This document shows positions 1 through 64,000 of a stretch of 64,000 nucleotides of DNA, in pieces; the first letter of the stretch is position 1, and every line of letters begins with the position of its first letter. The translations under genes were made by a program, and so were the position numbers. Origin of the DNA: Desulfurivibrio dismutans (GTDB lineage Bacteria > Desulfobacterota > Desulfobulbia > Desulfobulbales > Desulfurivibrionaceae); NCBI RefSeq assembly GCF_029210385.1, contig NZ_JARGDQ010000007.1, positions 1 to 64,000 on the forward strand, given 5' to 3'. The notes beneath the pieces were generated by a model. It was not told the origin of the DNA, made no database searches, and saw nothing but the letters and a program-made list of their open reading frames with translations.

Positions 1-517
1 AAATATGAGAGTCAAATTCAAACATGATAGCGTTTGACAGGAATGGAGAAGTTGGTGCACCTATAGAAAGCTGAAAATCATTATTCCTTTCTGGAAGACG
101 AAATAAAATTCTTACCAACCGTTGTAAGTCTGTTGCTGACAATGAAAGTGTATTATTGGATTGTGAATATTTTAAAAAATCATCGCCTTTAATTGATGGG
201 AAAAAATTTTTAAAATCTAATTTTAACAGATATGGTTTACTGGAGTGAGCCTTTGCATTCTGGAAAATGTTTTTTCCTTTCATATAAGCAGAAGCTGCCT
301 GATGAACAGAGTAAGAAGGGAAAATATTTTTTATTACCCAATATTGTATCCTTTTAACCTCTTTGGCTGGTTGGGCAATTGTTCTAAAGCCACTACCCGA
401 TTTTTTTGGAATTTGATACACTTTGTAACGATAAGGGGCACTCCTGATCAAATAATCTAGCTTCGTTTTAGTGATTAGAAGATCGTCGGACATATTTCCT
501 AATATTGTAGTCGGCAT
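1..517 (-). CDS. Retron reverse transcriptase, N-terminal part (cut by the left window edge)
   Basis: The minus strand is open from an ATG at 517 to the window edge, giving 172 codons. The visible protein carries retron-type RT landmarks: RTIAQP (residues 45-50), AYMKGKNIFQNAKAH (77-91), the LDFKNFF palm motif (100-106), and SIGAPTSPFLSNA (151-163). The catalytic YxDD box would lie beyond the edge. The ATG sits 2 nt after the stop of the effector gene, so the two are co-transcribed. In the retron family this enzyme reverse-transcribes part of the upstream msr-msd RNA into msDNA, priming from the 2'-OH of a branching G. Base composition is far more AT-rich than the housekeeping genes to the right, which suggests acquisition by transfer. 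Confidence 0.92.
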   Translation of the reverse strand, partial: MPTTILGNMSDDLLITKTKLDYLIRSAPYRYKVYQIPKKSGSGFRTIAQPAKEVKRIQYWVIKNIFPSYSVHQAASAYMKGKNIFQNAKAHSSKPYLLKLDFKNFFPSIKGDDFLKYSQSNNTLSLSATDLQRLVRILFRLPERNNDFQLSIGAPTSPFLSNAIMFEFDSHI

Positions 518-519
518 TT

Positions 520-1500
520 TTAGTCTCCAACTTGTCCGGTCGATTTTAAATATGAACGAAGGGCTCTATACTTCTCTTTTTGGTTTGTTTCATAAAAATC
601 TACAAATTGATTTGCCCAGCGGTCAGCGTCACGATTTCTAGCAGTTTCAGTCTTATACTCCCATGAAATCCAATCATTTTGAGGTGCAGCAAGATAAAAT
701 TCATAATTCCGATAAGGTTTTAAGACAATAAGGCTAAGCGATTTCAGTAAACTTAAGTACCGTTTTACCGCCTTTTGATCGACATCAATTCCATAACCTT
801 TTAATAAAAAAATGATCTCTTCTAATGTCGCCAGGTGAACAATTTTCAGAGAACTAATAATAAGTAGCATAATGTGACCTAGTTTCTTTTTATTAAAACT
901 TGCAGTCTTTGGAAGTTTGCTAATCACAGACTCAATTGTTTCTGATAGGTCGATAGCATCAGAAAAGTCCTCAATGGTTATGTGGCAATCGTCATCTCTC
1001 TTTTTTTTCCAGTCATATATTGAAATTGGGTCGTCATTTCCGTTCTCTTTAGCAAGATTCTTAAGGAATGAAACTGGACCTCTCCAAATAAATGATTCTT
1101 GATGTGTGTCATCTTGATGCATCACAACAAGAAGTCTATCTTGGATCGTGTTCAGCACTGCAAATGACCCAAGTTCGGCAATAGACCCAGGGCTTTCAGA
1201 AAAAATCACAGTCAAAGAAGAGAGTTCTGCCAAATCTCTTTCAAAATGTAATAAATCTTGATAATCTGAATGGTCAAAATATTCGAAAATTTGTTCGGCA
1301 AGGACAACATTTTCACGAAAGGAGCAGCCATTTCGCTTGATGTAGGAATAGAATATGTCACGGCAGGACAAGAACTTATTCTGGTGGTTCTCAGAAATGC
1401 GCCCACCACAAAGAAAAATAAAGGAAGGAAATTGGACGATACGAGTTTTTGTTAAATCAACAGCGGATATCCATTCTGAATATATTTTTTCTGTTTTCAA
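520..1500 (-). CDS. Retron effector, nucleoside deoxyribosyltransferase-like plus winged helix (Ec86/St85 type)
   Basis: This is a 326-aa protein. The N-terminal half has FLCGG (29-33) and SPGSIAELGSF (about 103-113), whose Glu is placed like the catalytic Glu of nucleoside 2-deoxyribosyltransferase-like N-glycosidases. The C-terminal third (about 195-320) looks like a winged helix. This architecture and the order RNA-effector-RT match the Retron-Eco1 (Ec86) / St85 type, in which RT, msDNA and effector form a complex that is toxic after phage infection; NAD+ hydrolysis has been reported for the Eco1 effector. No ATG lies near the N-terminus. The TTG at 1500 is the likely start but lacks a good Shine-Dalgarno, and it is 7 nt from the predicted end of the ncRNA. 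NAD+ cleavage by this protein is inference. Confidence 0.88.
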   Translation of the reverse strand: MKTEKIYSEWISAVDLTKTRIVQFPSFIFLCGGRISENHQNKFLSCRDIFYSYIKRNGCSFRENVVLAEQIFEYFDHSDYQDLLHFERDLAELSSLTVIFSESPGSIAELGSFAVLNTIQDRLLVVMHQDDTHQESFIWRGPVSFLKNLAKENGNDDPISIYDWKKKRDDDCHITIEDFSDAIDLSETIESVISKLPKTASFNKKKLGHIMLLIISSLKIVHLATLEEIIFLLKGYGIDVDQKAVKRYLSLLKSLSLIVLKPYRNYEFYLAAPQNDWISWEYKTETARNRDADRWANQFVDFYETNQKEKYRALRSYLKSTGQVGD

Positions 1501-1504
1501 AATA

Positions 1505-1673
1505 AGGCTCTTTACTGTGAGCGCGGCACGGTAGGCCGCTTTGGCTTATCGGCGAATACTTGGAGCCGGTGAGCCAAAGCGGCCTACCGTGCCAATAAAA
1601 GCCATCAATAGTTGCAAGTCCAGCGGAGCGCCGGACAAAGCTAAGTTAATTCAGCTTATTTCGCTAAAGAGCG
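1505..1673 (-). ncRNA. Retron msr-msd RNA
   Basis: Read on the minus strand, this region has all parts of a retron RNA. The a1 arm (1665-1672) and a2 arm (1507-1514) are perfect 8-nt complements. A TTTAGCGA segment carries the candidate branching G (complement of 1664) in the AGC context seen in Ec86. Two short msr hairpins follow: a 5-7 bp stem around 1640-1659, and a 7-bp stem with one G-U pair around 1617-1635. The msd is a perfect 22-bp stem, 1525-1546 with 1572-1593, and a 25-nt apical region. The RNA ends immediately before the effector start. Exact 5' and 3' ends are estimates from the a1/a2 pairing. Confidence 0.85.
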
Positions 1674-1707
1674 TTTATACTTTCCATCAAAACTACAAAC
1701 TTGTCAA
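1674..1707 (-). promoter_or_regulatory. Candidate retron promoter
   Basis: On the minus strand a TATAAA box (1674-1679) lies about 7-10 nt before the a1 arm, where the RNA should begin. A perfect TTGACA (1702-1707) lies upstream. The 22-nt spacer is longer than the usual 16-18 nt, so only the -10 box is convincing. Confidence 0.4.
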
Positions 1708-1864
1708 CATATATGCCTCTCAAACAGCTAGGCCGAACAAATAATTCTACGGGCCTGCATACCACCCGGCCACCAAGGCGGCTACTCTACCTTCCTGGGG
1801 CGAAAGATAAAAACGCGGATTTTTAGTGTCGTACCTATCACCCTTATTTGGCAAGCTAATTCAT

Positions 1865-1891
1865 CAGAAATGGCGTGACAAGCCATTTCTG
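1865..1891. other. 10-bp inverted repeat in the retron / cyclo-ligase gap
   Basis: Arms 1865-1874 and 1882-1891 are perfect complements around a 7-nt loop. They lie 22 nt beyond the stop codon of the cyclo-ligase gene. No T-run follows on the minus strand, so this is at best a weak terminator. I see no gene between 1708 and 1912. Confidence 0.4.
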
Positions 1892-1912
1892 GGCGGAATG
1901 GGCCATAAACAC

Positions 1913-2500
1913 CTACAGAACAACGCCAGATTCGGTCACCAAATGATGCAGCCGCTGGTCATGGGGTAGCAGGGGGAGTTGGGGTACTACCTGCAGGTCG
2001 AAGGCCAGGCCGATCCGTATTGCCTGGGGGGCGTGGTCGGCCAGGAAGCGGTCGTAATAGCCGCCGCCGTAGCCCAGGCGGCCGCCCTGGTGGTCGAAAA
2101 CGCTGCCCGGCAGCAGGACCAGGTCGATTTCCGTTGGGTCCTGGGGTTGGCTGAAGGCCGGGTCCGGTTCGGGGATGCCGCAATAGCCGGGGCGTAGTTG
2201 GCGGTCCGGGTCGGTGAGTTGAAAAACTTCCAGGCGCTTTTCCTTTACCCGGGTCAGCGGTACCGCCAGGCGGCAGCCGGCCGGCAGGTGGGCGGCCAGG
2301 GCCGGCAGGGTTTCCACCTCGCTGCGGAAGTGCAGATAGACCATGACCACCCCGGCCCGGCGCATCGGCTTCCGGGCGGCCAGAGCGGCCAGGGCGACAT
2401 GGATGGCGGCGCTTTTTTGCCGCCGCTGGGCGGGGGTTAAACCGTCCCGGGCGGTCAAAACCTGGTCTCGCAAGCGGCGGCGCTGTTCTTCGATCTGCAT
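1913..2500 (-). CDS. 5-formyltetrahydrofolate cyclo-ligase
   Basis: The 195-aa product has the normal length for the 5-FTHF cyclo-ligase (YgfA/MTHFS) family, which uses ATP to convert 5-formyl-THF to 5,10-methenyl-THF in the cytosol. Visible landmarks are the basic N-terminus with R-D-Q-V, the VYLHFRSEVET segment that contributes to the substrate site, DLVLLPGSVFDHQGGRLG, and the GYGGGYYDRFL glycine-rich loop (about residues 145-155) that binds the nucleotide phosphate. The start is an ATG at 2500 with only a weak AGG upstream. It is a GC-rich housekeeping gene between two AT-rich accessory modules. Its immediate 5' flank (2499-2537) is one copy of the direct repeat that also lies beyond vapBC. 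Confidence 0.9.
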   Translation of the reverse strand: MQIEEQRRRLRDQVLTARDGLTPAQRRQKSAAIHVALAALAARKPMRRAGVVMVYLHFRSEVETLPALAAHLPAGCRLAVPLTRVKEKRLEVFQLTDPDRQLRPGYCGIPEPDPAFSQPQDPTEIDLVLLPGSVFDHQGGRLGYGGGYYDRFLADHAPQAIRIGLAFDLQVVPQLPLLPHDQRLHHLVTESGVVL

Positions 2501-2537
2501 TGTTACCGACCTGTATTTAATGCTTACCTTATTGACC
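2499..2537. repeat. Direct repeat copy 1 flanking vapBC
   Basis: These 39 nt match 3361-3399 at 37 positions by eye (differences at 2505 and in the CTTACCTT / CTTAGCTT stretch). This copy abuts the cyclo-ligase start codon. The 823 bases between the copies contain only vapBC. Confidence 0.85.
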
Positions 2538-2591
2538 TGTAATAAATTTTTTCAATTTGCGGCAAAAGCACTCTCTTCATTTACGCGATGG

Positions 2592-3002
2592 CTACGAAAG
2601 AATAGTTTTAAATTTTCTTCTGCCCTTGATTCTGTAAATTGTAAAATCTCGATCGATTGTTGCAATTGTGTTTATGCTTAGCTTTTCTGCCAAGAAAACA
2701 AGGCAAGAATCTGCAAAATCCATTGGGAGGTCACGATATTTTGCAGTTAACTCTTTTAGCCGTTTGAAGTCTTCATTTTCAATATTGTGAACTTCAACAG
2801 CCCCACGATTCACCCACTCAATGAAATCAATTTGCGCATCTCTATTGAAGTCTAACAGATGCAGGGTTTCAGTTATTGACGCAAGAGTAGTGATGAGTGG
2901 TAACTTGTTGTTTTTTAAAAAATCTACGGCATCTTGGTGGTATTTGTCAGATGAGTCAAAAAGAGCGATTAACGGACCAGAGTCGATAAGAATTTTTTTC
3001 AT
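2592..3002 (-). CDS. vapC: VapC-type PIN-domain toxin ribonuclease
   Basis: The 136-aa single-domain PIN protein has the acidic set expected for metal-dependent RNA cleavage: an N-terminal Asp in ILIDSGPLIALFD (D7 and nearby D15), Glu in ITETLHLL, and the C-terminal DFADSCLVFLA and IDRDFTIY segments. VapC toxins usually cut tRNA or rRNA and are held inactive by the cognate antitoxin. Its ATG overlaps the antitoxin stop by 4 nt (ATGA), the usual order of antitoxin first and toxin second. It is AT-rich relative to its neighbours. The RNA target cannot be read from sequence. Confidence 0.88.
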   Translation of the reverse strand: MKKILIDSGPLIALFDSSDKYHQDAVDFLKNNKLPLITTLASITETLHLLDFNRDAQIDFIEWVNRGAVEVHNIENEDFKRLKELTAKYRDLPMDFADSCLVFLAEKLSINTIATIDRDFTIYRIKGRRKFKTILS

Positions 3003-3241
3003 TTTCTTTTTGCTCTGATCTTATTTTTTAATAGCTCTTTCCGGTTAGTCGATAAATTTGATAGGCCACTAGAGTATTTTCCAAATATATCTTCACCTAG
3101 TTCCCAAGGGCTAGGTTGGCTCAATTTGCCAAGATATTCTGAAATGCTTTTTCTAATTAATTCTGATTTGGTCAGGCCAAGATTCTTTGCCGTATTCTGA
3201 ATAGCCTGCTCAAGTTTTGGATCTAATCTTAATGTGATCAT
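2999..3241 (-). CDS. vapB: VapB-type ribbon-helix-helix antitoxin
   Basis: From the ATG at 3241 this gives 80 aa. The N-terminus MITLRLDPKLEQAIQ followed by LGLTKSELIRKSISEYL is a typical ribbon-helix-helix DNA-binding domain. The C-terminal half, with the WELGEDIFGKYSSG segment, is the toxin-wrapping part seen in RHH partners of PIN toxins. I chose this start over an upstream extension because GGAGG lies about 8 nt before it and homologues begin at MI/MxTLRL. A palindrome lies over its promoter, consistent with autorepression by the antitoxin and its toxin complex. Confidence 0.85.
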   Translation of the reverse strand: MITLRLDPKLEQAIQNTAKNLGLTKSELIRKSISEYLGKLSQPSPWELGEDIFGKYSSGLSNLSTNRKELLKNKIRAKRK

Positions 3242-3256
3242 CGTCGTATCCTCCGT

Positions 3257-3292
3257 ATTACATATTGTAATGCGAAGGTGGATTGGTGTCAA
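3257..3292 (-). promoter_or_regulatory. vapBC promoter with operator palindrome on the -10 box
   Basis: On the minus strand, TTGACA (3287-3292) and TACAAT (3264-3269) are separated by exactly 17 nt. The perfect 15-nt palindrome ATTACATATTGTAAT (3257-3271) covers the -10 box, so repressor binding would block RNA polymerase. This is the classic layout of an autoregulated toxin-antitoxin operon. Confidence 0.75.
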
Positions 3293-3360
3293 TTTTTTCT
3301 TTTCAGTACATAATGTTCAGCATAACCGGCCGGGAAATAGTCCCCTTACCCGTCCTCTTG

Positions 3361-3399
3361 ATTGTTCCCGACCTGTATTTAATGCTTAGCTTATTGACC
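3361..3399. repeat. Direct repeat copy 2 flanking vapBC
   Basis: This is the second copy of the 39-nt repeat (see 2499-2537). It lies upstream of the vapBC promoter and about 120 nt before mutM. The pair suggests that vapBC arrived with a duplication of the original cyclo-ligase 5' flank. Confidence 0.85.
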
Positions 3400-3520
3400 G
3401 GCATGGGTTATTTAAGGTAAATTCACTGAACACGCCCGGTTGATGTAACCGGGCGTAAACTTCCAGACCATCAAACATGGACAGCGGTCAAGGGTAACGT
3501 CGCCCCACCGCGAAAAAAAT

Positions 3521-4441
3521 ATGCCTGAATTACCGGAAGTGGAAGTAGTGCGCCAAGGCCTGGAGCCTTTGGTGCTGAACCGGCAAATCGCCCGGATCAG
3601 CGCCAGCGGCCTGCCTCTGCGCCGCCCCGTGCCCCTGGCCGAACTGTGCCAATGGGGCGAAGGCGCCCGGGTGACCGGGGTGGCCCGGCGGGCCAAATAC
3701 CTGCTGCTGCACCTGGACAACGGCGCCCTGATGATCTTCCACCTGGGCATGACCGGCAAGATTTATCCGGCGACGAGTCGGGAACCGGCCCGCAAGCATG
3801 ACCACCTGGTGCTGCACCTGGCCGCCGACCGCGGACCAGCCGGGTCGTCTAACCTGCAAATTATGGAGCCCGGTGAACAGCCACCGGTAATCGAAGCCAT
3901 CCGCTTCAACGACTGCCGCCGCTTCGGGCTGGTCGCCGTCTTTGCCCCCGCCGAGGCCGCCGCCCCGCCGCTGCTGGCCGGGCTGGGGCCGGAGCCCCTG
4001 GACGAAAAGGCCTTCAGCCCCGCCTACCTGGCCCTGGCCTGCGCCCACCGGCGCACCCCGATCAAAAACCTGCTGATGGACAACAAGGTGGTGGTGGGCA
4101 TCGGCAACATCTACGCCAGCGAGGTGCTGTTTGCCGCCGGGGTGCACCCGGAAACCTTAGCCCTGGCCGTTTCCCGACCCAAGCTGAAAAAGATCTGCGC
4201 CGCCGCCCGGCAGATATTGACCCGGGCCATTGCCGCCGGCGGCACCACCATTGTCGATTTTGCCAATGCCGCCGGCGAGTCGGGCTATTTCCAGGTGCAA
4301 CTGGCCGTTTACGGGCGCGCCGGCCAGCCCTGTTGCCGTTGCGGCCGGGAAATTGCCCGCACGGTGCAGGCCGGGAGGGCGACTTATTTTTGCCCCCGGT
4401 GCCAGCGCCGCGCCAAGCCGCCGCAGCGCCGCCAGCCGTAA
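3521..4441 (+). CDS. mutM: Formamidopyrimidine-DNA glycosylase (Fpg/MutM)
   Basis: This 306-aa bifunctional glycosylase/AP-lyase removes 8-oxoguanine and formamidopyrimidines. The essential N-terminus is intact: MPELPEVEVVRQGL, with catalytic Pro2 (after Met removal) and Glu3. The beta-strand Lys is in RRAKYLLLHL. The helix-two-turn-helix contains DNKVVVGIGNIYASEVLF, and the C-terminal zinc finger is CCRCG...YFCPRCQRR. It is about 35 residues longer than the usual 270, mainly because of a linker around residues 103-125. It stands alone on the plus strand. I see no gene in the 224-nt gap after it. Confidence 0.95.
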   Translation: MPELPEVEVVRQGLEPLVLNRQIARISASGLPLRRPVPLAELCQWGEGARVTGVARRAKYLLLHLDNGALMIFHLGMTGKIYPATSREPARKHDHLVLHLAADRGPAGSSNLQIMEPGEQPPVIEAIRFNDCRRFGLVAVFAPAEAAAPPLLAGLGPEPLDEKAFSPAYLALACAHRRTPIKNLLMDNKVVVGIGNIYASEVLFAAGVHPETLALAVSRPKLKKICAAARQILTRAIAAGGTTIVDFANAAGESGYFQVQLAVYGRAGQPCCRCGREIARTVQAGRATYFCPRCQRRAKPPQRRQP

Positions 4442-4665
4442 TCAACCCGGCCCCGAATCGCAGGCTGGCCAACACCCGGGGGCCGCAGGTTGCGGCAAGC
4501 TTCGATGGCGACAGGTGATCGTTGGCAAAAAAACATTGTCTGGGCCAGAAAAACGGAACAAAATGAAGGCAGTGGCTCACTGTGTAAGTGCGAGCTGTTG
4601 CCCGCCACTCCATACAAGCAGGCCCCGATCCTGAGCTGTTAAAAACTGATTAAGGCGCCGACAAC

Positions 4666-5931
4666 ATGCCCATCGCTCAAAAAACGTCCGGCCGGACAAA
4701 GTTTTTAAAAATCATTCTGCCCCTGCTGATTCTCCTGCTGGGGTTTCTGCTCATGCAACTGCTGCTGTCCCAGCGCCGGGCGCCGGAGCCGCGGGAGGTC
4801 GAAGAACGCGGCGCCCTGGTGGAACTGCTGACCGTGCAGCCCGAGACCCGCCAGGTCTTGGTCCGGGGCAGCGGCACCGTCCGGGGGCAACAGGAAATCA
4901 GCATTATCCCCCGGGTCTCGGGCGAGGTTATCGCCCTGGGGCCGGATTTCGTCGCCGGGGGCTTTGTCCGGACCGGCGAGCTGCTCTTCCGCCTGGACCC
5001 GGCGGATTATGAACTGGCCCGGCAACGCGCCCGGGCTACGACGGCCCGAGCCGAGGCCCGGCTGGCGGAAATCTCCGAACGGGCCGCCGTCGCCCGCCAG
5101 GAGTGGCAGCGGTTTGAGCAGCGCGACGGGGCAAGGCTGGAACCCAGCCCCCTGGCCCTCTTTGAACCGCAACTGCAGGAGGCCCAAGCCGAACTGGCCG
5201 CCGCCGAGGCCGACCTGACCGCCGCCCGGCTGGACCTGGAGCGCACCTCGGTGCATGCCCCTTTCAACGCCCGGATCCGCCAGCGGCAACTGGAAATGGG
5301 CCAGTTCATCCAGGCGGGCGGCAATGTCGCCACTCTGACCGGCACCGACCAGGCGGAGATTGTGGTGCCGGTGCCCCAGGCCGAAGTCCCGTGGCTGGAG
5401 CTGCCCCGGCCGGGGGTGACGGCAAACGGCTCCCCCGCCCTGGTGAATTTTACTGTCGGCGACCAGGAGCACCAGTGGTCCGGCTTCCTGCGCCGGTCGT
5501 TGGGCGAGGTGGAAAGCCAGGGGCGGATGGTTCAACTGGTGATCGCCGTCGACGATCCCTACCAGCTTGCCGCCCCCCAGGCCACGCCGGTCTCGCTGCT
5601 GCCGGGGATGTTTGTCGGGGTTGAACTGGCCGGCCACCGCCTGGAGGAGGTCTTCGTGCTGCCCCGGCGGACTATCCGGGGAGACAGCACGGTCTGGCTG
5701 ATGGATGAAGATAGTCGCCTGCGTTTGCGCCCGGTTAATATCGTGCGCCAGGAAAAGGAAATCGCGATCGTCGACCACGGGCTGGCGGCCGGCGACCGGG
5801 TGGTGCTCACCGAGCTAACCGGCGCGGTGGACGGCATGCTGCTGCGGGCCAACAACAACCGCGAGCAGGGCGGGCAAGTGGCGGGGGCAAAACCCGAATC
5901 TAAGCCGGAACAAGGAGCCGACCGGCCATGA
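4666..5931 (+). CDS. RND efflux periplasmic adaptor (membrane fusion protein)
   Basis: The 421-aa product has an N-terminal membrane anchor (about residues 14-32, ILPLLILLLGFLLMQLLL), then a lipoyl/barrel-sandwich half (about 60-100), and an Ala/Glu/Arg-rich coiled-coil hairpin (about 120-190). The second half lipoyl piece (APFNARIRQRQLEMGQFI) and beta-barrel regions follow. Such proteins link an inner-membrane RND pump to an outer-membrane channel. Its stop overlaps the pump gene start by 4 nt (ATGA), so the two are translationally coupled. No TolC-like channel gene lies nearby, so the channel must be encoded elsewhere. The substrate is unknown. Confidence 0.9.
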   Translation: MPIAQKTSGRTKFLKIILPLLILLLGFLLMQLLLSQRRAPEPREVEERGALVELLTVQPETRQVLVRGSGTVRGQQEISIIPRVSGEVIALGPDFVAGGFVRTGELLFRLDPADYELARQRARATTARAEARLAEISERAAVARQEWQRFEQRDGARLEPSPLALFEPQLQEAQAELAAAEADLTAARLDLERTSVHAPFNARIRQRQLEMGQFIQAGGNVATLTGTDQAEIVVPVPQAEVPWLELPRPGVTANGSPALVNFTVGDQEHQWSGFLRRSLGEVESQGRMVQLVIAVDDPYQLAAPQATPVSLLPGMFVGVELAGHRLEEVFVLPRRTIRGDSTVWLMDEDSRLRLRPVNIVRQEKEIAIVDHGLAAGDRVVLTELTGAVDGMLLRANNNREQGGQVAGAKPESKPEQGADRP

Positions 5932-8900
5932 ACCGCCAGATTCAATGGATGGCCCATAACCACGTGGCCGCCACCCTGCTGCTGCTCTTCTTCACCCTGG
6001 GCGGCCTGATTACGGCCTTTACCATCAAGCAGGAGGTCTTTCCCGAGATCACCCTGGACCGGGTGACCATCACCGTCAACTATCCCGGCGCCAGCCCCGA
6101 AGAGGTTGAGGCGGGAATTGTTCTTCAGATCGAGGAGAGCATCGCCGCGGTTGACGGCATTAAAGAGATCAAATCCACCGCCGCCGAAGGACGGGCCACG
6201 GTCAACGCGGTGATCGACACCGGCGCCGACGTCGACCAGGTGCTGCAGGACATCAAGAGCGAAGTGGACCGGATCATCAGCTTTCCGGTCGATGCCGAGC
6301 AACCGGTGGTCAGCAAGGCGCTGATCCGCAGCGAGGTGATTTCGGTGGTGGTGTACGGCCCTGCCCCGGAGTTAACCTTGCGCCAGTGGGCGGAAATGAT
6401 CCGCGACGATCTGCTGGAGTTGGAGGGCATCACCCAGGTTGAACTGACCGGGGTGCGGCCCTACGAGATTTCCATCGAGCTTGACGAGGAGATGCTGCGC
6501 CGCCACCAGCTTACCCTGGAAGGGGTGGCGGCCACGGTCCGCCAGGCTTCCCAGGATATTCCCGGCGGGGTGATCAGGGCCGAGGGCGGGGAGATTCTGC
6601 TGCGCACCAAGGAGCGCCGCTATACCGGCCGGGAACATGAAGATATCGTGGTCAAGGCCGACGCCGACGGTAGCCTGCTGCACCTGGGCGACATCGCCAC
6701 GGTGCGCGACGGCTTTGAAGAGATCGACCTGATCAGCCGGTTCAACGGCCAGCCCGCCGCCATGGTCCAGGTTTTCCGGGTCGGCGACCAGAAACCCCGC
6801 GAAATTTCCGCCCTGATCCGCAATTATGTCCAGCAGCGGGAGATCGACACCGCCGAGACGGTGATCGACCTGGCCCTGTGGAACGACAACTCCGAGGTGC
6901 TGCAAAGTCGTTTTCAATTGCTGTTGAAAAACGCCGCCATCGGCCTGTTGCTGGTCTTTGTCATCTTAAGCCTGTTTCTGGAATTCAAACTTTCGCTCTG
7001 GATCATGCTGGGGCTGCCGGTCTCTTTTCTCGGGGCGCTGCTGTTCATGCCCGGCGTCGAGGTTTCCATCAACATGATGTCGCTGTTTGCCTTCATCATG
7101 GCCCTGGGGATTGTGGTGGACAACTCGGTGGTGGTGGGCGAGAGCATCCATGAACACCGGAGCCGGGGCAAGGAAAAGACCCAGGCGGCGGTGGAGGGCA
7201 CCTGGGAAGTAGCGGTGCCGGTGGTCTTTTCGGTGCTGACCACGGTAGCGGCCTTTCTGCCGCTGCTTTTCATCACCGGCACCATGGGCAAGTTCATCTA
7301 TTCAATTCCCCTGGTGGTGATCAGCATTCTGCTGGTCTCCCTGGCGGTCTCTCTCTTTGTTCTGCCCGCCCTGCTGGGCCGCCGGGAGAATGTTCCGGTC
7401 CCCAGCTCCGGGCTGGTGGGCAAAATCAAGGAGCTGCACCGGCGAGTCAATGACCTGCTGCAGGAGCTGATCAACGGCCCCTACCGGCGCACCCTGGACT
7501 TCTGCCTGCAGTATCGCGGCATCACCCTGGCCGCCGCCCTGGTCATGCTGATGCTGGCCGTCGGTGTGGTGGGAGGCGGGGTTGTCCAGTTTCGCTTCAT
7601 GCCGGAGGTGGAGGGTGACACCATCCTGGTGGAACTGGAGATGCCCCAGGGCACCCTGGTGGAGGATACGGCCCGGGTCGAGGCCTTCATTGTGGAACAG
7701 GCTCAACAGGCCATCGCCGAGTTCGACGCCCGGCGAAAGGATGATCGCACCATCTTACGCCACCTCTATTCCATCATCGGCGGGACCGCGGCCCAGGGCG
7801 GTCCCGGCGGGGGCGGCGGCGACAGCGGCACCCACCTGGCCACCACCACCCTCTTTTTACAGCCCGCCGAGGTCCGCGAGGTGCCGGCCGCCGAGGTGGC
7901 CGCCCGCTGGCGGGAACTGGTGGGGGAGATTCCCGGCGTCCGCTCGCTGAGCTTTACCACCGACCTGGTACGTTTCGGCGACCACATCGATGTCCAGCTG
8001 GCCCACGACGACTTCGACACCCTGCTCACCGTCCGTGACCACCTGCAGGAGGAACTGGCCAAATACACCGGGGTCGGCGATATCGCCGACAATTTCCCCG
8101 AGGGCAAAAGAGAGCTGACCCTGCGCCTTAAACCGGCGGCCCGCAGCCTGGGGGTAACCGAGGAAGAGCTGGGGCGCCAGGTGCGCGGCGCCTTTTTCGG
8201 GGCCGAGGCCCTGCGGGTACAGCGGGGCCGCAACGAGGTCAGGGTCATGGTCCGCTATCCCGAGATGCAGCGGCGCAGTGTCTGGGACCTGGAACAGATG
8301 ACCATCCGCACCCCGGCCGGCGGCGACGTTCCCCTGCTCCAGGCCGCCGAGGTTATCGACGGCCGGGGCTTTGCCGCCATCAATCGCACCGACCGCAAAC
8401 GGGTGATCAATGTCACCGCCAGTGTCGACGAGCGCCAGGCCAATGCCGAGGAGATCCTGGCCGACCTGCAAAGCTCGGTCCTGGCTGAATTGATGGCCGA
8501 TTTTCCGGGGCTCAGCTATGACCTGGAAGGGGAGGAAAAGGAGCGTCGGGAGTCCATGGGCAGCATGGCCCGGGGCTTTCTGCTGGCCCTGTTCGCCATC
8601 TACGCCCTGCTGGCTGTCCCGCTGCGGAGTTACATTCAGCCGCTGATCATCATGGCCGCCATCCCCTTCGGGATCGTCGGCGCCCTGCTGGGGCATCTGC
8701 TGCTGGGTTATAATTTGAGCATCCTGAGCGTGTTCGGCATCGTCGCTCTGTCCGGGGTGGTGGTCAACAACTCGCTGCTGCTGATTGACCGGATCAACCG
8801 CAACCGTCGCCAGCAGGGCTATGAGGGCGACTTGGGCAACTTGGACAATCGGCAGCAACCGCCGGACGGCCCAAGCCTGCCCAACGGCCCGGCAGGGCTG

Positions 8901-9161
8901 GGGAGATCAGAAGGTTCCGCCCGCGCCGCCACTACCCGCGAAGCGGTAATCGACGCCGGATGCCGCCGCTTCCGCCCCATCCTGCTCACCTCGCTGACCA
9001 CCTTCGGCGGTCTTTTTCCCATGATCCTCGAAACCAGCGTGCAGGCCCAGTTCCTGATCCCCATGGCCATCAGCCTGGGCTTCGGGGTGCTCTTCTCCAC
9101 CTTCATCACCCTGGTGCTGGTGCCCACCCTCTATATGGTACTGGAAAGGGAGCATACGTAG
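5928..9161 (+). CDS. RND-family efflux transporter permease (AcrB/MexF-like)
   Basis: The 1077-aa product is the normal length for an RND pump: a first membrane helix near residues 12-32, a large periplasmic domain, a helix bundle around 330-480 including FIMALGIVVDNSVVVGE (the helix with the proton-relay Asp), a second periplasmic domain, and a final bundle around 870-1070. It starts INRQIQWMAHNHV-like and keeps the YPGASPEEVE segment typical of the family. Two low-complexity insertions stand out: a Gly-rich run near 620-635, and a hydrophilic Gly/Pro/Asn loop near 970-1005 between membrane helices. The adaptor gene directly upstream completes a two-gene operon. It probably exports hydrophobic toxicants, but the substrate cannot be read. 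Confidence 0.93.
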   Translation: MNRQIQWMAHNHVAATLLLLFFTLGGLITAFTIKQEVFPEITLDRVTITVNYPGASPEEVEAGIVLQIEESIAAVDGIKEIKSTAAEGRATVNAVIDTGADVDQVLQDIKSEVDRIISFPVDAEQPVVSKALIRSEVISVVVYGPAPELTLRQWAEMIRDDLLELEGITQVELTGVRPYEISIELDEEMLRRHQLTLEGVAATVRQASQDIPGGVIRAEGGEILLRTKERRYTGREHEDIVVKADADGSLLHLGDIATVRDGFEEIDLISRFNGQPAAMVQVFRVGDQKPREISALIRNYVQQREIDTAETVIDLALWNDNSEVLQSRFQLLLKNAAIGLLLVFVILSLFLEFKLSLWIMLGLPVSFLGALLFMPGVEVSINMMSLFAFIMALGIVVDNSVVVGESIHEHRSRGKEKTQAAVEGTWEVAVPVVFSVLTTVAAFLPLLFITGTMGKFIYSIPLVVISILLVSLAVSLFVLPALLGRRENVPVPSSGLVGKIKELHRRVNDLLQELINGPYRRTLDFCLQYRGITLAAALVMLMLAVGVVGGGVVQFRFMPEVEGDTILVELEMPQGTLVEDTARVEAFIVEQAQQAIAEFDARRKDDRTILRHLYSIIGGTAAQGGPGGGGGDSGTHLATTTLFLQPAEVREVPAAEVAARWRELVGEIPGVRSLSFTTDLVRFGDHIDVQLAHDDFDTLLTVRDHLQEELAKYTGVGDIADNFPEGKRELTLRLKPAARSLGVTEEELGRQVRGAFFGAEALRVQRGRNEVRVMVRYPEMQRRSVWDLEQMTIRTPAGGDVPLLQAAEVIDGRGFAAINRTDRKRVINVTASVDERQANAEEILADLQSSVLAELMADFPGLSYDLEGEEKERRESMGSMARGFLLALFAIYALLAVPLRSYIQPLIIMAAIPFGIVGALLGHLLLGYNLSILSVFGIVALSGVVVNNSLLLIDRINRNRRQQGYEGDLGNLDNRQQPPDGPSLPNGPAGLGRSEGSARAATTREAVIDAGCRRFRPILLTSLTTFGGLFPMILETSVQAQFLIPMAISLGFGVLFSTFITLVLVPTLYMVLEREHT

Positions 9162-9175
9162 AGCATTAATTACCC

Positions 9176-9292
9176 TTACAACATGGCCGCACCCATCACC
9201 CACAGACCGATGGCGGTGGCGATCTGGGTCTTGTCGCCCATCTCCGTCAGGAAAAAGAGCACAAAGGTGGTGATGAAGGCCGTTTTGGGGAT
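9176..9292 (-). pseudogene. Relic of a UPF0016/GDT1-family cation transporter
   Basis: On the minus strand a 38-codon frame closed by stops at both ends contains FFLTEMGDKTQIATA. The E-x-G-D-K-T/S signature is the hallmark of the UPF0016 (GDT1/TMEM165, Mn2+/Ca2+ exporter) family, where it occurs in two transmembrane repeats of a protein of about 190-200 aa. Here only the core of one repeat survives, fused to an unrelated tail. No start codon with a ribosome site is visible, so I read it as a gene remnant. Confidence 0.6.
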
Positions 9293-9525
9293 CTATTTTT
9301 TGTTGACATGCCGGTCGGCTGTAACTATTCAGTACGAAGTGACGGTTTTGAACAGACAAGCTGCACGGGTTTGTCGCTGGCACCCCGTACAGTTTGCCAG
9401 GACTCCGTAAGGGACTACGTATCAACTCACCTATCACCTGCTACTCACGGAGCTGAAAAAGCACGGGACGAATACAGCGACTTTCCCCTCCCCAGAAAAT
9501 CATTCCAATATACAAGGAGATTAAT
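9293..9525. other. Gap with no gene, upstream of the ferritin-like gene
   Basis: I see no convincing coding frame or RNA structure here. The last 10 bases contain AAGGAG, the ribosome binding site of the downstream gene. A TTGACA occurs at 9302-9307, but no well-spaced -10 box follows. Confidence 0.4.
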
Positions 9526-9984
9526 ATGGAACTGGAACGATGCCGTCAGGCCATTGAAAGTGCCATACAGAGCGAGATAGATGCCAGAAAATTTTATGAG
9601 CAGGTTGGTGAACGGATCAAGGATAGCTACCTTAAAGAGGTGTTTGCCGAGTTTGCCCAGGAAGAGGCCAAGCATGAGAAGATCCTGACCGAAATCCTGG
9701 AGCAGAAAAAAGTGAATGTCGCTCATTTTGACTTTCAAACGGATTTTCATGTGTCAGAGACCATTAAAATGCCAAAGGTTTCTGCAGAAATGGACCTGAA
9801 GAGTGCGATCGGCCTGGCCATGAAAAACGAAGAGATCGCCATGAAAAAATATACCAGCCTGGCGGAAAACTGTATCGACCCTGAATTGAAATCTGTTTTC
9901 ATGAGCCTGGCAGCAATGGAACGGAGCCACAAGCATATTATGGAAGAAAAATTTGTGGATGTGGCCTACCCTGAGGTGTGGTAG
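9526..9984 (+). CDS. Rubrerythrin-like ferritin-fold diiron protein
   Basis: The 152-aa protein has a four-helix ferritin-like fold with two similar halves. The metal-ligand pattern is visible: Glu in SEIDARKFYE, E-x-x-H in EEAKHEK, Glu in AMKNEEIAMKKY, and E-x-x-H in MERSHKHIMEE. There is no C-terminal rubredoxin domain with CxxC pairs, so it belongs with short rubrerythrin or Fe-storage-like proteins rather than classical rubrerythrin. In anaerobes these usually reduce peroxide or handle iron. AAGGAGA sits 8 nt before the ATG. Its codon use is more AT-rich than that of the operon downstream. It is monocistronic. Confidence 0.85.
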   Translation: MELERCRQAIESAIQSEIDARKFYEQVGERIKDSYLKEVFAEFAQEEAKHEKILTEILEQKKVNVAHFDFQTDFHVSETIKMPKVSAEMDLKSAIGLAMKNEEIAMKKYTSLAENCIDPELKSVFMSLAAMERSHKHIMEEKFVDVAYPEVW

Positions 9985-10035
9985 GGAATCGTTTCAAAAA
10001 TAAAGTGCCGGGCGATCATTTATCGCCCTTTGCCC

Positions 10036-10101
10036 CCCTGAGCTTCGCCGATCTGGCCGAGTTCATCCAGTACCACAACCCCCAAAACCGCCAACTGCAA
10101 A
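10036..10101 (+). pseudogene. Possible relic of a type I restriction methylase (HsdM) C-terminal segment
   Basis: The frame reads PLSFADLAEFIQYHNPQNR, which resembles the conserved segment near the C-terminus of HsdM N6-adenine methylases (consensus like L-x-D-F-x-x-CY-x-P-x-NR). Nothing before or after it continues the family, and it overlaps the end of the ferritin-like gene's flank. I read it as a fragment left by deletion. A chance match cannot be excluded by eye. Confidence 0.35.
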
Positions 10102-10147
10102 AGGCCATTGGGGTACCGAAAATAACCCCTAAGGCCGCTGACGCAGC

Positions 10148-10192
10148 TTCAGCTACTAAGACCGGAACAAGGCTCCGGTCTTAGTAGCTGAA
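10148..10192. other. 19-bp perfect hairpin
   Basis: Arms 10148-10166 and 10174-10192 are perfect complements with a 7-nt loop. It is followed by AAAAG rather than T-residues on the plus strand. It lies between the ferritin-like gene and the next promoter, so it may separate the transcription units. Confidence 0.7.
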
Positions 10193-10211
10193 AAGTGTCG
10201 CTGGAAATCAT

Positions 10212-10240
10212 TTGACAACCGGCCCGGCGGTTGTTATCTA
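10212..10240 (+). promoter_or_regulatory. Sigma-70-type promoter of the metal-uptake operon
   Basis: TTGACA (10212-10217) and TATCTA (10235-10240) are spaced by exactly 17 nt, about 57 nt before the first ATG of the operon. A strong GGGGAGG ribosome site (about 10284-10290) precedes that ATG. I see no clear operator palindrome. Confidence 0.75.
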
Positions 10241-10296
10241 CAGGGCACCAGTAACACAAAATAATAATATATAACAATATTCCGGGGAGGTCCAAA

Positions 10297-11067
10297 ATGG
10301 TATTGCAACGCTACAAAACCGACCACAACATGCTGTTTTCGGGGGTTATCTTACTGGGACTGCTGACTTTGGGACCATTGCTGGCAGCCCCGGCGACCGC
10401 CGGCACTCTGCAGTTTTACGCCAATGGGGAAGAACTGGTCACCGAGGGTTTTCTGGCCCCCAAGCTGACCAAAGACGGCTGGCGCCTGACCTTTTCCCAC
10501 GCCTATGTCACCCTGGCCGAGATTACCGCCTACCAGACCTCCCCTCCTTTTGACCCCCACGATCATAAAGACATCATCGCGGCGCAACGGATCAGCCTGC
10601 TTGGGGTGCATACCGTGGACCTGGCCGCCGGCACCGACGACGACCCGCCGGTACAGGTGGGTGAAGCAAGCCCGGCTCCGGCGGGACATTACAACGCCAT
10701 TTCCTGGCGGATGCAACCTGCCGCTTCCGGGCCGGCCAAAGGTTACTCCATGCTGCTGATCGGCCAGGCCAGCAAAGGCGACCGGAAGGCTGAATTCACC
10801 ATCGGCACCCGGGAAGAAGCCGTTTATCAATGCGGCGAGTTTGTCGGGGACCAGCGCAAGGGTTTTCTCACCGCCGGCGGCAGCGCCGACCTGGAGATGA
10901 CCTTTCACTTCGATCACCTCTTTGGCCGGGCCGACAAGGCGGCTGACGCCCCCGTGAACCTGGCGGCCCCGGGCTTTACCCCCTTTGCCGCCGCCGGCAA
11001 AGTCCACGAAATCAGCATGGATGGCCTGCACCTGGGCCACGCCGGCGAAGGCCATTGCCGCCAGTAG
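10297..11067 (+). CDS. Secreted protein of unknown family, first gene of the ABC/FmdE operon
   Basis: The 256-aa protein starts with a signal peptide (hydrophobic stretch about 13-30, cleavage near APATAG), so it is exported to the periplasm. The mature part is rich in beta-strand-like segments. It contains a His-rich patch DPHDHKD, a Cys in YQCGEFVG, and a C-terminal FHFDHLFG followed by GLHLGHAGEGHC, which could bind a metal. I do not recognise the family with certainty; it only loosely recalls periplasmic metal-binding partners such as MbnP-like proteins. Ten nt separate it from the next gene, and it is the promoter-proximal gene of a seven-gene operon ending in fmdE. A metal-capture role is inferred from context and His content. 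Confidence 0.75.
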   Translation: MVLQRYKTDHNMLFSGVILLGLLTLGPLLAAPATAGTLQFYANGEELVTEGFLAPKLTKDGWRLTFSHAYVTLAEITAYQTSPPFDPHDHKDIIAAQRISLLGVHTVDLAAGTDDDPPVQVGEASPAPAGHYNAISWRMQPAASGPAKGYSMLLIGQASKGDRKAEFTIGTREEAVYQCGEFVGDQRKGFLTAGGSADLEMTFHFDHLFGRADKAADAPVNLAAPGFTPFAAAGKVHEISMDGLHLGHAGEGHCRQ

Positions 11068-11077
11068 AAGAAAAATC

Positions 11078-11626
11078 ATGTTGATCAGGACCAAACAATC
11101 ATACCGGGCGTTGGCGTCTGGACGAACCAGGAGCGTCAATCTGCCGGGCCTGCCTGTGCTGATGGCATTTTCAGCGCTGCTGATCGGCCTTGGCGGGCTG
11201 CTCCTGCCGGCTCCACCGGCGGCGGCCCACGGAGCCCTGGTGGAATACCGCCCGGCGCCGGGTATTGTCATCGAGGCCCGTTACGATACCGGGCAACCCA
11301 TGGCGGAGGCCCAAATCATCGTTTACGCCCCGGACAACCCCACCGAAGCCTGGCACACCGGGACCAGCGATCAGCACGGCCGCTTCAGCTTCGTGCCGGA
11401 CCCGGAGTTGACCGGTACCTGGACGGTGCAGGCCCGGCAGGGTGGCCACGGCGCCATGGCCCATATCGAGCTGGCCGCCGCGGACACACAACAGAAGGAT
11501 CAAGCCACCGGCCCCGCCGCCGGGCCGCCGGCCACCACCTCCGGCCAGCGCTGGCTGATGGCCGGGGCGGTGATCTGGGGCTTTATCGGCACCGCCCTTT
11601 TCTTCCGTCGTCGGCCCAAAAACTGA
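11078..11626 (+). CDS. Membrane-anchored periplasmic Ig-like/carboxypeptidase-regulatory domain protein
   Basis: From the ATG at 11078 this gives 182 aa: an N-terminal signal or anchor (about 28-50, ending PPAAAHGALVEYR), a small beta-sandwich (about 52-135) with the GQPMAEAQIIVYAP pattern of DUF4198 / carboxypeptidase-regulatory-like domains, a Pro/Ala linker, and a C-terminal membrane helix (about 160-177) followed by RRRPKN. After signal cleavage the first residue would be a His (AHG). Similar small proteins (NikL-, NikM- and CbiN-like partners) accompany nickel and cobalt transporters, which fits this operon. The in-frame upstream extension overlaps the previous gene and is not needed. 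Confidence 0.75.
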   Translation: MLIRTKQSYRALASGRTRSVNLPGLPVLMAFSALLIGLGGLLLPAPPAAAHGALVEYRPAPGIVIEARYDTGQPMAEAQIIVYAPDNPTEAWHTGTSDQHGRFSFVPDPELTGTWTVQARQGGHGAMAHIELAAADTQQKDQATGPAAGPPATTSGQRWLMAGAVIWGFIGTALFFRRRPKN

Positions 11627-11645
11627 AAAAACCCGACCGGCGACC

Positions 11646-11675
11646 ATGTCACCCCACTCCATGTCACCCCACTCC
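11646..11675 (+). repeat. Tandem 15-nt duplication
   Basis: ATGTCACCCCACTCC occurs twice head-to-tail (11646-11660 and 11661-11675), just upstream of the likely start of the binding-protein gene. If translated in frame it would encode MSPHS twice. It probably lies in the leader. Confidence 0.85.
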
Positions 11676-11723
11676 ATGACGATCCGGCAAAAAGTCCACG
11701 AATGTACTGGAAGGAATAGCGGA

Positions 11724-13322
11724 ATGTCCTCTGCCTTACTACGCAACCTGACCATAGTAAGTGTTTTTTTGCTGCTGCTGGGCGGCGGCCCGGCAACAAC
11801 GTCCTACGCCGGAAATGAAACCCGTACATTAAAGATTGCCGACGGCCGGGGCGACTGGGGATACCCCAACCCTTTTCTCCACTACCCCCGGGGGGTGGGT
11901 TATATTCGAATGTCCTGGGTGTTCGACACCCTGGTCTGGAAAGATGAAAGCGGCTTCATCCCGGCCCTGGCCCAGGAGTGGTCCTACGACCCGGAGCACC
12001 TGGCCTTCACCTTCAAGCTCAACCCCAAGGCCCGCTGGCATGACGGCGAACCCCTGACCGCCGCCGACGTGGTCTTCACCGTCGCATATTTCCAAAAACA
12101 CCCCTACCACTGGGTCATGCTGGACCATGTCAAGGAAGCCAAGGCCATCGACCGCCACACCGTAACCATCTTCCTGACCCGGCCCTACGCCCCCTTTATC
12201 TCCAATATCGGCGGCATCATGCCGATTCTGCCCCGCCACATCTGGCAGGAGGTCAGCGACCCCCGTAATTTTAACGAACCCAGCGCCTTTATCGGCAGTG
12301 GTCCCTACGTTTTCAAGAATTTCGACCAGGCCCGGGGCAGTTACCTTTACGAGGCCTTTGCCGATTATTACCAGGGCCGGCCCACGGCGGAGCGCCTTAT
12401 TTACCTGCGGGCCGGCCAGCCCCTAGTGGCCCTGACCGGCGGCCAGGCCGACCTGGCCAACATCCGCCCGGAGATGGCGGCCCAACTGCGGCAACGGGGT
12501 TTTGAAATTATTAGCGACCAGCGGGGCTGGAACAAAAAGCTGATGATCAACCACCGCCGCGCTCCCTTCAACGAGCGCAAATTCCGCCAGGCCCTGGCCC
12601 ATGCCATCGACCGCCGGGAAATCATCGACCGGGCGCACCGGGGCTTTGGCGCCCCAGCCTCCTACGGCCTGCTCAGTGTTGACCACCCGATGTACAACCC
12701 GGACACCCCCGATTACCCCACCGACCAGGCCAAGGCCCGGCAGTTGCTGGAACACCTGGGCTACCGGGCCGACGCCCAGGGCTATTACCACCGCGACGGC
12801 CGGCCCCTCAAGGTGGAACTGCTGGCCTCCACCATCACCGCCGCCGGCGAAACCGCCGCCGACCGTGATGGCGAGGTAATCCGCCGGCAACTTAACGCCG
12901 TGGGCATCCGGGTGGAGCTGGTCAACCTGGAGCAGGCCACCACCGACAGTCGGGTGCGCAACTGGCAGTTTGATCTGGCCCTTTCCGGTCATGGCGGCAT
13001 CGGCGGCGATCCCCTGATCCTGGTGGAGATGATCTCCGGCGAGGTCGGGGCCGGGTCCGTCAACAGCGCCCGGTTTGACGACAACCCGGAACTTGCCCGC
13101 CTGCTGCGCGAACAGATGACCGCCATGGACCCCGATGAGCGTCGGCGGCTGGTGCACCGCATCCAGGAGTTGCACGCCCTGGAGGTACCGGCCATCCCCC
13201 TCTACTACCCCGATTCCCTGGCCGCTTATCAACCGGCCAAAGGGGTACGGTGGTTCTTTACCCCCGGCGGTATCGGCAAGGGTGTGCCCATCCCCCAGAA
13301 CAAGGTTTCCCTGCTGCCCTGA
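11724..13322 (+). CDS. ABC importer substrate-binding protein, nickel/peptide (NikA/DppA) family
   Basis: The 532-aa protein (from the ATG at 11724) has a signal peptide (LTIVSVFLLLLGGGPATTSYA) and the layout of family 5 extracellular solute-binding proteins: VFDTLVWKDESG and AQEWSYDPEHLAFTFKLNPKARWHDGEPLTAADVVFT near residues 70-125, then KLMINHRRAPFNERKFRQALAHAIDRREI around 275-300. It captures a substrate in the periplasm and delivers it to the permeases encoded next. Peptides, nickel chelates and heme are all known ligands of this family. The neighbours (FmdE, His-rich ATPase) favour a metal or metal complex, which is inference. An alternative in-frame start at 11646 would add 26 unusual residues ahead of the signal peptide. 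Confidence 0.88.
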   Translation: MSSALLRNLTIVSVFLLLLGGGPATTSYAGNETRTLKIADGRGDWGYPNPFLHYPRGVGYIRMSWVFDTLVWKDESGFIPALAQEWSYDPEHLAFTFKLNPKARWHDGEPLTAADVVFTVAYFQKHPYHWVMLDHVKEAKAIDRHTVTIFLTRPYAPFISNIGGIMPILPRHIWQEVSDPRNFNEPSAFIGSGPYVFKNFDQARGSYLYEAFADYYQGRPTAERLIYLRAGQPLVALTGGQADLANIRPEMAAQLRQRGFEIISDQRGWNKKLMINHRRAPFNERKFRQALAHAIDRREIIDRAHRGFGAPASYGLLSVDHPMYNPDTPDYPTDQAKARQLLEHLGYRADAQGYYHRDGRPLKVELLASTITAAGETAADRDGEVIRRQLNAVGIRVELVNLEQATTDSRVRNWQFDLALSGHGGIGGDPLILVEMISGEVGAGSVNSARFDDNPELARLLREQMTAMDPDERRRLVHRIQELHALEVPAIPLYYPDSLAAYQPAKGVRWFFTPGGIGKGVPIPQNKVSLLP

Positions 13323-13328
13323 GCGATA

Positions 13329-14288
13329 ATGAACACACGTCACCAGCCCCTTTACGCCTACCTGCTGGCCGCCCTGGTCATGGTCGGCCTGAGCTACGGC
13401 CTGCCGCTGCTTTTGCCGGGCGATTACATCGAGGCGGTTTACGGCTCCTCACAGGTGGTCCTGGATGCCGAGCAGGAGGCCCAACTCCGGCAAGAGCTGG
13501 GTGGCCGGAAGGGTTTTGCGGCCCACCTTTGGGGCCTGGTCACCCTGGACTGGGGCCATTCCCTGGCCCTGCAGACCCCGGTTTCCCGCCTGGTGCTGGA
13601 AGCCCTGCCCTGGACCCTGCTGTTGCTGGGCACTGCCCATCTCCTGGCCCTGGTCCTGGGCTTTATCGCCGGGGTGGAAGCGGCCTGGCGGCGGGGCGGG
13701 CGACTGGAAAAGGCCGGGGTCGGGGGCGCCACCATGCTCCAGGGGGTGCCGGAGATCGGCAGCGGAGTCCTGTTGCTGCTGCTGTTTGCCTACCACCTGG
13801 GCTGGTTTCCCGCCGGCGGGGCCACCACCGCCTATGCCGAGCTCAGCGGCGGCCCCTGGCTGCTGGATGTCCTCCATCACCTGGCCCTGCCCCTGCTCAC
13901 CCTGGTACTGGCCTACCTGCCGGGCAATTTTCTGCTTACCCGGGCCGGCATGGTGATGATCCTGGGCAGCCCCTACCTGGAAACCGCCCGCGCCAAGGGG
14001 CTGCCGCCCCTGCGGGTACGCTACGTCCACGCGGCCCGCAACGCCCTGCTGCCGGTGCTGACCCGTTTCGGCCTGCGCCTGGCCTTCATGATCACCGGCG
14101 CCCTGGTGGTGGAGACCATCTTCGCCTACCCCGGCCTGGGCACGCTGCTGTTCACCGCCATCGGCAGCCGCGATTTGCCGGTGATCCAGGCGGTGGTGCT
14201 GCTGGCGGCCCTGCTGATGCTTTTGATCAACCTGGGGCTGGCCCTGCTCCACCGGCGACTGGACCCAAGGATCGGCCATGCCCTCTGA
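13329..14288 (+). CDS. ABC importer permease, NikB/DppB type
   Basis: The 319-aa inner-membrane protein has about six hydrophobic segments. It has the family's N-terminal layout (a first helix, then a periplasmic region with GDYIEAVYG) and a C-terminal cytoplasmic coupling loop, ETARAKGLPPLRVRYVHAAR (about residues 218-237), the EAA-type motif that contacts the ATPase. It starts 6 nt after the binding-protein stop and overlaps the next gene by 11 nt, so the transporter genes are tightly coupled. The likely substrate is as for the binding protein. Confidence 0.9.
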   Translation: MNTRHQPLYAYLLAALVMVGLSYGLPLLLPGDYIEAVYGSSQVVLDAEQEAQLRQELGGRKGFAAHLWGLVTLDWGHSLALQTPVSRLVLEALPWTLLLLGTAHLLALVLGFIAGVEAAWRRGGRLEKAGVGGATMLQGVPEIGSGVLLLLLFAYHLGWFPAGGATTAYAELSGGPWLLDVLHHLALPLLTLVLAYLPGNFLLTRAGMVMILGSPYLETARAKGLPPLRVRYVHAARNALLPVLTRFGLRLAFMITGALVVETIFAYPGLGTLLFTAIGSRDLPVIQAVVLLAALLMLLINLGLALLHRRLDPRIGHAL

Positions 14289-15111
14289 GTTTAACCGTAT
14301 CCGCCGCGACCCCTGGCTGACCGTCGGCCTGCTGCTGTTACTGCTGCTGGCCGGTCTGAGCCTGCTGGGGCCGCTGCTGACCCCCCACGACCCCCACGAT
14401 ATGTCCTTCATGCCCTTAAGCACCCCTTCGGCCCAGCATTGGCTGGGGGTCAACGACGGCGGCATGGATATCTACTCCGAGCTGGTCCACAGCCTGCGCA
14501 ACACCCTCTGGTTCGGCCTGCTGGCCGGGGTCTGCGGCCTGCTGCTGGGCGCAACCGGCGGCCTGGCGGCGGCCTGGTACGGCGGCTGGCTCGACCAGCT
14601 TTTGATGCGGCTGGCCGACATTATTCTGGCCCTGCCCGCCATTTTAGTACTGATCCTGCTGGCCGCCTTTTTCCGGCCCGACCCGGCCTGGCTGGCCCTG
14701 ACCCTGGCCGCGCTGGCCTGGCCCAACAGCGCCAAGGTGATCCGGGCCCAGGCCCTGGGCCTGAAAAACCAACTCCACCTCCAGGCGGCCCGGCGGATGG
14801 GGGCCTCGGTCGGCTACCTGCTCCGCCGTCATCTGCTGCCCGAACTCTTTCCGCTCTATCTGGTGGCCCTGGCCGCCAAGATCCGGATGGCGGTCTTCAT
14901 GGAGGCCACTTTGGCCTTTCTCGGCCTTTTTGACCCGGCTCGCAAGTCCCTGGGGATGATGATCAGCTATGCCCTGAAATATTATTACCTGGAAATCTGG
15001 CCCTACTGGCTGCTGCCCCCCATCATCTGCCTGACCCTGCTGATCATGGGCGCCACCTTCCTGGCCGTGAGCCTGGAAAAATTTTTCGACCCCCGCCTGC
15101 GCGAGCTGTGA
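14278..15111 (+). CDS. ABC importer permease, NikC/DppC type
   Basis: The 277-aa inner-membrane partner permease has an N-terminal helix (LTVGLLLLLLLAGLSLLGPLL), then the TPHDPHDMSFMPLSTPSAQHWLGVNDGGMDIYSEL segment characteristic of DppC/NikC (usually GTD.xGRD). The EAA loop follows near residues 155-180 (VIRAQALGLKNQLHLQAARRMG). The usual GTDxxGRD reads GVNDGGMD here, a modest deviation. It overlaps nikB-like and ends 9 nt before the ATPase gene. Confidence 0.9.
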   Translation: MPSEFNRIRRDPWLTVGLLLLLLLAGLSLLGPLLTPHDPHDMSFMPLSTPSAQHWLGVNDGGMDIYSELVHSLRNTLWFGLLAGVCGLLLGATGGLAAAWYGGWLDQLLMRLADIILALPAILVLILLAAFFRPDPAWLALTLAALAWPNSAKVIRAQALGLKNQLHLQAARRMGASVGYLLRRHLLPELFPLYLVALAAKIRMAVFMEATLAFLGLFDPARKSLGMMISYALKYYYLEIWPYWLLPPIICLTLLIMGATFLAVSLEKFFDPRLREL

Positions 15112-15120
15112 GCTGAAGCG

Positions 15121-16983
15121 ATGAAAACGGAAATCAAACAACTGACGGTGACCTACCGGGAGGATGACCACCGGCTGCTGGCCCTGGACCGGGTGGACCT
15201 GCAACTGCTACCGGGCCGGATCACCGCCCTAGTGGGGGAATCCGGCTCCGGCAAGACCACCCTGGGCAAGGCGCTGCTGGGCCTGCTGCCACCGGCGGCG
15301 ACGGTTGACGGCCAAATCCTGCTGGGTGAGGATGACCTCACCGCTCTGGATGAAACCGCCCGCAACCAATTGCGCTGGCGGCGGGCGGCGGTGGTGCCGC
15401 AAAACGGGGCGGCGGCCCTCAACCCGGCTTACCGCCTGCTGGACCAGGTGGCGGAACCACTGCGCCGGCAGCGGGGCGTCAAGCGCCGGGAGGCCGAGGA
15501 GCGCGCCCTGGCGGGGCTGGCCGAACTGGGGCTGGACCGAGACCAGGCCCGCCGCTATCCCCATGAACTAAGCGGCGGCCAGGTGCAGCGAGGCCTGCTG
15601 GCCATGGCCCTGATTTTAGACCCGCCCCTGCTGATCCTGGACGAACCCACCGCCGCCCTGGACTGCCTGAGCAAAAACCACCTGGCCCAGCTCTTCCGCC
15701 GCCTGGCCGCCCAGCAAAAAAGCCTGCTGCTGATTACCCACGACCTGGCTCTGGCTCGGCAAACCGCCGACCAGGCGGCGGTGATCTACCTGGGCCGGAT
15801 CATGGAATACCTGCCCGCCGGCCAACTGGACCGGGCCCGTCATCCGTACACTGTGGCTCTCTATCGTTCCTTTCCGGGGATGGATGCGGTCCGCGATCTG
15901 GGCGGCATTCGCGGCGATGCCTTCTACCGCCTCCTGCACGCCCATCCCGCCGTAAACGTCCAGCAGCACCGCACCTGCGGGCACGATCACCAACATCTGG
16001 TCACTCCGGCCAGCAACCACCCGGAAGAACACGCGCCGCCCGGCGCCGACGAGGACGGCCACGCGCCGGCGGCTGGCTGCCTCTTCGCTCCGCGCTGCAC
16101 CCAGGCCGAGGACGCCTGCCGCCGGGAAGCTCCGGCCCTGAACCGTCTGCGGGAGCCGGACGCCCCCCAGCCGGATATTGACCAGGGCCACGAACACCAA
16201 ATTCGCTGCCGGCGGGGCGGCATTATCGACCTGCTGTGCTGCCGGAAAACCAGCAAAAGCTACGGCCCGGTGACGGCCCTGCACCCCGTGGACCTGGAAC
16301 TGCGGGCCGGCGAGGTCTGCTGCCTGGTGGGGGAATCGGGTTCCGGCAAGACCACCCTGGCCATGCTGGCCGCCGGGGCGCTGGAGCCGGACCGCGGCCG
16401 GGTGAGTTTTGCCGGCCGGGATCTGGCGGACTGGCGGCGCCGCGATCCCCTGGGGCTGGCTGCCCGGATCGGCATCATCCACCAGCAACCGGCCGAGGCG
16501 GTAAGCCACCGCTTCACCGTCTTTGAGATCGTGGCCGAACCCTTGCGTATTCAACGCCCGGACCTGGATGCCGCCGCCCTTGAACAGCGGGTGCTGACCA
16601 GCTTGGCCGAGGTCCGCCTGGCCACCCAGCCGGAATTTCTGCGCCGCTACCCCCATCAGTTGAACCTGGGGGCCATCCAGCGCCTCTGCCTGGCCCGGGC
16701 CCTGATCCAGCAACCGCAACTGCTGGTGGCCGACGAGCCCACCAGCGCCCTGGACCCCAGCGTCCAGGCCAAGGTGCTCAAGCTGCTGCTGGAGTTGCAG
16801 ATTGAAAAGGGGCTGACCCTGCTGCTGGTCACCCACGACCTGGGGCTGGCCCGCAAAATCGCCGACCGGCTGGCGGTAATGGAGGCCGGCCGCCTGGTGG
16901 AAAGCGGCCCGGCGGCCCGGGTACTGAGTCGACCGGCGCATTCCTGCACCGCCCGCCTCATAGCCGCCGCGACAACCACTTGA
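15121..16983 (+). CDS. Fused double ATPase (NikD-NikE type) with His-rich linker
   Basis: The 620-aa protein joins two ABC ATPase domains normally encoded by separate genes. Half 1 has Walker A GESGSGKTT (39-47), signature LSGGQVQR (150-157) and Walker B LILDEPTAALD (171-181). Half 2 has Walker A GESGSGKTT (404-412) and Walker B LLVADEPTSALD. Its signature, however, reads LNLGAIQR instead of LSGGQxQR, so one of the two ATP sites is probably degenerate. Between the halves, residues 271-360 hold 11 His plus the oligopeptide-transporter Cys motif GCLFAPRC (319-326). The His-rich part is not usual for the family and could bind Ni, Zn or Cu. It powers the importer encoded directly upstream. Confidence 0.9.
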   Translation: MKTEIKQLTVTYREDDHRLLALDRVDLQLLPGRITALVGESGSGKTTLGKALLGLLPPAATVDGQILLGEDDLTALDETARNQLRWRRAAVVPQNGAAALNPAYRLLDQVAEPLRRQRGVKRREAEERALAGLAELGLDRDQARRYPHELSGGQVQRGLLAMALILDPPLLILDEPTAALDCLSKNHLAQLFRRLAAQQKSLLLITHDLALARQTADQAAVIYLGRIMEYLPAGQLDRARHPYTVALYRSFPGMDAVRDLGGIRGDAFYRLLHAHPAVNVQQHRTCGHDHQHLVTPASNHPEEHAPPGADEDGHAPAAGCLFAPRCTQAEDACRREAPALNRLREPDAPQPDIDQGHEHQIRCRRGGIIDLLCCRKTSKSYGPVTALHPVDLELRAGEVCCLVGESGSGKTTLAMLAAGALEPDRGRVSFAGRDLADWRRRDPLGLAARIGIIHQQPAEAVSHRFTVFEIVAEPLRIQRPDLDAAALEQRVLTSLAEVRLATQPEFLRRYPHQLNLGAIQRLCLARALIQQPQLLVADEPTSALDPSVQAKVLKLLLELQIEKGLTLLLVTHDLGLARKIADRLAVMEAGRLVESGPAARVLSRPAHSCTARLIAAATTT

Positions 16984-17026
16984 CATCAATCAATTTTATT
17001 CAACAATTCAGCATGGAGGCAAAAAA

Positions 17027-17635
17027 ATGTCCTGTACCCTCTCCCCCGAAACCATCAAACAAGTAACCGAATTTCACGGCCACTGGTGTCCGGGCTTGGC
17101 CATCGGCCTGCGGGCCGCCGAGTGGGCCCTACGTGAAATGGGTCGCTCCGGCGACGAGGAAATAGTGACAGTGGTGGAAACCGACATGTGCGGCGTTGAT
17201 GCCATCCAGGCGCTGGTGGGCTGCACTTTCGGCAAGGGCAACCTGATCCATCTCGATTACGGCAAAAACGCTTTCACCTTCCACCGCCGCCGGGACGGCA
17301 AGGCGGCCCGGCTGGTGGCCAGCTCCTGCCTCTTCGGGGAATCCCGCCAGGAGCTGGGCCGGCTGATGGCCAAACAAAAACAGCAGGTGTTGAACCCGGA
17401 GGAGCAGCAGCGCCTGGCCGACCTGCGAGCGGAAATCTCCCACCAGACCATGTCCGCCCCTTTTGAGGAACTGTTCACCATTAAGGCCGCCGGCCCGCTG
17501 CCCGCCAAGGCTCGGATCATGAACAGCCTCACCTGCGAGGAGTGCGGCGAAGGCACCATGGAGAGCCGCACCCGCCGGTTCCAGGAGAAGACTCTGTGCA
17601 TCCCCTGCTTCGCCGACCGGGAAAGGAGGCTTTAG
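17027..17635 (+). CDS. FmdE family protein
   Basis: The 202-aa protein has the FmdE domain (about 12-140) with HGHWCPGLAIGLRAAEWAL at the start and ETDMCGVDAIQALVGCTFGKGNL, whose Cys and His residues form the family's metal site. A C-terminal CxxC...CxxC zinc ribbon follows (about 174-196, CEECG and CIPCF). FmdE was first seen with molybdenum formylmethanofuran dehydrogenase of methanogens. Its bacterial role is unsettled, and it often lies beside ABC importers and metalloenzyme genes. Here it is the last gene before a terminator, 43 nt after the ATPase gene. A part in handling the imported metal or cofactor is inference. Confidence 0.9.
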   Translation: MSCTLSPETIKQVTEFHGHWCPGLAIGLRAAEWALREMGRSGDEEIVTVVETDMCGVDAIQALVGCTFGKGNLIHLDYGKNAFTFHRRRDGKAARLVASSCLFGESRQELGRLMAKQKQQVLNPEEQQRLADLRAEISHQTMSAPFEELFTIKAAGPLPAKARIMNSLTCEECGEGTMESRTRRFQEKTLCIPCFADRERRL

Positions 17636-17636
17636 G

Positions 17637-17694
17637 GCCCGTCGCCCCACCAGCTCCCCCACCATCCGCCCACGGACGACGGGCGAGCTTTTTA
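17637..17694 (+). terminator. Intrinsic terminator after fmdE
   Basis: GCCCGTCG (17637-17644) pairs with CGACGGGC (17677-17684) and is followed by GAGCTTTTTATT. It lies directly after the fmdE stop and closes the operon that began at the 10212 promoter. Confidence 0.75.
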
Positions 17695-17944
17695 TTGTTT
17701 CATTTTTTTCTTTAATTTCCCTTTAACACGAAATCCATGCCCATAATTATGGCCATATGCCCACAACAGAAAGTGGTGCTCGAACCGATAAACCACGTCA
17801 GCGCCGCTGCTCTACGTGATCAATTTCGCCCTGAGCACCCTGGTGGGCCGAGGCAATCCCGAACCCGCAACGGGCGCTGATCATTTTCAGCCCGTTAAAG
17901 CAACAGGTTTTAATCTAGCCGAACAGATGCGACAATTCATCACG
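17695..17944. other. Gap with a possible membrane-protein fragment
   Basis: A short plus-strand frame near 17796-17850 reads LLYVINFALSTLVGRG, which looks like one helix of a membrane transporter but has no start, no upstream continuation and no stop context. It may be a relic. Otherwise I see nothing functional in this stretch. Confidence 0.3.
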
Positions 17945-17973
17945 TTGACTTACCGACGCCCCCTTGCTAGCCT
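17945..17973 (+). promoter_or_regulatory. Candidate promoter of the five-heme cytochrome gene
   Basis: TTGACT (17945-17950) and TAGCCT (17968-17973) are spaced by 17 nt, about 80 nt before the cytochrome ATG. A TATAAT also occurs at 17990-17995 but has no matching -35. AAGGAGG precedes the ATG by about 7 nt. Confidence 0.45.
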
Positions 17974-18053
17974 GAACACAGGCTTAACATATAATTTACC
18001 GACCAACTGTCAGCCAATAGTACCCGCAAGCGGACCACGAAGGAGGTAGACCG

Positions 18054-19517
18054 ATGAAAACCTTGAACGTTTCCCTGTTCAGCGTAGCATTCAGCATGGT
18101 TCTGGGCTTATGGCTGCTGCCCGGTGTCGCTCAAGCCATGGGCGAGGTTGACCCCCAGCTTTTCCCTTATAACCCTTCTCTGCTACGTTACCAGCCAAGC
18201 CAGGCGACCTTCACCCCGCCCCAGACCTGCGCCGGATGCCATCCCCGCCAGTATGAGGAGTGGACCGCCTCCATGCATGCCCTGGCCTGGCAGGACCCGG
18301 TCTACCAGGGCGAACTGGCCAAAGCCCTTGATGAGGTGGGCCCCGAGGTGGCCAAACAGTGCATCGGTTGCCACACCCCCGCCGGGCTGGTCACCGGCGA
18401 AGTCTCCGGGGCCGGCGTCAGCGGCCTGAGCGACATGGCCCTGGCCGGAGTTTCCTGCGATGTCTGTCATTCAGTCAGCGGCCACAGCGGCTGGGAAACC
18501 CCATACCGGCAGCCGGAAAACGCATCCCTTATTCTCTCACCGGGGCGGGACACCGCCGATGGCCCGGTACGGACCAAATACGGCCCCTATGCCGACCAGG
18601 ACCACTGCGGGGCCGGTTTTCACGAGTGCGTCGAGCAGCCCCTCCACAAGCAGGCCGAACTGTGCGCCAACTGCCACCAGGTCCACCATTATCAAACCCA
18701 CACCCCGCTGGAGTCCACTTACCGGGAATGGAAGGACGGGCCCTACCAGGTCAACGGCATCACCTGCCAGGACTGCCACATGGTCGATATCGCCACCTTC
18801 CTGCGCTCGGCCGACACTTTCCAGAAGCCGCAAAGAGGGGAATACCGCCACTACTTCAACGGAGCCAACTTCCTGGTTTATTTCCTGGTGGAACAGGCCG
18901 CTTTGAAGGCCGGCGATGCCAAGCTGGCCGCTAACGCCAGGGAAAAGTACGAAATGGCCGTGGCCCGCCTTCAGACCGCCGCCGACCTGGAACTGACCCC
19001 CATCTACCGTGATGAGCAATTGGCCGAGCTCCGGGTGCGGGTAAAAAACCGGCGGGCCGGCCATAATCTGCCTACCTCACTGACCAACATCCGCCAGATC
19101 TGGCTGGAAATGACGGTCAAGGACGCTGCCGGGAAAGTGGTCATGACCACCGGCACCGTGGACGAACAGGGCAAGCTGCCTCCCTATGTCCGCAAATTCA
19201 ACTCCGAAGGAATGGGAGAGAACTTTCATTTCGCCCTGGACCCCTGGGAAGTTATTTCCTTTGCCCGCCACGACACCATTCCCCCCAGAGGTTACCGGGA
19301 TGTTTACTACGGAGTGAACCCAGGCCATCATCAAGGACCCTTCACCGCCGAGGTCACCCTGCGCTACCGCCAGGCCGAGCAGAAGGTGGCCCACGCCTTG
19401 CTGGCGGCGGTACCGGAAGATATCGACCTGGCTGAAATTTATGGCCTCACGGCCATGCCGGACCTGCCGGTGGTGGACATGGTCAGCATCACCCAGACCA
19501 TTACCGCCGATCGCTAA
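18054..19517 (+). CDS. Periplasmic pentaheme cytochrome c
   Basis: The 487-aa product has a signal peptide (cleavage near VAQA-MG, residue 28) and five CxxCH heme-binding motifs at residues 59-63, 103-107, 135-139, 204-208 and 238-242. The arrangement recalls the cytochrome c554/c552 multiheme families, with a heme-free C-terminal half (about 330-470) that looks like a beta-sandwich. It should carry electrons in the periplasm. The partner and direction are unknown: no dedicated quinol oxidase or reductase gene is adjacent. The neighbour 19639-20469 is a convergent Fe-S protein. AAGGAGG supports the start. It is monocistronic. Confidence 0.92.
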   Translation: MKTLNVSLFSVAFSMVLGLWLLPGVAQAMGEVDPQLFPYNPSLLRYQPSQATFTPPQTCAGCHPRQYEEWTASMHALAWQDPVYQGELAKALDEVGPEVAKQCIGCHTPAGLVTGEVSGAGVSGLSDMALAGVSCDVCHSVSGHSGWETPYRQPENASLILSPGRDTADGPVRTKYGPYADQDHCGAGFHECVEQPLHKQAELCANCHQVHHYQTHTPLESTYREWKDGPYQVNGITCQDCHMVDIATFLRSADTFQKPQRGEYRHYFNGANFLVYFLVEQAALKAGDAKLAANAREKYEMAVARLQTAADLELTPIYRDEQLAELRVRVKNRRAGHNLPTSLTNIRQIWLEMTVKDAAGKVVMTTGTVDEQGKLPPYVRKFNSEGMGENFHFALDPWEVISFARHDTIPPRGYRDVYYGVNPGHHQGPFTAEVTLRYRQAEQKVAHALLAAVPEDIDLAEIYGLTAMPDLPVVDMVSITQTITADR

Positions 19518-19638
19518 CAGCCCGGAGCATGAACAGGCTGTCCGGTGCGCAATGCGGCGGGGGCGCCATGGCACCCCGCCCTCGCCGTATCCCGCGGCAA
19601 ACCATTTGTCTTCCCGTTTTACCGCCGTGGGAAAGCGG

Positions 19639-20469
19639 CTATAGGCTGGCCGGAGGAGAATGGCGGCGCTCGGTCATACTCAGGGCGTCCGTGGGGCAGG
19701 CGTTGCGGCAGAGGCCGCAGCCGTAGCACTGCAGGGGGCTGATCACGGCCCGGTGGCCGTCGGCGGTGGGGCGGCTGCCGATGGCCTGGAACGAGCAGGC
19801 TTCGGCGCAGGCACCGCAACCGTTGCAGCGCTGTTCATCCACCACCGCCAGTTGTTCCCCCCGGAACATCAGCTCCACATCCAGGGCCAGGGTTCGCAAA
19901 CCCAGGCAGTCGGCGGGGCGGCAGTTGCAGATGGCACCGATGAAAGGGGTCATCATGGTCCAGATGGTATGAATGGCGCCCTCCTTTTCCAGCGCCTCCA
20001 TCTGGCCGATGGCCGCCGCCGGGCTGAGCCGCTCCAGCCCCTCATCCTGAGCCATACCGAAATAGCCCATGTCCAGGTCTTCATACCAGGCGTCCGGGGT
20101 GTAGCTGACACTGTAGCAGCAGCGGTTTTCCGCCTTCAGGGCTGCCCAGCGGCAGGCGCAGGGCAGCCGCACCACCGTGGCGGCCTTGCCCACCAGGGTC
20201 CGGATATCCTCGATGGTGACCACCTGCCCGAAATGCTCCTCCTTGGCCCGTTCCTCCATGGCCCGGGTCAGCCGCGCCGGCAACCGGCCTTTACGCCGAT
20301 ACAGGCTTTCCAGCCGCCCCAGGGAGGCAACCCCCTCCTCGATGGTGGAGGTGAAAAAATCCTTGATGTAACCCCGGCGCCGCAGGTCGGCGGCCAGATC
20401 CCGGCCATAATTGGCGGCATTCTTGAACCAAACCTGACCATCACCATGTTTGGTGCAAAATTCACACAT
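19639..20469 (-). CDS. 4Fe-4S ferredoxin-type protein of unknown role
   Basis: The 276-aa cytosolic protein has no signal peptide. The C-terminal 60 residues hold two 4Fe-4S motifs, CNGCGACAEAC (about 217-227) and CYGCGLCRNACP (about 249-260). Additional Cys clusters precede them: MCEFC at the N-terminus, LPCACRW, NRCC and CNCRPADC around 104-195, which could hold a further metal centre. The middle part resembles other long ferredoxin-like proteins of anaerobes, but I cannot name the partner enzyme. AAGGAGG lies 9 nt before the ATG. It converges with the cytochrome gene across a 121-nt gap. Confidence 0.82.
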   Translation of the reverse strand: MCEFCTKHGDGQVWFKNAANYGRDLAADLRRRGYIKDFFTSTIEEGVASLGRLESLYRRKGRLPARLTRAMEERAKEEHFGQVVTIEDIRTLVGKAATVVRLPCACRWAALKAENRCCYSVSYTPDAWYEDLDMGYFGMAQDEGLERLSPAAAIGQMEALEKEGAIHTIWTMMTPFIGAICNCRPADCLGLRTLALDVELMFRGEQLAVVDEQRCNGCGACAEACSFQAIGSRPTADGHRAVISPLQCYGCGLCRNACPTDALSMTERRHSPPASL

Positions 20470-20565
20470 AACTTTCCAGCCTCCTTCTTGCCTGTTCAGT
20501 AGCGTAACTTTCAGCCCCCGGCAGGTGATCCCAGCTCCCCTGAGCCGGGATCACCTCTGTCATTA

Positions 20566-21702
20566 TTACCGTTGGCTGAACCGCTCCAGCCAGCGATCCA
20601 TCCAGCCCCAGAACCTTTCCGGCAGGCGCCGGTACCAGGAGCGTTGCCGCCATTGTGAATAGAGCATTTCGTGGCTCTGGGCAAAATCATGCTCGAAGAG
20701 TTCGGCAACCTGACCTACCAGTTGGCGGTCACGGACTTCCTGGTTGGCCTCCAGGCTCCAGCGCAGATTCCAGCGATCGATGTTGCTGGAGCCAATCGAG
20801 ACCCAGTCATCACAGAGCTGGATCTTGGCGTGGATAAATCGGGGCTGGTATTCAAAAATCCTGACCCCGCTGCGCAGCAGGGAGGCGTAGAAGCGCCGCC
20901 CGGCATGGCGGACGGAGGGATGGTCGGTGTGGGGCCCGGGCAGCAGCAGACGCACATCGACTCCCCGCCGGACGGCCCGGCGCAGGCGGCGGCGGATCTT
21001 CCACGACGGAATAAAGTAGGCCGTGGCTATCCAGATCCGCTCTTTGGCCTGGCGCAGTTGCTTGAGCAACGAACGCTTAACCTCCGTGCGGGTGGGCAAA
21101 TTCACGACCAAGCGGGCCAGTTGCCCGCCACGTTCGGGCTGGTCGGGCAGCGGGGAAAAGGTTGGGGATTCACGGGTCTGGTGCCGCCAGGTGCGCAGGA
21201 ACATATCCATCCAGTCCGCCACCACCGGCCCCTGGATTCGCAGCATGACATCATGCCAGCCCATGGGCTGCATGGCGGTCTCGAATTCATCGGCGATCCC
21301 GGTCCCGCCGGTAAATGCCAGCCGGCCATCGATGATCAGCAATTTGCGGTGATCGCGAAACAGGTTGCGGCGCAATTTGCCGTAATGGAGTGGGTTGTAG
21401 AAGCGCAGCCGGGCCCCCGCCGCCAGCAGTTGCTGGCGATCCCTCGGCAGCAATTTGCGCGCCCCGAAGTCATCCAGCAACAGGCCGACGTAGACCCCGC
21501 GCTGGCCTGCATCACAGAGCGCGGCAATGAAACGCTCGGCGACCCGGCCCGATTCAAAGAGGTAGAACTCCAGCAGGACAAACCGCCGGGCCTGGTCGAT
21601 GGCCGCCAGCATGGCCGGAAAGAACTTTTCGCCGTCAACCAGCAACTCGATCTGGTTGCCGGGGCGCCAAGGGTAGCGAAAGCGGTACTCGGAGATACTC
21701 AA
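20566..21702 (-). CDS. Phospholipase D-family cardiolipin synthase-like protein (ClsB type)
   Basis: The product has two HKD phosphatidyl-transfer motifs: HRKLLIIDGRLAFTGGTGI in the first half, and HAKIQLCDDWVSIGSSN (H-x-K-x4-D) in the second. The N-terminal RYPWRPGNQIELLVDGEKF aligns with the start of ClsB-like enzymes, which join phosphatidyl groups to make cardiolipin. I chose the TTG at 21702 (378 aa) because GAGGAA precedes it closely; a longer frame to 21921 adds 73 residues unlike the family. No transmembrane helix is apparent, so it is probably peripheral on the inner membrane. It stands alone. Confidence 0.85.
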   Translation of the reverse strand: MSISEYRFRYPWRPGNQIELLVDGEKFFPAMLAAIDQARRFVLLEFYLFESGRVAERFIAALCDAGQRGVYVGLLLDDFGARKLLPRDRQQLLAAGARLRFYNPLHYGKLRRNLFRDHRKLLIIDGRLAFTGGTGIADEFETAMQPMGWHDVMLRIQGPVVADWMDMFLRTWRHQTRESPTFSPLPDQPERGGQLARLVVNLPTRTEVKRSLLKQLRQAKERIWIATAYFIPSWKIRRRLRRAVRRGVDVRLLLPGPHTDHPSVRHAGRRFYASLLRSGVRIFEYQPRFIHAKIQLCDDWVSIGSSNIDRWNLRWSLEANQEVRDRQLVGQVAELFEHDFAQSHEMLYSQWRQRSWYRRLPERFWGWMDRWLERFSQR

Positions 21703-22056
21703 GTTATTCCTCGATTCTGGGTGCAAAAGCCGCCAGCCAGTGGCCGAGACACGGAGATCCTCCCCAAGACAGATCCGGTCAAAACCAGAATTCTGTGCAA
21801 TAACGGCTGCCGACCAGGGTGTCAACGAAAAATCGGTCAAATAAGCAACCTGCTGCCTGTGGAGCGCCATGACCACGGCAGCGGCTTTCTGCTTTTTACA
21901 GGACCTTGCGCCGCCGAGCAACCCGGGCAGGTATAACTTTGATTCCCGGTTTTGTTATTGACAATCATTGGGACAATTCAGGACAATGAAACGCAACAGA
22001 CACGTAAAAAAGCAAAATGCCTCCGGCCGTAATGGTCGGCAATACTGGTAAGATAA

Positions 22057-22653
22057 ATGTCTGCGAGGCCCAAAATGGCAGCCCTCCGTTCATTGCCTGC
22101 TTTACTCCTGATTGTGCTGGCCGGCCTTGGTCTGGTTGGTTGCGCCACTCAAGTTCCGGGCCCGATTCGGGAAGCCCCGGCACTGGACCTCACCCCGGAC
22201 GAAATTCGCGCCGCCCCAATGCACTTCGACGGGGCCACTATCCGCTGGGGCGGAATCATCGCCACGGTGGAAAACCGGGTTGACCACGCCCTGATCCATG
22301 TGGTCTCTCGTCCCCTGGAACTTAACGGCCGGCCACGGAAAACCGATGTCGGCCACGGCCGCTTCCTGGCACAGGTGCCTGGTTTCGTCGATCCGGCAAT
22401 ATATACCCTCGGCCGCGAGCTGACGGTACGTGGCAAGGTGGCGGGGATAAAGCGTCTTACGGTGGGGGAGTTTGAGTATCCCTACGTGCTGGTGCAAGTG
22501 GAGGTAAAACACCTGTGGCCGATACGCGAACCTTTACCCGACTACTCCTACCCGCATCACTACCCCTACCATTACCCCCCTTGGTGGTATAACCCCTGGT
22601 ACGATCCCTGGTTTCCCCAGCGCTACCCGCCTTACCGACCTCATGTTCGCTGA
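22057..22653 (+). CDS. Slp-family outer-membrane lipoprotein with aromatic/His tail
   Basis: The 198-aa product has a lipoprotein signal peptide with the lipobox LVGC (Cys near residue 29; starts MSARPK or MAALRS at codon 7). The Slp domain follows (about 45-155): RWGGIIATVENR, LIHVVSRPLELNGRP and GRFLAQVPGFVDPAIYTLGRELTVRG. The last 35 residues are very rich in Tyr, Pro, Trp and His (HHYPYHYPPWW), unusual for Slp. Slp of E. coli is a starvation- or stationary-phase lipoprotein of unknown biochemical role. The next gene is a second Slp member 97 nt downstream, so they form a pair. Confidence 0.88.
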   Translation: MSARPKMAALRSLPALLLIVLAGLGLVGCATQVPGPIREAPALDLTPDEIRAAPMHFDGATIRWGGIIATVENRVDHALIHVVSRPLELNGRPRKTDVGHGRFLAQVPGFVDPAIYTLGRELTVRGKVAGIKRLTVGEFEYPYVLVQVEVKHLWPIREPLPDYSYPHHYPYHYPPWWYNPWYDPWFPQRYPPYRPHVR

Positions 22654-22750
22654 TAAACGGCATGGCATGATGCGGATATCGAATCGCAAGCGGCTTGCGG
22701 GCAGGCTATTTCCGTGGCCAGGAGCCATTGATGACCACAAGGAGAATGGC

Positions 22751-23242
22751 ATGCGTCAGTTAATCGTCATGTTGCTGGTGCCGATCCTGCTGGCTGGCTG
22801 CGCCACCGGCCCCCGCTACGACACCCACCAGGTGGCACTGGACCTGCTGCCGGCGACGGTATCCGAGAATCCCGAATCTTACCGGGACAACAAGGTACTG
22901 TGGGGCGGGCTCATCGTGGCCACCCATAACCTGCCTGATCACACTGAAATCGAGATGCTGAGCTACCCCCTGAACCAGGCCCAGCGGCCCCTTGCCGATC
23001 GCCCAACCCAAGGGCGATTTCTACTGCGCCAGGCGGGCTACCTGGAAGAATTGGACTATGCCCCCGGCCGGCAGGTGACGGTGAAGGGCGTTCTGGCCGC
23101 GGCTAAACAAGGACAGGTGGGCGAAGTGACGTATACCTACCCCGTGGTTGAGGCCCAAGACCTTTACCTTTGGCCGCCGGCCAGGCACGCCCCCGAGCGA
23201 ACCCGTTTTCATATCGGTATCGGCGTAATCTTCGGCCGGTAG
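22751..23242 (+). CDS. Slp-family outer-membrane lipoprotein
   Basis: From the ATG at 22751 the protein is 163 aa, starting MRQLIVMLLVPILLAGC with a clean lipobox (LAGC, Cys17). An AAGGAG lies about 8 nt upstream, which decides the start over an earlier in-frame codon. The Slp core is present: DNKVLWGGLIVATHNL, EIEMLSYPLNQAQRPL, GRFLLRQAGYLEELDYAPGRQVTVKG. It lacks the aromatic tail of its neighbour. The two probably arose by duplication and are co-transcribed. Confidence 0.88.
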   Translation: MRQLIVMLLVPILLAGCATGPRYDTHQVALDLLPATVSENPESYRDNKVLWGGLIVATHNLPDHTEIEMLSYPLNQAQRPLADRPTQGRFLLRQAGYLEELDYAPGRQVTVKGVLAAAKQGQVGEVTYTYPVVEAQDLYLWPPARHAPERTRFHIGIGVIFGR

Positions 23243-23250
23243 TCAGCTGT

Positions 23251-24585
23251 TCACGGCAAGACCAGTTCAGTTTCCCCGCCCACGATGACGGTGATCAGGC
23301 GTTCGGGGTCGAGGCGCCGCTGGAAGGCGTCGCGGATGCCCTTGGCGCTCACGCTTTCGACGTAATCGCTGTAGGTGTGCAAATAGTCCAGCGGCAGGCC
23401 GTAAAAACCCATCATGGCGAGGTTGCCCACCATGTCGCGGTTGGATGCGATGCGCAACGGGAACCCACCGATGATGTTGCGCCGGGAGGCCTGTAACTGT
23501 GCGCGGTCCGGGCCCCGGTCGCGGAAACGTACCAGGGTGTCGCGCATCACCTGGATGGCCTCGTCCGCCTGGGCGGCCTGGGTTTGGACGCCCATGACGA
23601 AAGGCCCTTCCACTTCCATGGGCACGAAAGAACTGTGAACGCTGTAAGCCAGCCCCCGACTGCTTCGCACCTCTTCGAAGAGCAGCGAGGTCAGGGAACT
23701 CCCCCCCAGCATGTGGTTGCCCACATAAAGCGGGAAGTAATCAGGGTCTCCCCGGCGCATCCCCGTTTGACCCATGAACACGTGCGCCTGCTCCGAAGGG
23801 AAAGGTACGCGGATGGTACGCGCCTCCTCAACGGGTTTGACCTCCGGCAGTGGCGCCGCGGGGCGGCCCTCGGGTAATGCCGCCGCCACCTGCGCGGCGA
23901 TATCCTCGGCCTGTTCGCGACTCACCCCACCCACCAGCACCAGCACGCCATTGCGGGCCACGTATAACTCCCGGTGGAAGGCCTGCACCTGTTCACGGCT
24001 GATGGCGCCGACGCTCTCCGACGTACCCAGCGGCGACGAGGCATAGGGATGTTCCCCGAACACGGCCTCGAAAAAAAGGCGCTGAGCCACGGAGCCGGGC
24101 CGCTGGGCTTCCGCCTCCAGGGCCACCAGGGTCTGGCGGCGGGCGCGCTCCAAGTCACGCTGGAAGAATCTTGGTTGACCGAGCACGGTGGTGAAGGTTG
24201 CCAGGGCCCTTTCCAGCCAGTCGGGCTCGGTGAGGCCGCGAAGGCTCAGAAACGCCATATCGCGCAAAGCATCCGCATCGTACTGGGCGCCTACGGATTC
24301 GAAGCGCTCGGCGATGGTGTCCGCATCCCACTCGCCGGCCCCGGCCTTGAGCAGCCCGTTGGTCAGCCGGGCCAGCCCGGGCTGATCGCCGTCCCTGGCG
24401 CTGCCGGCGCGAAATATGACGCGCAGGTCCAGCATGGGCAGCGCCGGCGCCGCCATGAAATAAACCTTGAGCCCGTTCTCCGTCTCCCAATGTTCAATAC
24501 CCGGCCCCGGCTCCGCCTGCGCGCCTCCCGCCGGAGTCAACAGCAGCATCAGCAGGGACCAGAACAGGAACCGCCGCCAATTCAT
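23251..24585 (-). CDS. M16 family peptidase-like subunit without the zinc site
   Basis: The product is 444 aa from the ATG at 24585, with a signal peptide (MNWRRFLFWSLLMLLL...AQA). The fold is M16 (insulinase/MPP-like), but the place of the HxxEH zinc motif reads GLARLTNGLLKAG, so it cannot be catalytic. The C-terminal RxY region (EEVRSSRGLAYSVHSSF, GVQTQAAQADEAI) that helps bind substrate is kept. In bacteria and mitochondria such inactive subunits pair with an active partner, here the product of 24835-26211 just upstream on the same strand. A longer frame to 24699 runs through a strong hairpin and is not the start. Confidence 0.88.
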   Translation of the reverse strand: MNWRRFLFWSLLMLLLTPAGGAQAEPGPGIEHWETENGLKVYFMAAPALPMLDLRVIFRAGSARDGDQPGLARLTNGLLKAGAGEWDADTIAERFESVGAQYDADALRDMAFLSLRGLTEPDWLERALATFTTVLGQPRFFQRDLERARRQTLVALEAEAQRPGSVAQRLFFEAVFGEHPYASSPLGTSESVGAISREQVQAFHRELYVARNGVLVLVGGVSREQAEDIAAQVAAALPEGRPAAPLPEVKPVEEARTIRVPFPSEQAHVFMGQTGMRRGDPDYFPLYVGNHMLGGSSLTSLLFEEVRSSRGLAYSVHSSFVPMEVEGPFVMGVQTQAAQADEAIQVMRDTLVRFRDRGPDRAQLQASRRNIIGGFPLRIASNRDMVGNLAMMGFYGLPLDYLHTYSDYVESVSAKGIRDAFQRRLDPERLITVIVGGETELVLP

Positions 24586-24598
24586 CCGCCTAATTTTT

Positions 24599-24625
24599 GT
24601 CGGCGCCGCAAAAAACGGCGCCGAC
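24599..24625. other. 10-bp GC-rich hairpin before the second M16 gene
   Basis: GTCGGCGCCG (24599-24608) and CGGCGCCGAC (24616-24625) pair perfectly around a 7-nt A-rich loop, 14 nt upstream of the ATG at 24585. It could attenuate the downstream M16 gene or end transcripts from the upstream one. Confidence 0.6.
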
Positions 24626-24751
24626 GGAGTACGCTTGGCAAACCCTGGTTTTCTTATTACCGACCAACCCGTTTGGCGTTTTCTTTGCGAGTCCATCATT
24701 TTTTCGCTTTGTCCTGTGTGTTTTTGTTACACGAAGTCTTGCCCGCTTGTT

Positions 24752-24832
24752 GGCTGCTTGCTCGAATCTGGAGCACGGATGAACGTTTACAGCCCGTTAA
24801 ATCAACACTTAGCTGGCCCTGGTGCACACTTA
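24752..24832. repeat. Intergenic palindrome family, partial copy B
   Basis: It contains the right arm with TGAACGTTTAC and the second module CAGCCCGTTAAATCAAC...CTTACG, which also follows copy F (51447-51489) and appears in copies I and J. The left arm of the full element is missing. It ends 3 nt from the upstream M16 stop. Confidence 0.65.
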
Positions 24833-24834
24833 CG

Positions 24835-26211
24835 TCAACGCAAGTGCCCTTCAAAATACCCCGGCGGGTCGTCCGGGTCGATGGGCAGTGGCTCCAGCCA
24901 GCCCACCGTTCGCCGGTCAACGTCGAAATACTGCCGCGCCACCGCCTGCACCTGCTCGGCGGTAACCGTGCGCACCCGGTCGGTGATTTCCTCCACCGTG
25001 CTCCAGCCCAGGCCCACCGTCTCCAGCATACCGAGTTGCATGGCCTGACCCTGCACCGAATCTAGCCGATAAACCTCGCGGGCGACCACTTGCGCCTTGA
25101 CCCGCTCCAGTTCCTCCTCGGACACCGGCTCCTCCTTGAGCCGCTGAAGGGTGGCGGTGAGCGCTTCCTCCAGTTCGCTGAGCCCTACGCCGGGAGCCGG
25201 GGTAGCGCTCAGGGTGAACAGGGTGTCCAGGCGGGAAAAGGCGTTATAGCCGACGCCGGCGCCGACGGCCAGTTCATGCTCGCGCACCAGCTGGCTGGCA
25301 AAACGGGCGCTCTCGCCACCGTCCAGCACGCCGGCGGCAACGAGCAGCGCATAGGATTCCCACTCCTCTTCGGCGGTCATCAATACCGGCACCTTGTAAC
25401 CCATCAGCAGCACCGGCACCCGCGCCGGAGCCCGCACCACCAGACGGCGCTCGCCGCGCTGGGGCGTCTCAAGCCGGGGCTTGATCTCCGGCAGTTCGCG
25501 GGCCTCGATGGGGCCGAAATAGCGCTGCGCCATATCATATACCTGCTCCGGGTCCACGTCACCCACCACCACCAGGGTGGCGTTGTTGGGTGTGTACCAC
25601 TGGTCATACCACCTACGCAGGTCAGCCACCGTGTAATGCTCGATATCGGTCATCCAGCCGATGACGGGGATACCGTAGGGGCTGTTGAGCCAAGCGGTCG
25701 AATTGACGTGCTCGAAGAGCAGGGCGTTGGGGTTGTCTTCGGTGCGCAGGCGGCGCTCCTCCTGGACCACTCGCATCTCCTGGACAAATTCCTCCTCGTC
25801 CAGGGTGATGTTGCGCATGCGGTCGGCCTCCAGCTCGAGGGAGATCTCCAGGCGATCGGCGGCGAGCAGTTGGAAGTAGGCGGTATAGTCACGGCTGGTG
25901 AAGGCGTTTTCCCGCCCGCCCTGCTCGGCGATGATCCGCGAGAACTCACCGCTCGGGTAGCGGGTGGTGCCCTTGAACATCATGTGCTCCAGGGCGTGGG
26001 AGATGCCGGTGATGCCGCCGTATTCATGGGATGAGCCCACCCCGTACCAAACCTTGGAGATCACCACGGGGGCCCGGGTATCCGGCTTTATCAGCACCTT
26101 CATGCCGTTGTCGAGCGTGAATTCATGCACATCCTGGGCTAACCCTTGCAAGGGCGACAGCAGAAGGTAAAAAATAATCAAGAAAAAGGCTGACCATTTA
26201 GGAATATTCAT
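24835..26211 (-). CDS. M16 family zinc metallopeptidase (catalytic subunit)
   Basis: From the ATG at 26211 the protein has 458 residues with a signal peptide (SAFFLIIFYLLLSPLQGLAQ). The inverted zinc motif HALEHMMFKGT (HxxEH) and the downstream Glu in ELEADRMRN provide the metal ligands, and the C-terminal half repeats the fold. It is therefore the active half of a periplasmic M16 pair, with the inactive homologue encoded next in the same direction. The substrate is unknown; such pairs often trim peptides or misfolded exported proteins. It is divergently placed to thiD. Confidence 0.9.
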   Translation of the reverse strand: MNIPKWSAFFLIIFYLLLSPLQGLAQDVHEFTLDNGMKVLIKPDTRAPVVISKVWYGVGSSHEYGGITGISHALEHMMFKGTTRYPSGEFSRIIAEQGGRENAFTSRDYTAYFQLLAADRLEISLELEADRMRNITLDEEEFVQEMRVVQEERRLRTEDNPNALLFEHVNSTAWLNSPYGIPVIGWMTDIEHYTVADLRRWYDQWYTPNNATLVVVGDVDPEQVYDMAQRYFGPIEARELPEIKPRLETPQRGERRLVVRAPARVPVLLMGYKVPVLMTAEEEWESYALLVAAGVLDGGESARFASQLVREHELAVGAGVGYNAFSRLDTLFTLSATPAPGVGLSELEEALTATLQRLKEEPVSEEELERVKAQVVAREVYRLDSVQGQAMQLGMLETVGLGWSTVEEITDRVRTVTAEQVQAVARQYFDVDRRTVGWLEPLPIDPDDPPGYFEGHLR

Positions 26212-26360
26212 TTCGGCTCTTGCTCCCCGATATGTGATTGAGCGACCTCGCAACAAGTCTTGCTTTACTTCTTGACACCCGCAGCGACAAAGTGTTCATT
26301 TTCCGGCAACCTTTCGGCAGCCTTTGTCAAAAAACCTAGCCAAACAGCCCAGGAAAAACC

Positions 26361-27173
26361 ATGAAATTTTATTTGCGGACCCTGACCATCGCCGGTTCGG
26401 ATTCCGGCGGTGGAGCCGGCATTCAGGCCGATCTTAAGACCTTTTCCGCCCTGGGCTGCTTCGGCATGAGCGCCATTACCGCCATCACCGCCCAGAACAC
26501 CTGCGCGGTGATGGCCATTCACCCGGTACCGGCGGCCATGGTGGGGGCTCAGATCCAGGCGGTACTGGATGATATCGGGGTGGACGCGGTCAAGATCGGC
26601 ATGCTCAACACCCCGGAGGTGATTGTCGAGGTGGCCCAACGGTTGGCCGCCGGGGACTGCCCCAATATCGTTCTTGATCCGGTGATGGTGGCAAAAAGCG
26701 GCGACCAACTGCTGCAGGAAGAGGCCGTTACTGCCCTGCGCCAACACCTGATCCCCATCAGCACCATCATCACCCCCAACATCCCCGAAGCGGAAGTACT
26801 CAGCGGGCTGCCGGTGGGCAACCGTTCTCAGATGGAGACCGCCGCCCGGGCCTTGCTGGAACTGGGCGGTCGGGCGGTACTGCTCAAAGGCGGCCACCTG
26901 CGCGGCGAAGACAGCCCCGACTGCCTGGTCACCGCCGGCGCCGATCCCATCTGGCTGGAAGGCAACCGCCTGGCCACCCCCAACACCCACGGCACCGGCT
27001 GCACCCTATCTTCGGCCATCGCCGCCCACCTGGCCCACGGCCTGACCATTGCCGGGGCGGTCAGCGCCGCCAAGGAATATCTGCGCCGGGCCATCATCGC
27101 CGGGGCCGACTACCGCCTGGGCCAGGGCCACGGCCCGGTCCACCATTTCTTCGCCAGTTGGCCGCAGCCCTGA
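26361..27173 (+). CDS. thiD: Hydroxymethylpyrimidine/phosphomethylpyrimidine kinase
   Basis: The 270-aa ribokinase-fold enzyme phosphorylates HMP and HMP-P in thiamine biosynthesis. It has the family's opening TIAGSDSGGGAGIQADLKTFSALG (residues 8-31), PVMVAKSGDQLL around 113-124, TPNIPEAEVLSG, and the anion-hole/catalytic loop NTHGTGCTLSSAIAA (about 210-224). The start ATG has AGGAAA upstream. It is monocistronic here, with thiE 33 kb away. I see no TPP riboswitch consensus in the 149-nt upstream gap shared with the M16 gene. Confidence 0.95.
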   Translation: MKFYLRTLTIAGSDSGGGAGIQADLKTFSALGCFGMSAITAITAQNTCAVMAIHPVPAAMVGAQIQAVLDDIGVDAVKIGMLNTPEVIVEVAQRLAAGDCPNIVLDPVMVAKSGDQLLQEEAVTALRQHLIPISTIITPNIPEAEVLSGLPVGNRSQMETAARALLELGGRAVLLKGGHLRGEDSPDCLVTAGADPIWLEGNRLATPNTHGTGCTLSSAIAAHLAHGLTIAGAVSAAKEYLRRAIIAGADYRLGQGHGPVHHFFASWPQP

Positions 27174-27203
27174 AACACCCCCAGCATAACATTACTAAAT
27201 TAG

Positions 27204-27401
27204 TTGATGGCGGCCCCGACCGGCCGGATTATCGCCGATCTGCAAGACAACCCAGTGCGCCAGGAAGCGGCGTGCAAGCGCCCCTCACACCGAAGCCCCC
27301 CGATGAGCCGCCCGGAGCTGGACGAATATGAAAAACAGTTGCAGGCCAGAATCGACGAATCCATACTGCGCCATATTTTTTCCGGTCTTTTAAAAAGATA
27401 G
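27204..27401 (+). CDS. Small hypothetical protein (doubtful)
   Basis: A 65-aa frame, or 32 aa from an internal ATG at 27303, ends in a plausible amphipathic helix, LDEYEKQLQARIDESILRHIFSGLLKR. Upstream the residues look random. No good ribosome site precedes the first ATG. It may be a small real gene or a relic; I recognise no family. Confidence 0.25.
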   Translation: MMAAPTGRIIADLQDNPVRQEAACKRPSHRSPPMSRPELDEYEKQLQARIDESILRHIFSGLLKR

Positions 27402-27546
27402 CCCTCCGCAACTCCTCTTACCCAAACCGCAGGTGCGACAATTTGCCTAATTGATCTTAACGACACCAGGCCTTAAGATCGCACCATAGTAATGGCCACA
27501 ATGTGGCAGTCAGCCTGCGGGCAACCAAATGAGAGGAGATTTGACC
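27402..27546. promoter_or_regulatory. Leader of the split-Soret cytochrome gene with an 8-bp inverted repeat
   Basis: GATCTTAA (near 27453) and TTAAGATC (near 27473) form an inverted repeat with a loop of about 11 nt, a candidate operator. GAGAGGAG lies 10-12 nt before the ATG at 27547. I see no clear sigma-70 promoter. Confidence 0.4.
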
Positions 27547-28335
27547 ATGGAACAGAAGAAACAGGAAGCAATCGTTGCCGACAACCGCAAGGGGATCGAT
27601 CTGTCCCGCCGGGAAATGCTGATCGGAACCGGCGCCTTGATGGCCGGGGCGGCGATTTCGCAGTTGGGCCTGGTTACCCCTGCCCAGGCGGCCCGGACCA
27701 ACGGCGCGGCCTGGCCCTGGCCCTACGAAAAAGTGGACCCGGCCCGGGTGGGAGAAACCGCCTACCATGCCTGGTACGAGGTTTTCTGCTCCCAGGCCGT
27801 TACCACCGGCCTGTTTGAGCAGCTGCGGCAAAACGTAGGTGAGCCATGGACCGACTTCCCCATCGAGTCAATCAGCTTCGGCGCCGGCGGCATGTTGGGC
27901 TGGGGGTTGACCTGCGGCGCCCCGGTAGCGGGAGCCCTGGTTATCGGCCTGGCCGTTCCCAAGGAATATTCCAACGCCATGATCCATGACTTGCTGCAAT
28001 TCTATGCGGACACTCCGATGCCGGTTTATTCCCCGGTTAACCCGAAGTTCAATGGGGAAATCCCCAGGTCTGTAGCCAAAAGCCCCATCTGCCACCAGTC
28101 GGTGGGACGGTGGATGAAGACGGCGGACCGGAGCTTTGGCAGTGATGAAAGAAAGCACCGCTGCGCCAGCGTCACCGCCAGCGTGGCCTATCGCACCGCC
28201 GAGCTTCTTAATGACTGGAAGGACGGCAAATACAAACCCGACACCGCCTGGAGTGGACCAGGCACGGTAGGCTTACCGGCCCAGCAAAACTGCATGAGCT
28301 GCCACGGCAACGATATTCCAACCGCGCCGAGGTAA
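27547..28335 (+). CDS. Split-Soret-type cytochrome c (C_GCAxxG_C_C family), Tat-exported
   Basis: The 262-aa protein begins with a twin-arginine leader (LSRREMLIGTGALMAGAAIS, residues 26-45) and AQA cleavage, so it is exported folded. The mature part has the Cys pattern of the C_GCAxxG_C_C / split-Soret family (FCSQAVTTG, LTCGAPVAGA, a later ICHQ and RCAS) and a single CMSCH heme site near the C-terminus. Split-Soret cytochromes of Desulfovibrio are dimeric di-heme proteins implicated in electron transfer during sulfate or nitrate reduction. I chose the ATG at 27547 for its GAGAGGAG upstream. It is monocistronic, with its own terminator. Confidence 0.85.
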   Translation: MEQKKQEAIVADNRKGIDLSRREMLIGTGALMAGAAISQLGLVTPAQAARTNGAAWPWPYEKVDPARVGETAYHAWYEVFCSQAVTTGLFEQLRQNVGEPWTDFPIESISFGAGGMLGWGLTCGAPVAGALVIGLAVPKEYSNAMIHDLLQFYADTPMPVYSPVNPKFNGEIPRSVAKSPICHQSVGRWMKTADRSFGSDERKHRCASVTASVAYRTAELLNDWKDGKYKPDTAWSGPGTVGLPAQQNCMSCHGNDIPTAPR

Positions 28336-28343
28336 TTTTGTCA

Positions 28344-28386
28344 GGCGAGGGGTGGTACCATTTCACCCCTCGCCACTCTTTTTTTC
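28344..28386 (+). terminator. Intrinsic terminator after the split-Soret cytochrome
   Basis: A perfect 11-bp stem, 28344-28354 with 28364-28374, is followed by ACTCTTTTTTT. It lies 8 nt after the stop codon. This is the strongest intrinsic terminator in the window. Confidence 0.9.
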
Positions 28387-28519
28387 CCGCCCCGCCTGGC
28401 GACCCCGCCATCATTGTCAATTGCCATCGGGCAAAAAACACATGACAGAGGAGCAGCTCGTCGTGGGTAAGCATTCGTTACAAGCCACAATAAAGTGGCA
28501 TCGAAAAATCAAAAATAGC

Positions 28520-29263
28520 TTACCAGTCCAGATCGGCCAGTACCGGCAGGTGGTCGCTGGCGATTTTGGAGATCTGCATCCGGCAGCGCTGGCGCTTGAC
28601 GATCTCAAATGGTCCGCGGACGAAAATCTTGTCCAGGCCACCGGTGGGGGAAAAGGAGGGGTAGGTAAGGTAAGGGCTTTGGAAATTTTCTTTATGGCTG
28701 GAAGCGCACTTAAAACCCATGATCTCGGTGAACATGGGTGCCAGGCGGGTGAACCAGTCGTTGAAGTCGCCTCCTACGACACAGGGCTCTTCCGGCCCCA
28801 AGGTGGTGAATTCCGGGGTTTTGACCAGATTGCCCACCTGCTGGGGCCGCTCGTGAAAGGACAGCCCCAGATGCAGGTTAAAGACCGCAAGAGAACGGGG
28901 GGAGCCACCGCTGACGGGCACCTCAAGGGCGGTGTAAAGACAGCCCCGGGCCTTGTGCTTGGGCAGGGTAAGATCAATATTGCGTTGGGACGTAATGGGG
29001 AAACGGCTGAGGGTGGCATTGCCGTAATGCCCTTTGCTCAGGGCCACATTTAGCCCCACCGCCCGGTGGGGGTAGTCGCAGAGCGCGGCCAGTTCCTCGG
29101 CCAGATCCAGGTGGCGGGAGCGGGGTACCCCCACATCCACCTCCTGGAGCAGCAGGATATCCGGCTCGTGGTGCTTGATGATCCGGGCGATGCGTTCGGG
29201 GCGAAACCGGCGGTCCACCCCGATGGCCCGGTGAATGTTGTAGGACATAACTCGTAAACGCAT
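28520..29263 (-). CDS. Endonuclease/exonuclease/phosphatase family hydrolase
   Basis: The 247-aa protein has the EEP fold: MSYNIHRAIG at the start, LLLQEVD with the metal-binding Glu (about residue 41), FNLHLGLSFHERPQQ, GGDFNDW with the catalytic Asp/Asn, and the closing SDHLPVLADL with catalytic His. The family includes DNA repair nucleases, inositol phosphatases and others. This short form, next to lipid- and membrane-type hydrolases, is often annotated as a phosphodiesterase. It is the last gene of a three-gene operon, 8 nt after the alpha/beta hydrolase. The substrate is unknown. Confidence 0.88.
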   Translation of the reverse strand: MRLRVMSYNIHRAIGVDRRFRPERIARIIKHHEPDILLLQEVDVGVPRSRHLDLAEELAALCDYPHRAVGLNVALSKGHYGNATLSRFPITSQRNIDLTLPKHKARGCLYTALEVPVSGGSPRSLAVFNLHLGLSFHERPQQVGNLVKTPEFTTLGPEEPCVVGGDFNDWFTRLAPMFTEIMGFKCASSHKENFQSPYLTYPSFSPTGGLDKIFVRGPFEIVKRQRCRMQISKIASDHLPVLADLDW

Positions 29264-29271
29264 AACTGCCC

Positions 29272-30108
29272 TTACCGGACTCCCATTTTTTTACGCCGGG
29301 GCTTTTGCCCCAGCTTGCGGCAAAAACCGGCCAACGCCTTGAAGTAAAGATCACCCACCCGCTCGATGATATCGTTGTGGCCAGCCCCCGGTACAATTTG
29401 AAATTCCTTGCTCTGGGCACCGCAATGGGCCTGCAGGGATTCAGCCAGGCCGGGGGGGATAATCTCGTCATGCTGGGCATGAAGGATATAGGTGGGTTTT
29501 TCCACCAGGGTGATCTTCTGCAGATTGCAAAAACCGTCGGCTTCATTGTCCAGCCCGCAGGCCTGGACATCAACCCCCAACCCCAAAAGCAAGGGCAGGG
29601 TCTGGGCAATACCGCTTTCGATGATCAACCCCTCCACCTCGCCGGCCGGAGCGGTAACCGCCAGATCGATGGCCGGGACACTGCCCAGAGAGCGGCCCAT
29701 AACTCCCAATCGGCCGCTCTTGCCCTGTTCGGCCAGAGTGGTACGCACCATTGGCAGCATTTGACGGGCATCACTGATCATGGCCGCCACCGAAGGGATG
29801 CCGCCGGCGGCACCGTAACCCCGATATTCGGCCACCACCAGGTTGATGCCGGCGGCGTTGAAACGGGGCCCCAATTCATCATAATCGCTGGCCACCTCAC
29901 CGTTGCCATGGAAGAACAACAGGGTGGGCGCCTCCTGGGCGACCGCCCCCAGATGGTAACGAAGGGGCAGCTTAACCCCCGGGGCCACCTCCACCTCCTG
30001 GTCAAAAGCCGGAGCCGCAGGTGGCTGCCAGTCCGCTCGAGGATGGAAAAGAGCCCCGGCAATGGCGGGATGCTCCAGCTTTTTGTAACGCATTTCGCGA
30101 ATATCCAT
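29272..30108 (-). CDS. Alpha/beta hydrolase
   Basis: The 278-aa protein has an alpha/beta-hydrolase core: LFFHGNGEVASDYDELG (oxyanion region, about residues 63-79), the nucleophile elbow MGRSLGS (Ser in G-x-S-x-G, about 148), an acidic residue in HAQHDEIIPP (about 225-235) and the catalytic His in GAGHNDIIE (about 255). There is no signal peptide. It lies between a metallophosphoesterase (36 nt upstream) and an EEP hydrolase (8 nt downstream), all on the same strand, so it is probably part of one hydrolytic pathway; the substrate is not deducible. Confidence 0.87.
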   Translation of the reverse strand: MDIREMRYKKLEHPAIAGALFHPRADWQPPAAPAFDQEVEVAPGVKLPLRYHLGAVAQEAPTLLFFHGNGEVASDYDELGPRFNAAGINLVVAEYRGYGAAGGIPSVAAMISDARQMLPMVRTTLAEQGKSGRLGVMGRSLGSVPAIDLAVTAPAGEVEGLIIESGIAQTLPLLLGLGVDVQACGLDNEADGFCNLQKITLVEKPTYILHAQHDEIIPPGLAESLQAHCGAQSKEFQIVPGAGHNDIIERVGDLYFKALAGFCRKLGQKPRRKKMGVR

Positions 30109-30144
30109 TTTACAGTCCCTACTGGTGATAATATTGATGCGTGA

Positions 30145-31386
30145 TCACGGCGCAGACTGATCACTTGCGTAAAGTTTTATCAGGGTCACCTCGGGCGGGG
30201 CCAGAAAGCGCACTGGCGGCCCCCAGGTGCCGGTCCCCCGACCCACGTAAAGGTAACGGCCGTCTTCAGCCCGGCTCAGGCCGGATGGTACCCGGTAGGC
30301 CAGCCTGGTAAAAAAGTTAAACGGCACCAGTTGCCCTTGGTGTATATGCCCCGACAACTGCAGGTCGACATGGCCGCCGGAAACTACCACCGGCTGATGC
30401 TTGAGCAGAATATTATACGTATCCGCCGGCAGTTCGGCCAACAATTGTGCTTCCTGTTCCGGTGGCGTCTGCCCCAGGGCGATGCCGGTCCGATCATCCA
30501 CCCCGGCAATGCGCAGGCGGTCACCAATGGCCACACTCTCCCCGCGCAATACGGTAAAACCGGCCGCTTCCAAAAACTCCAGGGACTCCGCCGCCCCGAT
30601 ATAAAACTCATGATTGCCGAGAATGGCGAACTTACCCAGCGGCACCTCCAGGCGACGGAATTTTTCCGCCAGATGGGCAATCCCGTCTCCCTGACCGTCA
30701 ACAATATCGCCAGTGGCCACCAGAATATCAGGCCGGGCCGCAGCAACCGCCGCCAGCATCGGCGCCAGCCGCTCTTCCCGGATCAGCAGCCCCAAATGGA
30801 CATCGGTGATTTTGACAATCCGCAAAGGCCGGTCCGAAGGCCAAGGTGAGCTTGCAGTGCCGGTATCATCATCCGCCAGGGCCGGAGCAAAACCGGCCAA
30901 TTCCGGCGCGGCCAGCCTTACCTCTTCAACCCTGATATCCCGGGCCTCGAAGTAACCATAACCACTGGCCGCCAAAGAGAAAAGGAGGGCCAGCTTAAAA
31001 ATACCGGACGGCGTCAGCAAAGCCTCAACAAAGCCTGGAATGCCCAAAGGAGCCGGCTCATCGGTTGGCAGGGACAGCTGTGACCGGCTTCGCAACCGGC
31101 GATAACGAAGCAGCCAGGCCGGCAGCGAGAGCAGCAACGCCGCCACCGTAAACAGAAAAATAAACCCCATCCAGTAAAAACCGACATAGGCCATTGCCCG
31201 GGCCGCTCCTTCCAATTCTTGCCGTTCCAGCAAACGAACCAGAGCCGGGGCCAAGGTCAGTACCACCAAGGTAAGCACCAGCGGCCAGCGCCAGCTCCCC
31301 GGCCCCCAGGCCGCCCTCAGCCGGCGGTAGAAAAGCCAGTGCAGGCTGCCGTAAACTAAAAAAAACGCCGATAGAAACAGTAGCAT
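30145..31386 (-). CDS. Membrane-anchored metallophosphoesterase (YaeI-like)
   Basis: The 413-aa protein has four predicted membrane segments in the first 145 residues (about 1-15, 35-55, 70-95, 128-145), then a calcineurin-like phosphoesterase domain from about 170: ITDVHLG (D-x-H), ATGDIVDG (GD), GNHEFY (GNHE), and LSGHIHQGQL (GHxH). These five blocks bind the two metals. YaeI-type enzymes act on membrane-derived phospho-substrates such as UDP-diacylglucosamine. It is the first gene of the operon running to 28520. Confidence 0.88.
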   Translation of the reverse strand: MLLFLSAFFLVYGSLHWLFYRRLRAAWGPGSWRWPLVLTLVVLTLAPALVRLLERQELEGAARAMAYVGFYWMGFIFLFTVAALLLSLPAWLLRYRRLRSRSQLSLPTDEPAPLGIPGFVEALLTPSGIFKLALLFSLAASGYGYFEARDIRVEEVRLAAPELAGFAPALADDDTGTASSPWPSDRPLRIVKITDVHLGLLIREERLAPMLAAVAAARPDILVATGDIVDGQGDGIAHLAEKFRRLEVPLGKFAILGNHEFYIGAAESLEFLEAAGFTVLRGESVAIGDRLRIAGVDDRTGIALGQTPPEQEAQLLAELPADTYNILLKHQPVVVSGGHVDLQLSGHIHQGQLVPFNFFTRLAYRVPSGLSRAEDGRYLYVGRGTGTWGPPVRFLAPPEVTLIKLYASDQSAP

Positions 31387-31686
31387 TTAAGGACACTCAT
31401 CGTCAGCCACCGGACCATCGGCCGATGTTTATCAATTTATTGCCCCAACGCTGACAATCTTACCAAAGCCCGCCCAACGTGTTGTTCGGTTCGCGAAAAC
31501 AGGCAGTTACAAACTGCGTACCCAGTCGGCGGCGCAGCTTTTTGCGACGCCGACAACGTTGCGCTAGCCTGCGGGAACGAGTAGAATGGCCGGGATTTAT
31601 CTCCGGCGAACCACACACAAGAAAATACAAGGTCGGCGCAACGCCGCCAGGCATCCCGACCTCTTACCATCCTCACGAGGGGATCA
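31387..31686. other. Gap between metallophosphoesterase and nitroreductase genes
   Basis: The 300 nt between the two divergent start codons hold a hairpin, GTCGGCG (31525-31531) with CGCCGAC (31548-31554), with further inner pairing, and a GAGGGG ribosome site for the downstream gene. I see no gene or clear promoter boxes. Confidence 0.4.
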
Positions 31687-32487
31687 ATGAGCATGGAACT
31701 AATCTCCATTGACCGGAACAAATGCAAACGCGACGGCATCTGCATGGCGGAATGCCCTTTCGGGCTCATCAGCGAGGGCGAGGATGGCGGTTACCCCGCC
31801 ACCCGGCGGGCGGCGACCCGGATTTGCATCGACTGCGGCCACTGCCTGGCGGTCTGCCCCCACGGCGCCTTGACCCTGAAAGGCCAGGGACCGGAAAGCT
31901 GCCTGCCCCTGGACCGCAAACTGAACCCCAGCCCCGAAGCCACCGCTCAACTGCTGCGCAGCCGCCGCAGTACCCGCAACTACAAGGACAAGCCGGTGCC
32001 CCGGGAAGTTCTCAATGAACTGCTGGACATCAGCCGCTGGGCGCCGTCGGTAAAAAACGCCCAGCCCACCAAATGGCTGGTCATCGAATCGGCGGCGGAA
32101 AAACGCCGGATGATCGAGCTGACGGTGGACTGGATGCGGGCCAACAAATCCTTTGCGGGAGTGGTCAGCGCCTGGGAAGAAGGGAAGGACAAAATTCTCA
32201 ACGGGGCCCCGAGCCTGGTGATCGCCTACGCTTCGGACAAGGCCCTGAAACCGGAAATCGACTGCACCATTGCCCTGACCTACCTGGACTTGGCGGCCCA
32301 CGGCAAGGGCCTTGGCACCTGCTGGGCCGGCCTATTCCTGGCCGCCGCCTTCAACCACCCGCCCCTGCTGGAGGCCCTGGCGCTGCCGGAAAACCACCGG
32401 GTACATGGTGCCCTGATGCTGGGTTACCCCAAATACCGCTTTGCCCGGATTCCCCAGCGCCACCCGGCGGACATCACCTGGCGCTAG
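31687..32487 (+). CDS. Nitroreductase with N-terminal 2x[4Fe-4S] ferredoxin domain
   Basis: The 266-aa protein has two ferredoxin motifs (CKRDGICMAECPFG and CIDCGHCLAVCP, residues 13-60). A flavin-dependent nitroreductase domain (about 90-266) follows with RRSTRNYKDKPVP (FMN-phosphate site), SRWAPSVKNAQPTKW, and GTCWAGLFLAAA. Such fusions, common in Desulfobacterota and clostridia, bring low-potential electrons to FMN. The natural substrate is mostly unknown. A closely similar paralogue is encoded at 55377-56204. Starts at 31687 and 31693 are both possible. Its TAG stop abuts palindrome copy C. Confidence 0.9.
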   Translation: MSMELISIDRNKCKRDGICMAECPFGLISEGEDGGYPATRRAATRICIDCGHCLAVCPHGALTLKGQGPESCLPLDRKLNPSPEATAQLLRSRRSTRNYKDKPVPREVLNELLDISRWAPSVKNAQPTKWLVIESAAEKRRMIELTVDWMRANKSFAGVVSAWEEGKDKILNGAPSLVIAYASDKALKPEIDCTIALTYLDLAAHGKGLGTCWAGLFLAAAFNHPPLLEALALPENHRVHGALMLGYPKYRFARIPQRHPADITWR

Positions 32488-32596
32488 TAAAACTTCCGGC
32501 AGCACCACATCTTGCGGCGATCAGCCCGGCTTGCGTACCTGATGTACGCGGCGCCGGTCTGCTTGCCGCAATCTGCGGCACTGCCGGAAGTTTTAC
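32487..32596. repeat. Intergenic palindrome family, copy C
   Basis: Perfect 16-bp outer arms (32487-32502 and 32581-32596, GTAAAACTTCCGGCAG and complement) enclose a core with CTTGCGGCGATC and GTAC...GTAC at the apex. It begins at the last base of the nitroreductase stop codon. Confidence 0.85.
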
Positions 32597-32597
32597 G

Positions 32598-32758
32598 GCA
32601 GCTTATCAGTCCGTTGAAAAACGGGCTGATAAGCTGCCCCTGGATGGGCCGCCGAATTAATTGGCACTGAAAGTGGCAATTAATTCGTGGGGTTGGCCAA
32701 ATCCATCTTTGGCCAACCGTTAGTTGAAAAAGCCAGGGATGGCTTTTTCAACGGACTG
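32598..32758. other. Cluster of four hairpins with a long-range alternative pairing
   Basis: Hairpins are: 32598-32609 with 32626-32637 (12 bp), 32653-32663 with 32677-32687 (11 bp), 32691-32701 with 32708-32718 (11 bp) and 32723-32735 with 32740-32752 (13 bp). In addition 32608-32621 is complementary to 32744-32758. It could be a structured RNA, a bidirectional terminator or a composite repeat. No T-run is evident apart from TTTTT inside the last arm. Confidence 0.7.
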
Positions 32759-32835
32759 TTATAGGGATTTCGCACTGCCTTACCCGGTCGCCAGCCGGGG
32801 CTGTTCGCCGTCTTCGGCAGCGGTCGGGCGTTTAT

Positions 32836-33504
32836 CTAAACAGTAAGGTCGTCGCGGACCGTTTTACGGGGGCCGCCGTGGCCGGCGGAGCGCCAGTCGC
32901 GGATGGGGGCCACCCGCTCCAGATCCTGCCGGCGCTCGAAACGGTTGAGCCGCTCGTGGATGAACTGCCAGATGCAGGGCACTTCCTGGTGGATCTCGCA
33001 GCGGCCTTCCACCGAACCACCACAGGGGCCGTTCATCAGGCTTTTGGCGCAGCGGGCCACCGGGCAGAGGCCGCCGGTGAGATGCAGCACGCAGTCGCCG
33101 CAGCCGGCGCACTGTTCGCTCCAGACCCCCTGCTCGGCGGAACCGCCGAAGCTGGTGGTGTTGACCGCCGGGAAAACCTGGTCATTGGGGCGCAGGTTGG
33201 CGATGAAGTTGACCCCCACGCCGCAGGCCATGGAGACAATGGCATCATACCGGCCCTGCCACTGGTCAATCTCGTCGACGTACTCCTTGTCGCACTGGCG
33301 CACCAGGGTGGCGCCGATCACCTCGGCCTTCTGCCCCTGTTTCTGCTTACCCAGGCGAATCAACGAGCTGAGCAGTTCCACTTCCCGCTCACCGCCGGCG
33401 GAACAGACCGAAACACAGCCACGGCAGCCCAGCACCAGGACGCGCTTGGCATCCTTAACCATTTCCACGATTTCATTAACCGGTTTACGTTCGGCAATAA
33501 TCAT
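32836..33504 (-). CDS. metV: MetV: MTHFR C-terminal-domain zinc/Fe-S protein
   Basis: The 222-aa protein matches the family first seen as the C-terminal domain of methylenetetrahydrofolate reductases (MetV). It has VLGCRGCVSVCSAGGEREVELL near residues 23-44, then a Cys-rich part: CAGCGDCVLHLTGGLCPVARCAKSLMNGPCGG and CEIHQEVPCIW (about 131-185). In acetogens MetV partners the reductase MetF, and an HdrABC-MvhD complex can attach. Here mvhD- and hdrC-like genes are directly upstream (4-nt overlap and 15-nt gap), but metF and hdrA are not in the window. It probably feeds electrons to or from the C1 pathway. Confidence 0.9.
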   Translation of the reverse strand: MIIAERKPVNEIVEMVKDAKRVLVLGCRGCVSVCSAGGEREVELLSSLIRLGKQKQGQKAEVIGATLVRQCDKEYVDEIDQWQGRYDAIVSMACGVGVNFIANLRPNDQVFPAVNTTSFGGSAEQGVWSEQCAGCGDCVLHLTGGLCPVARCAKSLMNGPCGGSVEGRCEIHQEVPCIWQFIHERLNRFERRQDLERVAPIRDWRSAGHGGPRKTVRDDLTV

Positions 33505-33923
33505 CTCTTTTCCCCTTTGAACGGACTGGGCCCGAGTTGCTGAAGTTTCTCGTTCATCTCCTGGGTCACCCGGACAAACTCGGGATGAAAGCCCCGTTCC
33601 AGGTGGAACATGGCCACCCGTTCGGGCTCCACTTCCAATTCCTCCAAGGCCTTTTTCACCGCCAGTACCCGACGGGCGGCCCGCTGGCTGCCCATCAGAT
33701 TATGGCACTCATCGGGTCGACAGCCAATCACACAGACCCCGTCGGCGCCCTGTTCAAAGGCGGCCAGCAGGCTGGAGACTTTCAATTTGCCTCCGCAGAC
33801 CAGCCGGTTGATGGTGGCGTTGGCGGGAAAACCGTCGGCGGCCAGGCCTTCCGGCCCTTCGGCCAGGGCCTGCTGGGAGGTGTAATGACAGCAGAAGACT
33901 TGAATATCCGGGGTAAAAGCCAT
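33501..33923 (-). CDS. mvhD: MvhD-type hydrogenase/heterodisulfide reductase iron-sulfur subunit
   Basis: The 140-aa protein has the MvhD signature: FCCHYTSQQA at the N-terminus, then INRLVCGGKLKVSSLLAAFEQGADGVCVIGCRPDECHNLMG, with Cys ligands for a [2Fe-2S] cluster. In methanogens MvhD links hydrogenase to heterodisulfide reductase. In sulfate reducers it joins Hdr-like complexes. It starts 15 nt after the hdrC-like gene and its stop overlaps the metV start by 4 nt, so the three products very likely form one electron-transfer complex. Confidence 0.9.
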   Translation of the reverse strand: MAFTPDIQVFCCHYTSQQALAEGPEGLAADGFPANATINRLVCGGKLKVSSLLAAFEQGADGVCVIGCRPDECHNLMGSQRAARRVLAVKKALEELEVEPERVAMFHLERGFHPEFVRVTQEMNEKLQQLGPSPFKGEKR

Positions 33924-33938
33924 TTTTTTTGCCCTCCC

Positions 33939-34505
33939 TTAGCGGCCGCCGCCGGCGGCGGCGATCAGCCGCTCGTCGGCGGACTGGTTAAGTTTAATGG
34001 CCCCGGCCGGGCACTCTTCCGGACAGATCCCGCAGGCCCGGCACTCCTTGGCGTCGATATGGGCCCGACCACCCTGGTCGATGACCGGAATCCGCCAGGG
34101 GCAGACCCGCACGCAGGTAAGGCAGGAGACACACTGATCACGCTCCACCCAGGCCGCCTTGCCGCGGGCCAGCAGATCCTCTTCGGTGAGCAGGCCCTGC
34201 TCCAGGGCCATTTCCCGCAGGGCGCCGACGATCTCGGCAAATTTGACATCCTGGGGGCAGACAAAGACACAGTTGCGGCAACTGGAACAGTAGCCGAGCA
34301 GCTCCGAGCTGAGCAGCCGCTCTTTCAGCCCCATGCGGATCATATGAATCAGCCGGCGCGGATCGAACTCCGGAATCGCCTGGCTGACCGGGCAGGCGCC
34401 GCTGCAGGCGCCGCAGGAATAACAACGGTTGAGGTGCTCGCCGCCTGGCCGGGCCGTAACCTCGGCGCTGAAGGCCGCACTTATCTCCTTATTGGTAATC
34501 GCCAT
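33939..34505 (-). CDS. HdrC-like protein fused to a 2x[4Fe-4S] ferredoxin domain
   Basis: From the ATG at 34505 the protein is 188 aa. The N-terminal half is HdrC-like with two 4Fe-4S motifs (CYSCGACSGACP and CSSCRNCVFVCP). The C-terminal half adds two more (CVSCLTCVRVCP and CRACGICPEECP), followed by a short tail. Four clusters in this arrangement suit an electron wire between an Hdr-type module and a ferredoxin partner. It is the first gene of the metV operon. The longer frame to 34562 adds residues with no family match. No HdrA (flavin bifurcation subunit) is adjacent, so the module seems incomplete at this locus. Confidence 0.88.
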   Translation of the reverse strand: MAITNKEISAAFSAEVTARPGGEHLNRCYSCGACSGACPVSQAIPEFDPRRLIHMIRMGLKERLLSSELLGYCSSCRNCVFVCPQDVKFAEIVGALREMALEQGLLTEEDLLARGKAAWVERDQCVSCLTCVRVCPWRIPVIDQGGRAHIDAKECRACGICPEECPAGAIKLNQSADERLIAAAGGGR

Positions 34506-34655
34506 AAACTTTCCCCTGTAACCTGGTAATAACTTGCTGAACACCGCCGACCTGCAAGACAAATCGGCCGAGAGCCGGAACCCGAATCAAAAACAGCGGC
34601 GAATGCTACCGAAAAGCAGCCGGTTTGTCAAACCAGAAAGTAACCTTGAAGGCTC

Positions 34656-34763
34656 GTAACTGTTCAGCAGTGCCCCTGATTGCGGCAAACGGGCCGGCGC
34701 CGGGTACACCAGGCACACAAGCCGGGCCGATCGCCGCAAGGCGTGGTGCTGCTGGACAGTTAC
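34656..34763. repeat. Intergenic palindrome family, copy D
   Basis: Outer arms are GTAACTGTTCAGCAG (34656-34670) and CTGCTGGACAGTTAC (34749-34763), with one mismatch. The core has TTGCGGCAA and CGATCGCCGCAAG in the opposite orientation to copy C. On the minus strand the element's TAA is the stop codon of kdsD. Confidence 0.82.
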
Positions 34764-35731
34764 ACCAGAAAACGAAATTCACCCTTGCCCAGCAGATCCT
34801 GCAAATGCAGAACACCGATCAGTCGCCGCTCATCGTCGGTCACCGGCAGCACCGTAACTTCATGGCGCTGCATGATGCTCAGGGCATCGGCGGCCAGCAG
34901 TTCGGCGCTGATGCTTTTGGGGTCGGCGGTCATCACCTGCGCCAGAGTCAGTCCGGCGAAGTCCGCCCCCCTGGCCAGCATCCGCCGGACATCGCCGTCG
35001 GTAAGAATCCCCGCCATCCGGTCGGCAGACTCCATGACCAGCACCGCCCCAAGGTTTTTGCGATTAAGCTCGGCCACCGCTTCCAGCAGGGTAGCGGCGC
35101 CTTCAACCCGGGGAATCTCATCTCCGGTAAGCATCACCTCGGCCACCCTGACCTTAAGGCGTTCACCAAGGCTGCCGCCCGGGTGATTGCGCCGGAAGGC
35201 CCGGGCGTCGAATTTTTTGCGGTTGAGCAGCACCACCGCCAGGGCATCGCCAAGCGCCAGGGAAGCGGTAGTACTGGCGGTGGGCGCCAGCCCCAAAGGG
35301 CAGGCCTCACGGGGCACCGTCACCGTAAGGACCACATCGGCGCCTTGGGCCATGCTGGATTCGGGCCGGCCGGTCATGGCGATAATGGCCGCCCCCCGTT
35401 TTTTCAAGGTGGGCAGCAGCTGATTGAGTTCCGCCGTCTCGCCGCTGTATGAGATGGCAAGAATCACATCCCGGGAATCGACGATACCCAGGTCGCCGTG
35501 CATGGCCTCCACCGGGTGGAGAAAAAAGGCCGGAGTGCCGGTGGAATTCAGGGTGGCAGCAATTTTCTGGCCAATAATCCCTGATTTGCCGATACCGGTA
35601 ATCACCAGCCGGCTGGGACAGGCCATGATTAGCTCCACGGCCCTGGCAAACTCCTCGCCCACCTGGTCAACCAGGGACAAAATCCCCTCGGCCTCAATCC
35701 GCAAAACCTCTCTGGCCTGTTCAATACTCAT
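34760..35731 (-). CDS. kdsD: Arabinose-5-phosphate isomerase, KpsF/GutQ family
   Basis: The 323-aa protein has an N-terminal SIS domain (about 30-185: VITGIGKSGIIGQKIAATLNSTGTPAFFLHPVEAMHGDLG, with VILAISYSGETAEL) and two CBS domains (about 205-320), the standard layout of KdsD/KpsF. It isomerises ribulose-5-P to arabinose-5-P, the first step of Kdo synthesis for lipopolysaccharide. Its start overlaps the purF stop by 4 nt, an unusual pairing of an envelope gene with purine synthesis. Its stop codon lies in palindrome copy D. Confidence 0.92.
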   Translation of the reverse strand: MSIEQAREVLRIEAEGILSLVDQVGEEFARAVELIMACPSRLVITGIGKSGIIGQKIAATLNSTGTPAFFLHPVEAMHGDLGIVDSRDVILAISYSGETAELNQLLPTLKKRGAAIIAMTGRPESSMAQGADVVLTVTVPREACPLGLAPTASTTASLALGDALAVVLLNRKKFDARAFRRNHPGGSLGERLKVRVAEVMLTGDEIPRVEGAATLLEAVAELNRKNLGAVLVMESADRMAGILTDGDVRRMLARGADFAGLTLAQVMTADPKSISAELLAADALSIMQRHEVTVLPVTDDERRLIGVLHLQDLLGKGEFRFLV

Positions 35732-37206
35732 GGTTTACGGCCCGGGCATGCCAGCGTCGACCCTCCGCAGCCCAGGGCGTTTTTACGAAAGTCGCGATCC
35801 GGCGGCACGGGATAGTTGCCGTCAAAACAGGCTTTGCAAAAGTTTTCCGCCGGCGCCCCGGTGGCTTCCACCAGGCCTTCGAGGCTAAGATAATAAAGAG
35901 TGTCCAGATCCAGGTAATCGCGGATCTCCTCCACCGTCCTCTGATTGGCCACCAACTCCTCACATGAAGGAAAATCGATCCCGTAATAGCAGGGATTGCG
36001 GGTGGGCGGACAGCTGATCACCATATGCACCTCTTTGACCCCGATGCCGCGCAGCGAACGGACCCGGCTGCGGGCGGTGGTGCCGCGGATAATGGAGTCT
36101 TCCATGATGATCACCCGCTTGTTCTCTAGGAAACTGCGGATGGGGTTAAGTTTGACCCGCACCGAAAAATCGCGCATGGACTGGGTTGGCTGAATGAAGG
36201 TGCGGCCCACGTAATGGTTGCGGATAACCCCCATTTCCAGGGGAATACCCGAAGCCTGAGCGTACCCGATAGCGGCGTAGTTGCCCGAGTCGGGGAAAGG
36301 CATGACCAGATCGGCGTCGATGGGGCACTCCCGGGCCAGAATCTCCCCCATCCGCTTGCGGCTCTGGTAGACGTTAATCCCGAAAATATCGCTGTCGGGC
36401 CGGGCGAAGTAGACGTGCTCAAAGATACAGAAGCTTTTGGGCTGGTTTTGCGCAAGATACAGCGAGCGCAGGCCATCCTGATCGATGATCAGCACCTCGC
36501 CGGGCTCCACATCGCGGATGTACTGCGCTTCCACCAAATCCAAAGCGCAGGTTTCGGAGGCCACAATATAGGAGCCGTTGTTGAGCCGGCCCAGGCAGAG
36601 GGGGCGGAAACCGCCGGGATCGCGCACCGCCACCAGCTTATCCCGGGTCATCATCAAGATGGAATAGGCTCCTTTGATCCGCCGGAAGGTCTCAACGATG
36701 GCCTGATCCAACTCCATATCCAGGCAGCGGGCCAGCAGATGCACCACCACCTCGCTGTCCATGGTGGACTGAAAAATTGAGCCCTGACCTTCCAGCTCGT
36801 CGCGCAATTTACGGATATTGACCAAATTGCCGTTATGGGCCACGGCCAGGGTGGCGCCCCGGTGGGTGGCGACAAAGGGCTGGGCGTTGGTGATATGGGA
36901 CGCCCCGGTGGTGGAGTAACGGACGTGCCCCACGGCCAGTCGCCCCGACAGGTGCTGAAGATCTTCCTCGCTGAACACCTCCGGCACCAGGCCCATGCCT
37001 TTGTGCTGCCGGATCTGTTCGCCGTCGGAGACCACGATCCCAGCACTTTCCTGGCCCCGGTGCTGCAGGGAGAAAAGGCCGAAGTACGTAATTTTAGCGG
37101 CGTATGGATGGCCGTAAATGCCGCAGACCCCGCACTCCTCCCGGGGGCGGTCGAATGTTTGGGCCAGGGGCGGGAGAAGCTCGGATGAACGTTTGGTAAT
37201 TGTCAT
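35728..37206 (-). CDS. purF: Amidophosphoribosyltransferase
   Basis: From the ATG at 37206 this 492-aa enzyme makes 5-phosphoribosylamine from PRPP and glutamine, the first committed step of purine synthesis. A propeptide of about 24 residues precedes the N-terminal nucleophile Cys in EECGVCGIYGH. The glutaminase domain has GHVRYSTTGASHITNAQPF and AHNGNLVN. The PRPP-binding loop is VIIMEDSIIRGTTARSRV. The C-terminal Cys in NFCKACFDGNYPV suit the Bacillus-type enzyme with a [4Fe-4S] cluster. kdsD follows with a 4-nt overlap. Confidence 0.95.
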   Translation of the reverse strand: MTITKRSSELLPPLAQTFDRPREECGVCGIYGHPYAAKITYFGLFSLQHRGQESAGIVVSDGEQIRQHKGMGLVPEVFSEEDLQHLSGRLAVGHVRYSTTGASHITNAQPFVATHRGATLAVAHNGNLVNIRKLRDELEGQGSIFQSTMDSEVVVHLLARCLDMELDQAIVETFRRIKGAYSILMMTRDKLVAVRDPGGFRPLCLGRLNNGSYIVASETCALDLVEAQYIRDVEPGEVLIIDQDGLRSLYLAQNQPKSFCIFEHVYFARPDSDIFGINVYQSRKRMGEILARECPIDADLVMPFPDSGNYAAIGYAQASGIPLEMGVIRNHYVGRTFIQPTQSMRDFSVRVKLNPIRSFLENKRVIIMEDSIIRGTTARSRVRSLRGIGVKEVHMVISCPPTRNPCYYGIDFPSCEELVANQRTVEEIRDYLDLDTLYYLSLEGLVEATGAPAENFCKACFDGNYPVPPDRDFRKNALGCGGSTLACPGRKP

Positions 37207-37384
37207 GATATAAGCTGTCACTGGTAATAAGAGCAACGGAGCCGTTGCCGGTTAGCGGCACAATCCTCGACACGAACACCGCGCCCGCAAAAGAGCGGAA
37301 TTATACCTGTTCGGCGGCTCGGGGAAAAGTTTTTTTTCCCGTCAAAAATTTAAGGCATGGAGGAACAACGGCTGGCAAAAGCGG

Positions 37385-37603
37385 TCAATCAAGCCAGTGG
37401 CGCCGCTCGCGGAGGAACTCGGCTGCCAAGAGAGCGGCACCGGTTAAGGTGGCGGCGGTCAGGCCGACCAGGGGAATCCACAGTGGAAAGTGGCAGGAGG
37501 CGGGCGCCGGTGAAGATGATGGCAGGTCACGACCGCAAAAAGGGCACACCACCGCCCGGGGGTTGATTTTCTCGCAACAGTATGTACAGGTTCGCGGCGC
37601 CAT
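37385..37603 (-). CDS. Small zinc-ribbon membrane protein
   Basis: The 72-aa protein has a zinc ribbon at the N-terminus (CTYCCEKINPRAVVCPFCGRDL, CxxC...CxxC, residues 6-24). A Ser/Pro/Ala-rich hinge (about 26-38) and one membrane helix (WIPLVGLTAATLTGAALLAA, about 42-62) follow. The ribbon would face the cytoplasm. The function is unknown. It lies 179 nt upstream of purF on the same strand, with a poly-A/T inverted repeat between (GGGAAAA ... TTTTCCC near 37322-37340), so it is probably a separate unit. Confidence 0.7.
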   Translation of the reverse strand: MAPRTCTYCCEKINPRAVVCPFCGRDLPSSSPAPASCHFPLWIPLVGLTAATLTGAALLAAEFLRERRHWLD

Positions 37604-37777
37604 ACCGGCACTCTATCCCGGCTGGGTGATACTTGTCAAGAAGGAGTAGAGAAGATAGATTTGCCCTTGTCATTATCTTGCCCAGCCGGTACAATTTCCC
37701 TTATCTCAGACGGTTTAATAGTGTCCAGTTAGGCTCCGACCGGGGTCGAACAACCCACAAGACGACCGAATATTAAG

Positions 37778-37783
37778 TATAAT
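37778..37783 (+). promoter_or_regulatory. TATAAT -10 box before trxA
   Basis: A perfect TATAAT lies 39 nt upstream of the trxA ATG. The region 17 nt further up (CCACAA) does not resemble a -35 box, so the promoter would depend on an activator or another sigma factor. Confidence 0.35.
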
Positions 37784-37821
37784 CTTCAATACCAACGAAC
37801 ACCAAACAAAGGAGAACCGAC

Positions 37822-38151
<330 letters not shown>

Positions 38152-38153
38152 AA

Positions 38154-38966
38154 GTGCCCGGCAGACAATCACCGGCAACCGGGCCGACCATCATCGGGTC
38201 GGCCCTACTCTTTGCCCTGCTGGTCCTCCTGCTGACCGTCAGCGGCTGCGGCACCAAAAACCGCGGCCAATCAGCGGAGGCTGAGGCTGACCCGCAGGTT
38301 CCCGAACTGCTGGCCATGGAGGGCATGGAAAAGTTCAACCAGGCCCGGTATCGCCAGGCCCTGGAGATCTTCCAGGGGCTTAAAGAGCGCTATCCTTTCA
38401 GTTCGGTGGGGATCCTGGCGGAACTCAAGGTGGCGGACGCCACCTATTATCTGCGGCGTTACGACGAGGCCCTGCCACTGTACCGGGAGTTTGAGAACAA
38501 CCACCCCACCAACGAGGCCATCCCCTACGTTATGTTCCAAATCGGCATGTGCCATTACCAGCGGATCGGCACCATCGACCGCGACCCGGCCCACGCTTTG
38601 AATGCCATCGCCGCCTTCACCCGCCTGAACCGCGCCTTTCCCGACTCCCCATACCGGGAGGAAGCCGAGGCACGAATCATGGCCGCCCGCGACTTCATGG
38701 CCCGCCACGAGATGTTCGTCGCCGGCTTTTACCTCAACACCAAGGAATACGAACAGGCCGAAAGAAGACTGGCTTACTTGATCGACAACTATCCGGAAAG
38801 TGCAATCATCCCCGAAGCCGAGGATATCCTGGCTGCCCTGGAGGCCGGAGAGCCGCCCCGCCGGAACTGGCGAGACTTTGTGCCCGATTTCTCTCTGGGC
38901 AGCTGGCGGGATTTTATCGGCACCGTCACCGCCGCCCCGGGGGTTGAGGGCGACCACGGCCATTAA
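38154..38966 (+). CDS. bamD: Outer-membrane assembly lipoprotein BamD
   Basis: The 270-aa lipoprotein (GTG start, signal SALLFALLVLLLTVSGCG, lipid-modified Cys near residue 31) has TPR-like helical repeats: AMEGMEKFNQARYRQALEIFQGLKERYPFS, KVADATYYLRRYDEALPLYREFENNHP and MARHEMFVAGFYLNTKEYEQAERRL. BamD is the essential periplasmic subunit that recruits outer-membrane protein precursors to BamA. It is encoded 2 nt after trxA. The tail is acidic and Pro/Gly-rich. Confidence 0.92.
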   Translation: MPGRQSPATGPTIIGSALLFALLVLLLTVSGCGTKNRGQSAEAEADPQVPELLAMEGMEKFNQARYRQALEIFQGLKERYPFSSVGILAELKVADATYYLRRYDEALPLYREFENNHPTNEAIPYVMFQIGMCHYQRIGTIDRDPAHALNAIAAFTRLNRAFPDSPYREEAEARIMAARDFMARHEMFVAGFYLNTKEYEQAERRLAYLIDNYPESAIIPEAEDILAALEAGEPPRRNWRDFVPDFSLGSWRDFIGTVTAAPGVEGDHGH

Positions 38967-39057
38967 GCCCGCCGCACCACAACGGCGGAACAGGACTGCC
39001 CCATCTTGACCCGAACCGGTTCTGCCGAATTCGGCGCCCACCGCTGCCGGCAATCGC

Positions 39058-39603
39058 TTAGCGGCCGGCAGCTGCCCCACGGTCATATCTTTCCTGCTCG
39101 CTGTAGATACAGCCACAGTACGGCTGTCGATACAACTCCAGCTGCCGGGAAAGCTCGATTCCCTCCTGCCAGCCCGGCCGGAAATCACGGTAATAAAAAC
39201 GCACCCCCTCGCGGCGGGCCGCCTGTTCGGCCACCTCACGGATCACCTCATGCTGCTGGTAGCGGCTGTAAAGCAGGGTGGAACTGAAGGCCTCCAACCC
39301 CAGTTCCCGGGTCTGCCGGGCCACCACCGCCAGCCGCATCTCGTAGCACAACCGGCAACGCTGTTCCTCGTTGAACACCACTTGCCGCAGATAATCACGC
39401 AGACCGTACCGGCGATGGTAATCCACCGGCAACTGCCAGCGTTCCGCCAGTTGCTCGAGAGCCTCCAGGCGGAGCTTGAACTCCCGGAAGGGATGAATGT
39501 TGGGGTTAAAAAAAAAGCCCCGCACCGCTACCCCTGCCCCCTGCAACACCCGCACCGGATAACAGGCGCAGGGTCCGCAACAGATATGGAGCAGCAGATT
39601 CAT
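39058..39603 (-). CDS. queH: Epoxyqueuosine reductase QueH
   Basis: The 181-aa protein of the QueH (DUF208) family begins [17 protein letters not shown], with CC and C-x-C ligands. It keeps [21 protein letters not shown] and the tail [12 protein letters not shown], which together bind [4Fe-4S] and a second metal. QueH reduces epoxyqueuosine to queuosine in tRNA, replacing QueG. Its ATG overlaps the stop of the sigma-54 activator gene by 4 nt, so it is translated from that operon. Confidence 0.93.
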
Positions 39604-41219
39604 GCCTTTTTCTTCTCCGCCACCCGGTACAGCCTGGGCTCAATGGCGTATTTCTTGATTTTATAATTGATGATCCGCAGGCTGGTCTCCAGCAGGGATG
39701 CAGCCCTGGTCTGGTTGCCGTCGCTATTTTTCAGGGCATCGATGATCATCTCCCGCTCAAAACTCTCGACCGCGGCGATGAAGGAACTGGGGCTGACCTC
39801 CCGCAGGGAATCGGCACTCTGCAGGGTCGGCGGCAGGTGATAGCTTTTGATGGTATCCTCGTCACAGATCAGCACCGCCCGTTCCAGGCAGTTCTGCAAC
39901 TCACGGACATTACCCGGCCAGTGGTACTGGGTCAGCAGATCGATGGCGGGGGTGGAGATGCGGCGAATCTTTTTATCGTTTTCAGCCGCAAATTTCTCCA
40001 GGAAAAATTCGGCCAGCAGCAGGATATCGGTTCGTCGTTCCCTTAGCGGCGGCAGGTAAATGGGAAAGACATTGAGCCGGTAATAGAGATCCTCCCGGAA
40101 GGTACCTTCAGCCACCGCCTTTTCCAGGTCCTTGTTGGTGGCGGTGATCAGGCGGACATCGCACTTCAGCGGGCGGCTACCGCCCACCCGCTGAAATTCA
40201 CGGTCCTGCACCACGCTGAGCAGCTTTACCTGGACGGCGGTGCTCAACTCCCCGATTTCATCAAGAAACAGGGTGCCGCCCTCGGCCAGCTCAAAGCGGC
40301 CCTTGCGGGTCTCATGGGCGCCGGTAAAGGCCCCCCGTTCATGCCCGAACAATTCGCTTTCCAGCAGGGTCTCCGGCAAGGCCGAACAGTTGACGGTGAT
40401 AAAGGGGCCGGCGGCCCGCTTGCTGTTATGGTGCACCGCCCGGGCCACCATGCTCTTGCCGGTGCCGGATTCGCCCCGCAGCAATACGGTGGCGTTACTG
40501 GCCGCCACCCGGTGGATCATCTCCAGCACTTCCTGCATGCGGCTGGAGTTACTTAAAATACTGCTGACCCGGTATTTTTCCGACAGCTCTCGGCGCAATT
40601 GGCTGTTTTCCTGTTCCAGGCGCTGCTGCTCCTGGTTGACCAGCTGTACCCGCTTGACGGTCTGGGCAATAAGGCCGCTGAGAATAGTAAGAAAGCGCAG
40701 ATCCTGCTCAAACTCCTCGCCGGTCCGGTACTCCCGATCGACACTTAAGGCGCCGATGGTGTCCGGCCCCCGGCGAATGGGGACACAGAAAAAAGACAGT
40801 TCTTCCGCCCGTTTTTTTCTGGTACTGGTGCGGTCGAGAAAAAGCGGCTCTTCGCTGATCCGGGGCACCACGATGGGGGCACCGGAGGCCACCACCCGGC
40901 CGGTAATCCCCTCGCCGATCTTGTAAGTCCCCTTTTTACGGGCCTCCACCGTAATCCCGTGGGCGACCTCGGTTTCAATCTGGCCGGTAAGGGGGTTGAT
41001 AATGGTCACCGCCCCGTTATTAAGCCCTTTCTGCCGGGAAAGAATGGCCAGGATTTTGGCCAGGCAAACCCGCAGGTCGGCCGAGGAAGCCAACTCGCGA
41101 GTTATTTCATAAAGACAGGCCAGGTCGGCGTAGTCCCGAGGCAGGGGGTCAGCCGCCTCGGAGTGGCCGGCACCATTTATCTCTGGTTGTTTTTTGTTTT
41201 TCCTGGTAGCAGTTGTCAT
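39600..41219 (-). CDS. Sigma-54-dependent transcriptional activator with GAF domain
   Basis: The protein is 539 aa from the ATG at 41219 (an alternative start at 41243 adds 8). It has a GAF sensor domain (about 35-185), a short coiled linker ([16 protein letters not shown]), the AAA+ domain (about 215-450) with Walker [19 protein letters not shown], the sigma-54 contact loop ERGAFTGA, and [19 protein letters not shown]-terminal Fis-type helix-turn-helix (about 500-535) follows. The layout is NifA-like, but no nitrogenase genes are present. It should activate -24/-12 promoters in response to a small molecule bound by the GAF domain. The targets are unknown; it is co-transcribed with queH. Confidence 0.88.
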
Positions 41220-41417
41220 CTCGAGGTTGCCATGGTCATGCACTTAAGACTAGAGTGAGTATAGATTTGTCGACATCGCCCAAAGCCGCGCCGCCGGCCA
41301 CCGCTATCGGCCGGACGGCAGCATAACAAAATTGTGTAAATTTTCCGTATAAAAATACGACCATCGGCGGGAAAACTTTTCACTCCCCCAAGGTTAAGGT
41401 AAGATAGGAAGGTCCGC

Positions 41418-42068
41418 TTGGCGGACTCTGTCACCAACCCAGCAAACCGTCCCGAGATCATGCGCAACATTTTACCCGCCGGGCTGACCCTGCCCATCCT
41501 GGTAGCCCTATTCAAACCCCTTTGCCGATTGTTGCCCGGCCTGGACAAGGACGCCTACGTCCGCCGCACGGTGGAAGCCGGCAACCGCTTTTACGCCCGC
41601 CGCTTTCGCCGTACCCCTTTTGACCGGCGCCTGCTCTTTCTGCCCTACTGCCTGCGGGCCGCCGATTGCCCCACCACCATCGACCCCGATCAGGGCCTGA
41701 CCTGCCCCCCGGAGTGCGCCCTGCCCTGCCGCTTGCGGGAGATGCGCCAACTGGCCCTGGACCTGGGTTATCTCGATGCCTACATCGTCGTCAGCGGCAA
41801 GCTGCACCAAAAGGAGGGGGTTCTGCGCAGCCGCAACTTCCTGGTCCGCCGGATCGAAGAACACCAGCCCCAAGGGGTTATCGGCTGCCTCTGCACCCGC
41901 GATCTCAGAGAAAAATACCTCACACCGGAAACCATCGGCACCAACGGCATTCTAGGTCAGCACGGCACCCCGGTCATCCCCCAGGTCTGCCTGCTGGACA
42001 ACAGCCGCTGCCGCGGCAGCCAGGTTAACTGGCAAAAACTCGAACAACTGATCCGCAGCCGGGAATAA
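41418..42068 (+). CDS. DUF116 family protein
   Basis: The 216-aa DUF116 protein is found mostly in anaerobes. It has LPYCLRAADCPTTID, LTCPPECALPCRL, and later IGCLCTRDL and PQVCLLDNSRC, giving conserved Cys that likely hold a metal or Fe-S site. An N-terminal hydrophobic stretch (ILPAGLTLPILVALFKPLC) may anchor it to the membrane. The function is unknown. The TTG at 41418 has AGGAAGG upstream; the ATG at 41460 is the alternative. The 174-nt gap to the divergent sigma-54 activator is AT-rich and probably holds both promoters. Confidence 0.85.
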   Translation: MADSVTNPANRPEIMRNILPAGLTLPILVALFKPLCRLLPGLDKDAYVRRTVEAGNRFYARRFRRTPFDRRLLFLPYCLRAADCPTTIDPDQGLTCPPECALPCRLREMRQLALDLGYLDAYIVVSGKLHQKEGVLRSRNFLVRRIEEHQPQGVIGCLCTRDLREKYLTPETIGTNGILGQHGTPVIPQVCLLDNSRCRGSQVNWQKLEQLIRSRE

Positions 42069-42108
42069 ACCGCCAACGCCACTACAAGTTGCCAAGCTGC
42101 CCCCAAAA

Positions 42109-42218
42109 GGTAAAACGGGCCGCAGTGCCACAGGTTGCGGCAAGTTGGACGACGCAGTACCCCCGGTACGCAAGCCGGCTCGATCGCCGCAAGATGTGGT
42201 GCGGCGGCCCGTTTTACC
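42109..42218. repeat. Intergenic palindrome family, copy E
   Basis: Perfect 15-bp arms are GGTAAAACGGGCCGC (42109-42123) and GCGGCCCGTTTTACC (42204-42218). The core has GGTTGCGGCAAG, GTAC...GTAC and CGATCGCCGCAAG. On the minus strand the TAA in the arm is the stop codon of ppc. Confidence 0.85.
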
Positions 42219-45111
42219 CGGTGCTCTGCATGGCGGCGGCGATGCCATTGACACTCAAAAACAAAGCATCCCACAGGGCCTCGCGCTCCTCGCCACCGGA
42301 ATCGTGGTAGCGGCGCAACAGTTCCACCTGGAGCAGGTTGAGCACGTCGGTATAGGGATTGCGCAGGGCAATGGAGCGCTGGACCTCCGGACTGCCGCCC
42401 AGCAGGTCATCCTCACCGCTCAACTCCAACAGTGCACGCCGGCCGGCGGCAAAGTCCAGACTGATCAAACGGTGAAAATCCTTTACCGCCAGATCTTTGG
42501 CCAACGCCTCGTATTCGGCGGCAATCTCCAACCGGGTGCGGCCCATCTCGCGGCGAGCGTTATCGACCAGCATCCGGAAAAAAGGCCACCGTTCATACAT
42601 CTGCGCCAAAGTCTCCCGGCCATGGTCAGTACCGGACAATTCCCCCAACGCCGCTCCCGCCCCGAACCAGCCGGGTACGATGTAACGGGTCTGGATCCAG
42701 GCAAAGACCCAGGGAATGGCCCGCAGGCCGTCGAAATCCACGTCGCCGGCGGCCTTGCGGGAAACCGGGCGGGAGGCGATGGGCAACCGGCTGATCTGCT
42801 CGATGGGGGTGACCCGGGTGTACCAGGCCCAGAATTCAGGGTTTCGCACCAGTTCCCGGTAGGCCTGCATACTGAGCCCGGCTATTTTATCCATCAGGGC
42901 GGAGAATTCCACCAGCTGCTCCGGGCTGACCTCGCTTTCAACGCCCTCCAGCCGGCCGGGATCGGCATTGGCGGCCGGTTGCCCCGCAGCACCTGCCGCC
43001 TCGGCCTTTTCCTTTTGCTCCGCAAGTACCGCCATGCGGCCCGTCGTCCTGATCATGGCATGAAAAATCTGTTCCAGATGCCGATGGGCCAAGTCGGCAA
43101 AGGCATAGCGGAAGGAAATAACCTCACCCTGCTCGGTGAAGCGGAGGCGGCCGTTATGGACCACTTCCGGCATGGCGACGATGGCCTGGCCGGAATGCCC
43201 CCCACCTCGGCCGACGGTGCCGCCCCGCCCATGAAAAAGGCGCAGGTCAACCCCGTACTGCCGGCAAACACGGCCCAAACACTCCTGGGCCTGATGCAGA
43301 GCCCAGTTGGCCATCCAATAGCCGCCGTCCTTGTTGCTGTCCGAATAACCCAACATCACCTCCTGGAAGTCGTTCTGAGCCGCTAGATGCAGGCGGTACA
43401 CCGGGTTGGCCAGCATCTTGTCCACCATCTGGCCGGACAGCTCCAGATCTTCTATGGTTTCAAACAACGGCACCAGTTGCAGCCGGCTTTCCACCCGGCC
43501 GTCGCGCAAGCGCCAGATCCCCGCCTCTTTCGCCAACAACAGCACTTCCAGCAGATCACTTACCTCGTGGGTCATGCTGATTATATAGCTGCCCACCGCC
43601 GCCGGGTCACTTCCCTGCAGTTCGCCGACCAGACTCAAGGTGGCCAGCAGATCCCGGGCCTCGGCCGGCAGTTCGCAACCTCTGGGCAACAGCGGCCGAG
43701 GATTGCTCAGTTCATTTTGGAGCAGGCCAAGACGGCGTTCTTCATCCAAGGCGGCGTAATCTTCCTCCACCCCGGCCAGGCGCAGCAACTCCGCCACTGT
43801 CTCTTCATGCACCTTACTGTGCTGACGAAAATCCAGCGCCACCAAGTGAAAGCCAAAGGTCCGCACCCGGATCAGCAGCCGCCCCAGACGGCTTTGGCTG
43901 ACCAGCCGCCCGAAGCCACTTTTTCGCAGGCTGGCGGCCAGCAGCTGCAGGTCGGCCAGAAAAGCCGGACAATCGTAAGCCCCCCCCGGCGCCATGGCCT
44001 CTCGGGGGCGGTTAATCACCTGCTGCAGCAACTTTTCCAGGCGCGCCATGATATAGCTGATCTTCAGGCGATAGGGTTCATGCTGGTAATGACGCCGCCG
44101 CTGCTCATCGATGGTCAGAATTCGGCCATCTTCTTCCAGCGAGCGGCGCAAATCCTCGGACGGCGGCGCCTGGCGGGAAGACAGACTGAGTTCCCGGCGC
44201 AGTTCGCAAAGCTCATCCAAGTAAAGCCGCAGCACCACCCGTCGCTGATAAAGATAGGTGCGGCGGCTGACTTCGGCGGTGACATTGGGGTTACCGTCCC
44301 GATCGCTGCCGATCCAGGAGCGAAAGCGGAGCAGTACCGGCAGGGTTTCCGGGCTCTCACCATAATGCCGCCAGAGAGCCGCCTGCAGATCCCGGTAAAT
44401 ACGGGGCACCGTGGCCCAGATAGCGTTGCGAACAAAATACAGCCCGCTTTCCACCTCGTCGTCCACCGTGGGGCGAGTTTGCCTGATGTCGTCGGTGGTC
44501 AGCAGCAAGCCGATCTGGTTGGAAATTTCCCCCAGCAGTTCATCCCGCTCATCGGTGGTCAGGGTTTCCCGGCGTAAGCGGCCAAGCAGGGAGGCCACCT
44601 GCTTCTGCTTGTACAGAATGCTTCGCCGCCGGGCCTCGGTGGGGTGGGCGGTCAGGGTGGGCTGAATATCCAGCCGGGAGAGCACGGACAGGGCCTGCTG
44701 CAGAGTGCAACCCTGCTCCTTGAGGCCGCGCACCGCCGCGTCGATGGTTTCCCGCCGGGACCAGGCGCCGGCCTCCTCCGGCTCACGGTAAACCCGGGTA
44801 ATCTCCATCTGTTCGACCTTGTTAACCAGATGAAAAAAAGCAGTGTAGGCGTGCAGCAGGTGCACGATCTCCCGGCAATCCAGGTCGGCAATCCGCTGCG
44901 CCGCCTGGCGGCGCAGCTCCGGTCGGTCTTCAACCATCGCCTGCTTGCAGAGCAGGCGCAAATCCTCTACCTGCTCCAGCACCGACGCGCCCCGCAATTC
45001 GCGGATAGTCCGCCCCAGCAAACGGCCCAGCAGCCCGACCTGACCAGCCAGGGTGGCCGAATCCTCCGGCTGCCAGCCGGTAAGGGTTGAAGTAAATACT
45101 CCCGTTTCCAT
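42214..45111 (-). CDS. ppc: Phosphoenolpyruvate carboxylase
   Basis: The 965-aa enzyme is the usual length for bacterial-type PEPC, which carboxylates PEP with bicarbonate to give oxaloacetate and replenishes the TCA cycle. Catalytic blocks are present: LTAHPTEARR (catalytic His, about residue 155), GYSDSNKDGGYWMANWALHQ, FHGRGGTVGRGGGHSG and the arginine-rich VFAWIQTRYIVPGWFGAGAAL. There is an Ala/Glu-rich insertion near 690-715 (EQKEKAEAAGAAGQPAANADPG). It is monocistronic. Citrate synthase, which would use its product, is encoded 13 kb away. Confidence 0.95.
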   Translation of the reverse strand: METGVFTSTLTGWQPEDSATLAGQVGLLGRLLGRTIRELRGASVLEQVEDLRLLCKQAMVEDRPELRRQAAQRIADLDCREIVHLLHAYTAFFHLVNKVEQMEITRVYREPEEAGAWSRRETIDAAVRGLKEQGCTLQQALSVLSRLDIQPTLTAHPTEARRRSILYKQKQVASLLGRLRRETLTTDERDELLGEISNQIGLLLTTDDIRQTRPTVDDEVESGLYFVRNAIWATVPRIYRDLQAALWRHYGESPETLPVLLRFRSWIGSDRDGNPNVTAEVSRRTYLYQRRVVLRLYLDELCELRRELSLSSRQAPPSEDLRRSLEEDGRILTIDEQRRRHYQHEPYRLKISYIMARLEKLLQQVINRPREAMAPGGAYDCPAFLADLQLLAASLRKSGFGRLVSQSRLGRLLIRVRTFGFHLVALDFRQHSKVHEETVAELLRLAGVEEDYAALDEERRLGLLQNELSNPRPLLPRGCELPAEARDLLATLSLVGELQGSDPAAVGSYIISMTHEVSDLLEVLLLAKEAGIWRLRDGRVESRLQLVPLFETIEDLELSGQMVDKMLANPVYRLHLAAQNDFQEVMLGYSDSNKDGGYWMANWALHQAQECLGRVCRQYGVDLRLFHGRGGTVGRGGGHSGQAIVAMPEVVHNGRLRFTEQGEVISFRYAFADLAHRHLEQIFHAMIRTTGRMAVLAEQKEKAEAAGAAGQPAANADPGRLEGVESEVSPEQLVEFSALMDKIAGLSMQAYRELVRNPEFWAWYTRVTPIEQISRLPIASRPVSRKAAGDVDFDGLRAIPWVFAWIQTRYIVPGWFGAGAALGELSGTDHGRETLAQMYERWPFFRMLVDNARREMGRTRLEIAAEYEALAKDLAVKDFHRLISLDFAAGRRALLELSGEDDLLGGSPEVQRSIALRNPYTDVLNLLQVELLRRYHDSGGEEREALWDALFLSVNGIAAAMQSTG

Positions 45112-45313
45112 ATTTTTATGCCTCTGTAGTTTTTACGATACCCTGCCCTGTTTTCGGCCAAACGCTCCATTCTACAGCACTCTTTTCCGAAAGTCAGCCG
45201 GATTGTCGAGCCGGATCAGGGCCCCGTCATAGTCGCACCTGGACGGGGGCCGAGAACCCCGATGCCGCAACCAATGACTTTGGCGGATCCTGGCCGATCC
45301 CTGGCGACGAAAC

Positions 45314-47428
45314 TCAGGCGATCAGCACAGCGGCGGCAAATTCCACCACCTGCAGACGCGCCCCCCGCACCGCCACCGCTTTGGTTTCGTCGATAATATC
45401 CGCCGGCGAAACGGCGGCGGTATCGATCAGTTGCCGCCAGCGCCGGCCGGCGGGCGGGGAAGGGAGGGAAAAGGTGCGGGGTTCGGCGGCGGCGTTGAAC
45501 ATGAAAAAAAAGTCCGGCTCCCCCCGACCGCCGTGCAACTGATAGGCCAGCACCCGGGCCTCGGCGGACCAGTCCTGCTGGCCCGGGGTCAAAGACTGCC
45601 AGCTGATCTCCGCCGGGCCGGCGGCCGGATCCGGGGCGAAAAAACTATCCCGCCGAAAGAGACTGTATTGCCGCCGTAGGGCAATCAGCCGCCGAAAAAA
45701 GCGCAGCAAATCACCGTTCTGTTCGGCCAGATCCCAGTTGAGCCAGGAAATTTCATTGTCCTGGCAGTAGGCGTTGTTGTTGCCCTGCTGGCTGCGGCCG
45801 AATTCATCACCGGCCAGCAGCAGCGGCACTCCCTGCGAGAGCAGCAGGATCACCGCCGCGGTGCGCGTACGCCGATGGCGCAGGGCCAGCACGGCAGGGT
45901 CGCTGGTTTCCCCTTCCACCCCGGAATTCCAGGAGATGTTGTGGTTGTCGCCATCGCGATCATCTTCGCCATTGGCCAGGTTGTGCTTGTGGTTATAACT
46001 GACCAGATCATGCAGGGTAAAACCGTCGTGGCTGGTAATAAAGTTGATGGAGTTGACCGGTTTGCGCCCGTTATGGGCATAGAGATCGGAACTGCCAGCG
46101 ATCCGGGTGGCCAGGGGGGCCACGCTGCTGCTGTGGCCACAGAGGAAACGGCGAACGTCGTCACGGAAACGGCCGTTGAGTTCGGCCCAGCGGTGGTGCG
46201 AGGAAAAGGCTCCCACTTGGTAAAGGCCGGCGGCATCCCAGGCCTCGGCAATGATCTTGGTTTTAGCCAAGATGGGGTCCTCGGCGATTTTTTCCACCAT
46301 GGGCGGGTTGGCCAGCACTTCGCCGTCCATGCCGCGACCCATGATGGAGGCCAGATCGAAGCGAAAACCGTCCACGTGCATCTCCATGACCCAATAGCGC
46401 AGGCAGTCCATGATCACATGGCGCACCCAGGGGTGGTTGCAGTTGACGGTGTTGCCGCAGCCGGAAAAGTTAAGGTATTCCCGGGTAACCGGATCCAGCA
46501 GGTAATAGATGGTGTTGTCGATGCCCCGGAAACTGATGGTAGGCCCGTCGGCGCCGCCCTCGGCGGTATGGTTGTAAACCACATCCAGGATCACCTCGAT
46601 GCCGGCGGCGTGCAGGGCCTTGACCATTTCCTTGAACTCGCGCACCTGGTTACCGTTGCGCCCATTAACCGCGTAGGCCGCCTTGGGAGCAAAAAAAGCC
46701 AGCGGCGAATAACCCCAGAAATTTTTCAGCGCCTCCCCGGTCACCGGGTTAACCCGGGTGTTTTCCAGCTCATTGAACTCGGCCACCGGCAACAGCTGCA
46801 CGGCGGTGACCCCCAATTGCTTGAGATAAGGAATTTTTTCCGCCAGCCCCCGGTAAGTGCCGGGATGCTCGACCCCGGCCGAGGGATGACAGGTGTAGCC
46901 CCGCACATGCAGCTCATAAATGATGCTTTCTTCCAGAGGGATATTGAGTGGCCGATCACCTCCCCAGTCGAAATCGTCTTCGATATAGAGGCAACGGCGC
47001 TGAAAGCTGGCCAGAGGATCCACTCGGCGGCCCTTGCGACGATAGGCCACCCCCCAGTCCGAACCGCCGGTGAGAGCTTTGGCATAGGGGTCCAGCAAAA
47101 CCTGTTCCGGTTGAAAGAAATGTCCCTCCCCTTGCGGGTCGTAAGGACCGTGCAAACGGAACCCATAGCGCAGCGACGGGTCAAAATCCTTGACCAGGAT
47201 ATGCCAGACCTCCCCGGTACGATTAAATTCCGGATCCAGCACCAGCTCCGCCACCGGCTCCTCAGCGTTGGTCCGGAAAAAGACCAGGGAAACGGCCTCG
47301 GTATGGCGTGAAAAGAGGGCGAAGTTATAGCCCATGGGGGTCCTGCTGACCCCCATGGGCAAGGGCGAACCGCAGGAGGTGTGGGGGGCCAGCGCCAGCC
47401 CGGGCTTGACGGTTGCTTTACCTTTCAT
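45314..47428 (-). CDS. glgX: Glycogen debranching enzyme (isoamylase type, GlgX/TreX)
   Basis: The product is about 704 aa. A CBM48-like N-terminal domain (PLPMGVSRTPMGYNFALFSRHTEAVSLVFF) is followed by the GH13 barrel with the usual blocks: DVVYNHTAEGG, DGFRFDLASIMGR (nucleophile Asp), IIAEAWDAAGLYQVG (acid/base Glu) and FITSHDGFTLHDLVSYN. A C-terminal beta domain ends at residue 704. It cleaves alpha-1,6 branches of glycogen. The start is uncertain: an ATG (47428) lies 15 nt after AAGGAG, and a GTG at 47440 lies closer to it. The gene is divergent from a small membrane-protein gene. No other glycogen genes are in the window. Confidence 0.92.
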   Translation of the reverse strand: MKGKATVKPGLALAPHTSCGSPLPMGVSRTPMGYNFALFSRHTEAVSLVFFRTNAEEPVAELVLDPEFNRTGEVWHILVKDFDPSLRYGFRLHGPYDPQGEGHFFQPEQVLLDPYAKALTGGSDWGVAYRRKGRRVDPLASFQRRCLYIEDDFDWGGDRPLNIPLEESIIYELHVRGYTCHPSAGVEHPGTYRGLAEKIPYLKQLGVTAVQLLPVAEFNELENTRVNPVTGEALKNFWGYSPLAFFAPKAAYAVNGRNGNQVREFKEMVKALHAAGIEVILDVVYNHTAEGGADGPTISFRGIDNTIYYLLDPVTREYLNFSGCGNTVNCNHPWVRHVIMDCLRYWVMEMHVDGFRFDLASIMGRGMDGEVLANPPMVEKIAEDPILAKTKIIAEAWDAAGLYQVGAFSSHHRWAELNGRFRDDVRRFLCGHSSSVAPLATRIAGSSDLYAHNGRKPVNSINFITSHDGFTLHDLVSYNHKHNLANGEDDRDGDNHNISWNSGVEGETSDPAVLALRHRRTRTAAVILLLSQGVPLLLAGDEFGRSQQGNNNAYCQDNEISWLNWDLAEQNGDLLRFFRRLIALRRQYSLFRRDSFFAPDPAAGPAEISWQSLTPGQQDWSAEARVLAYQLHGGRGEPDFFFMFNAAAEPRTFSLPSPPAGRRWRQLIDTAAVSPADIIDETKAVAVRGARLQVVEFAAAVLIA

Positions 47429-47466
47429 GGTTGTTTTCACCAACTCCTTAGGTTAAGATTTCTCCC

Positions 47467-47700
47467 ATGAACCGTTCCCTGGCCCTGGTCCTGCTGATCC
47501 TGATGGCAATCATACTGCTGCACAGCCTTTACTCCTTTTACCACGGTCGTTTAGCCGAGGCCATGGTCATGTATCCTTTGCTGGTAGTCTGTTACCTGGT
47601 TTTTCTGGGGCGGGGCAAATGGAAGCTGAAAGCCGGGACCGAAGACGCGGCCGACCGACCGGCTGGCAAGTCCCCGGATGATCCGCCAAAAAACTCCTGA
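47467..47700 (+). CDS. Small two-helix membrane protein
   Basis: The 77-aa hypothetical protein has two membrane helices (LALVLLILMAIILLHSLYSF, about 5-24; MVMYPLLVVCYLVFLG, about 33-49). A hydrophilic, charged tail rich in Asp, Ala and Pro follows, which is probably cytosolic. I recognise no family. It starts close to the divergent glgX start and ends 36 nt before the next, convergent small gene. Confidence 0.6.
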   Translation: MNRSLALVLLILMAIILLHSLYSFYHGRLAEAMVMYPLLVVCYLVFLGRGKWKLKAGTEDAADRPAGKSPDDPPKNS

Positions 47701-47736
47701 ATAGAATCTCCCCGGACGCTGGTCCATTGACGGAAC

Positions 47737-47937
47737 CTACCCCCAGCGGCCACCACCCATGTGTCCGCCGAAGCCGCCGAACACCCCTCCCATGACAGCA
47801 AAAAACAACGAGACAATGACAAAAATTATAATCATCGCCGGAATGGCGGCTATCGACCATTTCACCATAAAAATCACCATGGACCAGAACGGCATCCCGA
47901 TGTCAACCACCACCACCTGATTACTTTTACTCTCCAT
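47737..47937 (-). CDS. Small glycine-rich membrane protein
   Basis: The 66-aa protein starts at the ATG at 47937, which has GGAGGA 8-10 nt upstream. One or two membrane helices (FWSMVIFMVKWSIAAIPAMIIIFVIVSLFFAV, about 15-46) are followed by a Gly/Phe/His-rich tail, GGVFGGFGGHMGGGRWG. I recognise no family. The gene is short, but its membrane character and ribosome site make it credible. Confidence 0.6.
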   Translation of the reverse strand: MESKSNQVVVVDIGMPFWSMVIFMVKWSIAAIPAMIIIFVIVSLFFAVMGGVFGGFGGHMGGGRWG

Positions 47938-48074
47938 AACCGGCTCCTCCACATTTTTTTACTGGTCAGACGTCAACCCATCACCACGCTGTAACAGGCT
48001 CTCCGGCTGCATAAACGGGTCATTTCCTCTGTCTTCCAGGTTACAATTTATATTTTACCAAGCCAAACAAAACC

Positions 48075-48102
48075 TTGCCTCAGCGGCCAATATGCATATA
48101 AT
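48075..48102 (+). promoter_or_regulatory. Promoter overlapping a triple ATATGC motif
   Basis: TTGCCT (48075-48080) and TATAAT (48097-48102) are spaced by 16 nt. ATATGC occurs at 48090, 48107 and 48117, covering the -10 box and the likely start site, which suggests an operator. The AT-rich patch stands out from its surroundings. Confidence 0.5.
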
Positions 48103-48208
48103 AACTATATGCAAATATATGCGATTGATCCATGAAACCTAGAACTTTCATAGTAAAACGGTTGTCGCTTATTAGCAGCAGCCACCAACTACTCTAAAGG
48201 AGGCCAAT

Positions 48209-49147
48209 ATGGGACTGGCAGAAAAACTGGGGGCCAACGCCCCGACGGAATTCGGCATTGACTGGGATATCACCCCGGCGGACACCTTCGGCATCTTTGA
48301 AAGCTGGGGCGGCAAACTGCGCATCCGCAGTAAAAACGAGCGTTATTACTATTTTTATATCGACGGCTGGGCCGACCCGCCCCGTTTGCTCTTCATGGAG
48401 CGTGGGGTGAAGCACGCTCGGGTGTTGGCTCACATCATGGCCCCGCAGGAAATGGTCGACGCCTGCGTGGCCAGCCAGGGCAAGGGTTTACTGGACAAAC
48501 ACTACGCCATCAACGAGGAGTTGAAGCAGTGGCTGATGACCAACGTGCTGGAGGGTGGCCCCACCTCGCTGGTGGTGCCCTGTGAGCCCGAGGAACAAAA
48601 GGAGTCCACCGCCACCGGCCTGCCTGGCCTTACCGAATTGCCGACGCCGCGTGAGCTTTTGCCGTTGCGTCGCACCCCGACTTTCATTAATGAAGAAGCG
48701 ATTCCGGAACTGTTCAAAAAGTTCGACTTTTTCGACACCCAGCGGCATCCGGAAGGCCGCTGCCGGGCCCTGCTGGTGGACAACGGCGACGGCCTGACGG
48801 TGAGTGATTTAAGAGGCGGAGTCATGTGGCAGCGGGGTGGTTGCGATATCACCAATCATCGTCATGTGGCGGAATATATTGACGAACTCAACCGGCAAAA
48901 GTTCGCCGGCTACGACGACTGGCGGCTGCCCACCATGGAAGAGTCCATGGCCCTGCTGGGCCCGGAACGTAACCGCAAAGGGCTGCTGATCTCCCAGGCC
49001 TTTTCCCAGGAACAGCCTTTTATCTTTTTGGCCGACCAGCGCAAGCCCGGCGGCTACTGGTTCATCGACTTTAAACAGGGCACGGTTTTCTGGGCCTCCG
49101 GCACTATCCCCGGCGGTTTTGGGCGGGCGGTCAGGGGTCTGCGGTAA
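48209..49147 (+). CDS. DUF1566 (Lcl C-terminal domain) protein
   Basis: The 312-aa protein has no signal peptide. The first 120 residues (TFGIFESWGGKLRIRSKNERYYYF, then VKHARVLAHIMAPQEMVDACVASQGK) look like a domain shared by related Desulfobacterota proteins that I cannot name. The last 140 residues match DUF1566/Lcl: LTVSDLRGGVMWQRGG, FAGYDDWRLPTMEESMALL, and YWFIDFKQGTVFWA. The function is unknown; related domains occur in surface and stress proteins. AAGGAGG precedes the ATG, and a promoter with repeated ATATGC motifs lies upstream. Its end overlaps the convergent phosphatase gene by about 17 nt. Confidence 0.78.
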   Translation: MGLAEKLGANAPTEFGIDWDITPADTFGIFESWGGKLRIRSKNERYYYFYIDGWADPPRLLFMERGVKHARVLAHIMAPQEMVDACVASQGKGLLDKHYAINEELKQWLMTNVLEGGPTSLVVPCEPEEQKESTATGLPGLTELPTPRELLPLRRTPTFINEEAIPELFKKFDFFDTQRHPEGRCRALLVDNGDGLTVSDLRGGVMWQRGGCDITNHRHVAEYIDELNRQKFAGYDDWRLPTMEESMALLGPERNRKGLLISQAFSQEQPFIFLADQRKPGGYWFIDFKQGTVFWASGTIPGGFGRAVRGLR

Positions 49148-50084
49148 GGAAAGGCATGATCAGGGGCTGGTAATGGGCCAGCCCCTCCAGCACGCCGGCG
49201 GCGTAGTTGCCGTTCATTCCCAGCAAACCGCCGGCGGCGCAATACAGACTATGTTCCCGACCGGCTTCTTTAACCCTGGCCATGGCTTCGCGGCGGACCT
49301 CCGCCGGGGCGTTGGCCACCAGCACCGCATTCAACTCACTGGCCAGCACATCAAGATCGTTGCCGGAATCACCGGCAAAGACGGTATTGGCCGGGGTAAA
49401 GCCCAGGTGCCGCATCAGAAAGCGGATGGCCGCCAGTTTACCAGCCCCCGCCGGGAGGACATCGAGCAGTCCCAGCTGGCGTTCTTCATCCACGCTCCAG
49501 ACCAGGCGGCTTTTAAGGCCAGCCTGGGCCAGTCGACGGCGGATGGCAGTGAGCAGTTCCTCCCGGCCGGGGTCAGCCGCCTGCTCCTGCCCGATTGCCC
49601 CCGCGGCATCTCCGTCACCCTTGGCCGCACTTCCCGATCGGTCAAAACTGGCCGGGGTGTAGTAGCTGAGCTTGCAGTGATTCTGTTTTTCCGGCTCCTG
49701 CCGCCGGATCTCCGGCCACCCTGCCAGCAGAGGTGACAGCAGGGAAGCCAGTTCCCGGCCGTCCAGGCCGCGCCAGTCGGTGCTGATCTCCTGGCGCCAG
49801 GCAGGCCACTCCTCCCAGGCAGTGTTGTGGCCGGACTGATAAATGGTGGTGCCGACATCGCCGATGGCATAATCGGGGCGGGGAATGTCGTACTCGGCCA
49901 CCGCCGCGTTGAGCAACGCAAGATGCCGGCCACTGACGTAAACGATGGTTACCTCGGGCCGCCGGGCCAGGCGGCGCAGCAGCGGCCGGGCCAGCGGGGA
50001 TTCCGGCTGGGGCCCGTTGGGGAGAATGGTCCGATCCAGATCGGAGCACAAAAGCACTCCGGTCTGGCAAGCTGTGTGGTTCAT
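49131..50084 (-). CDS. HAD-family sugar phosphatase, sucrose-phosphatase-like
   Basis: The 317-aa protein from the ATG at 50084 has an S6PP/Cof-like HAD layout. The nucleophile motif is LLCSDLDRTILPN (D-x-D, about residue 15). Motif II is VYVSGRH, followed by YAIGDVGTTIYQSG. The closing GDSGNDLDVLAS (about 250) holds the metal-binding Asp pair. Such enzymes remove phosphate from sucrose-6-P, glucosyl-glycerol-P or similar osmolytes. No partner glycosyltransferase is adjacent, so the substrate is open. An in-frame extension reaching 50786 overlaps mltB and is not coding. Confidence 0.87.
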   Translation of the reverse strand: MNHTACQTGVLLCSDLDRTILPNGPQPESPLARPLLRRLARRPEVTIVYVSGRHLALLNAAVAEYDIPRPDYAIGDVGTTIYQSGHNTAWEEWPAWRQEISTDWRGLDGRELASLLSPLLAGWPEIRRQEPEKQNHCKLSYYTPASFDRSGSAAKGDGDAAGAIGQEQAADPGREELLTAIRRRLAQAGLKSRLVWSVDEERQLGLLDVLPAGAGKLAAIRFLMRHLGFTPANTVFAGDSGNDLDVLASELNAVLVANAPAEVRREAMARVKEAGREHSLYCAAGGLLGMNGNYAAGVLEGLAHYQPLIMPFLTADP

Positions 50085-50352
50085 CTGGGCACCTCGGCTA
50101 TTTTGTCTTTTTTGGCCCCTTGGGCCCGGCTCCGGTGCCGGCAGGTAAAATTTTTCCTGCGTCACCGGAGGGGAAAAGGACAGCAACAAATAACAACAAA
50201 AATTGTTGGGTTTGCAAAAGCCGCACCTTGGCTTTGCCCTTGCCCGGCGCGGCAGAATCGGTGATAATGAAGGCTTGTCGGCTTCGTCACTGGAGACGGG
50301 AGCGGCGGCAAGGCCACCACACACAGAAAAGCACCAAACATGAGGCACTAGC

Positions 50353-51342
50353 ATGAAAAAGCAGGGACTGGCGATGCTCCTGATCGCCTTGTTGATGTTA
50401 ACCGGCCCGCTGGCCGCCGTTACCGAAGCCGCCGAGCAACCCTTTGCGAAGTGGCTGGAAGATTTGCAGGCCGAAGCCCGTGAGCGGGGTATCAGCTCCG
50501 CCACCCTGGATGCGGCCCTCACCGGCATCGAACCCATTCCCCGGGTGATTGAACTGGATCGGCAGCAGCCGGAGTTTACCCTGACCTTTGAGGAGTACCG
50601 GCAGCGGGTGGTGCCGCAATCGCGCATCGATATGGGACGCCGGCTGCTGGCCGAACACCGGGAACTGCTGGAGGAGATTGGCCGCGAGTTTCGGGTCCAA
50701 CCCCGTTTCATCGTCGCCCTGTGGGGCATCGAAACCGATTTCGGCCGGATAACCGGCGGTTTTCCGGTGATCAACGCCCTGGCCACCCTGGCCCATGACG
50801 GCCGTCGCAGTAGTTATTTCCGCAGCGAACTGCTCAACGCCCTGCAGATTTTGGACGAAGGCCACATCAGCCCCGATGCAATGAAGGGGTCATGGGCCGG
50901 CGCCATGGGCCAGAGCCAGTTCATGCCCTCGAGTTTCCTCAACTTCGCGGTTGATTACGACGGCGACGGCCGCCGGGACATCTGGCACACCAGGGCCGAT
51001 GTCTTCGCCTCGGCTGCCAACTACCTGGCCAAATCCGGCTGGCGTGACGACCAGACCTGGGGCCGACGGGTAACGCTGCCGGCCAACTTCGACCGCAGCC
51101 TGGCCGGGCTGGACACCCGCAAGCGCATCGGCCAGTGGCAGGAGTTGGGAATCCGCCGCCCGGACGGTTCGGCCCTGCCCGGCCGCCAGTTGCCGGCCTC
51201 CATCATCATTCCCGACCAGGAGAACCACCCGGACATGGCCTTCATGGTGTATGAAAACTTCCGCACCACCCTGAAGTGGAACCGTTCCAACTACTTCGCC
51301 CTGGCGGTGGGGCTGCTCTCCGACGCCATCGCCGAACAGTAA
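50353..51342 (+). CDS. mltB: Membrane-bound lytic murein transglycosylase B family
   Basis: The 329-aa protein has a signal peptide (LAMLLIALLMLTGPLAAVTEA). A lipobox is not evident, so it may be periplasmic and soluble. The catalytic domain has LWGIETDFGRITGGFPVINALATLAHD (catalytic Glu in GIETDFG, about residue 128), GSWAGAMGQSQFMPSSFLNFAVDYDGDG, and the C-terminal NFRTTLKWNRSNYFALAVGLLSD. MltB cleaves peptidoglycan to 1,6-anhydromuropeptides. Its stop codon TAA is the outer TAA of palindrome copy F. Confidence 0.93.
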   Translation: MKKQGLAMLLIALLMLTGPLAAVTEAAEQPFAKWLEDLQAEARERGISSATLDAALTGIEPIPRVIELDRQQPEFTLTFEEYRQRVVPQSRIDMGRRLLAEHRELLEEIGREFRVQPRFIVALWGIETDFGRITGGFPVINALATLAHDGRRSSYFRSELLNALQILDEGHISPDAMKGSWAGAMGQSQFMPSSFLNFAVDYDGDGRRDIWHTRADVFASAANYLAKSGWRDDQTWGRRVTLPANFDRSLAGLDTRKRIGQWQELGIRRPDGSALPGRQLPASIIIPDQENHPDMAFMVYENFRTTLKWNRSNYFALAVGLLSDAIAEQ

Positions 51343-51489
51343 ACGTTCAGCCGCACCCCACCTTCGGGCGATCAGCCAAGCTTACGTACACGGGGTACGC
51401 GGCACTTGGCTGCTTGCCCGAATCTGGGGCACGGCTGAACGCTTACAGCCCGTTAAGTCAGCAGGTTAGTACCCCTGGCGAACGGTTAC
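51339..51489. repeat. Intergenic palindrome family, extended copy F
   Basis: Outer arms are GTAAACGTTCAGCCG (51339-51353) and CGGCTGAACGCTTAC (51432-51446), with one mismatch. A second module, CAGCCCGTTAAGTCAGCAG...GAACGGTTAC, follows to 51489. The core keeps the GTAC...GTAC apex. The TAA at 51340-51342 is the stop codon of mltB. Confidence 0.82.
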
Positions 51490-51514
51490 GCCGAATAAAA
51501 CAGGCGGCACACCG

Positions 51515-52714
51515 CTAGCGCAGGCTGATACGGGCGCCGTCTTCCAGGTCGCGGGGCGGATGGACGATTACCCGGTCACCCTCTTGCAGGCCGTCCAGCA
51601 GCTGGTGGTAGCGGCCGCCGGCCCGGCCCAGCTCCACCGGACGGAGGCGAGCGCGGCCGTTGTCCACCACGAATACCGCCCAGGCCTCTTCACCCTGGCG
51701 AAAAGCGGCGGCGACCGGCAGCCGCAACACCTCCTCTTCTTCCCACAGCACGAAACGGGCGTTGACCCGGTAGCCATCACCCAGGCGCTGCCACTGCTGG
51801 CGGGTGGCGGTGAAATCGACGATCACCAGCACCCTTTGTTCCTCCACCCCCAGGGCGGAAACCTTGGTGAAGCCGCCGGGCTCGATACGCCGCACCCGGC
51901 CGGCCAGGGGCTCCTCCCGGCCCCAGCGGGTAAAATCAACCTTCATCCCCGGGGCCAGGCGCACCGCGTCGGCGGACAGCACGTCCACCTCCACTTCCAG
52001 CGAGGCGACGTCGCCGATTTCCAGGATGGGATCACCGGGCTGCAGCGTGCGACCGCTGATGAAATGGCGACGCAACACCACCCCGTCCACCGGCGCAGTG
52101 AGTTCGATCAGGCCGTCGTCCTCATCCCGAGCCCCGGTGTAGACCAGGGCGCTGCGGGCCGATTCCAACTGGTGGCGGGCGATGGCCAGGCGAAAGCCGG
52201 CGGCCCGTTCCAGGGCCTGTTGGCGCCGGGCCTCGGCAATCATGGTGTCCAGCTCGCTGTCCGAGATCAAACGGGATGCCGCCAGTTGCCGGCTACGCGC
52301 CAATTCCGCCGCGCTCAACTCCGCCGCCGCCGCCAGGGCCTCCCGTTCCCGCTCCGCCGCAGCCACGGCGGCCACAGCCCCTTCCACCCGGGCCCGGGCC
52401 TCGGCCAGTTGTCGAGCATCCAGCGGCGGGGCCGGCGGCGCCATAAGCCTGGCCACCACCTGACCGGCGCGTACCTCGTCTCCCGGCTCCAGTTCCAGGC
52501 GCCGCACCTCGGCGGCCAGGGGGGCGGAGATCAGGTAAGCTGCGGCCACCCGGGTCCGCCCCTCCTCTTCAATGACCTGTGCCATCCTCCCTCGGCTCAC
52601 CCGCTCACTGTCCACCAGCAAAGGCGTCGGCCGCAAGACCAGCACCAGCAAAAACACCATCGCCAAAGCCACTAAAATTTTACCGTAATGCCGTCGCCAA
52701 AAGCTCATCTTCAC
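51515..52714 (-). CDS. HlyD-type periplasmic adaptor of an ABC exporter
   Basis: The 399-aa protein has an N-terminal anchor helix (ILVALAMVFLLVLVL, about 11-25), a biotinyl/lipoyl-like part (SAPLAAEVRRLELEPGDEVRAGQVVARL, about 62-90), an Ala/Glu-rich coiled coil (about 100-185), and a second lipoyl piece (LTAPVDGVVLRRHFISGRTLQPG). A beta-barrel region follows. Together with the permease gene just upstream it makes a MacA-MacB- or DevB-DevC-like exporter. The ATPase is encoded 3.5 kb upstream, past an antisense gene. The substrate is unknown. Confidence 0.88.
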   Translation of the reverse strand: MKMSFWRRHYGKILVALAMVFLLVLVLRPTPLLVDSERVSRGRMAQVIEEEGRTRVAAAYLISAPLAAEVRRLELEPGDEVRAGQVVARLMAPPAPPLDARQLAEARARVEGAVAAVAAAEREREALAAAAELSAAELARSRQLAASRLISDSELDTMIAEARRQQALERAAGFRLAIARHQLESARSALVYTGARDEDDGLIELTAPVDGVVLRRHFISGRTLQPGDPILEIGDVASLEVEVDVLSADAVRLAPGMKVDFTRWGREEPLAGRVRRIEPGGFTKVSALGVEEQRVLVIVDFTATRQQWQRLGDGYRVNARFVLWEEEEVLRLPVAAAFRQGEEAWAVFVVDNGRARLRPVELGRAGGRYHQLLDGLQEGDRVIVHPPRDLEDGARISLR

Positions 52715-52777
52715 CTACCCACCTTCAAATCGACAAACCCCCCTGAACATGGCCAATAATCATTGCAATAACAGCCC

Positions 52778-52824
52778 GTAAACGTTCAGCCGTGCCGCAA
52801 GATGCGGTGCTGCCGGACGTTTAC
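52778..52824. repeat. Intergenic palindrome family, short copy G
   Basis: A 47-nt mini version has GTAAACGTTCAGCCG (52778-52792) and a right arm ending GGACGTTTAC (to 52824). The long apical core is absent. It sits between the adaptor and permease genes of the same operon. Confidence 0.7.
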
Positions 52825-52828
52825 AAGT

Positions 52829-55189
52829 TTATTCGGCGGCTTTCAGGGCCGCCACCAAGTCAATGCGGTGCAGCAGCCGGCGGACGATCAGACCCGAAAT
52901 CAACGCCGCCACCGCCACCACCAGGGCCGCCAGAGCGTAGGTGGAGGTTTCCAGTACCAGCGGCACCCGGTAGAGATCGGAGCGCAAACCCAGGGTCATG
53001 TACCAGCAGAAAAGCCGGCCCAACAACCAGCCCAGGGGAATGCCCAGCGCCGTCAACAGGGCCAGCTCCCCCAGCAGAATATAGTCGGTCTCCCGTTGCC
53101 TCAATCCCAGCACCCGCAAGGAGGCCAACTCCCGGCTTCGCTCGGACAGGGCGATGCGGGCGCTGTTGTATACTATACCAAAGGCAATACTGCCGGCCAA
53201 CAGGGAGGTGATAAAACTGAAGGCCAGCACTGTTTCCGCCATGGTCTCCTGGAAGTTGGTAATGGCCGCCAGCCGCTGACCAACCCCCGCCACCAGCGGA
53301 CTTTCCCGCAAGCGCCGGTTAACCTCGGGCCACTGCGCCGGCGACACCTGTAAAAGGGCCCCGCCCACCACGTCGCCGTCACCCAAATGACGGTTCATGG
53401 CACTTATTTCCTGGTAGGCCGCCACCCCGATATGCTCCTGCACCAGACCCGTTACCGGTAGTTCCAGCACTCGCCGTCGCCCTTCCAGGCTCTCCACCCG
53501 CACCGTATCGCCCACCTCCAGGACCAGGATTTCCGCCAGGTAATCGGTCAACACCAGGCCGTGGGTCGGCGGGCTGAGGATGGCCAGTTCGGTGTCCAGC
53601 ACCCGCCGCAACCGGCCATCGGCTTCCAGTCCGTGCAACACGGTGCGAAAACTGCGATGTCCATGCCGCAAGCGCACCGGCACCGCCCGCTGTCCTTCCA
53701 CCGCCGTCACCCCGGGCAGAGCCTGGAGTTCATGCAGCACCCGCTGAGGGGCAAGCTCATTGAAATTAACCGCTAGGTCATAACGCTGGGCCAGGCCGAA
53801 CTCCACATCGATCATGTAATCCGCCGCGTCCTGCCAGAAGTTACCCATCATCATAATGGCGCAAGCCAGGGCCACTCCGATAACCGACAGCAGGGCCTTG
53901 CCGGGGCGGCGTTCGAAATTGCGCAGAATCATCCTTGAGGGCTGGCTCAAAAGGCCTTGCCAGCCCAGGCGCTCGATGACGGTGGGCCGGTAGGCGGCAG
54001 GAATTTCCGGGCGCATGGCCTCGGCCGGCGGCAGCAGCACCGCCCGGCGCACGGCACTCAAGGTGCCCAGCAGGGCAGCGGCTCCGGTAACCGCCGCCCC
54101 CAGCAGCAAAACCTGCCAGCTCAGATGATAGTCCAGTCGGGGAAAGCGAAAAAATTCGGCGTACACCACCGCCAGCCCCTCACCCAGCCACAGGCCGGCC
54201 AGGGAGCCCAGCCCCAGGCCCAGGCCGGTCATCAGCAACACCAACTGGCAGTAGTGCCAACCCACCTGCCAGTTACGGTAGCCAAAGGCCTTTAAAATAG
54301 CGATCTGCTCCCGCTGGGTGGAGATCAGGCGGGCCAGCACCACGTTGAGGAGAAAGGCGGCCACACTAAGAAAAATGGCCGGAAACACCCGGGCCAGCAC
54401 CGCCAGTTGCGCAAACTCCGCCTCCAGGTAACTGTGGGACTGCTGATCCTCCCGCAGCAGGGCACCCACGCCACCGTAAGGCGCCAGCAGGCGATCCAGT
54501 TCGGCCACCACCGCCGGTGGCCGAGCCCGGCGATCCAGGGCCAGCACCACGCTGTTAAAGGCCCCGTCCAGATCGAAGGCGGCAGCCAGTTGGGCGCGGT
54601 TAAGCCAGAGAATGCCGTAACGCAGGTTGTCGGGGTAAAGCTCGCCGGGCTTGAGTTGATAGATATGCTCGGGGCTGACCCCGATACCACTGACCACCAG
54701 GCTTTGCAACCGGCCATTGAGCACCGCCTGGAGCTGGTCACCGGGTTGCAGGCCATGGGCATCGGCAAAGGCGTCGCTGATCACCACCTCGGGGCGGCCG
54801 GCGGCCGGCAGGCGCCCCTGCCGGATAAACAGGCGGTTTAGTTCGGGTTGCCGGCCATCGGGCAGGGAAATCAGCCGGCCGCTGATGGGATCGGCAAAGT
54901 CCCCCACCATCAGGGTGGCGTTGCTCTGCAGCCGGGTTTCCGCCAGCCGTACTCCGTCGATGGCGCTTAGCTCGGGGGCCAGTTCGTTGGGCGCTCTTTT
55001 CAGCTCGGCAAAGACCTCGGCAAAACGGTAATCCCGGTAAAAATCATCCCGGCTCAGGCGCAATGATTCCAGGGAACTCAGCGACATCAGCAGGGTGGCA
55101 AGCCCCCCGGCGATCACCACCGCGATGGCCAGGCTCTGGCCCCGCAACTGCCACAACTCACGCCATAATTTTCGATGCAGAGCTTTCAC
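52829..55189 (-). CDS. FtsX-family ABC exporter permease with two FtsX domains
   Basis: From the GTG at 55189 the protein is 786 aa. It starts with KALHRKLWRELWQLRGQSLAIAVVIAGGLATLLM (first helix), then a periplasmic MacB-like domain, an FtsX helix trio (about 250-390), a second helix and periplasmic domain (about 420-640) and a final helix trio (about 655-780). Long DevC/MacB relatives with duplicated FtsX domains are common in Desulfobacterota and move lipids or lipoproteins out. It needs a separate ATPase, probably the one at 56218-56937. The next gene downstream is its adaptor. The N-terminal extension before the GTG is not needed. Confidence 0.88.
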   Translation of the reverse strand: MKALHRKLWRELWQLRGQSLAIAVVIAGGLATLLMSLSSLESLRLSRDDFYRDYRFAEVFAELKRAPNELAPELSAIDGVRLAETRLQSNATLMVGDFADPISGRLISLPDGRQPELNRLFIRQGRLPAAGRPEVVISDAFADAHGLQPGDQLQAVLNGRLQSLVVSGIGVSPEHIYQLKPGELYPDNLRYGILWLNRAQLAAAFDLDGAFNSVVLALDRRARPPAVVAELDRLLAPYGGVGALLREDQQSHSYLEAEFAQLAVLARVFPAIFLSVAAFLLNVVLARLISTQREQIAILKAFGYRNWQVGWHYCQLVLLMTGLGLGLGSLAGLWLGEGLAVVYAEFFRFPRLDYHLSWQVLLLGAAVTGAAALLGTLSAVRRAVLLPPAEAMRPEIPAAYRPTVIERLGWQGLLSQPSRMILRNFERRPGKALLSVIGVALACAIMMMGNFWQDAADYMIDVEFGLAQRYDLAVNFNELAPQRVLHELQALPGVTAVEGQRAVPVRLRHGHRSFRTVLHGLEADGRLRRVLDTELAILSPPTHGLVLTDYLAEILVLEVGDTVRVESLEGRRRVLELPVTGLVQEHIGVAAYQEISAMNRHLGDGDVVGGALLQVSPAQWPEVNRRLRESPLVAGVGQRLAAITNFQETMAETVLAFSFITSLLAGSIAFGIVYNSARIALSERSRELASLRVLGLRQRETDYILLGELALLTALGIPLGWLLGRLFCWYMTLGLRSDLYRVPLVLETSTYALAALVVAVAALISGLIVRRLLHRIDLVAALKAAE

Positions 55190-55376
55190 GCGAGGCCTCG
55201 TCCCAAGCCGACGGACAACTGTTGCCGCCAACTGCCTTTGCCGCCTGGTTAAAAGATTGTTTTCACCAAAACCATCTGTTACCCTGCGGACATGTTAACA
55301 GCGCCAACACCGGGAACAAAGGCTTTTCCCGCCGATTTATCCGCCAGCCGAATTTGACAAGAACAAGGAGGGACGC

Positions 55377-56204
55377 ATGGTCCAGTTTCAGGTTGATGAA
55401 CAACGTTGCATCCAGTGCGGCGAATGCGCGCTGGACTGTCCAGCAGGCGTTATTGCCATGGATGACGACAACCGGCCGCAGATGCGCGACAGTAACGGCT
55501 GCATCCAGTGCCAGCACTGCCTGGCCATTTGCCCCACGGCGGCGGTCTCCATCCTCGGCAAGGACCCTGAGGCCAGCCTGCCACTGGCCGGCAAGATGCC
55601 CAGCGGCGAACAGCTCACCGCTCTGGTCAAAGGCCGGCGCACGGTGCGCCGCTACCAGGAGGCGGATCTGGCCCCGGAGCAAATCGACGAACTGCTCAAC
55701 ATCGCCAGCCATGCCCCCACCGGGGTCAACGCCAACGCGGTGCTCTTCACGGTGGTGAAAAAAAGGGCGGTGCTCAATAAGCTGCGCGACGATCTGGTAG
55801 CGAAACTGGGCAAACTCAAGGAGGATGGCCGGTTGCCGGAAGGTCCGGCCGGCGAGTACATGTCGGCGGTGGTCAATGCCTGGCAGGAAAAGGGCCAGGA
55901 TGTGCTCTTTCGCGGCGCCCCACACCTGCTGATCACCAGCACCCCGGCGGGCGTACCCTGCCCGGAGCAGGACTGCCTCATCGCCCTGACCACCTTCGAC
56001 CTGGTGGCCCAGGCCCACGGGGTCGGCACGGTATGGGACGGAATTTTCATGTGGGCCCTGGCCGCCTGCCCGGAAATCCGCGGGCAAATGGGGATTCCCG
56101 CCGAACACCGGATCGGCTACGCCATGGCCTTCGGCGCCCCGGCGGTGGAGTATCACCGCTGCGTGCAGCGCGGCCCGGCCCAGGTCAATGAGGTGCAGCG
56201 GTAA
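55377..56204 (+). CDS. Nitroreductase with N-terminal 2x[4Fe-4S] ferredoxin domain (paralogue)
   Basis: The 275-aa paralogue of the protein at 31687-32487 has two ferredoxin motifs ([12 protein letters not shown] and [12 protein letters not shown], residues 11-54) and a nitroreductase domain (about 85-275) with [16 protein letters not shown] (FMN phosphate site) and [17 protein letters not shown]. It lies on the plus strand between the permease and ATPase genes of a minus-strand exporter, so it interrupts that operon. AAGGAGG precedes the ATG. The substrate is unknown. Confidence 0.88.
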
Positions 56205-56217
56205 AGGCCGCCCCGTC

Positions 56218-56937
56218 CTACCAGTGCAGTTCCCGGGCGGGACAGGGAATCTCGTTCACCTCGATTTTGCCGATGCGGCCGTCGCTGAGGTGGATGACCC
56301 GGTGGGCCATGCGGGCGATATCGGCGTTGTGGGTGATGAGCACGGTGGTAGTGCCCACCTGGCGGTTGATGCGCTCCAGGACCTCCAGCACCGCCACCCC
56401 GGTCTTGGAGTCCAGGGCACCGGTTGGCTCATCGCACAGCAGCACCCGGGGGCGCTTGGCGATGGCCCGGGCAATGGCCACCCGCTGCTGCTCACCCCCC
56501 GAGAGCTGGGCCGGAAAATGATCCCGTCGCTGGGCCAGCCCCACCAGGGCCAAGGCCTCGGCCGGGCTCAGGGGATCATCGGCGATCTCGGTGACGATTG
56601 CCACATTTTCCAGGGCGGTGAGACTGGGAATCAGGTTGTAGAACTGGAAAACAAACCCCACCATGAAGCGGCGGAATTCGGTGAGTTCGGCCTCGCCGGC
56701 AGCGGCCAGGTCCCGGTCGCCGCAGCGCACGATGCCGGCCGTGGGCGGGTCCAGCCCGCCCAGGATATTGAGCAGGGTTGACTTGCCACTGCCGGAAGGA
56801 CCCAGCAGCACCACCAGCTCCCCCCGGTACAGATCCAGGTCGACCCCGTCCAGGGCCCGCACCTCCACCTCCCCCAGGCGGTAGATCTTCCGCAGCCCCC
56901 GGGCATGAAAAACAATTTCGGCAGACGGGGCAGACAA
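56218..56937 (-). CDS. ABC exporter ATPase (MacB/LolD type)
   Basis: The 239-aa ATPase has Walker [13 protein letters not shown] (about residues 42-53), signature LSGGEQQR (about 144-151) and Walker [13 protein letters not shown] (about 163-174). The LolD/DevA-like pattern ([20 protein letters not shown]) marks the FtsX-permease class. It lies 14 nt downstream of an aminotransferase gene on the same strand and converges with the nitroreductase gene. The permease (52829-55189) is its likely partner, so the exporter set is split by an antisense gene. Confidence 0.88.
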
Positions 56938-56951
56938 GCAAGGTCACCTCG

Positions 56952-58259
56952 TTAAGCGGAACCCATATATTTTTTAATGGAGTCAGCCATGGTCTGGCAG
57001 ATCAGGCGGAAGCGGTCTTCGTCGCGCTCTAGCAGGGTGGTACGAAAACCCTGGTAATCGGTGGCAAAAGAGCTTAACGGCACCACACAGATACCGGTGG
57101 CGCCCAGCAGATAGTAGACGAACCGTTTGTCCGGCGAAGTACCAGGCTGGCTGACCAGGGACTCGACGTGGCTTTTGACCTCGGCATTGTCTATGGGCAG
57201 GGTCTGCTTATGGTTCAACGCCCCGGGCTCAAAGGCCACGCTCATGTAAAAAGCGCCGTTGGTCCGGTTGACAATCAGCCCATCCACCTCTTTAAGGATA
57301 TCATAGGCGATATTGGAGGCCTTTTCATAACGTCGCACCCGTTCCTCCAGGTAACCGTCGTACTCTGGATGGCTGACAATGGCCGGCAGCACCATCTGGG
57401 GCAGAGTGGTGGAACATACCTCCACCATCTTGGCGTTGAGGATCGAGGCCACGTACTTCTGGAACATGGGGTCCCGGTCGGCGTTGTAAACCTCAATCCA
57501 ACCGCAACGGGAACCGGGCCAAGGCATCTCCTTGGAAATCCCGCGCATGTTGATGGCCGGGACATCGCCGATCACCTCGCACAGAGGGCGGGTCTGCTGA
57601 CCGTTATAGACGATCCGCTGGTATACCTCATCGCAGATGATAAAGAGATCGTACTTGCGGGCCAGAGCCACAATCCCCCGCAGAATTTCCTCGGGATACA
57701 CCGCCCCGGTGGGGTTGTCCGGGTTGATCAGCAGAATGGCGGCCACCGCCGGGTTATACTTGATCCGCTTTTCCAGATCGTCAAGGTCGGGAAACCAGTG
57801 GTTATGAGGGTCCAGCCGGTAGGAAACCGGCCGGTCCCCGGCATGGGCCGCCTCGCCGGAGGAGTGGGTGGTATAGCTGGGGGTTGGCACCACCACCCGG
57901 GCGGTACGGCGCAACAGGCCATAAACCTTGCTGATGGCATCTCCCAGGCCGTTGAAGAAGATAATGTCATCGGGCCCAACCTTGACCCCGCCGTGACGGT
58001 TGACCTCGGCCGCCAGAAACTCCCGGGTAGCCAAAATACCGCGGGTGGGGCAGTAACCGTAGCTGGCATTCTCCATGGCATACTCGGCCACCACCTTTTT
58101 CATCCAGTGGGGAATCTCCTCACCCTTGGCCACCGGATCGCCGATGTTCTCCCAATAGGTCTTGATTCCCAGCTTCTGAAGTTTTTCGCCCACCGCTACG
58201 ATGTTACGAATTTCGTAGGTCAGTTCGCCGGCGCCGATGTGCACGATGTCGGTACGCAT
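56952..58259 (-). CDS. PLP-dependent aminotransferase, class I/II
   Basis: The 435-aa fold-type I aminotransferase has YCPTRGILATREFLAAEVNR, LINPDNPTGAVYPEEIL (N-P-D-N-P-T-G, cofactor site), CDEVYQRIVY (the Asp that contacts the PLP N1), and the Schiff-base Lys in GISKEMPWPGSRCGW. The specific amino acid is not clear; MRTDIVHIGAGELTYEIR at the N-terminus is typical of a Desulfobacterota subgroup annotated simply as a pyridoxal-phosphate aminotransferase. It is followed closely by the ABC ATPase gene, so they may be co-transcribed. Confidence 0.88.
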   Translation of the reverse strand: MRTDIVHIGAGELTYEIRNIVAVGEKLQKLGIKTYWENIGDPVAKGEEIPHWMKKVVAEYAMENASYGYCPTRGILATREFLAAEVNRHGGVKVGPDDIIFFNGLGDAISKVYGLLRRTARVVVPTPSYTTHSSGEAAHAGDRPVSYRLDPHNHWFPDLDDLEKRIKYNPAVAAILLINPDNPTGAVYPEEILRGIVALARKYDLFIICDEVYQRIVYNGQQTRPLCEVIGDVPAINMRGISKEMPWPGSRCGWIEVYNADRDPMFQKYVASILNAKMVEVCSTTLPQMVLPAIVSHPEYDGYLEERVRRYEKASNIAYDILKEVDGLIVNRTNGAFYMSVAFEPGALNHKQTLPIDNAEVKSHVESLVSQPGTSPDKRFVYYLLGATGICVVPLSSFATDYQGFRTTLLERDEDRFRLICQTMADSIKKYMGSA

Positions 58260-58357
58260 GCCCTGAAGTCCTTATTGCCTGAATTGTTAAAATACGCTCA
58301 TTGTCTTTTAATTGAAACCGTTCTCACCAGGCCCGCAACCGCTCATCACCAACACCA

Positions 58358-58466
58358 GTAAACGGCTCAGCAGTGCCGCCGGTTGCGGCAAGCGGGACGG
58401 CGATGCGTACATCAGTACGTGAGCCGGCCCGATCGTCGCAACCGGCGGTGCTGCTGAGCCGTTTAC
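58358..58466. repeat. Intergenic palindrome family, copy H
   Basis: Perfect 16-bp arms GTAAACGGCTCAGCAG (58358-58373) and CTGCTGAGCCGTTTAC (58451-58466) enclose a core with GGTTGCGGCAAG, GTAC...GTAC and GATCGTCGCAACC. On the minus strand the outer TAA is the stop codon of the citrate synthase gene. The other side faces the aminotransferase start. Confidence 0.87.
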
Positions 58467-59764
58467 CGCTGGTCAATGGGTACGAAGGGGCGGCTCAGGG
58501 GCCCGATGTACACCTGGCGCGGCCGGCTGATCCGCCAGGCCGGGTCGTCCCACATCTCTTTCCAGTGGGCAATCCAGCCGGGCAACCGGCCCAAAGCGAA
58601 CATCACGGTAAACATGCTGGTGGGAATACCGATGGCCCGATAGATGATGCCGGAATAAAAATCGACGTTGGGATAGAGATTGCGCTCCACGAAGTAGTCA
58701 TCCTTCAGGGCCACCTCTTCCAGTTCCTTGGCCAGATCCAGCAGCGGATCGGAGAACTTGAGATCATCCAGCACCTCATCGCAGGCCTGCTTGATGATCC
58801 GGCAACGGGGATCGTAGGTCTTGTATACCCGGTGGCCGAAGCCGGCCAGCCGGAAGGGATCCTTGGGATCCTTGGCGCGCTCCACATACTGACGATAATC
58901 ACCGCCGCTCTCGTGGATGCTTTGCAGCATCTCCATCACCGCCTGGTTGGCACCGCCGTGCAGCGGCCCCCAGAGGGCGCTAATCCCGGCGGACACCGAG
59001 GCGTAAAGGTTGACCCGGGCGCTGCCCACCATCCGCACCGTGGAGGTGGAGCAGTTCTGCTCATGATCCCCATGCAGGATCAGCAGCTTGTTCAGGGCGG
59101 CCACCACTTTATGGTTGATCTCGTAGGGGCGCACCGGCGAGTCGAACATCATGTTGAGAAAATTTGCACAGTAAGAGAGATCATGCCGGGGGTAAACCAC
59201 CGGATACCCCAGGGATTTTTTGTAGGAAAAGGCGGCGATGGTCCGCACCTTGGAGAGCAGTCGGGCGGACATCCGGTCGATATTCTCCAACGGATTTTCG
59301 GTCATCTCCGGGTAAAAACTGCACAAGGAGTTGACCATGGAGGAGAGAATTGCCATGGGCGGGCTCTTGGGCGGGTAGCTGTCGAAAAAGCGGATCATGT
59401 CCTCGTGGATCATGGCGAAATCGTTGAGCATCTGGCTGAACTCGCCGAGTTCGGCCCGGGTGGGCAGGCTGCCGTGGTCCAGCAGATAGGCCACCTCAAC
59501 GAAGCTGCAGTTTTCCGCCAGTTCGGCAATATCGTAGCCGCGGTAACTCAGCACCCCGCGCTCGCCATCGAGATAGGTGATATTGCTGATGCAGGAGCCG
59601 GTATTGGCATAACCGCTGTCGAAGGCGACATAGCCGGTTTGACCTCGCAGGGAGCGGATATCAATGGCTTTCTCACCCTCGGTGCCGACAATCACCGGCA
59701 GTTCATGGACCTGACCGTCAATTTTCAGCTCGGCTTTCTCGCCGGTATAGTAGTTATGGGGCAT
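58463..59764 (-). CDS. gltA: Citrate synthase
   Basis: The 433-aa type II citrate synthase condenses acetyl-CoA and oxaloacetate in the TCA cycle. The catalytic set is visible: LHGDHEQNCSTSTVRMVGSA (His), GPLHGGANQAVMEML (His), GFGHRVYKTYDPR (Arg) and the Asp in GIIYRAIGIPTSMFTVMFALGR context. The N-terminal GEKAELKIDGQ beta region is typical of the Gram-negative type. It could draw oxaloacetate made by the PEP carboxylase encoded upstream. It is monocistronic. Confidence 0.95.
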   Translation of the reverse strand: MPHNYYTGEKAELKIDGQVHELPVIVGTEGEKAIDIRSLRGQTGYVAFDSGYANTGSCISNITYLDGERGVLSYRGYDIAELAENCSFVEVAYLLDHGSLPTRAELGEFSQMLNDFAMIHEDMIRFFDSYPPKSPPMAILSSMVNSLCSFYPEMTENPLENIDRMSARLLSKVRTIAAFSYKKSLGYPVVYPRHDLSYCANFLNMMFDSPVRPYEINHKVVAALNKLLILHGDHEQNCSTSTVRMVGSARVNLYASVSAGISALWGPLHGGANQAVMEMLQSIHESGGDYRQYVERAKDPKDPFRLAGFGHRVYKTYDPRCRIIKQACDEVLDDLKFSDPLLDLAKELEEVALKDDYFVERNLYPNVDFYSGIIYRAIGIPTSMFTVMFALGRLPGWIAHWKEMWDDPAWRISRPRQVYIGPLSRPFVPIDQR

Positions 59765-59845
59765 AACCTAAAATCCTTTGTATGGTTGGCAGAATCAGTT
59801 ATTTTAACGTCGCTGGCGGCAGTTTTCAAGCAGAAAGCCGCCGGC

Positions 59846-59924
59846 CGCTTGCCCGAATCTACGGCACTGCTGAACGATTACGGCCCGTTATATCGACTGA
59901 TTATCGGGCCTGGTGAACGGTTAC
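59846..59924. repeat. Intergenic palindrome family, partial copy I
   Basis: It has the half element GCTTGCCCGAATCT...GGCACTGCTGAACGATTAC and the second module CGGCCCGTTATATCGACTG...GGTGAACGGTTAC. This matches copies B and F. It lies upstream of thiE and is the approximate reverse complement of copy J. Confidence 0.65.
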
Positions 59925-60049
59925 GTACCCGGTAGGCGGGCCGGATTAATTTTGTCGGCGGCACCCACCGCACGGCGTCACTTTGGCCTTGCCGAACAAC
60001 ACCCTTGGCGTTTTTTGGCAACGCCATCAATTTTATTGAAGGAGCCGTT

Positions 60050-60721
60050 ATGACCACGCACCAGGAACGGTTACAAAAATTTATCGAGGAAGTTACCCTC
60101 TACCCGGTTTCCTGCGAGAAATTGGCGCTGGGCCGCAGCGACCGCCAGTGGTTGGAGGCGGTGCTGGCCGCCGGGGTTAAAATTGTCCAGTTACGCGACA
60201 AGGAGGCCGACGGCCGCACCCTGTTTAACAAGGCTAAAATGTTCCGGGAACTGACCCGGGCCGCCGGCGCCCTGTTCATCGTCAACGACCGCCTGGACGT
60301 GGCCCTGCTGAGCGAGGCCGACGGTATCCACCTGGGCAACGACGACCTGCCCTGCGAAGAGGTGCGTCGCTACGCCCCGGAGTTGATCATCGGGGTTTCC
60401 TGCAACCGCGAGGAAGAGGCGGCCACCGCCGAAGCGCGGGGCGCTTCCTATTACAACATCGGGCCGCTGTTTCCCACCGGCACCAAGGAAGAGGCCCGGG
60501 AGGTATTGGGAATTGAAGCCATCGCCCGTTTTTCCCGCCACTCCCAACTGCCCATCACCGTCATGGGCGGCATCAAGAAACACCACCTGCCAGAGTTGAT
60601 GGCCGCCGGGGTAAAAAGACCGGCGGTGGTCACCGCCCTAACCCAAGCCGCCGACATCACCGCCGAAACGAAAAATTGGCTGGAAAAACTCCAGCAGCAC
60701 CGCGCCCTGCCGCGACCGTAA
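60050..60721 (+). CDS. thiE: Thiamine phosphate synthase
   Basis: The 223-aa (beta/alpha)8 enzyme joins HMP-PP and thiazole phosphate. Landmarks: VKIVQLRDKEADGRTLF, FIVNDRLDVALLSEADGIHLGNDDLPCEEVRR, IIGVSCNREEEAATAEARGASYYNIGPLFPTGTKEEA and VMGGIKKHHLPELMAAGV. I chose the ATG at 60050 because GGAGCC lies just before it; an in-frame start at 60005 adds an unlikely hydrophobic leader. The hairpin with GGCGTTTTTTGGC near 60007 in the leader is not a TPP riboswitch. Its stop codon lies in palindrome copy J. Confidence 0.93.
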   Translation: MTTHQERLQKFIEEVTLYPVSCEKLALGRSDRQWLEAVLAAGVKIVQLRDKEADGRTLFNKAKMFRELTRAAGALFIVNDRLDVALLSEADGIHLGNDDLPCEEVRRYAPELIIGVSCNREEEAATAEARGASYYNIGPLFPTGTKEEAREVLGIEAIARFSRHSQLPITVMGGIKKHHLPELMAAGVKRPAVVTALTQAADITAETKNWLEKLQQHRALPRP

Positions 60722-60777
60722 CCGTTCACCAGACCCGATAATCGGCTGATTCCGGCTTGTAAACGTTCAGCAGCACC
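60718..60777. repeat. Intergenic palindrome family, copy J
   Basis: GTAACCGTTCACC...TTGTAAACGTTCAGCAGCACC is the reverse complement of the second module of copies B, F and I. It fills the 55-nt gap between convergent thiE and hflC, and its TAA at 60719-60721 is the thiE stop codon. Confidence 0.72.
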
Positions 60778-61709
60778 TACTTGATAACTTCCAGATAGCG
60801 GTACAGCGGTGATTCGGTGGTCAGTATCAGGCGAGTGTTGTCGTTCAGGGTGTACTGATAGGTTTCCAGGGTTTTATAAAACCGGTAGAACTCGGGGTCC
60901 TGGTTGTAGGACTCGGCGTAAATCCGGGCCGCCTCGGCGTCGGCCTCACCGCGCAGGGTCTGGGCCTCGCGGGAGGCACCGGAACGGATCTCCATCAGGT
61001 CACGTTCCATCTTGCCCAGGATCTCGGACTTGCTGCCTTCACCGCGGGAGCGCAGGTCGGCGGCGATTCTTTTACGCTCGGAGATCATCCGGTCGAAAAC
61101 CCGACGCTGCACACTGTCGATATAGTTGACCCGACGCAGCATCACGTCCACCAGCTCGATGCCGTACTGCTTAACCACCTCGGCGGCCCGTTCGTGGATC
61201 ATGTTGGTGATCACGTCCCGGCCCAGCGCGACATGCTCGATCTCCGCCGGCTCCAGCATGCTGACCCGCATGGTGTGGGGCTCCCAGTCCGAACTGCGGA
61301 TAAACTCCACCAGGTTGTTCTGGTTGACGAAGTCCCGCACCGTACCGTCGATGATGGCGTCCAAGGTGTTCAGGGCCTGGTTTTCATTATGCACCGACTG
61401 CATGAACTGCAGCGGGTCTTGAATCCGCCAGCGGGCGGTGGCGTCGATATGGACGAAGGTCTTGTCCCGGGTGGGAATTTGGTTGGGGTCACCATCCCAG
61501 GTCAGGATGCGCTTGTCGAAATAGGTCACGTCCTGGACGAAGGGGAGCTTGAAGTGCAGACCGGCCTCGTTCACCGGCTCACCCACCGGACGACCGAACT
61601 GGGTGACCACGGCCTGGCGATCCTCGGGCAAGACATAGATCCCGTTGGCCACCAACAGGCCCAGGACGACAATAACTGCGATCAGAATGAAACGAACTAT
61701 ATTTTTCAC
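60777..61709 (-). CDS. hflC: HflC, membrane protease regulator (SPFH/band 7)
   Basis: The 310-aa protein has one N-terminal membrane helix (FILIAVIVVLGLLVANGIYVL, about 6-26) and a band-7/SPFH domain (about 28-200) with VLPEDRQAVVTQFGRPVGEP and ADLRSRGEGSKSEILGKMERD. HflC and HflK form a large periplasmic assembly that regulates the FtsH protease. It starts 37 nt after hflK on the same strand. The domain order and length match the E. coli protein. Confidence 0.93.
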   Translation of the reverse strand: MKNIVRFILIAVIVVLGLLVANGIYVLPEDRQAVVTQFGRPVGEPVNEAGLHFKLPFVQDVTYFDKRILTWDGDPNQIPTRDKTFVHIDATARWRIQDPLQFMQSVHNENQALNTLDAIIDGTVRDFVNQNNLVEFIRSSDWEPHTMRVSMLEPAEIEHVALGRDVITNMIHERAAEVVKQYGIELVDVMLRRVNYIDSVQRRVFDRMISERKRIAADLRSRGEGSKSEILGKMERDLMEIRSGASREAQTLRGEADAEAARIYAESYNQDPEFYRFYKTLETYQYTLNDNTRLILTTESPLYRYLEVIK

Positions 61710-61746
61710 GAAAGCCTCCGATTAGCTTAACCGTTGTTGTTACTGC

Positions 61747-62844
61747 TCAGTTGCCGGCCTTGAGGCCGCCGCCCCCGAGATTGAGCAGGGGCAGCAGGGA
61801 TTTCTGTTCACTGTCGATGACCACCACCTCTTCCACCTTGGGCAGAACCTCACGCATGGTCTCAAGGTAAAGCCGCTGCCGGGTTACCTCGGGAGCCCGA
61901 TCATATTCTTCCAGCAGGGCGGTGAAGCGGGCGGTCTGGCCCTGGGCCTCGTTGACCCGTTCCACCTTGTAACCGTGGGCCTCTTCCACGATCCGGCGGG
62001 CATCACCCCGGGCCCGGGGAACTTCGCGGTTGTAGATCTCCTCGGCCTCGTTGATCAGCCGCTGCATATCCTGGTCGGCCTCGTTGACCTCGTTGAAGGC
62101 AGGCTTGACCGGCTCCGGCGGGTTAACATCCTGCAACTGGACGGTGATGACCTGGATGCCGCTTTCATATCGGTTCAGAGTCTCCTGCAGCTCCCGGGCC
62201 ATGGCGTCGGCCAGGACGGCCCGGCCGTCGAGCACCGCGTCGAAATCCATGTTGCCCACCAGACGGCGCAGGGTCATCTCGCTGACGTCCCGCACCGCCG
62301 GGGAAATATCGCGGATCCGGAAGAGAAAGTGGTAGGGGTTGTCCACCCGGTACTGCACCACCCATTCCATGTCGATGACGTTACGGTCGCTGGTGAGCAT
62401 CAGAGACTCCTGGGTGTAGCCCTGCTTCTGGTACTGGGTGCGGTCGGCCACCCGGCGGGTGCGGAAGCCGAACTGCTCTTTACGCACCGTTTCCATGTCC
62501 ACCTTGTGCACCACGTCCACCAGGGGAATTTTGAAATTCAGACCGGGATGGGTGGTGGCGTAATAGGCCCCCAACCGCAGCACCACGCCCTGCTCACCGG
62601 GGCGGATGGTGTAAAAGGATGAGGCCAGCAGCAGGCCCACCAGTACCACCCCGATGACCCCGGCGATCAGGCCGGGATTGACCCCCGGCCCCTGGCCGCC
62701 GCCGGAGTCGCGATCACCGCCGCCCTGGCCACCGCCTCCTGAAAAAAAATTCTTAATTTTCTGCACCAAAGCCGCCAGCTGCTCTTCCGGCGACTGGCCG
62801 CCCTTGCGCTGCCCCCAAGGGGGTTGCTGATTGTCCCATGACAT
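61747..62844 (-). CDS. hflK: HflK, membrane protease regulator (SPFH/band 7)
   Basis: The 365-aa HflK has a Gly/Gln-rich cytosolic N-terminus (MSWDNQQPPWGQRKGGQ and GGGGQGGGDRDSGGGQG), a membrane helix (LIAGVIGVVLVGLLLASSFYT, about 58-78), then the SPFH domain with RPGEQGVVLRLGAYYATTHPG, DVNPPEPVKPAFNEVNEADQDMQRLINEAEE and the C-terminal YLETMREVLPKVEEVVVID. It pairs with HflC, encoded next. The Gly-rich leader is normal for the family. The 263-nt stretch between its start and the tRNA gene holds no other gene that I can see. Confidence 0.93.
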   Translation of the reverse strand: MSWDNQQPPWGQRKGGQSPEEQLAALVQKIKNFFSGGGGQGGGDRDSGGGQGPGVNPGLIAGVIGVVLVGLLLASSFYTIRPGEQGVVLRLGAYYATTHPGLNFKIPLVDVVHKVDMETVRKEQFGFRTRRVADRTQYQKQGYTQESLMLTSDRNVIDMEWVVQYRVDNPYHFLFRIRDISPAVRDVSEMTLRRLVGNMDFDAVLDGRAVLADAMARELQETLNRYESGIQVITVQLQDVNPPEPVKPAFNEVNEADQDMQRLINEAEEIYNREVPRARGDARRIVEEAHGYKVERVNEAQGQTARFTALLEEYDRAPEVTRQRLYLETMREVLPKVEEVVVIDSEQKSLLPLLNLGGGGLKAGN

Positions 62845-63060
62845 AAAAGCCGTCCTCTGAAATACGGTTAACTTGTTTATCGAATCGGTATGATTTACCG
62901 CAGTTGAGCAGTTTGCCTTATTTCGCCGCGTGGTTCAACCCTTATTTGTCCTTCCCCCGCCCCCGGACCAGCCGTCGCCCCAGGCTGGCCTTGACTTTTT
63001 GCCTGAAGCTCAGTAGAAAGCGACCACTCGACGCCCGCTGGCCGACGGTGGGCCGAGCAC

Positions 63061-63097
63061 CAAACAAAAAAAGCGTAACCCCGAAGGATTACGCTTT
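63061..63097 (-). terminator. Intrinsic terminator downstream of tRNA-Leu
   Basis: AAAGCGTAA (about 63070-63078) and TTACGCTTT (about 63089-63097) form a 9-bp stem around a 10-nt loop. On the minus strand it is followed by a run of T. It lies about 12 nt after the CCA end of the tRNA gene. Confidence 0.8.
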
Positions 63098-63108
63098 GAT
63101 CGTCTTAC

Positions 63109-63195
63109 TGGTGCCGAAGGGGAGACTCGAACTCCCACGGGGGAACCCCCACTAGACCCTGAACCTAGCGCGTCTACCAATTCCGCCACTTCGGC
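63109..63195 (-). tRNA. tRNA-Leu (anticodon CAG)
   Basis: This is an 87-nt minus-strand tRNA with 3' CCA encoded. The acceptor stem is GCCGAAG with CUUCGGC, the D-arm has GGUAGACGC, and the anticodon loop UUCAGGG gives CAG. A long variable arm follows (GGGGGUUCCCCC), as expected for a class II tRNA, and the T-loop is GUUCGAGUC. It reads CUG codons, which are abundant in these GC-rich genes. Confidence 0.95.
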
Positions 63196-63348
63196 AGCAC
63201 CTTTGAAGAGGCGATAATATAGACTCCTTGGCTTTTTTGTCAAGATAAATCGGACAAGCCCGCAAAAAGCCGCCCACACCTTGGGACGCTTACGTAAAAT
63301 CAACGAGCTGCCAAACCAAAATGACACTCGCTACCCCCGGAAAACACC

Positions 63349-64000
63349 ATGACCATGAAAATTTACACCAGCCTGGACCAGATTACCGCCCCCTTCGCAC
63401 ACGCCTGCGCCACCATCGGCAACTTCGACGGAGTGCACATGGGCCACCAGCAGCTGTTCAATACGGTCAGCGACCTGGCCCGCCGCCACCGGGGTACCGG
63501 TGTTGCCATCACCTTCGAACCCCACCCCCTGCAAGTGGTGCGCCCTGAAATCGGCATCAAGCTGATCTCCACCTATGAGCAGAAAGTGGAACTGATTGCC
63601 ATGGCCGGCATCGACGCCCTGCTGGTAATCCCCTTTGACCGGGAGTTCGCCTCCATGGACGCCGAGCAGTTTGTCGATGATGTACTGATCAACACCCTGG
63701 GTGTCCGCGAACTGGTGGTGGGGTATGATTACGCCTTCGGCAAGGGCCGCCGGGGAGATGCCGATTTTCTCGAGACCTGCGGCAAAAAACGAGGGTTTAC
63801 GGTCCGGGTGATCCCTGCCTTCAAGGTGGACGGCATGGTGGTAAGCAGCAGCAAGGTGCGGGAGTTGGTGGCGGCTGGCCGCATGGAAGATGTTACCAAG
63901 CTGCTGGGGCGCTATTACCAGTTGCGCGGGGTGGTGCAGGTGGGCAAAAAGCGGGGCGGCAGCATCCTGGGGTTCCCCACCGCCAACCTCAGCCTCAACG
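63349..64000 (+). CDS. ribF: Bifunctional riboflavin kinase/FAD synthetase, N-terminal part (cut by the right edge)
   Basis: The window keeps 217 codons. The N-terminal FMN adenylyltransferase domain is clear: ATIGNFDGVHMGHQQLF (HxGH), VAITFEPHPLQVVRP, GYDYAFGKGRRGDADFLE and VVSSSKVRELVAAGRME. The riboflavin kinase domain begins at LGRYYQLRGVVQVGKKRGG with GFPTANLSL at the edge. RibF phosphorylates riboflavin to FMN and adenylates it to FAD. The start is at 63349 or 63355 (ATGACCATG). No FMN riboswitch is visible in the 153-nt gap after the tRNA gene. Confidence 0.92.
   Translation, partial: MTMKIYTSLDQITAPFAHACATIGNFDGVHMGHQQLFNTVSDLARRHRGTGVAITFEPHPLQVVRPEIGIKLISTYEQKVELIAMAGIDALLVIPFDREFASMDAEQFVDDVLINTLGVRELVVGYDYAFGKGRRGDADFLETCGKKRGFTVRVIPAFKVDGMVVSSSKVRELVAAGRMEDVTKLLGRYYQLRGVVQVGKKRGGSILGFPTANLSLN

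Follow-up and report, generated by a model that had tools for sequence, protein, structure and literature searches.

This locus, which lies in a window of 64,000 nucleotides (the whole stretch of DNA that was analysed) from Desulfurivibrio dismutans, raises the question of whether seven adjoining genes, for two secreted proteins, a solute importer, and a cytosolic FmdE protein, make up a single dedicated route for a metal. As the initial annotation had claimed, the seven ORFs were all present and co-directional on the + strand (10297-17635), with gaps between consecutive genes of 10, 97, 6, -11, 9, and 43 bp. The features were as follows:

10231..10257, + strand: NikR-box-like operator TTGTTAT-N13-GTAACAC, 2 mismatches to the delta-proteobacterial consensus as given in Table 4 of PMC545781
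10297..11067, + strand: P1, secreted, from a family without a name; predicted fold like that of MbnP
11078..11626, + strand: P2, NikL-like beta-sandwich with signal peptide and C-terminal membrane helix
11724..13322, + strand: substrate-binding protein (SBP), SBP family 5 (PF00496, E 3.7e-70)
13329..14288, + strand: permease, NikB/DppB type (PF00528; top NCBIfam Opp2B, below cut-off)
14278..15111, + strand: permease, NikC/DppC type (PF00528, OppC_N)
15121..16983, + strand: fused two-domain importer ATPase, NikD/NikE type (two ABC_tran stretches in a single chain)
17027..17635, + strand: FmdE core domain followed by a C4 zinc finger, with HGHWC ... C as metal-site motif (PF02663)
17642..17694, + strand: terminator-like hairpin and T-run (fold z -3.76 over 17630-17710)

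The ORF of the SBP opens at 11646, and the start at 11724 was favoured for its better ribosome-binding site and because it begins the signal peptide. The terminator proposed earlier was borne out by the folding energy of the RNA at 17630-17710 (-24.5 kcal/mol vs a shuffled mean of -15.7) together with the T-run after the last gene; the hairpin was absent from the list of a simple terminator scanner. The claim of one promoter fared differently. A TTGACA was present at 10212, but the promoter scan gave no promoter beginning there; it listed TCTACA-17-AATAAT at 10237-10265 (9/12 match) and a stronger match (10/12) immediately 5' of fmdE at 16980-17007, so that a single promoter for the operon is unproven. 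The NikR-box-like site was the sole match in the window with at most two mismatches, where 0.075 were expected per shuffled window (40 shuffles). The operon consists of two modules, P1-P2 and SBP-permease-permease-ATPase-FmdE, and not of a single conserved set.

P1, P2 and their loci in other bacteria

The family of P1 is widespread and unnamed in both libraries searched, the best Pfam match having an E of 0.11 and no NCBIfam model matching at E<=1. P1 had been described as a His-rich secreted protein; secretion stands, while the label is generous for 12 His in 256 residues, and it is the invariant His that matter instead. H204, D206, H207, H248, E251, and H253, in the motifs HxDH and HxxEGH, were invariant with at most one exception, and the family is probably metal-binding. 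An AF2 model of P1 (pLDDT 89) aligned with MbnP (7l6g) by VIA-align at Z 9.6 and 3.7 A over 176 residues, the next match having a Z of 5.8; by Foldseek the same comparison gave an E of only 0.016 and a TM of 0.41. A search of PDB sequences with the P1 profile yielded nothing credible (best E 0.33).

We rejected the possibility that P1 is NikK (DUF4198) on the basis of the Pfam model PF10670: the 53 P1 members compared hit ten families between them at E<=0.1, and PF10670 was none of these. A NikK-type protein in locus L170 scored 211.6 bits with this model. Weak DUF4382 matches were seen in 9/53 P1 members (best E 8.9e-5), and some members weakly matched lipoprotein-type models. The idea of P1 as an orphan was also dropped, since relatives in other groups turned up in a scan of named genome contigs; none were found in plasmids or viral contigs. 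By both single-sequence and profile searches, P1 was present in 1/395 sampled genomes of the phylum, namely as the window's own copy, and it grouped with MAGs of Thermodesulfobacteriota, Brachymonas, and Pseudomonadota, for which binning errors are possible. Given this distribution, horizontal transfer of P1-P2 was considered.

P2 scored 39.1 bits against the NikL model NF058648, below the curated cut-off of 100, and this model was matched at E<=0.001 by 47/47 P2 members. By that match P2 is a distant NikL and so not new in kind, NikL being an accessory of ECF nickel importers described in PMC545781 and PMC2667541. Thus, of the two secreted proteins initially called novel, P1 retains the description, with no match in two libraries, and P2 does not. 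P2 also matched CarboxypepD_reg just under the cut-off of that model. Its predicted structure has beta strands plus a helix at 105-127, and its signal peptide and single membrane helix near the C-terminus, as read from the sequence and the model, are NikL traits. Invariant His in the family were H51 (77/77) and H124 (76/76); the predicted mature N-terminus is an invariant His.

All counts of P1 loci rest on the best 80 of 103 relatives from the contig scan. Among these best 80 of 103, P2 lay directly after P1 in 74/80 loci, mostly of other phyla, and an ECF-type NikM was found downstream in 70/80, usually with NikQ and NikO; NikM was absent next to P1-P2 of the window. NikR boxes with at most two mismatches numbered nine in the 26 kb before P1 vs four in 1.0 Mb elsewhere in the loci, an 87-fold higher density, yet they came from 8/77 loci only, the remaining 69/77 having none at this threshold; with at most one mismatch there were four before P1 vs none elsewhere. 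Based on the linkage to NikM and the enrichment of NikR boxes, P1-P2 resemble the extracytoplasmic portion of a nickel importer of the ECF type. In L105 the order was P1-P2-M-Q-O-DUF3842-FmdE, followed by ORFs which, read by eye, resemble hypA, hypB, and [NiFe] hydrogenase. The P1 loci are named for eight phyla, and 14 of the best 80 (of 103) carry particular sample codes that we take to be soda-lake sites; carbonate there would bind nickel, which is an ecological guess.

The window's own genome encodes NikR, with a box of one mismatch at the start of nikR. Counting against NikR control, the window box has two mismatches and is convergent in type, and this nikR box is reversed. The genome also has one P1, one P2, three full-length matches to the [NiFe] hydrogenase large subunit plus a fourth in two pieces in one frame, and NikMQO on another contig, where none of the K, L, or N genes adjoins it. 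Since the genome has its own NikR and a NikMQO without accessory genes, P1-P2 may serve NikMQO in trans. Our preferred reading, to which we give about an even chance, is a NikR-controlled nickel-starvation operon of two modules, with P1-P2 most likely serving NikMQO in this way. P1, as a metalloprotein of MbnP fold, and P2, anchored and with its N-terminal His, would collect Ni(II) on the outer side of the inner membrane and hand it, most probably, to the NikM-NikQ-NikO of the other contig; they may also supply nickel to the SBP of their own operon. The family-5 SBP, the two permeases, and the ATPase would form an ABC importer for a nickel complex, and cytosolic FmdE would either bind the metal at its HxHxC...C site or sense it.

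The same short-gapped operon could also mean that P1-P2 were co-opted to help the SBP importer exclusively, handing nickel or its complex to the SBP and leaving NikMQO unserved. Both importer kinds occur near P1-P2 in L074 (Chloroflexota), where an SBP-B-C-ATP-ATP set comes immediately after P1-P2-M-Q-O, and in L096, where P1-P2-M comes just after a NikB-like permease. A quick tree of NikM (85/110 rows; four short rows and 21/28 NikMN-type rows dropped) likewise favours this alternative, with the NikMs of genomes having unlinked P1-P2 in another clade, apart from the P1P2-linked NikMs. Nevertheless, we consider it unlikely. The five nearest relatives of P1 either had no adjoining transporter (L036, L038, L039, L040) or had M-Q-O (L037). 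Linkage in relatives, suggested earlier as a test, was examined in 19 Desulfobacterota loci of the orthologous importer; FmdE adjoined it in 15/19 (10/10 of the closest), and P1/P2 were beside it in 0/19, so that the importer can do without them. Of the dedicated metal route first proposed, what is supported is an import operon, probably for nickel, with two secreted helpers and an FmdE in the cytosol; a single seven-gene route is not.

Evidence from NikM and from the genus bears on the in-trans partnership itself. In its favour, two genomes with an unlinked P1-P2 (L039, L040) have elsewhere a NikMQO that no accessory genes adjoin. The genome's own NikM was at least 44% identical to 61/70 P1P2-linked NikMs (median 50%, range 39-62%) and, for the seven NikMs compared from the other type of NikMQO, identities were 39-44%, values that overlap the P1P2-linked range. 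AU tests gave p 0.59 and 0.375 for grouping the NikM of the genus with the one set or the other, which placed it with neither. NikMQO without accessory genes also occurred in three genomes of the same genus; P1 was not found in the two of these that were searched (G195, G218), and a strong P2 was absent from all three, so a bare NikMQO is no proof of partnership. A broader idea, possible if somewhat doubtful, is that P1-P2, an MbnP-fold carrier and an anchored protein whose N-terminal His is free, form a portable module that delivers nickel outside the inner membrane to either kind of transporter, an ECF NikM or an SBP importer. ECF NikM itself begins Met-His. If true, the module would be a nickel counterpart of periplasmic copper delivery, partly under NikR, in eight phyla.

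The importer module and FmdE

For the SBP, the score against the NikA equivalog TIGR02294 was 127.9 bits, below the cut-off of 393. Where NikA has its ligand residues, which we take to be Arg97, Arg137, and His416, the window SBP, like four orthologues, has Pro/Ala, Met, and Gly/Ser/gap. The permeases fell below the cut-offs of the NikB and NikC models, and the fused ATPase exceeded those of NikE and NikD, but with two domains summed. The importer's gene order as in the window was seen in seven loci, and the importer was found in 5/146 genomes of the order, its own copy counted.

An SBP without those residues and so far under the NikA cut-off might belong to a module that imports a peptide, an opine-type compound, or another small metabolite, with the adjoining metal genes incidental, and family-5 SBPs do bind peptides too. 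We regard this as highly improbable given the linkage of FmdE, the NikR-box-like site in the window, and the neighbours of the importer in other loci. These include NicO-type genes in 2/19 loci (L033 and L034, by a Pfam match for L034), CooT adjoining FmdE in L205, and, around some copies, genes for a TonB-dependent receptor (as in L200) and for flavin reductase.

The metal of the operon is likely nickel, as we infer it. Cobalt, or a mixture of nickel and cobalt, supplying corrinoid synthesis and not hydrogenases, seems decidedly unlikely. It is made conceivable for the importer by L032, where the importer is divergent from cbiK and from genes that look by eye like those for B12 transport and synthesis, themselves behind a cobalamin riboswitch; some NikK1ML1QO systems are, moreover, predicted in PMC2667541 to carry cobalt. 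Weighing on the other side are the enrichment of NikR boxes before P1, the apparent hydrogenase cluster at L105, the CooT and NicO-type neighbours, and the orientation of the L032 riboswitch, which faces away from fmdE. As this was the only riboswitch found by Rfam in L032-L035 and 10/15 further loci, riboswitch control of the importer was rejected.

The idea that a NikR box is conserved with the importer was likewise rejected, most importer loci examined having none. None with at most three mismatches was present in L032, L033, or L035, and none with at most two in 12/15 further loci of the phylum. L205 had a box (at most two mismatches) about 450 bp before CooT, L200 and L208 had matches at the same threshold away from the operon, and in L034 a box lay before the gene for a TonB-dependent receptor, at the cluster's far end.

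FmdE scored 149.9 bits with PF02663 (cut-off 22.9) and has in addition a DksA/TraR zinc finger; the HxHxC...C motif was kept in all 14 of the 14 FmdE proteins chosen for alignment. The adjacency of most FmdE genes to metal-ion transporters is already stated in PMC2954224, where one FmdE site is described with Zn/Ni at mixed occupancy. The Ni-containing protein had, by the same account, passed over nickel resin, so its Ni may be an artefact.

Comparison with known systems

NikK and NikL were proposed from gene context to be periplasmic nickel-binding parts (PMC545781). The window resembles NikKMLQO systems in its NikL-like P2, in the position of P1-P2 before NikM and usually NikQ/NikO in other genomes, and in the enrichment of NikR boxes at a minority of loci. 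It differs in having P1, which matches no DUF4198 model, in place of NikK, and in joining P1-P2 to an SBP importer while M-Q-O is on another contig; nikK and nikL of Desulfovibrio vulgaris are also apart from nikMQO in the accounts of ECF nickel importers in PMC545781 and PMC2667541. Two secreted helpers that in most of the other loci examined belong to one kind of nickel importer appear here to have been joined to the operon of a different one. None of the open-access papers among the matches listed brought P1-like or MbnP-like proteins together with nickel importers of the ECF kind.

As a candidate component, P1 offers a fold like that of metal proteins, a strict set of putative ligands, and, at some of its loci, a NikR signature, and these make the question of a nickel helper testable with single proteins. 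MbnP, a protein of methanobactin operons, has a role with copper. P1 may share its fold, by prediction, and is like it in secretion and a metal-homeostasis context; it is unlike MbnP in that the context is nickel, that no MbnP family was among the Pfam matches of the 53 P1 members, and that the window P1 has no WxW, presumably the MbnP motif, whose first Trp we understand to become kynurenine. No MbnH-type partner was among the nine window proteins scanned; 18054-19517 matched Cytochrome_C554. For the P2 model the top Foldseek match was Zcp (9mhk and 9mhn, apo mutant and cobalt-bound; E 2.5e-3), and with unrelated beta-sandwich domains appearing from E 5e-3 this kinship is unproven.

With NikABCDE and other Opp/Nik/Dpp importers the second module shares the family-5 SBP, two permeases, and NikD/NikE-type ATPases; it is set apart by the fused ATPase, FmdE as fifth gene, the absence of NikA ligand residues, and P1-P2 in front. 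The Nik/Opp/Dpp operon of cable bacteria has a TonB-dependent receptor (PMC11247825), as is also found near some importer relatives. The Opp1A-like genes of cable bacteria occur, according to that paper, in no other Desulfobulbales, and the window importer may be another branch. Among the open-access matches listed, none joined FmdE with TonB and nickel. Like the FmdE proteins of known structure (2gvi, 2glz, 3d00), the window FmdE has the core domain, the HxHxC...C site, and the C4 zinc finger, and it lies in a nickel-type importer operon and not with formylmethanofuran dehydrogenase, a linkage that points to a possible bacterial role, in nickel entry, for a family named after methanogenesis.

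Operon structure and distribution of the importer module

All seven genes that the initial annotation had described were present as open reading frames on the + strand, with successive intergenic gaps of 10, 97, 6, -11, 9, and 43 bp:
10297-11067, +, P1, first gene of the helper module
11078-11626, +, P2, second gene of the helper module
11724-13322, +, family 5 binding protein (SBP), with 11724 most likely as its start codon
13329-14288, +, permease B
14278-15111, +, permease C
15121-16983, +, fused ATPase
17027-17635, +, FmdE

The terminator proposed to close the operon agreed with a terminator-like hairpin 3' of fmdE (fold z -3.76), but the promoter with TTGACA at 10212 was not borne out, as this hexamer was used by no promoter in the scan listing, which gave a 9-of-12 site at 10237-10265 and, as its top site, a 10-of-12 site at 16980-17007. 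Because this best site lies directly before fmdE, the gene may have its own transcription start. A rubrerythrin/ferritin-like gene (9526-9984) lies 5' of the operon, separated from it by an inverted repeat whose two 19-bp arms match perfectly around a 7-bp loop (10148-10192; a single copy in the window), and a Cytochrome_C554-type gene (18054-19517) lies 3'.

Searches with the SBP of 146 genomes of the order recovered its own copy and four orthologues (53-64% identity), the next match having 28% identity (E 6e-38), while an SBP profile gave E <1e-80 in 17 of 395 genomes of the phylum, the window's own and G195 counted. The SBP was rejected as NikA (127.9 bits vs a cut-off of 393), and in a distant alignment it and its four orthologues carried other residues at what we take to be NikA Arg97, Arg137, and His416.

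We read 19 importer loci, four of them in the order and 15 across the phylum. FmdE and SBP occurred together on one strand in 15 of the 19, and in 10 of 10 where the SBP was at least 57% identical to that of the window or of L034. FmdE was missing beside the SBP in L202, L206, L208, and L209, the L206 contig stopping shortly after the SBP. The window order from SBP to FmdE recurred in seven loci (L196-L201 and L210), L201 being counted although its SBP is split over two ORFs. Neither P1 nor P2 adjoined the importer in any of the 19 loci. The proposed genes and their order stood, as did the linkage of FmdE to the importer in most of these Desulfobacterota loci, but the single conserved seven-gene system did not. 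The FmdE linkage is already known in general, since PMC2954224 states that metal-ion transporter genes adjoin most FmdE genes. That paper also describes zinc and nickel at mixed occupancy at the HxHxC...C site in a single crystal structure of FmdE, from protein that had met nickel resin; these residues were retained in 14 of 14 aligned proteins.

Other neighbours of the importer point to a metal: NicO-type genes (L033 and L034, Pfam-confirmed for L034), TonB-dependent receptors (L034, L200, L204, and L207, Pfam-supported in all but L200; in L201 by eye), flavin reductase (L201, L204), and CooT (L205). The L032 importer adjoins cbiK, where a cobalamin riboswitch points away; riboswitch and CbiK (L032:12793-14178) are divergent from the fmdE-SBP operon, and this CbiK has an N-terminal extension resembling a signal peptide. 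A PYLIS_2 pyrrolysine insertion element (L203:11111-11210) adjoins the importer locus of G279. We also observed an FmdE-TrmO_N fusion (L205:5905-6978), a separate TrmO_N gene that overlaps with the one for the ATPase (L034:5902-6381), and the genome's second FmdE with regulator-like and MoeA-like genes nearby, by eye (L121:9319-9909).

The helper proteins P1 and P2

A P1 search of named genome contigs gave 103 relatives, and the best 80, assigned by contig title, comprised 23 from Chloroflexota, 19 from Bacillota, 8 from Pseudomonadota, 5 from each of Thermodesulfobacteriota, Fermentibacterota, and Cyanobacteriota, 4 from Actinomycetota, and 2 from Myxococcota, while the other 9 bore no phylum name. 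Among these best 80, P2 followed P1 within 400 bp in 74 and within 6.5 kb in 76, and a NikM gene lay 3' of P1 in 70, so that P1-P2 normally form the front of an ECF importer, P1-P2-M-Q-O. In L037, matches to both CbiM and CbiQ were confirmed, and in L105 a match to CbiM. Of the ten loci without NikM, L036, L038, L039, and L040 had the P1-P2 pair alone over 2 kb or more of downstream sequence; L052, L082, and L111 also had no P2 by script, L082 having a second P1 with P2; and L076, L081, and L100 were too short. In a Chloroflexota MAG, a complete SBP-type importer directly follows the ECF set P1-P2-M-Q-O (L074:110-9996).

The two secreted proteins had been called novel, which held for P1, an unnamed family. 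Window P1 found nothing better than E 0.085 in Pfam and no family in NCBIfam. The top six Foldseek matches of its AF2 model (pLDDT 89, pTM 0.87) were all MbnP chains (E 0.016-0.085), and VIA-align superposed 176 residues on MbnP at 3.7 A (Z 9.6, runner-up 5.8); as best Z values of 7-8 are common without kinship, this likeness is suggestive but short of proof. H204, D206, and H207 (FHFDH) and H248, E251, and H253 (HxxEGH) were invariant, save at most one exception, in 79-81 sequences, and are candidate metal ligands.

P2 was not novel in kind: all 47 members examined matched NikL, and we name it NikL-like as the window copy scored under the curated cut-off. His51, invariant in 77/77, is expected at the predicted signal-peptide cleavage point (AxA/HG, cut before His), where cleavage would leave the His free at the N-terminus, as is typical of metal ligands; H124, within GHG, was invariant in 76/76. 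The best Foldseek matches were structures of Zcp, several of which contain cobalt or copper (E from 2.5e-3), with unrelated beta-sandwich domains ranking close behind.

Nickel signals and candidate transporters for P1-P2

With the NikR box consensus of Table 4 in PMC545781, sites with at most two mismatches numbered 9 in the 26 kb before P1 (8 of 77 usable loci) vs 4 in the other 1.0 Mb of these loci; the counts were 4 vs 0 at one mismatch or fewer and 15 (13 loci) vs 88 at three or fewer. L085 had a perfect match. The sole such site in the window at two mismatches or fewer was TTGTTAT-N13-GTAACAC (10231-10257), with 0.075 expected by chance per shuffled window. The source genome encodes NikR and has a 1-mismatch box immediately 5' of nikR-nikM-nikQ-nikO; in G195 and G399, too, a 1-mismatch box lies where nikR begins. 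In L105, the operon goes on with DUF3842 and FmdE, followed by ORFs read as hypA, hypB, and [NiFe] hydrogenase. A DUF3842 gene lies close to FmdE in both cluster types (SBP-type, L197:595-1008; ECF-type, L105:4430-4894). A further 1-mismatch box (L034:3891-3917, cluster of G418) lies 67 bp 5' of a TonB-dependent-receptor-like gene (1614-3824, minus strand).

P1 and P2 of the window were the sole matches in the source genome (33 contigs, 2.84 Mb, near-complete), whose NikMQO stands without adjacent K, L, or N genes, and two genomes with an unlinked P1-P2, those of L039 and L040, show the same split, with NikMQO elsewhere and without accessory genes. In a third such genome (L036) the contig ends, and in a fourth (L038) CbiM was looked for but not found. 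We rank first that P1-P2 serve NikMQO in trans. Against service in trans, the NikMs of the L039 and L040 genomes fall in the other clade, apart from P1P2-linked NikMs, and bare NikMQO also occurs in G195 (one contig, 3.1 Mb; same genus group as the source), G218, and G399, all without a strong P2, and in G195 and G218 without P1. For the NikM of the genus, the tree and AU tests favoured neither group. That P1-P2 instead help the SBP importer, which they directly precede in the window, ranks second.

The seven genes are a join of parts from two known importer kinds, plus one unnamed family, P1, and it is P1 and this joining that are of interest.
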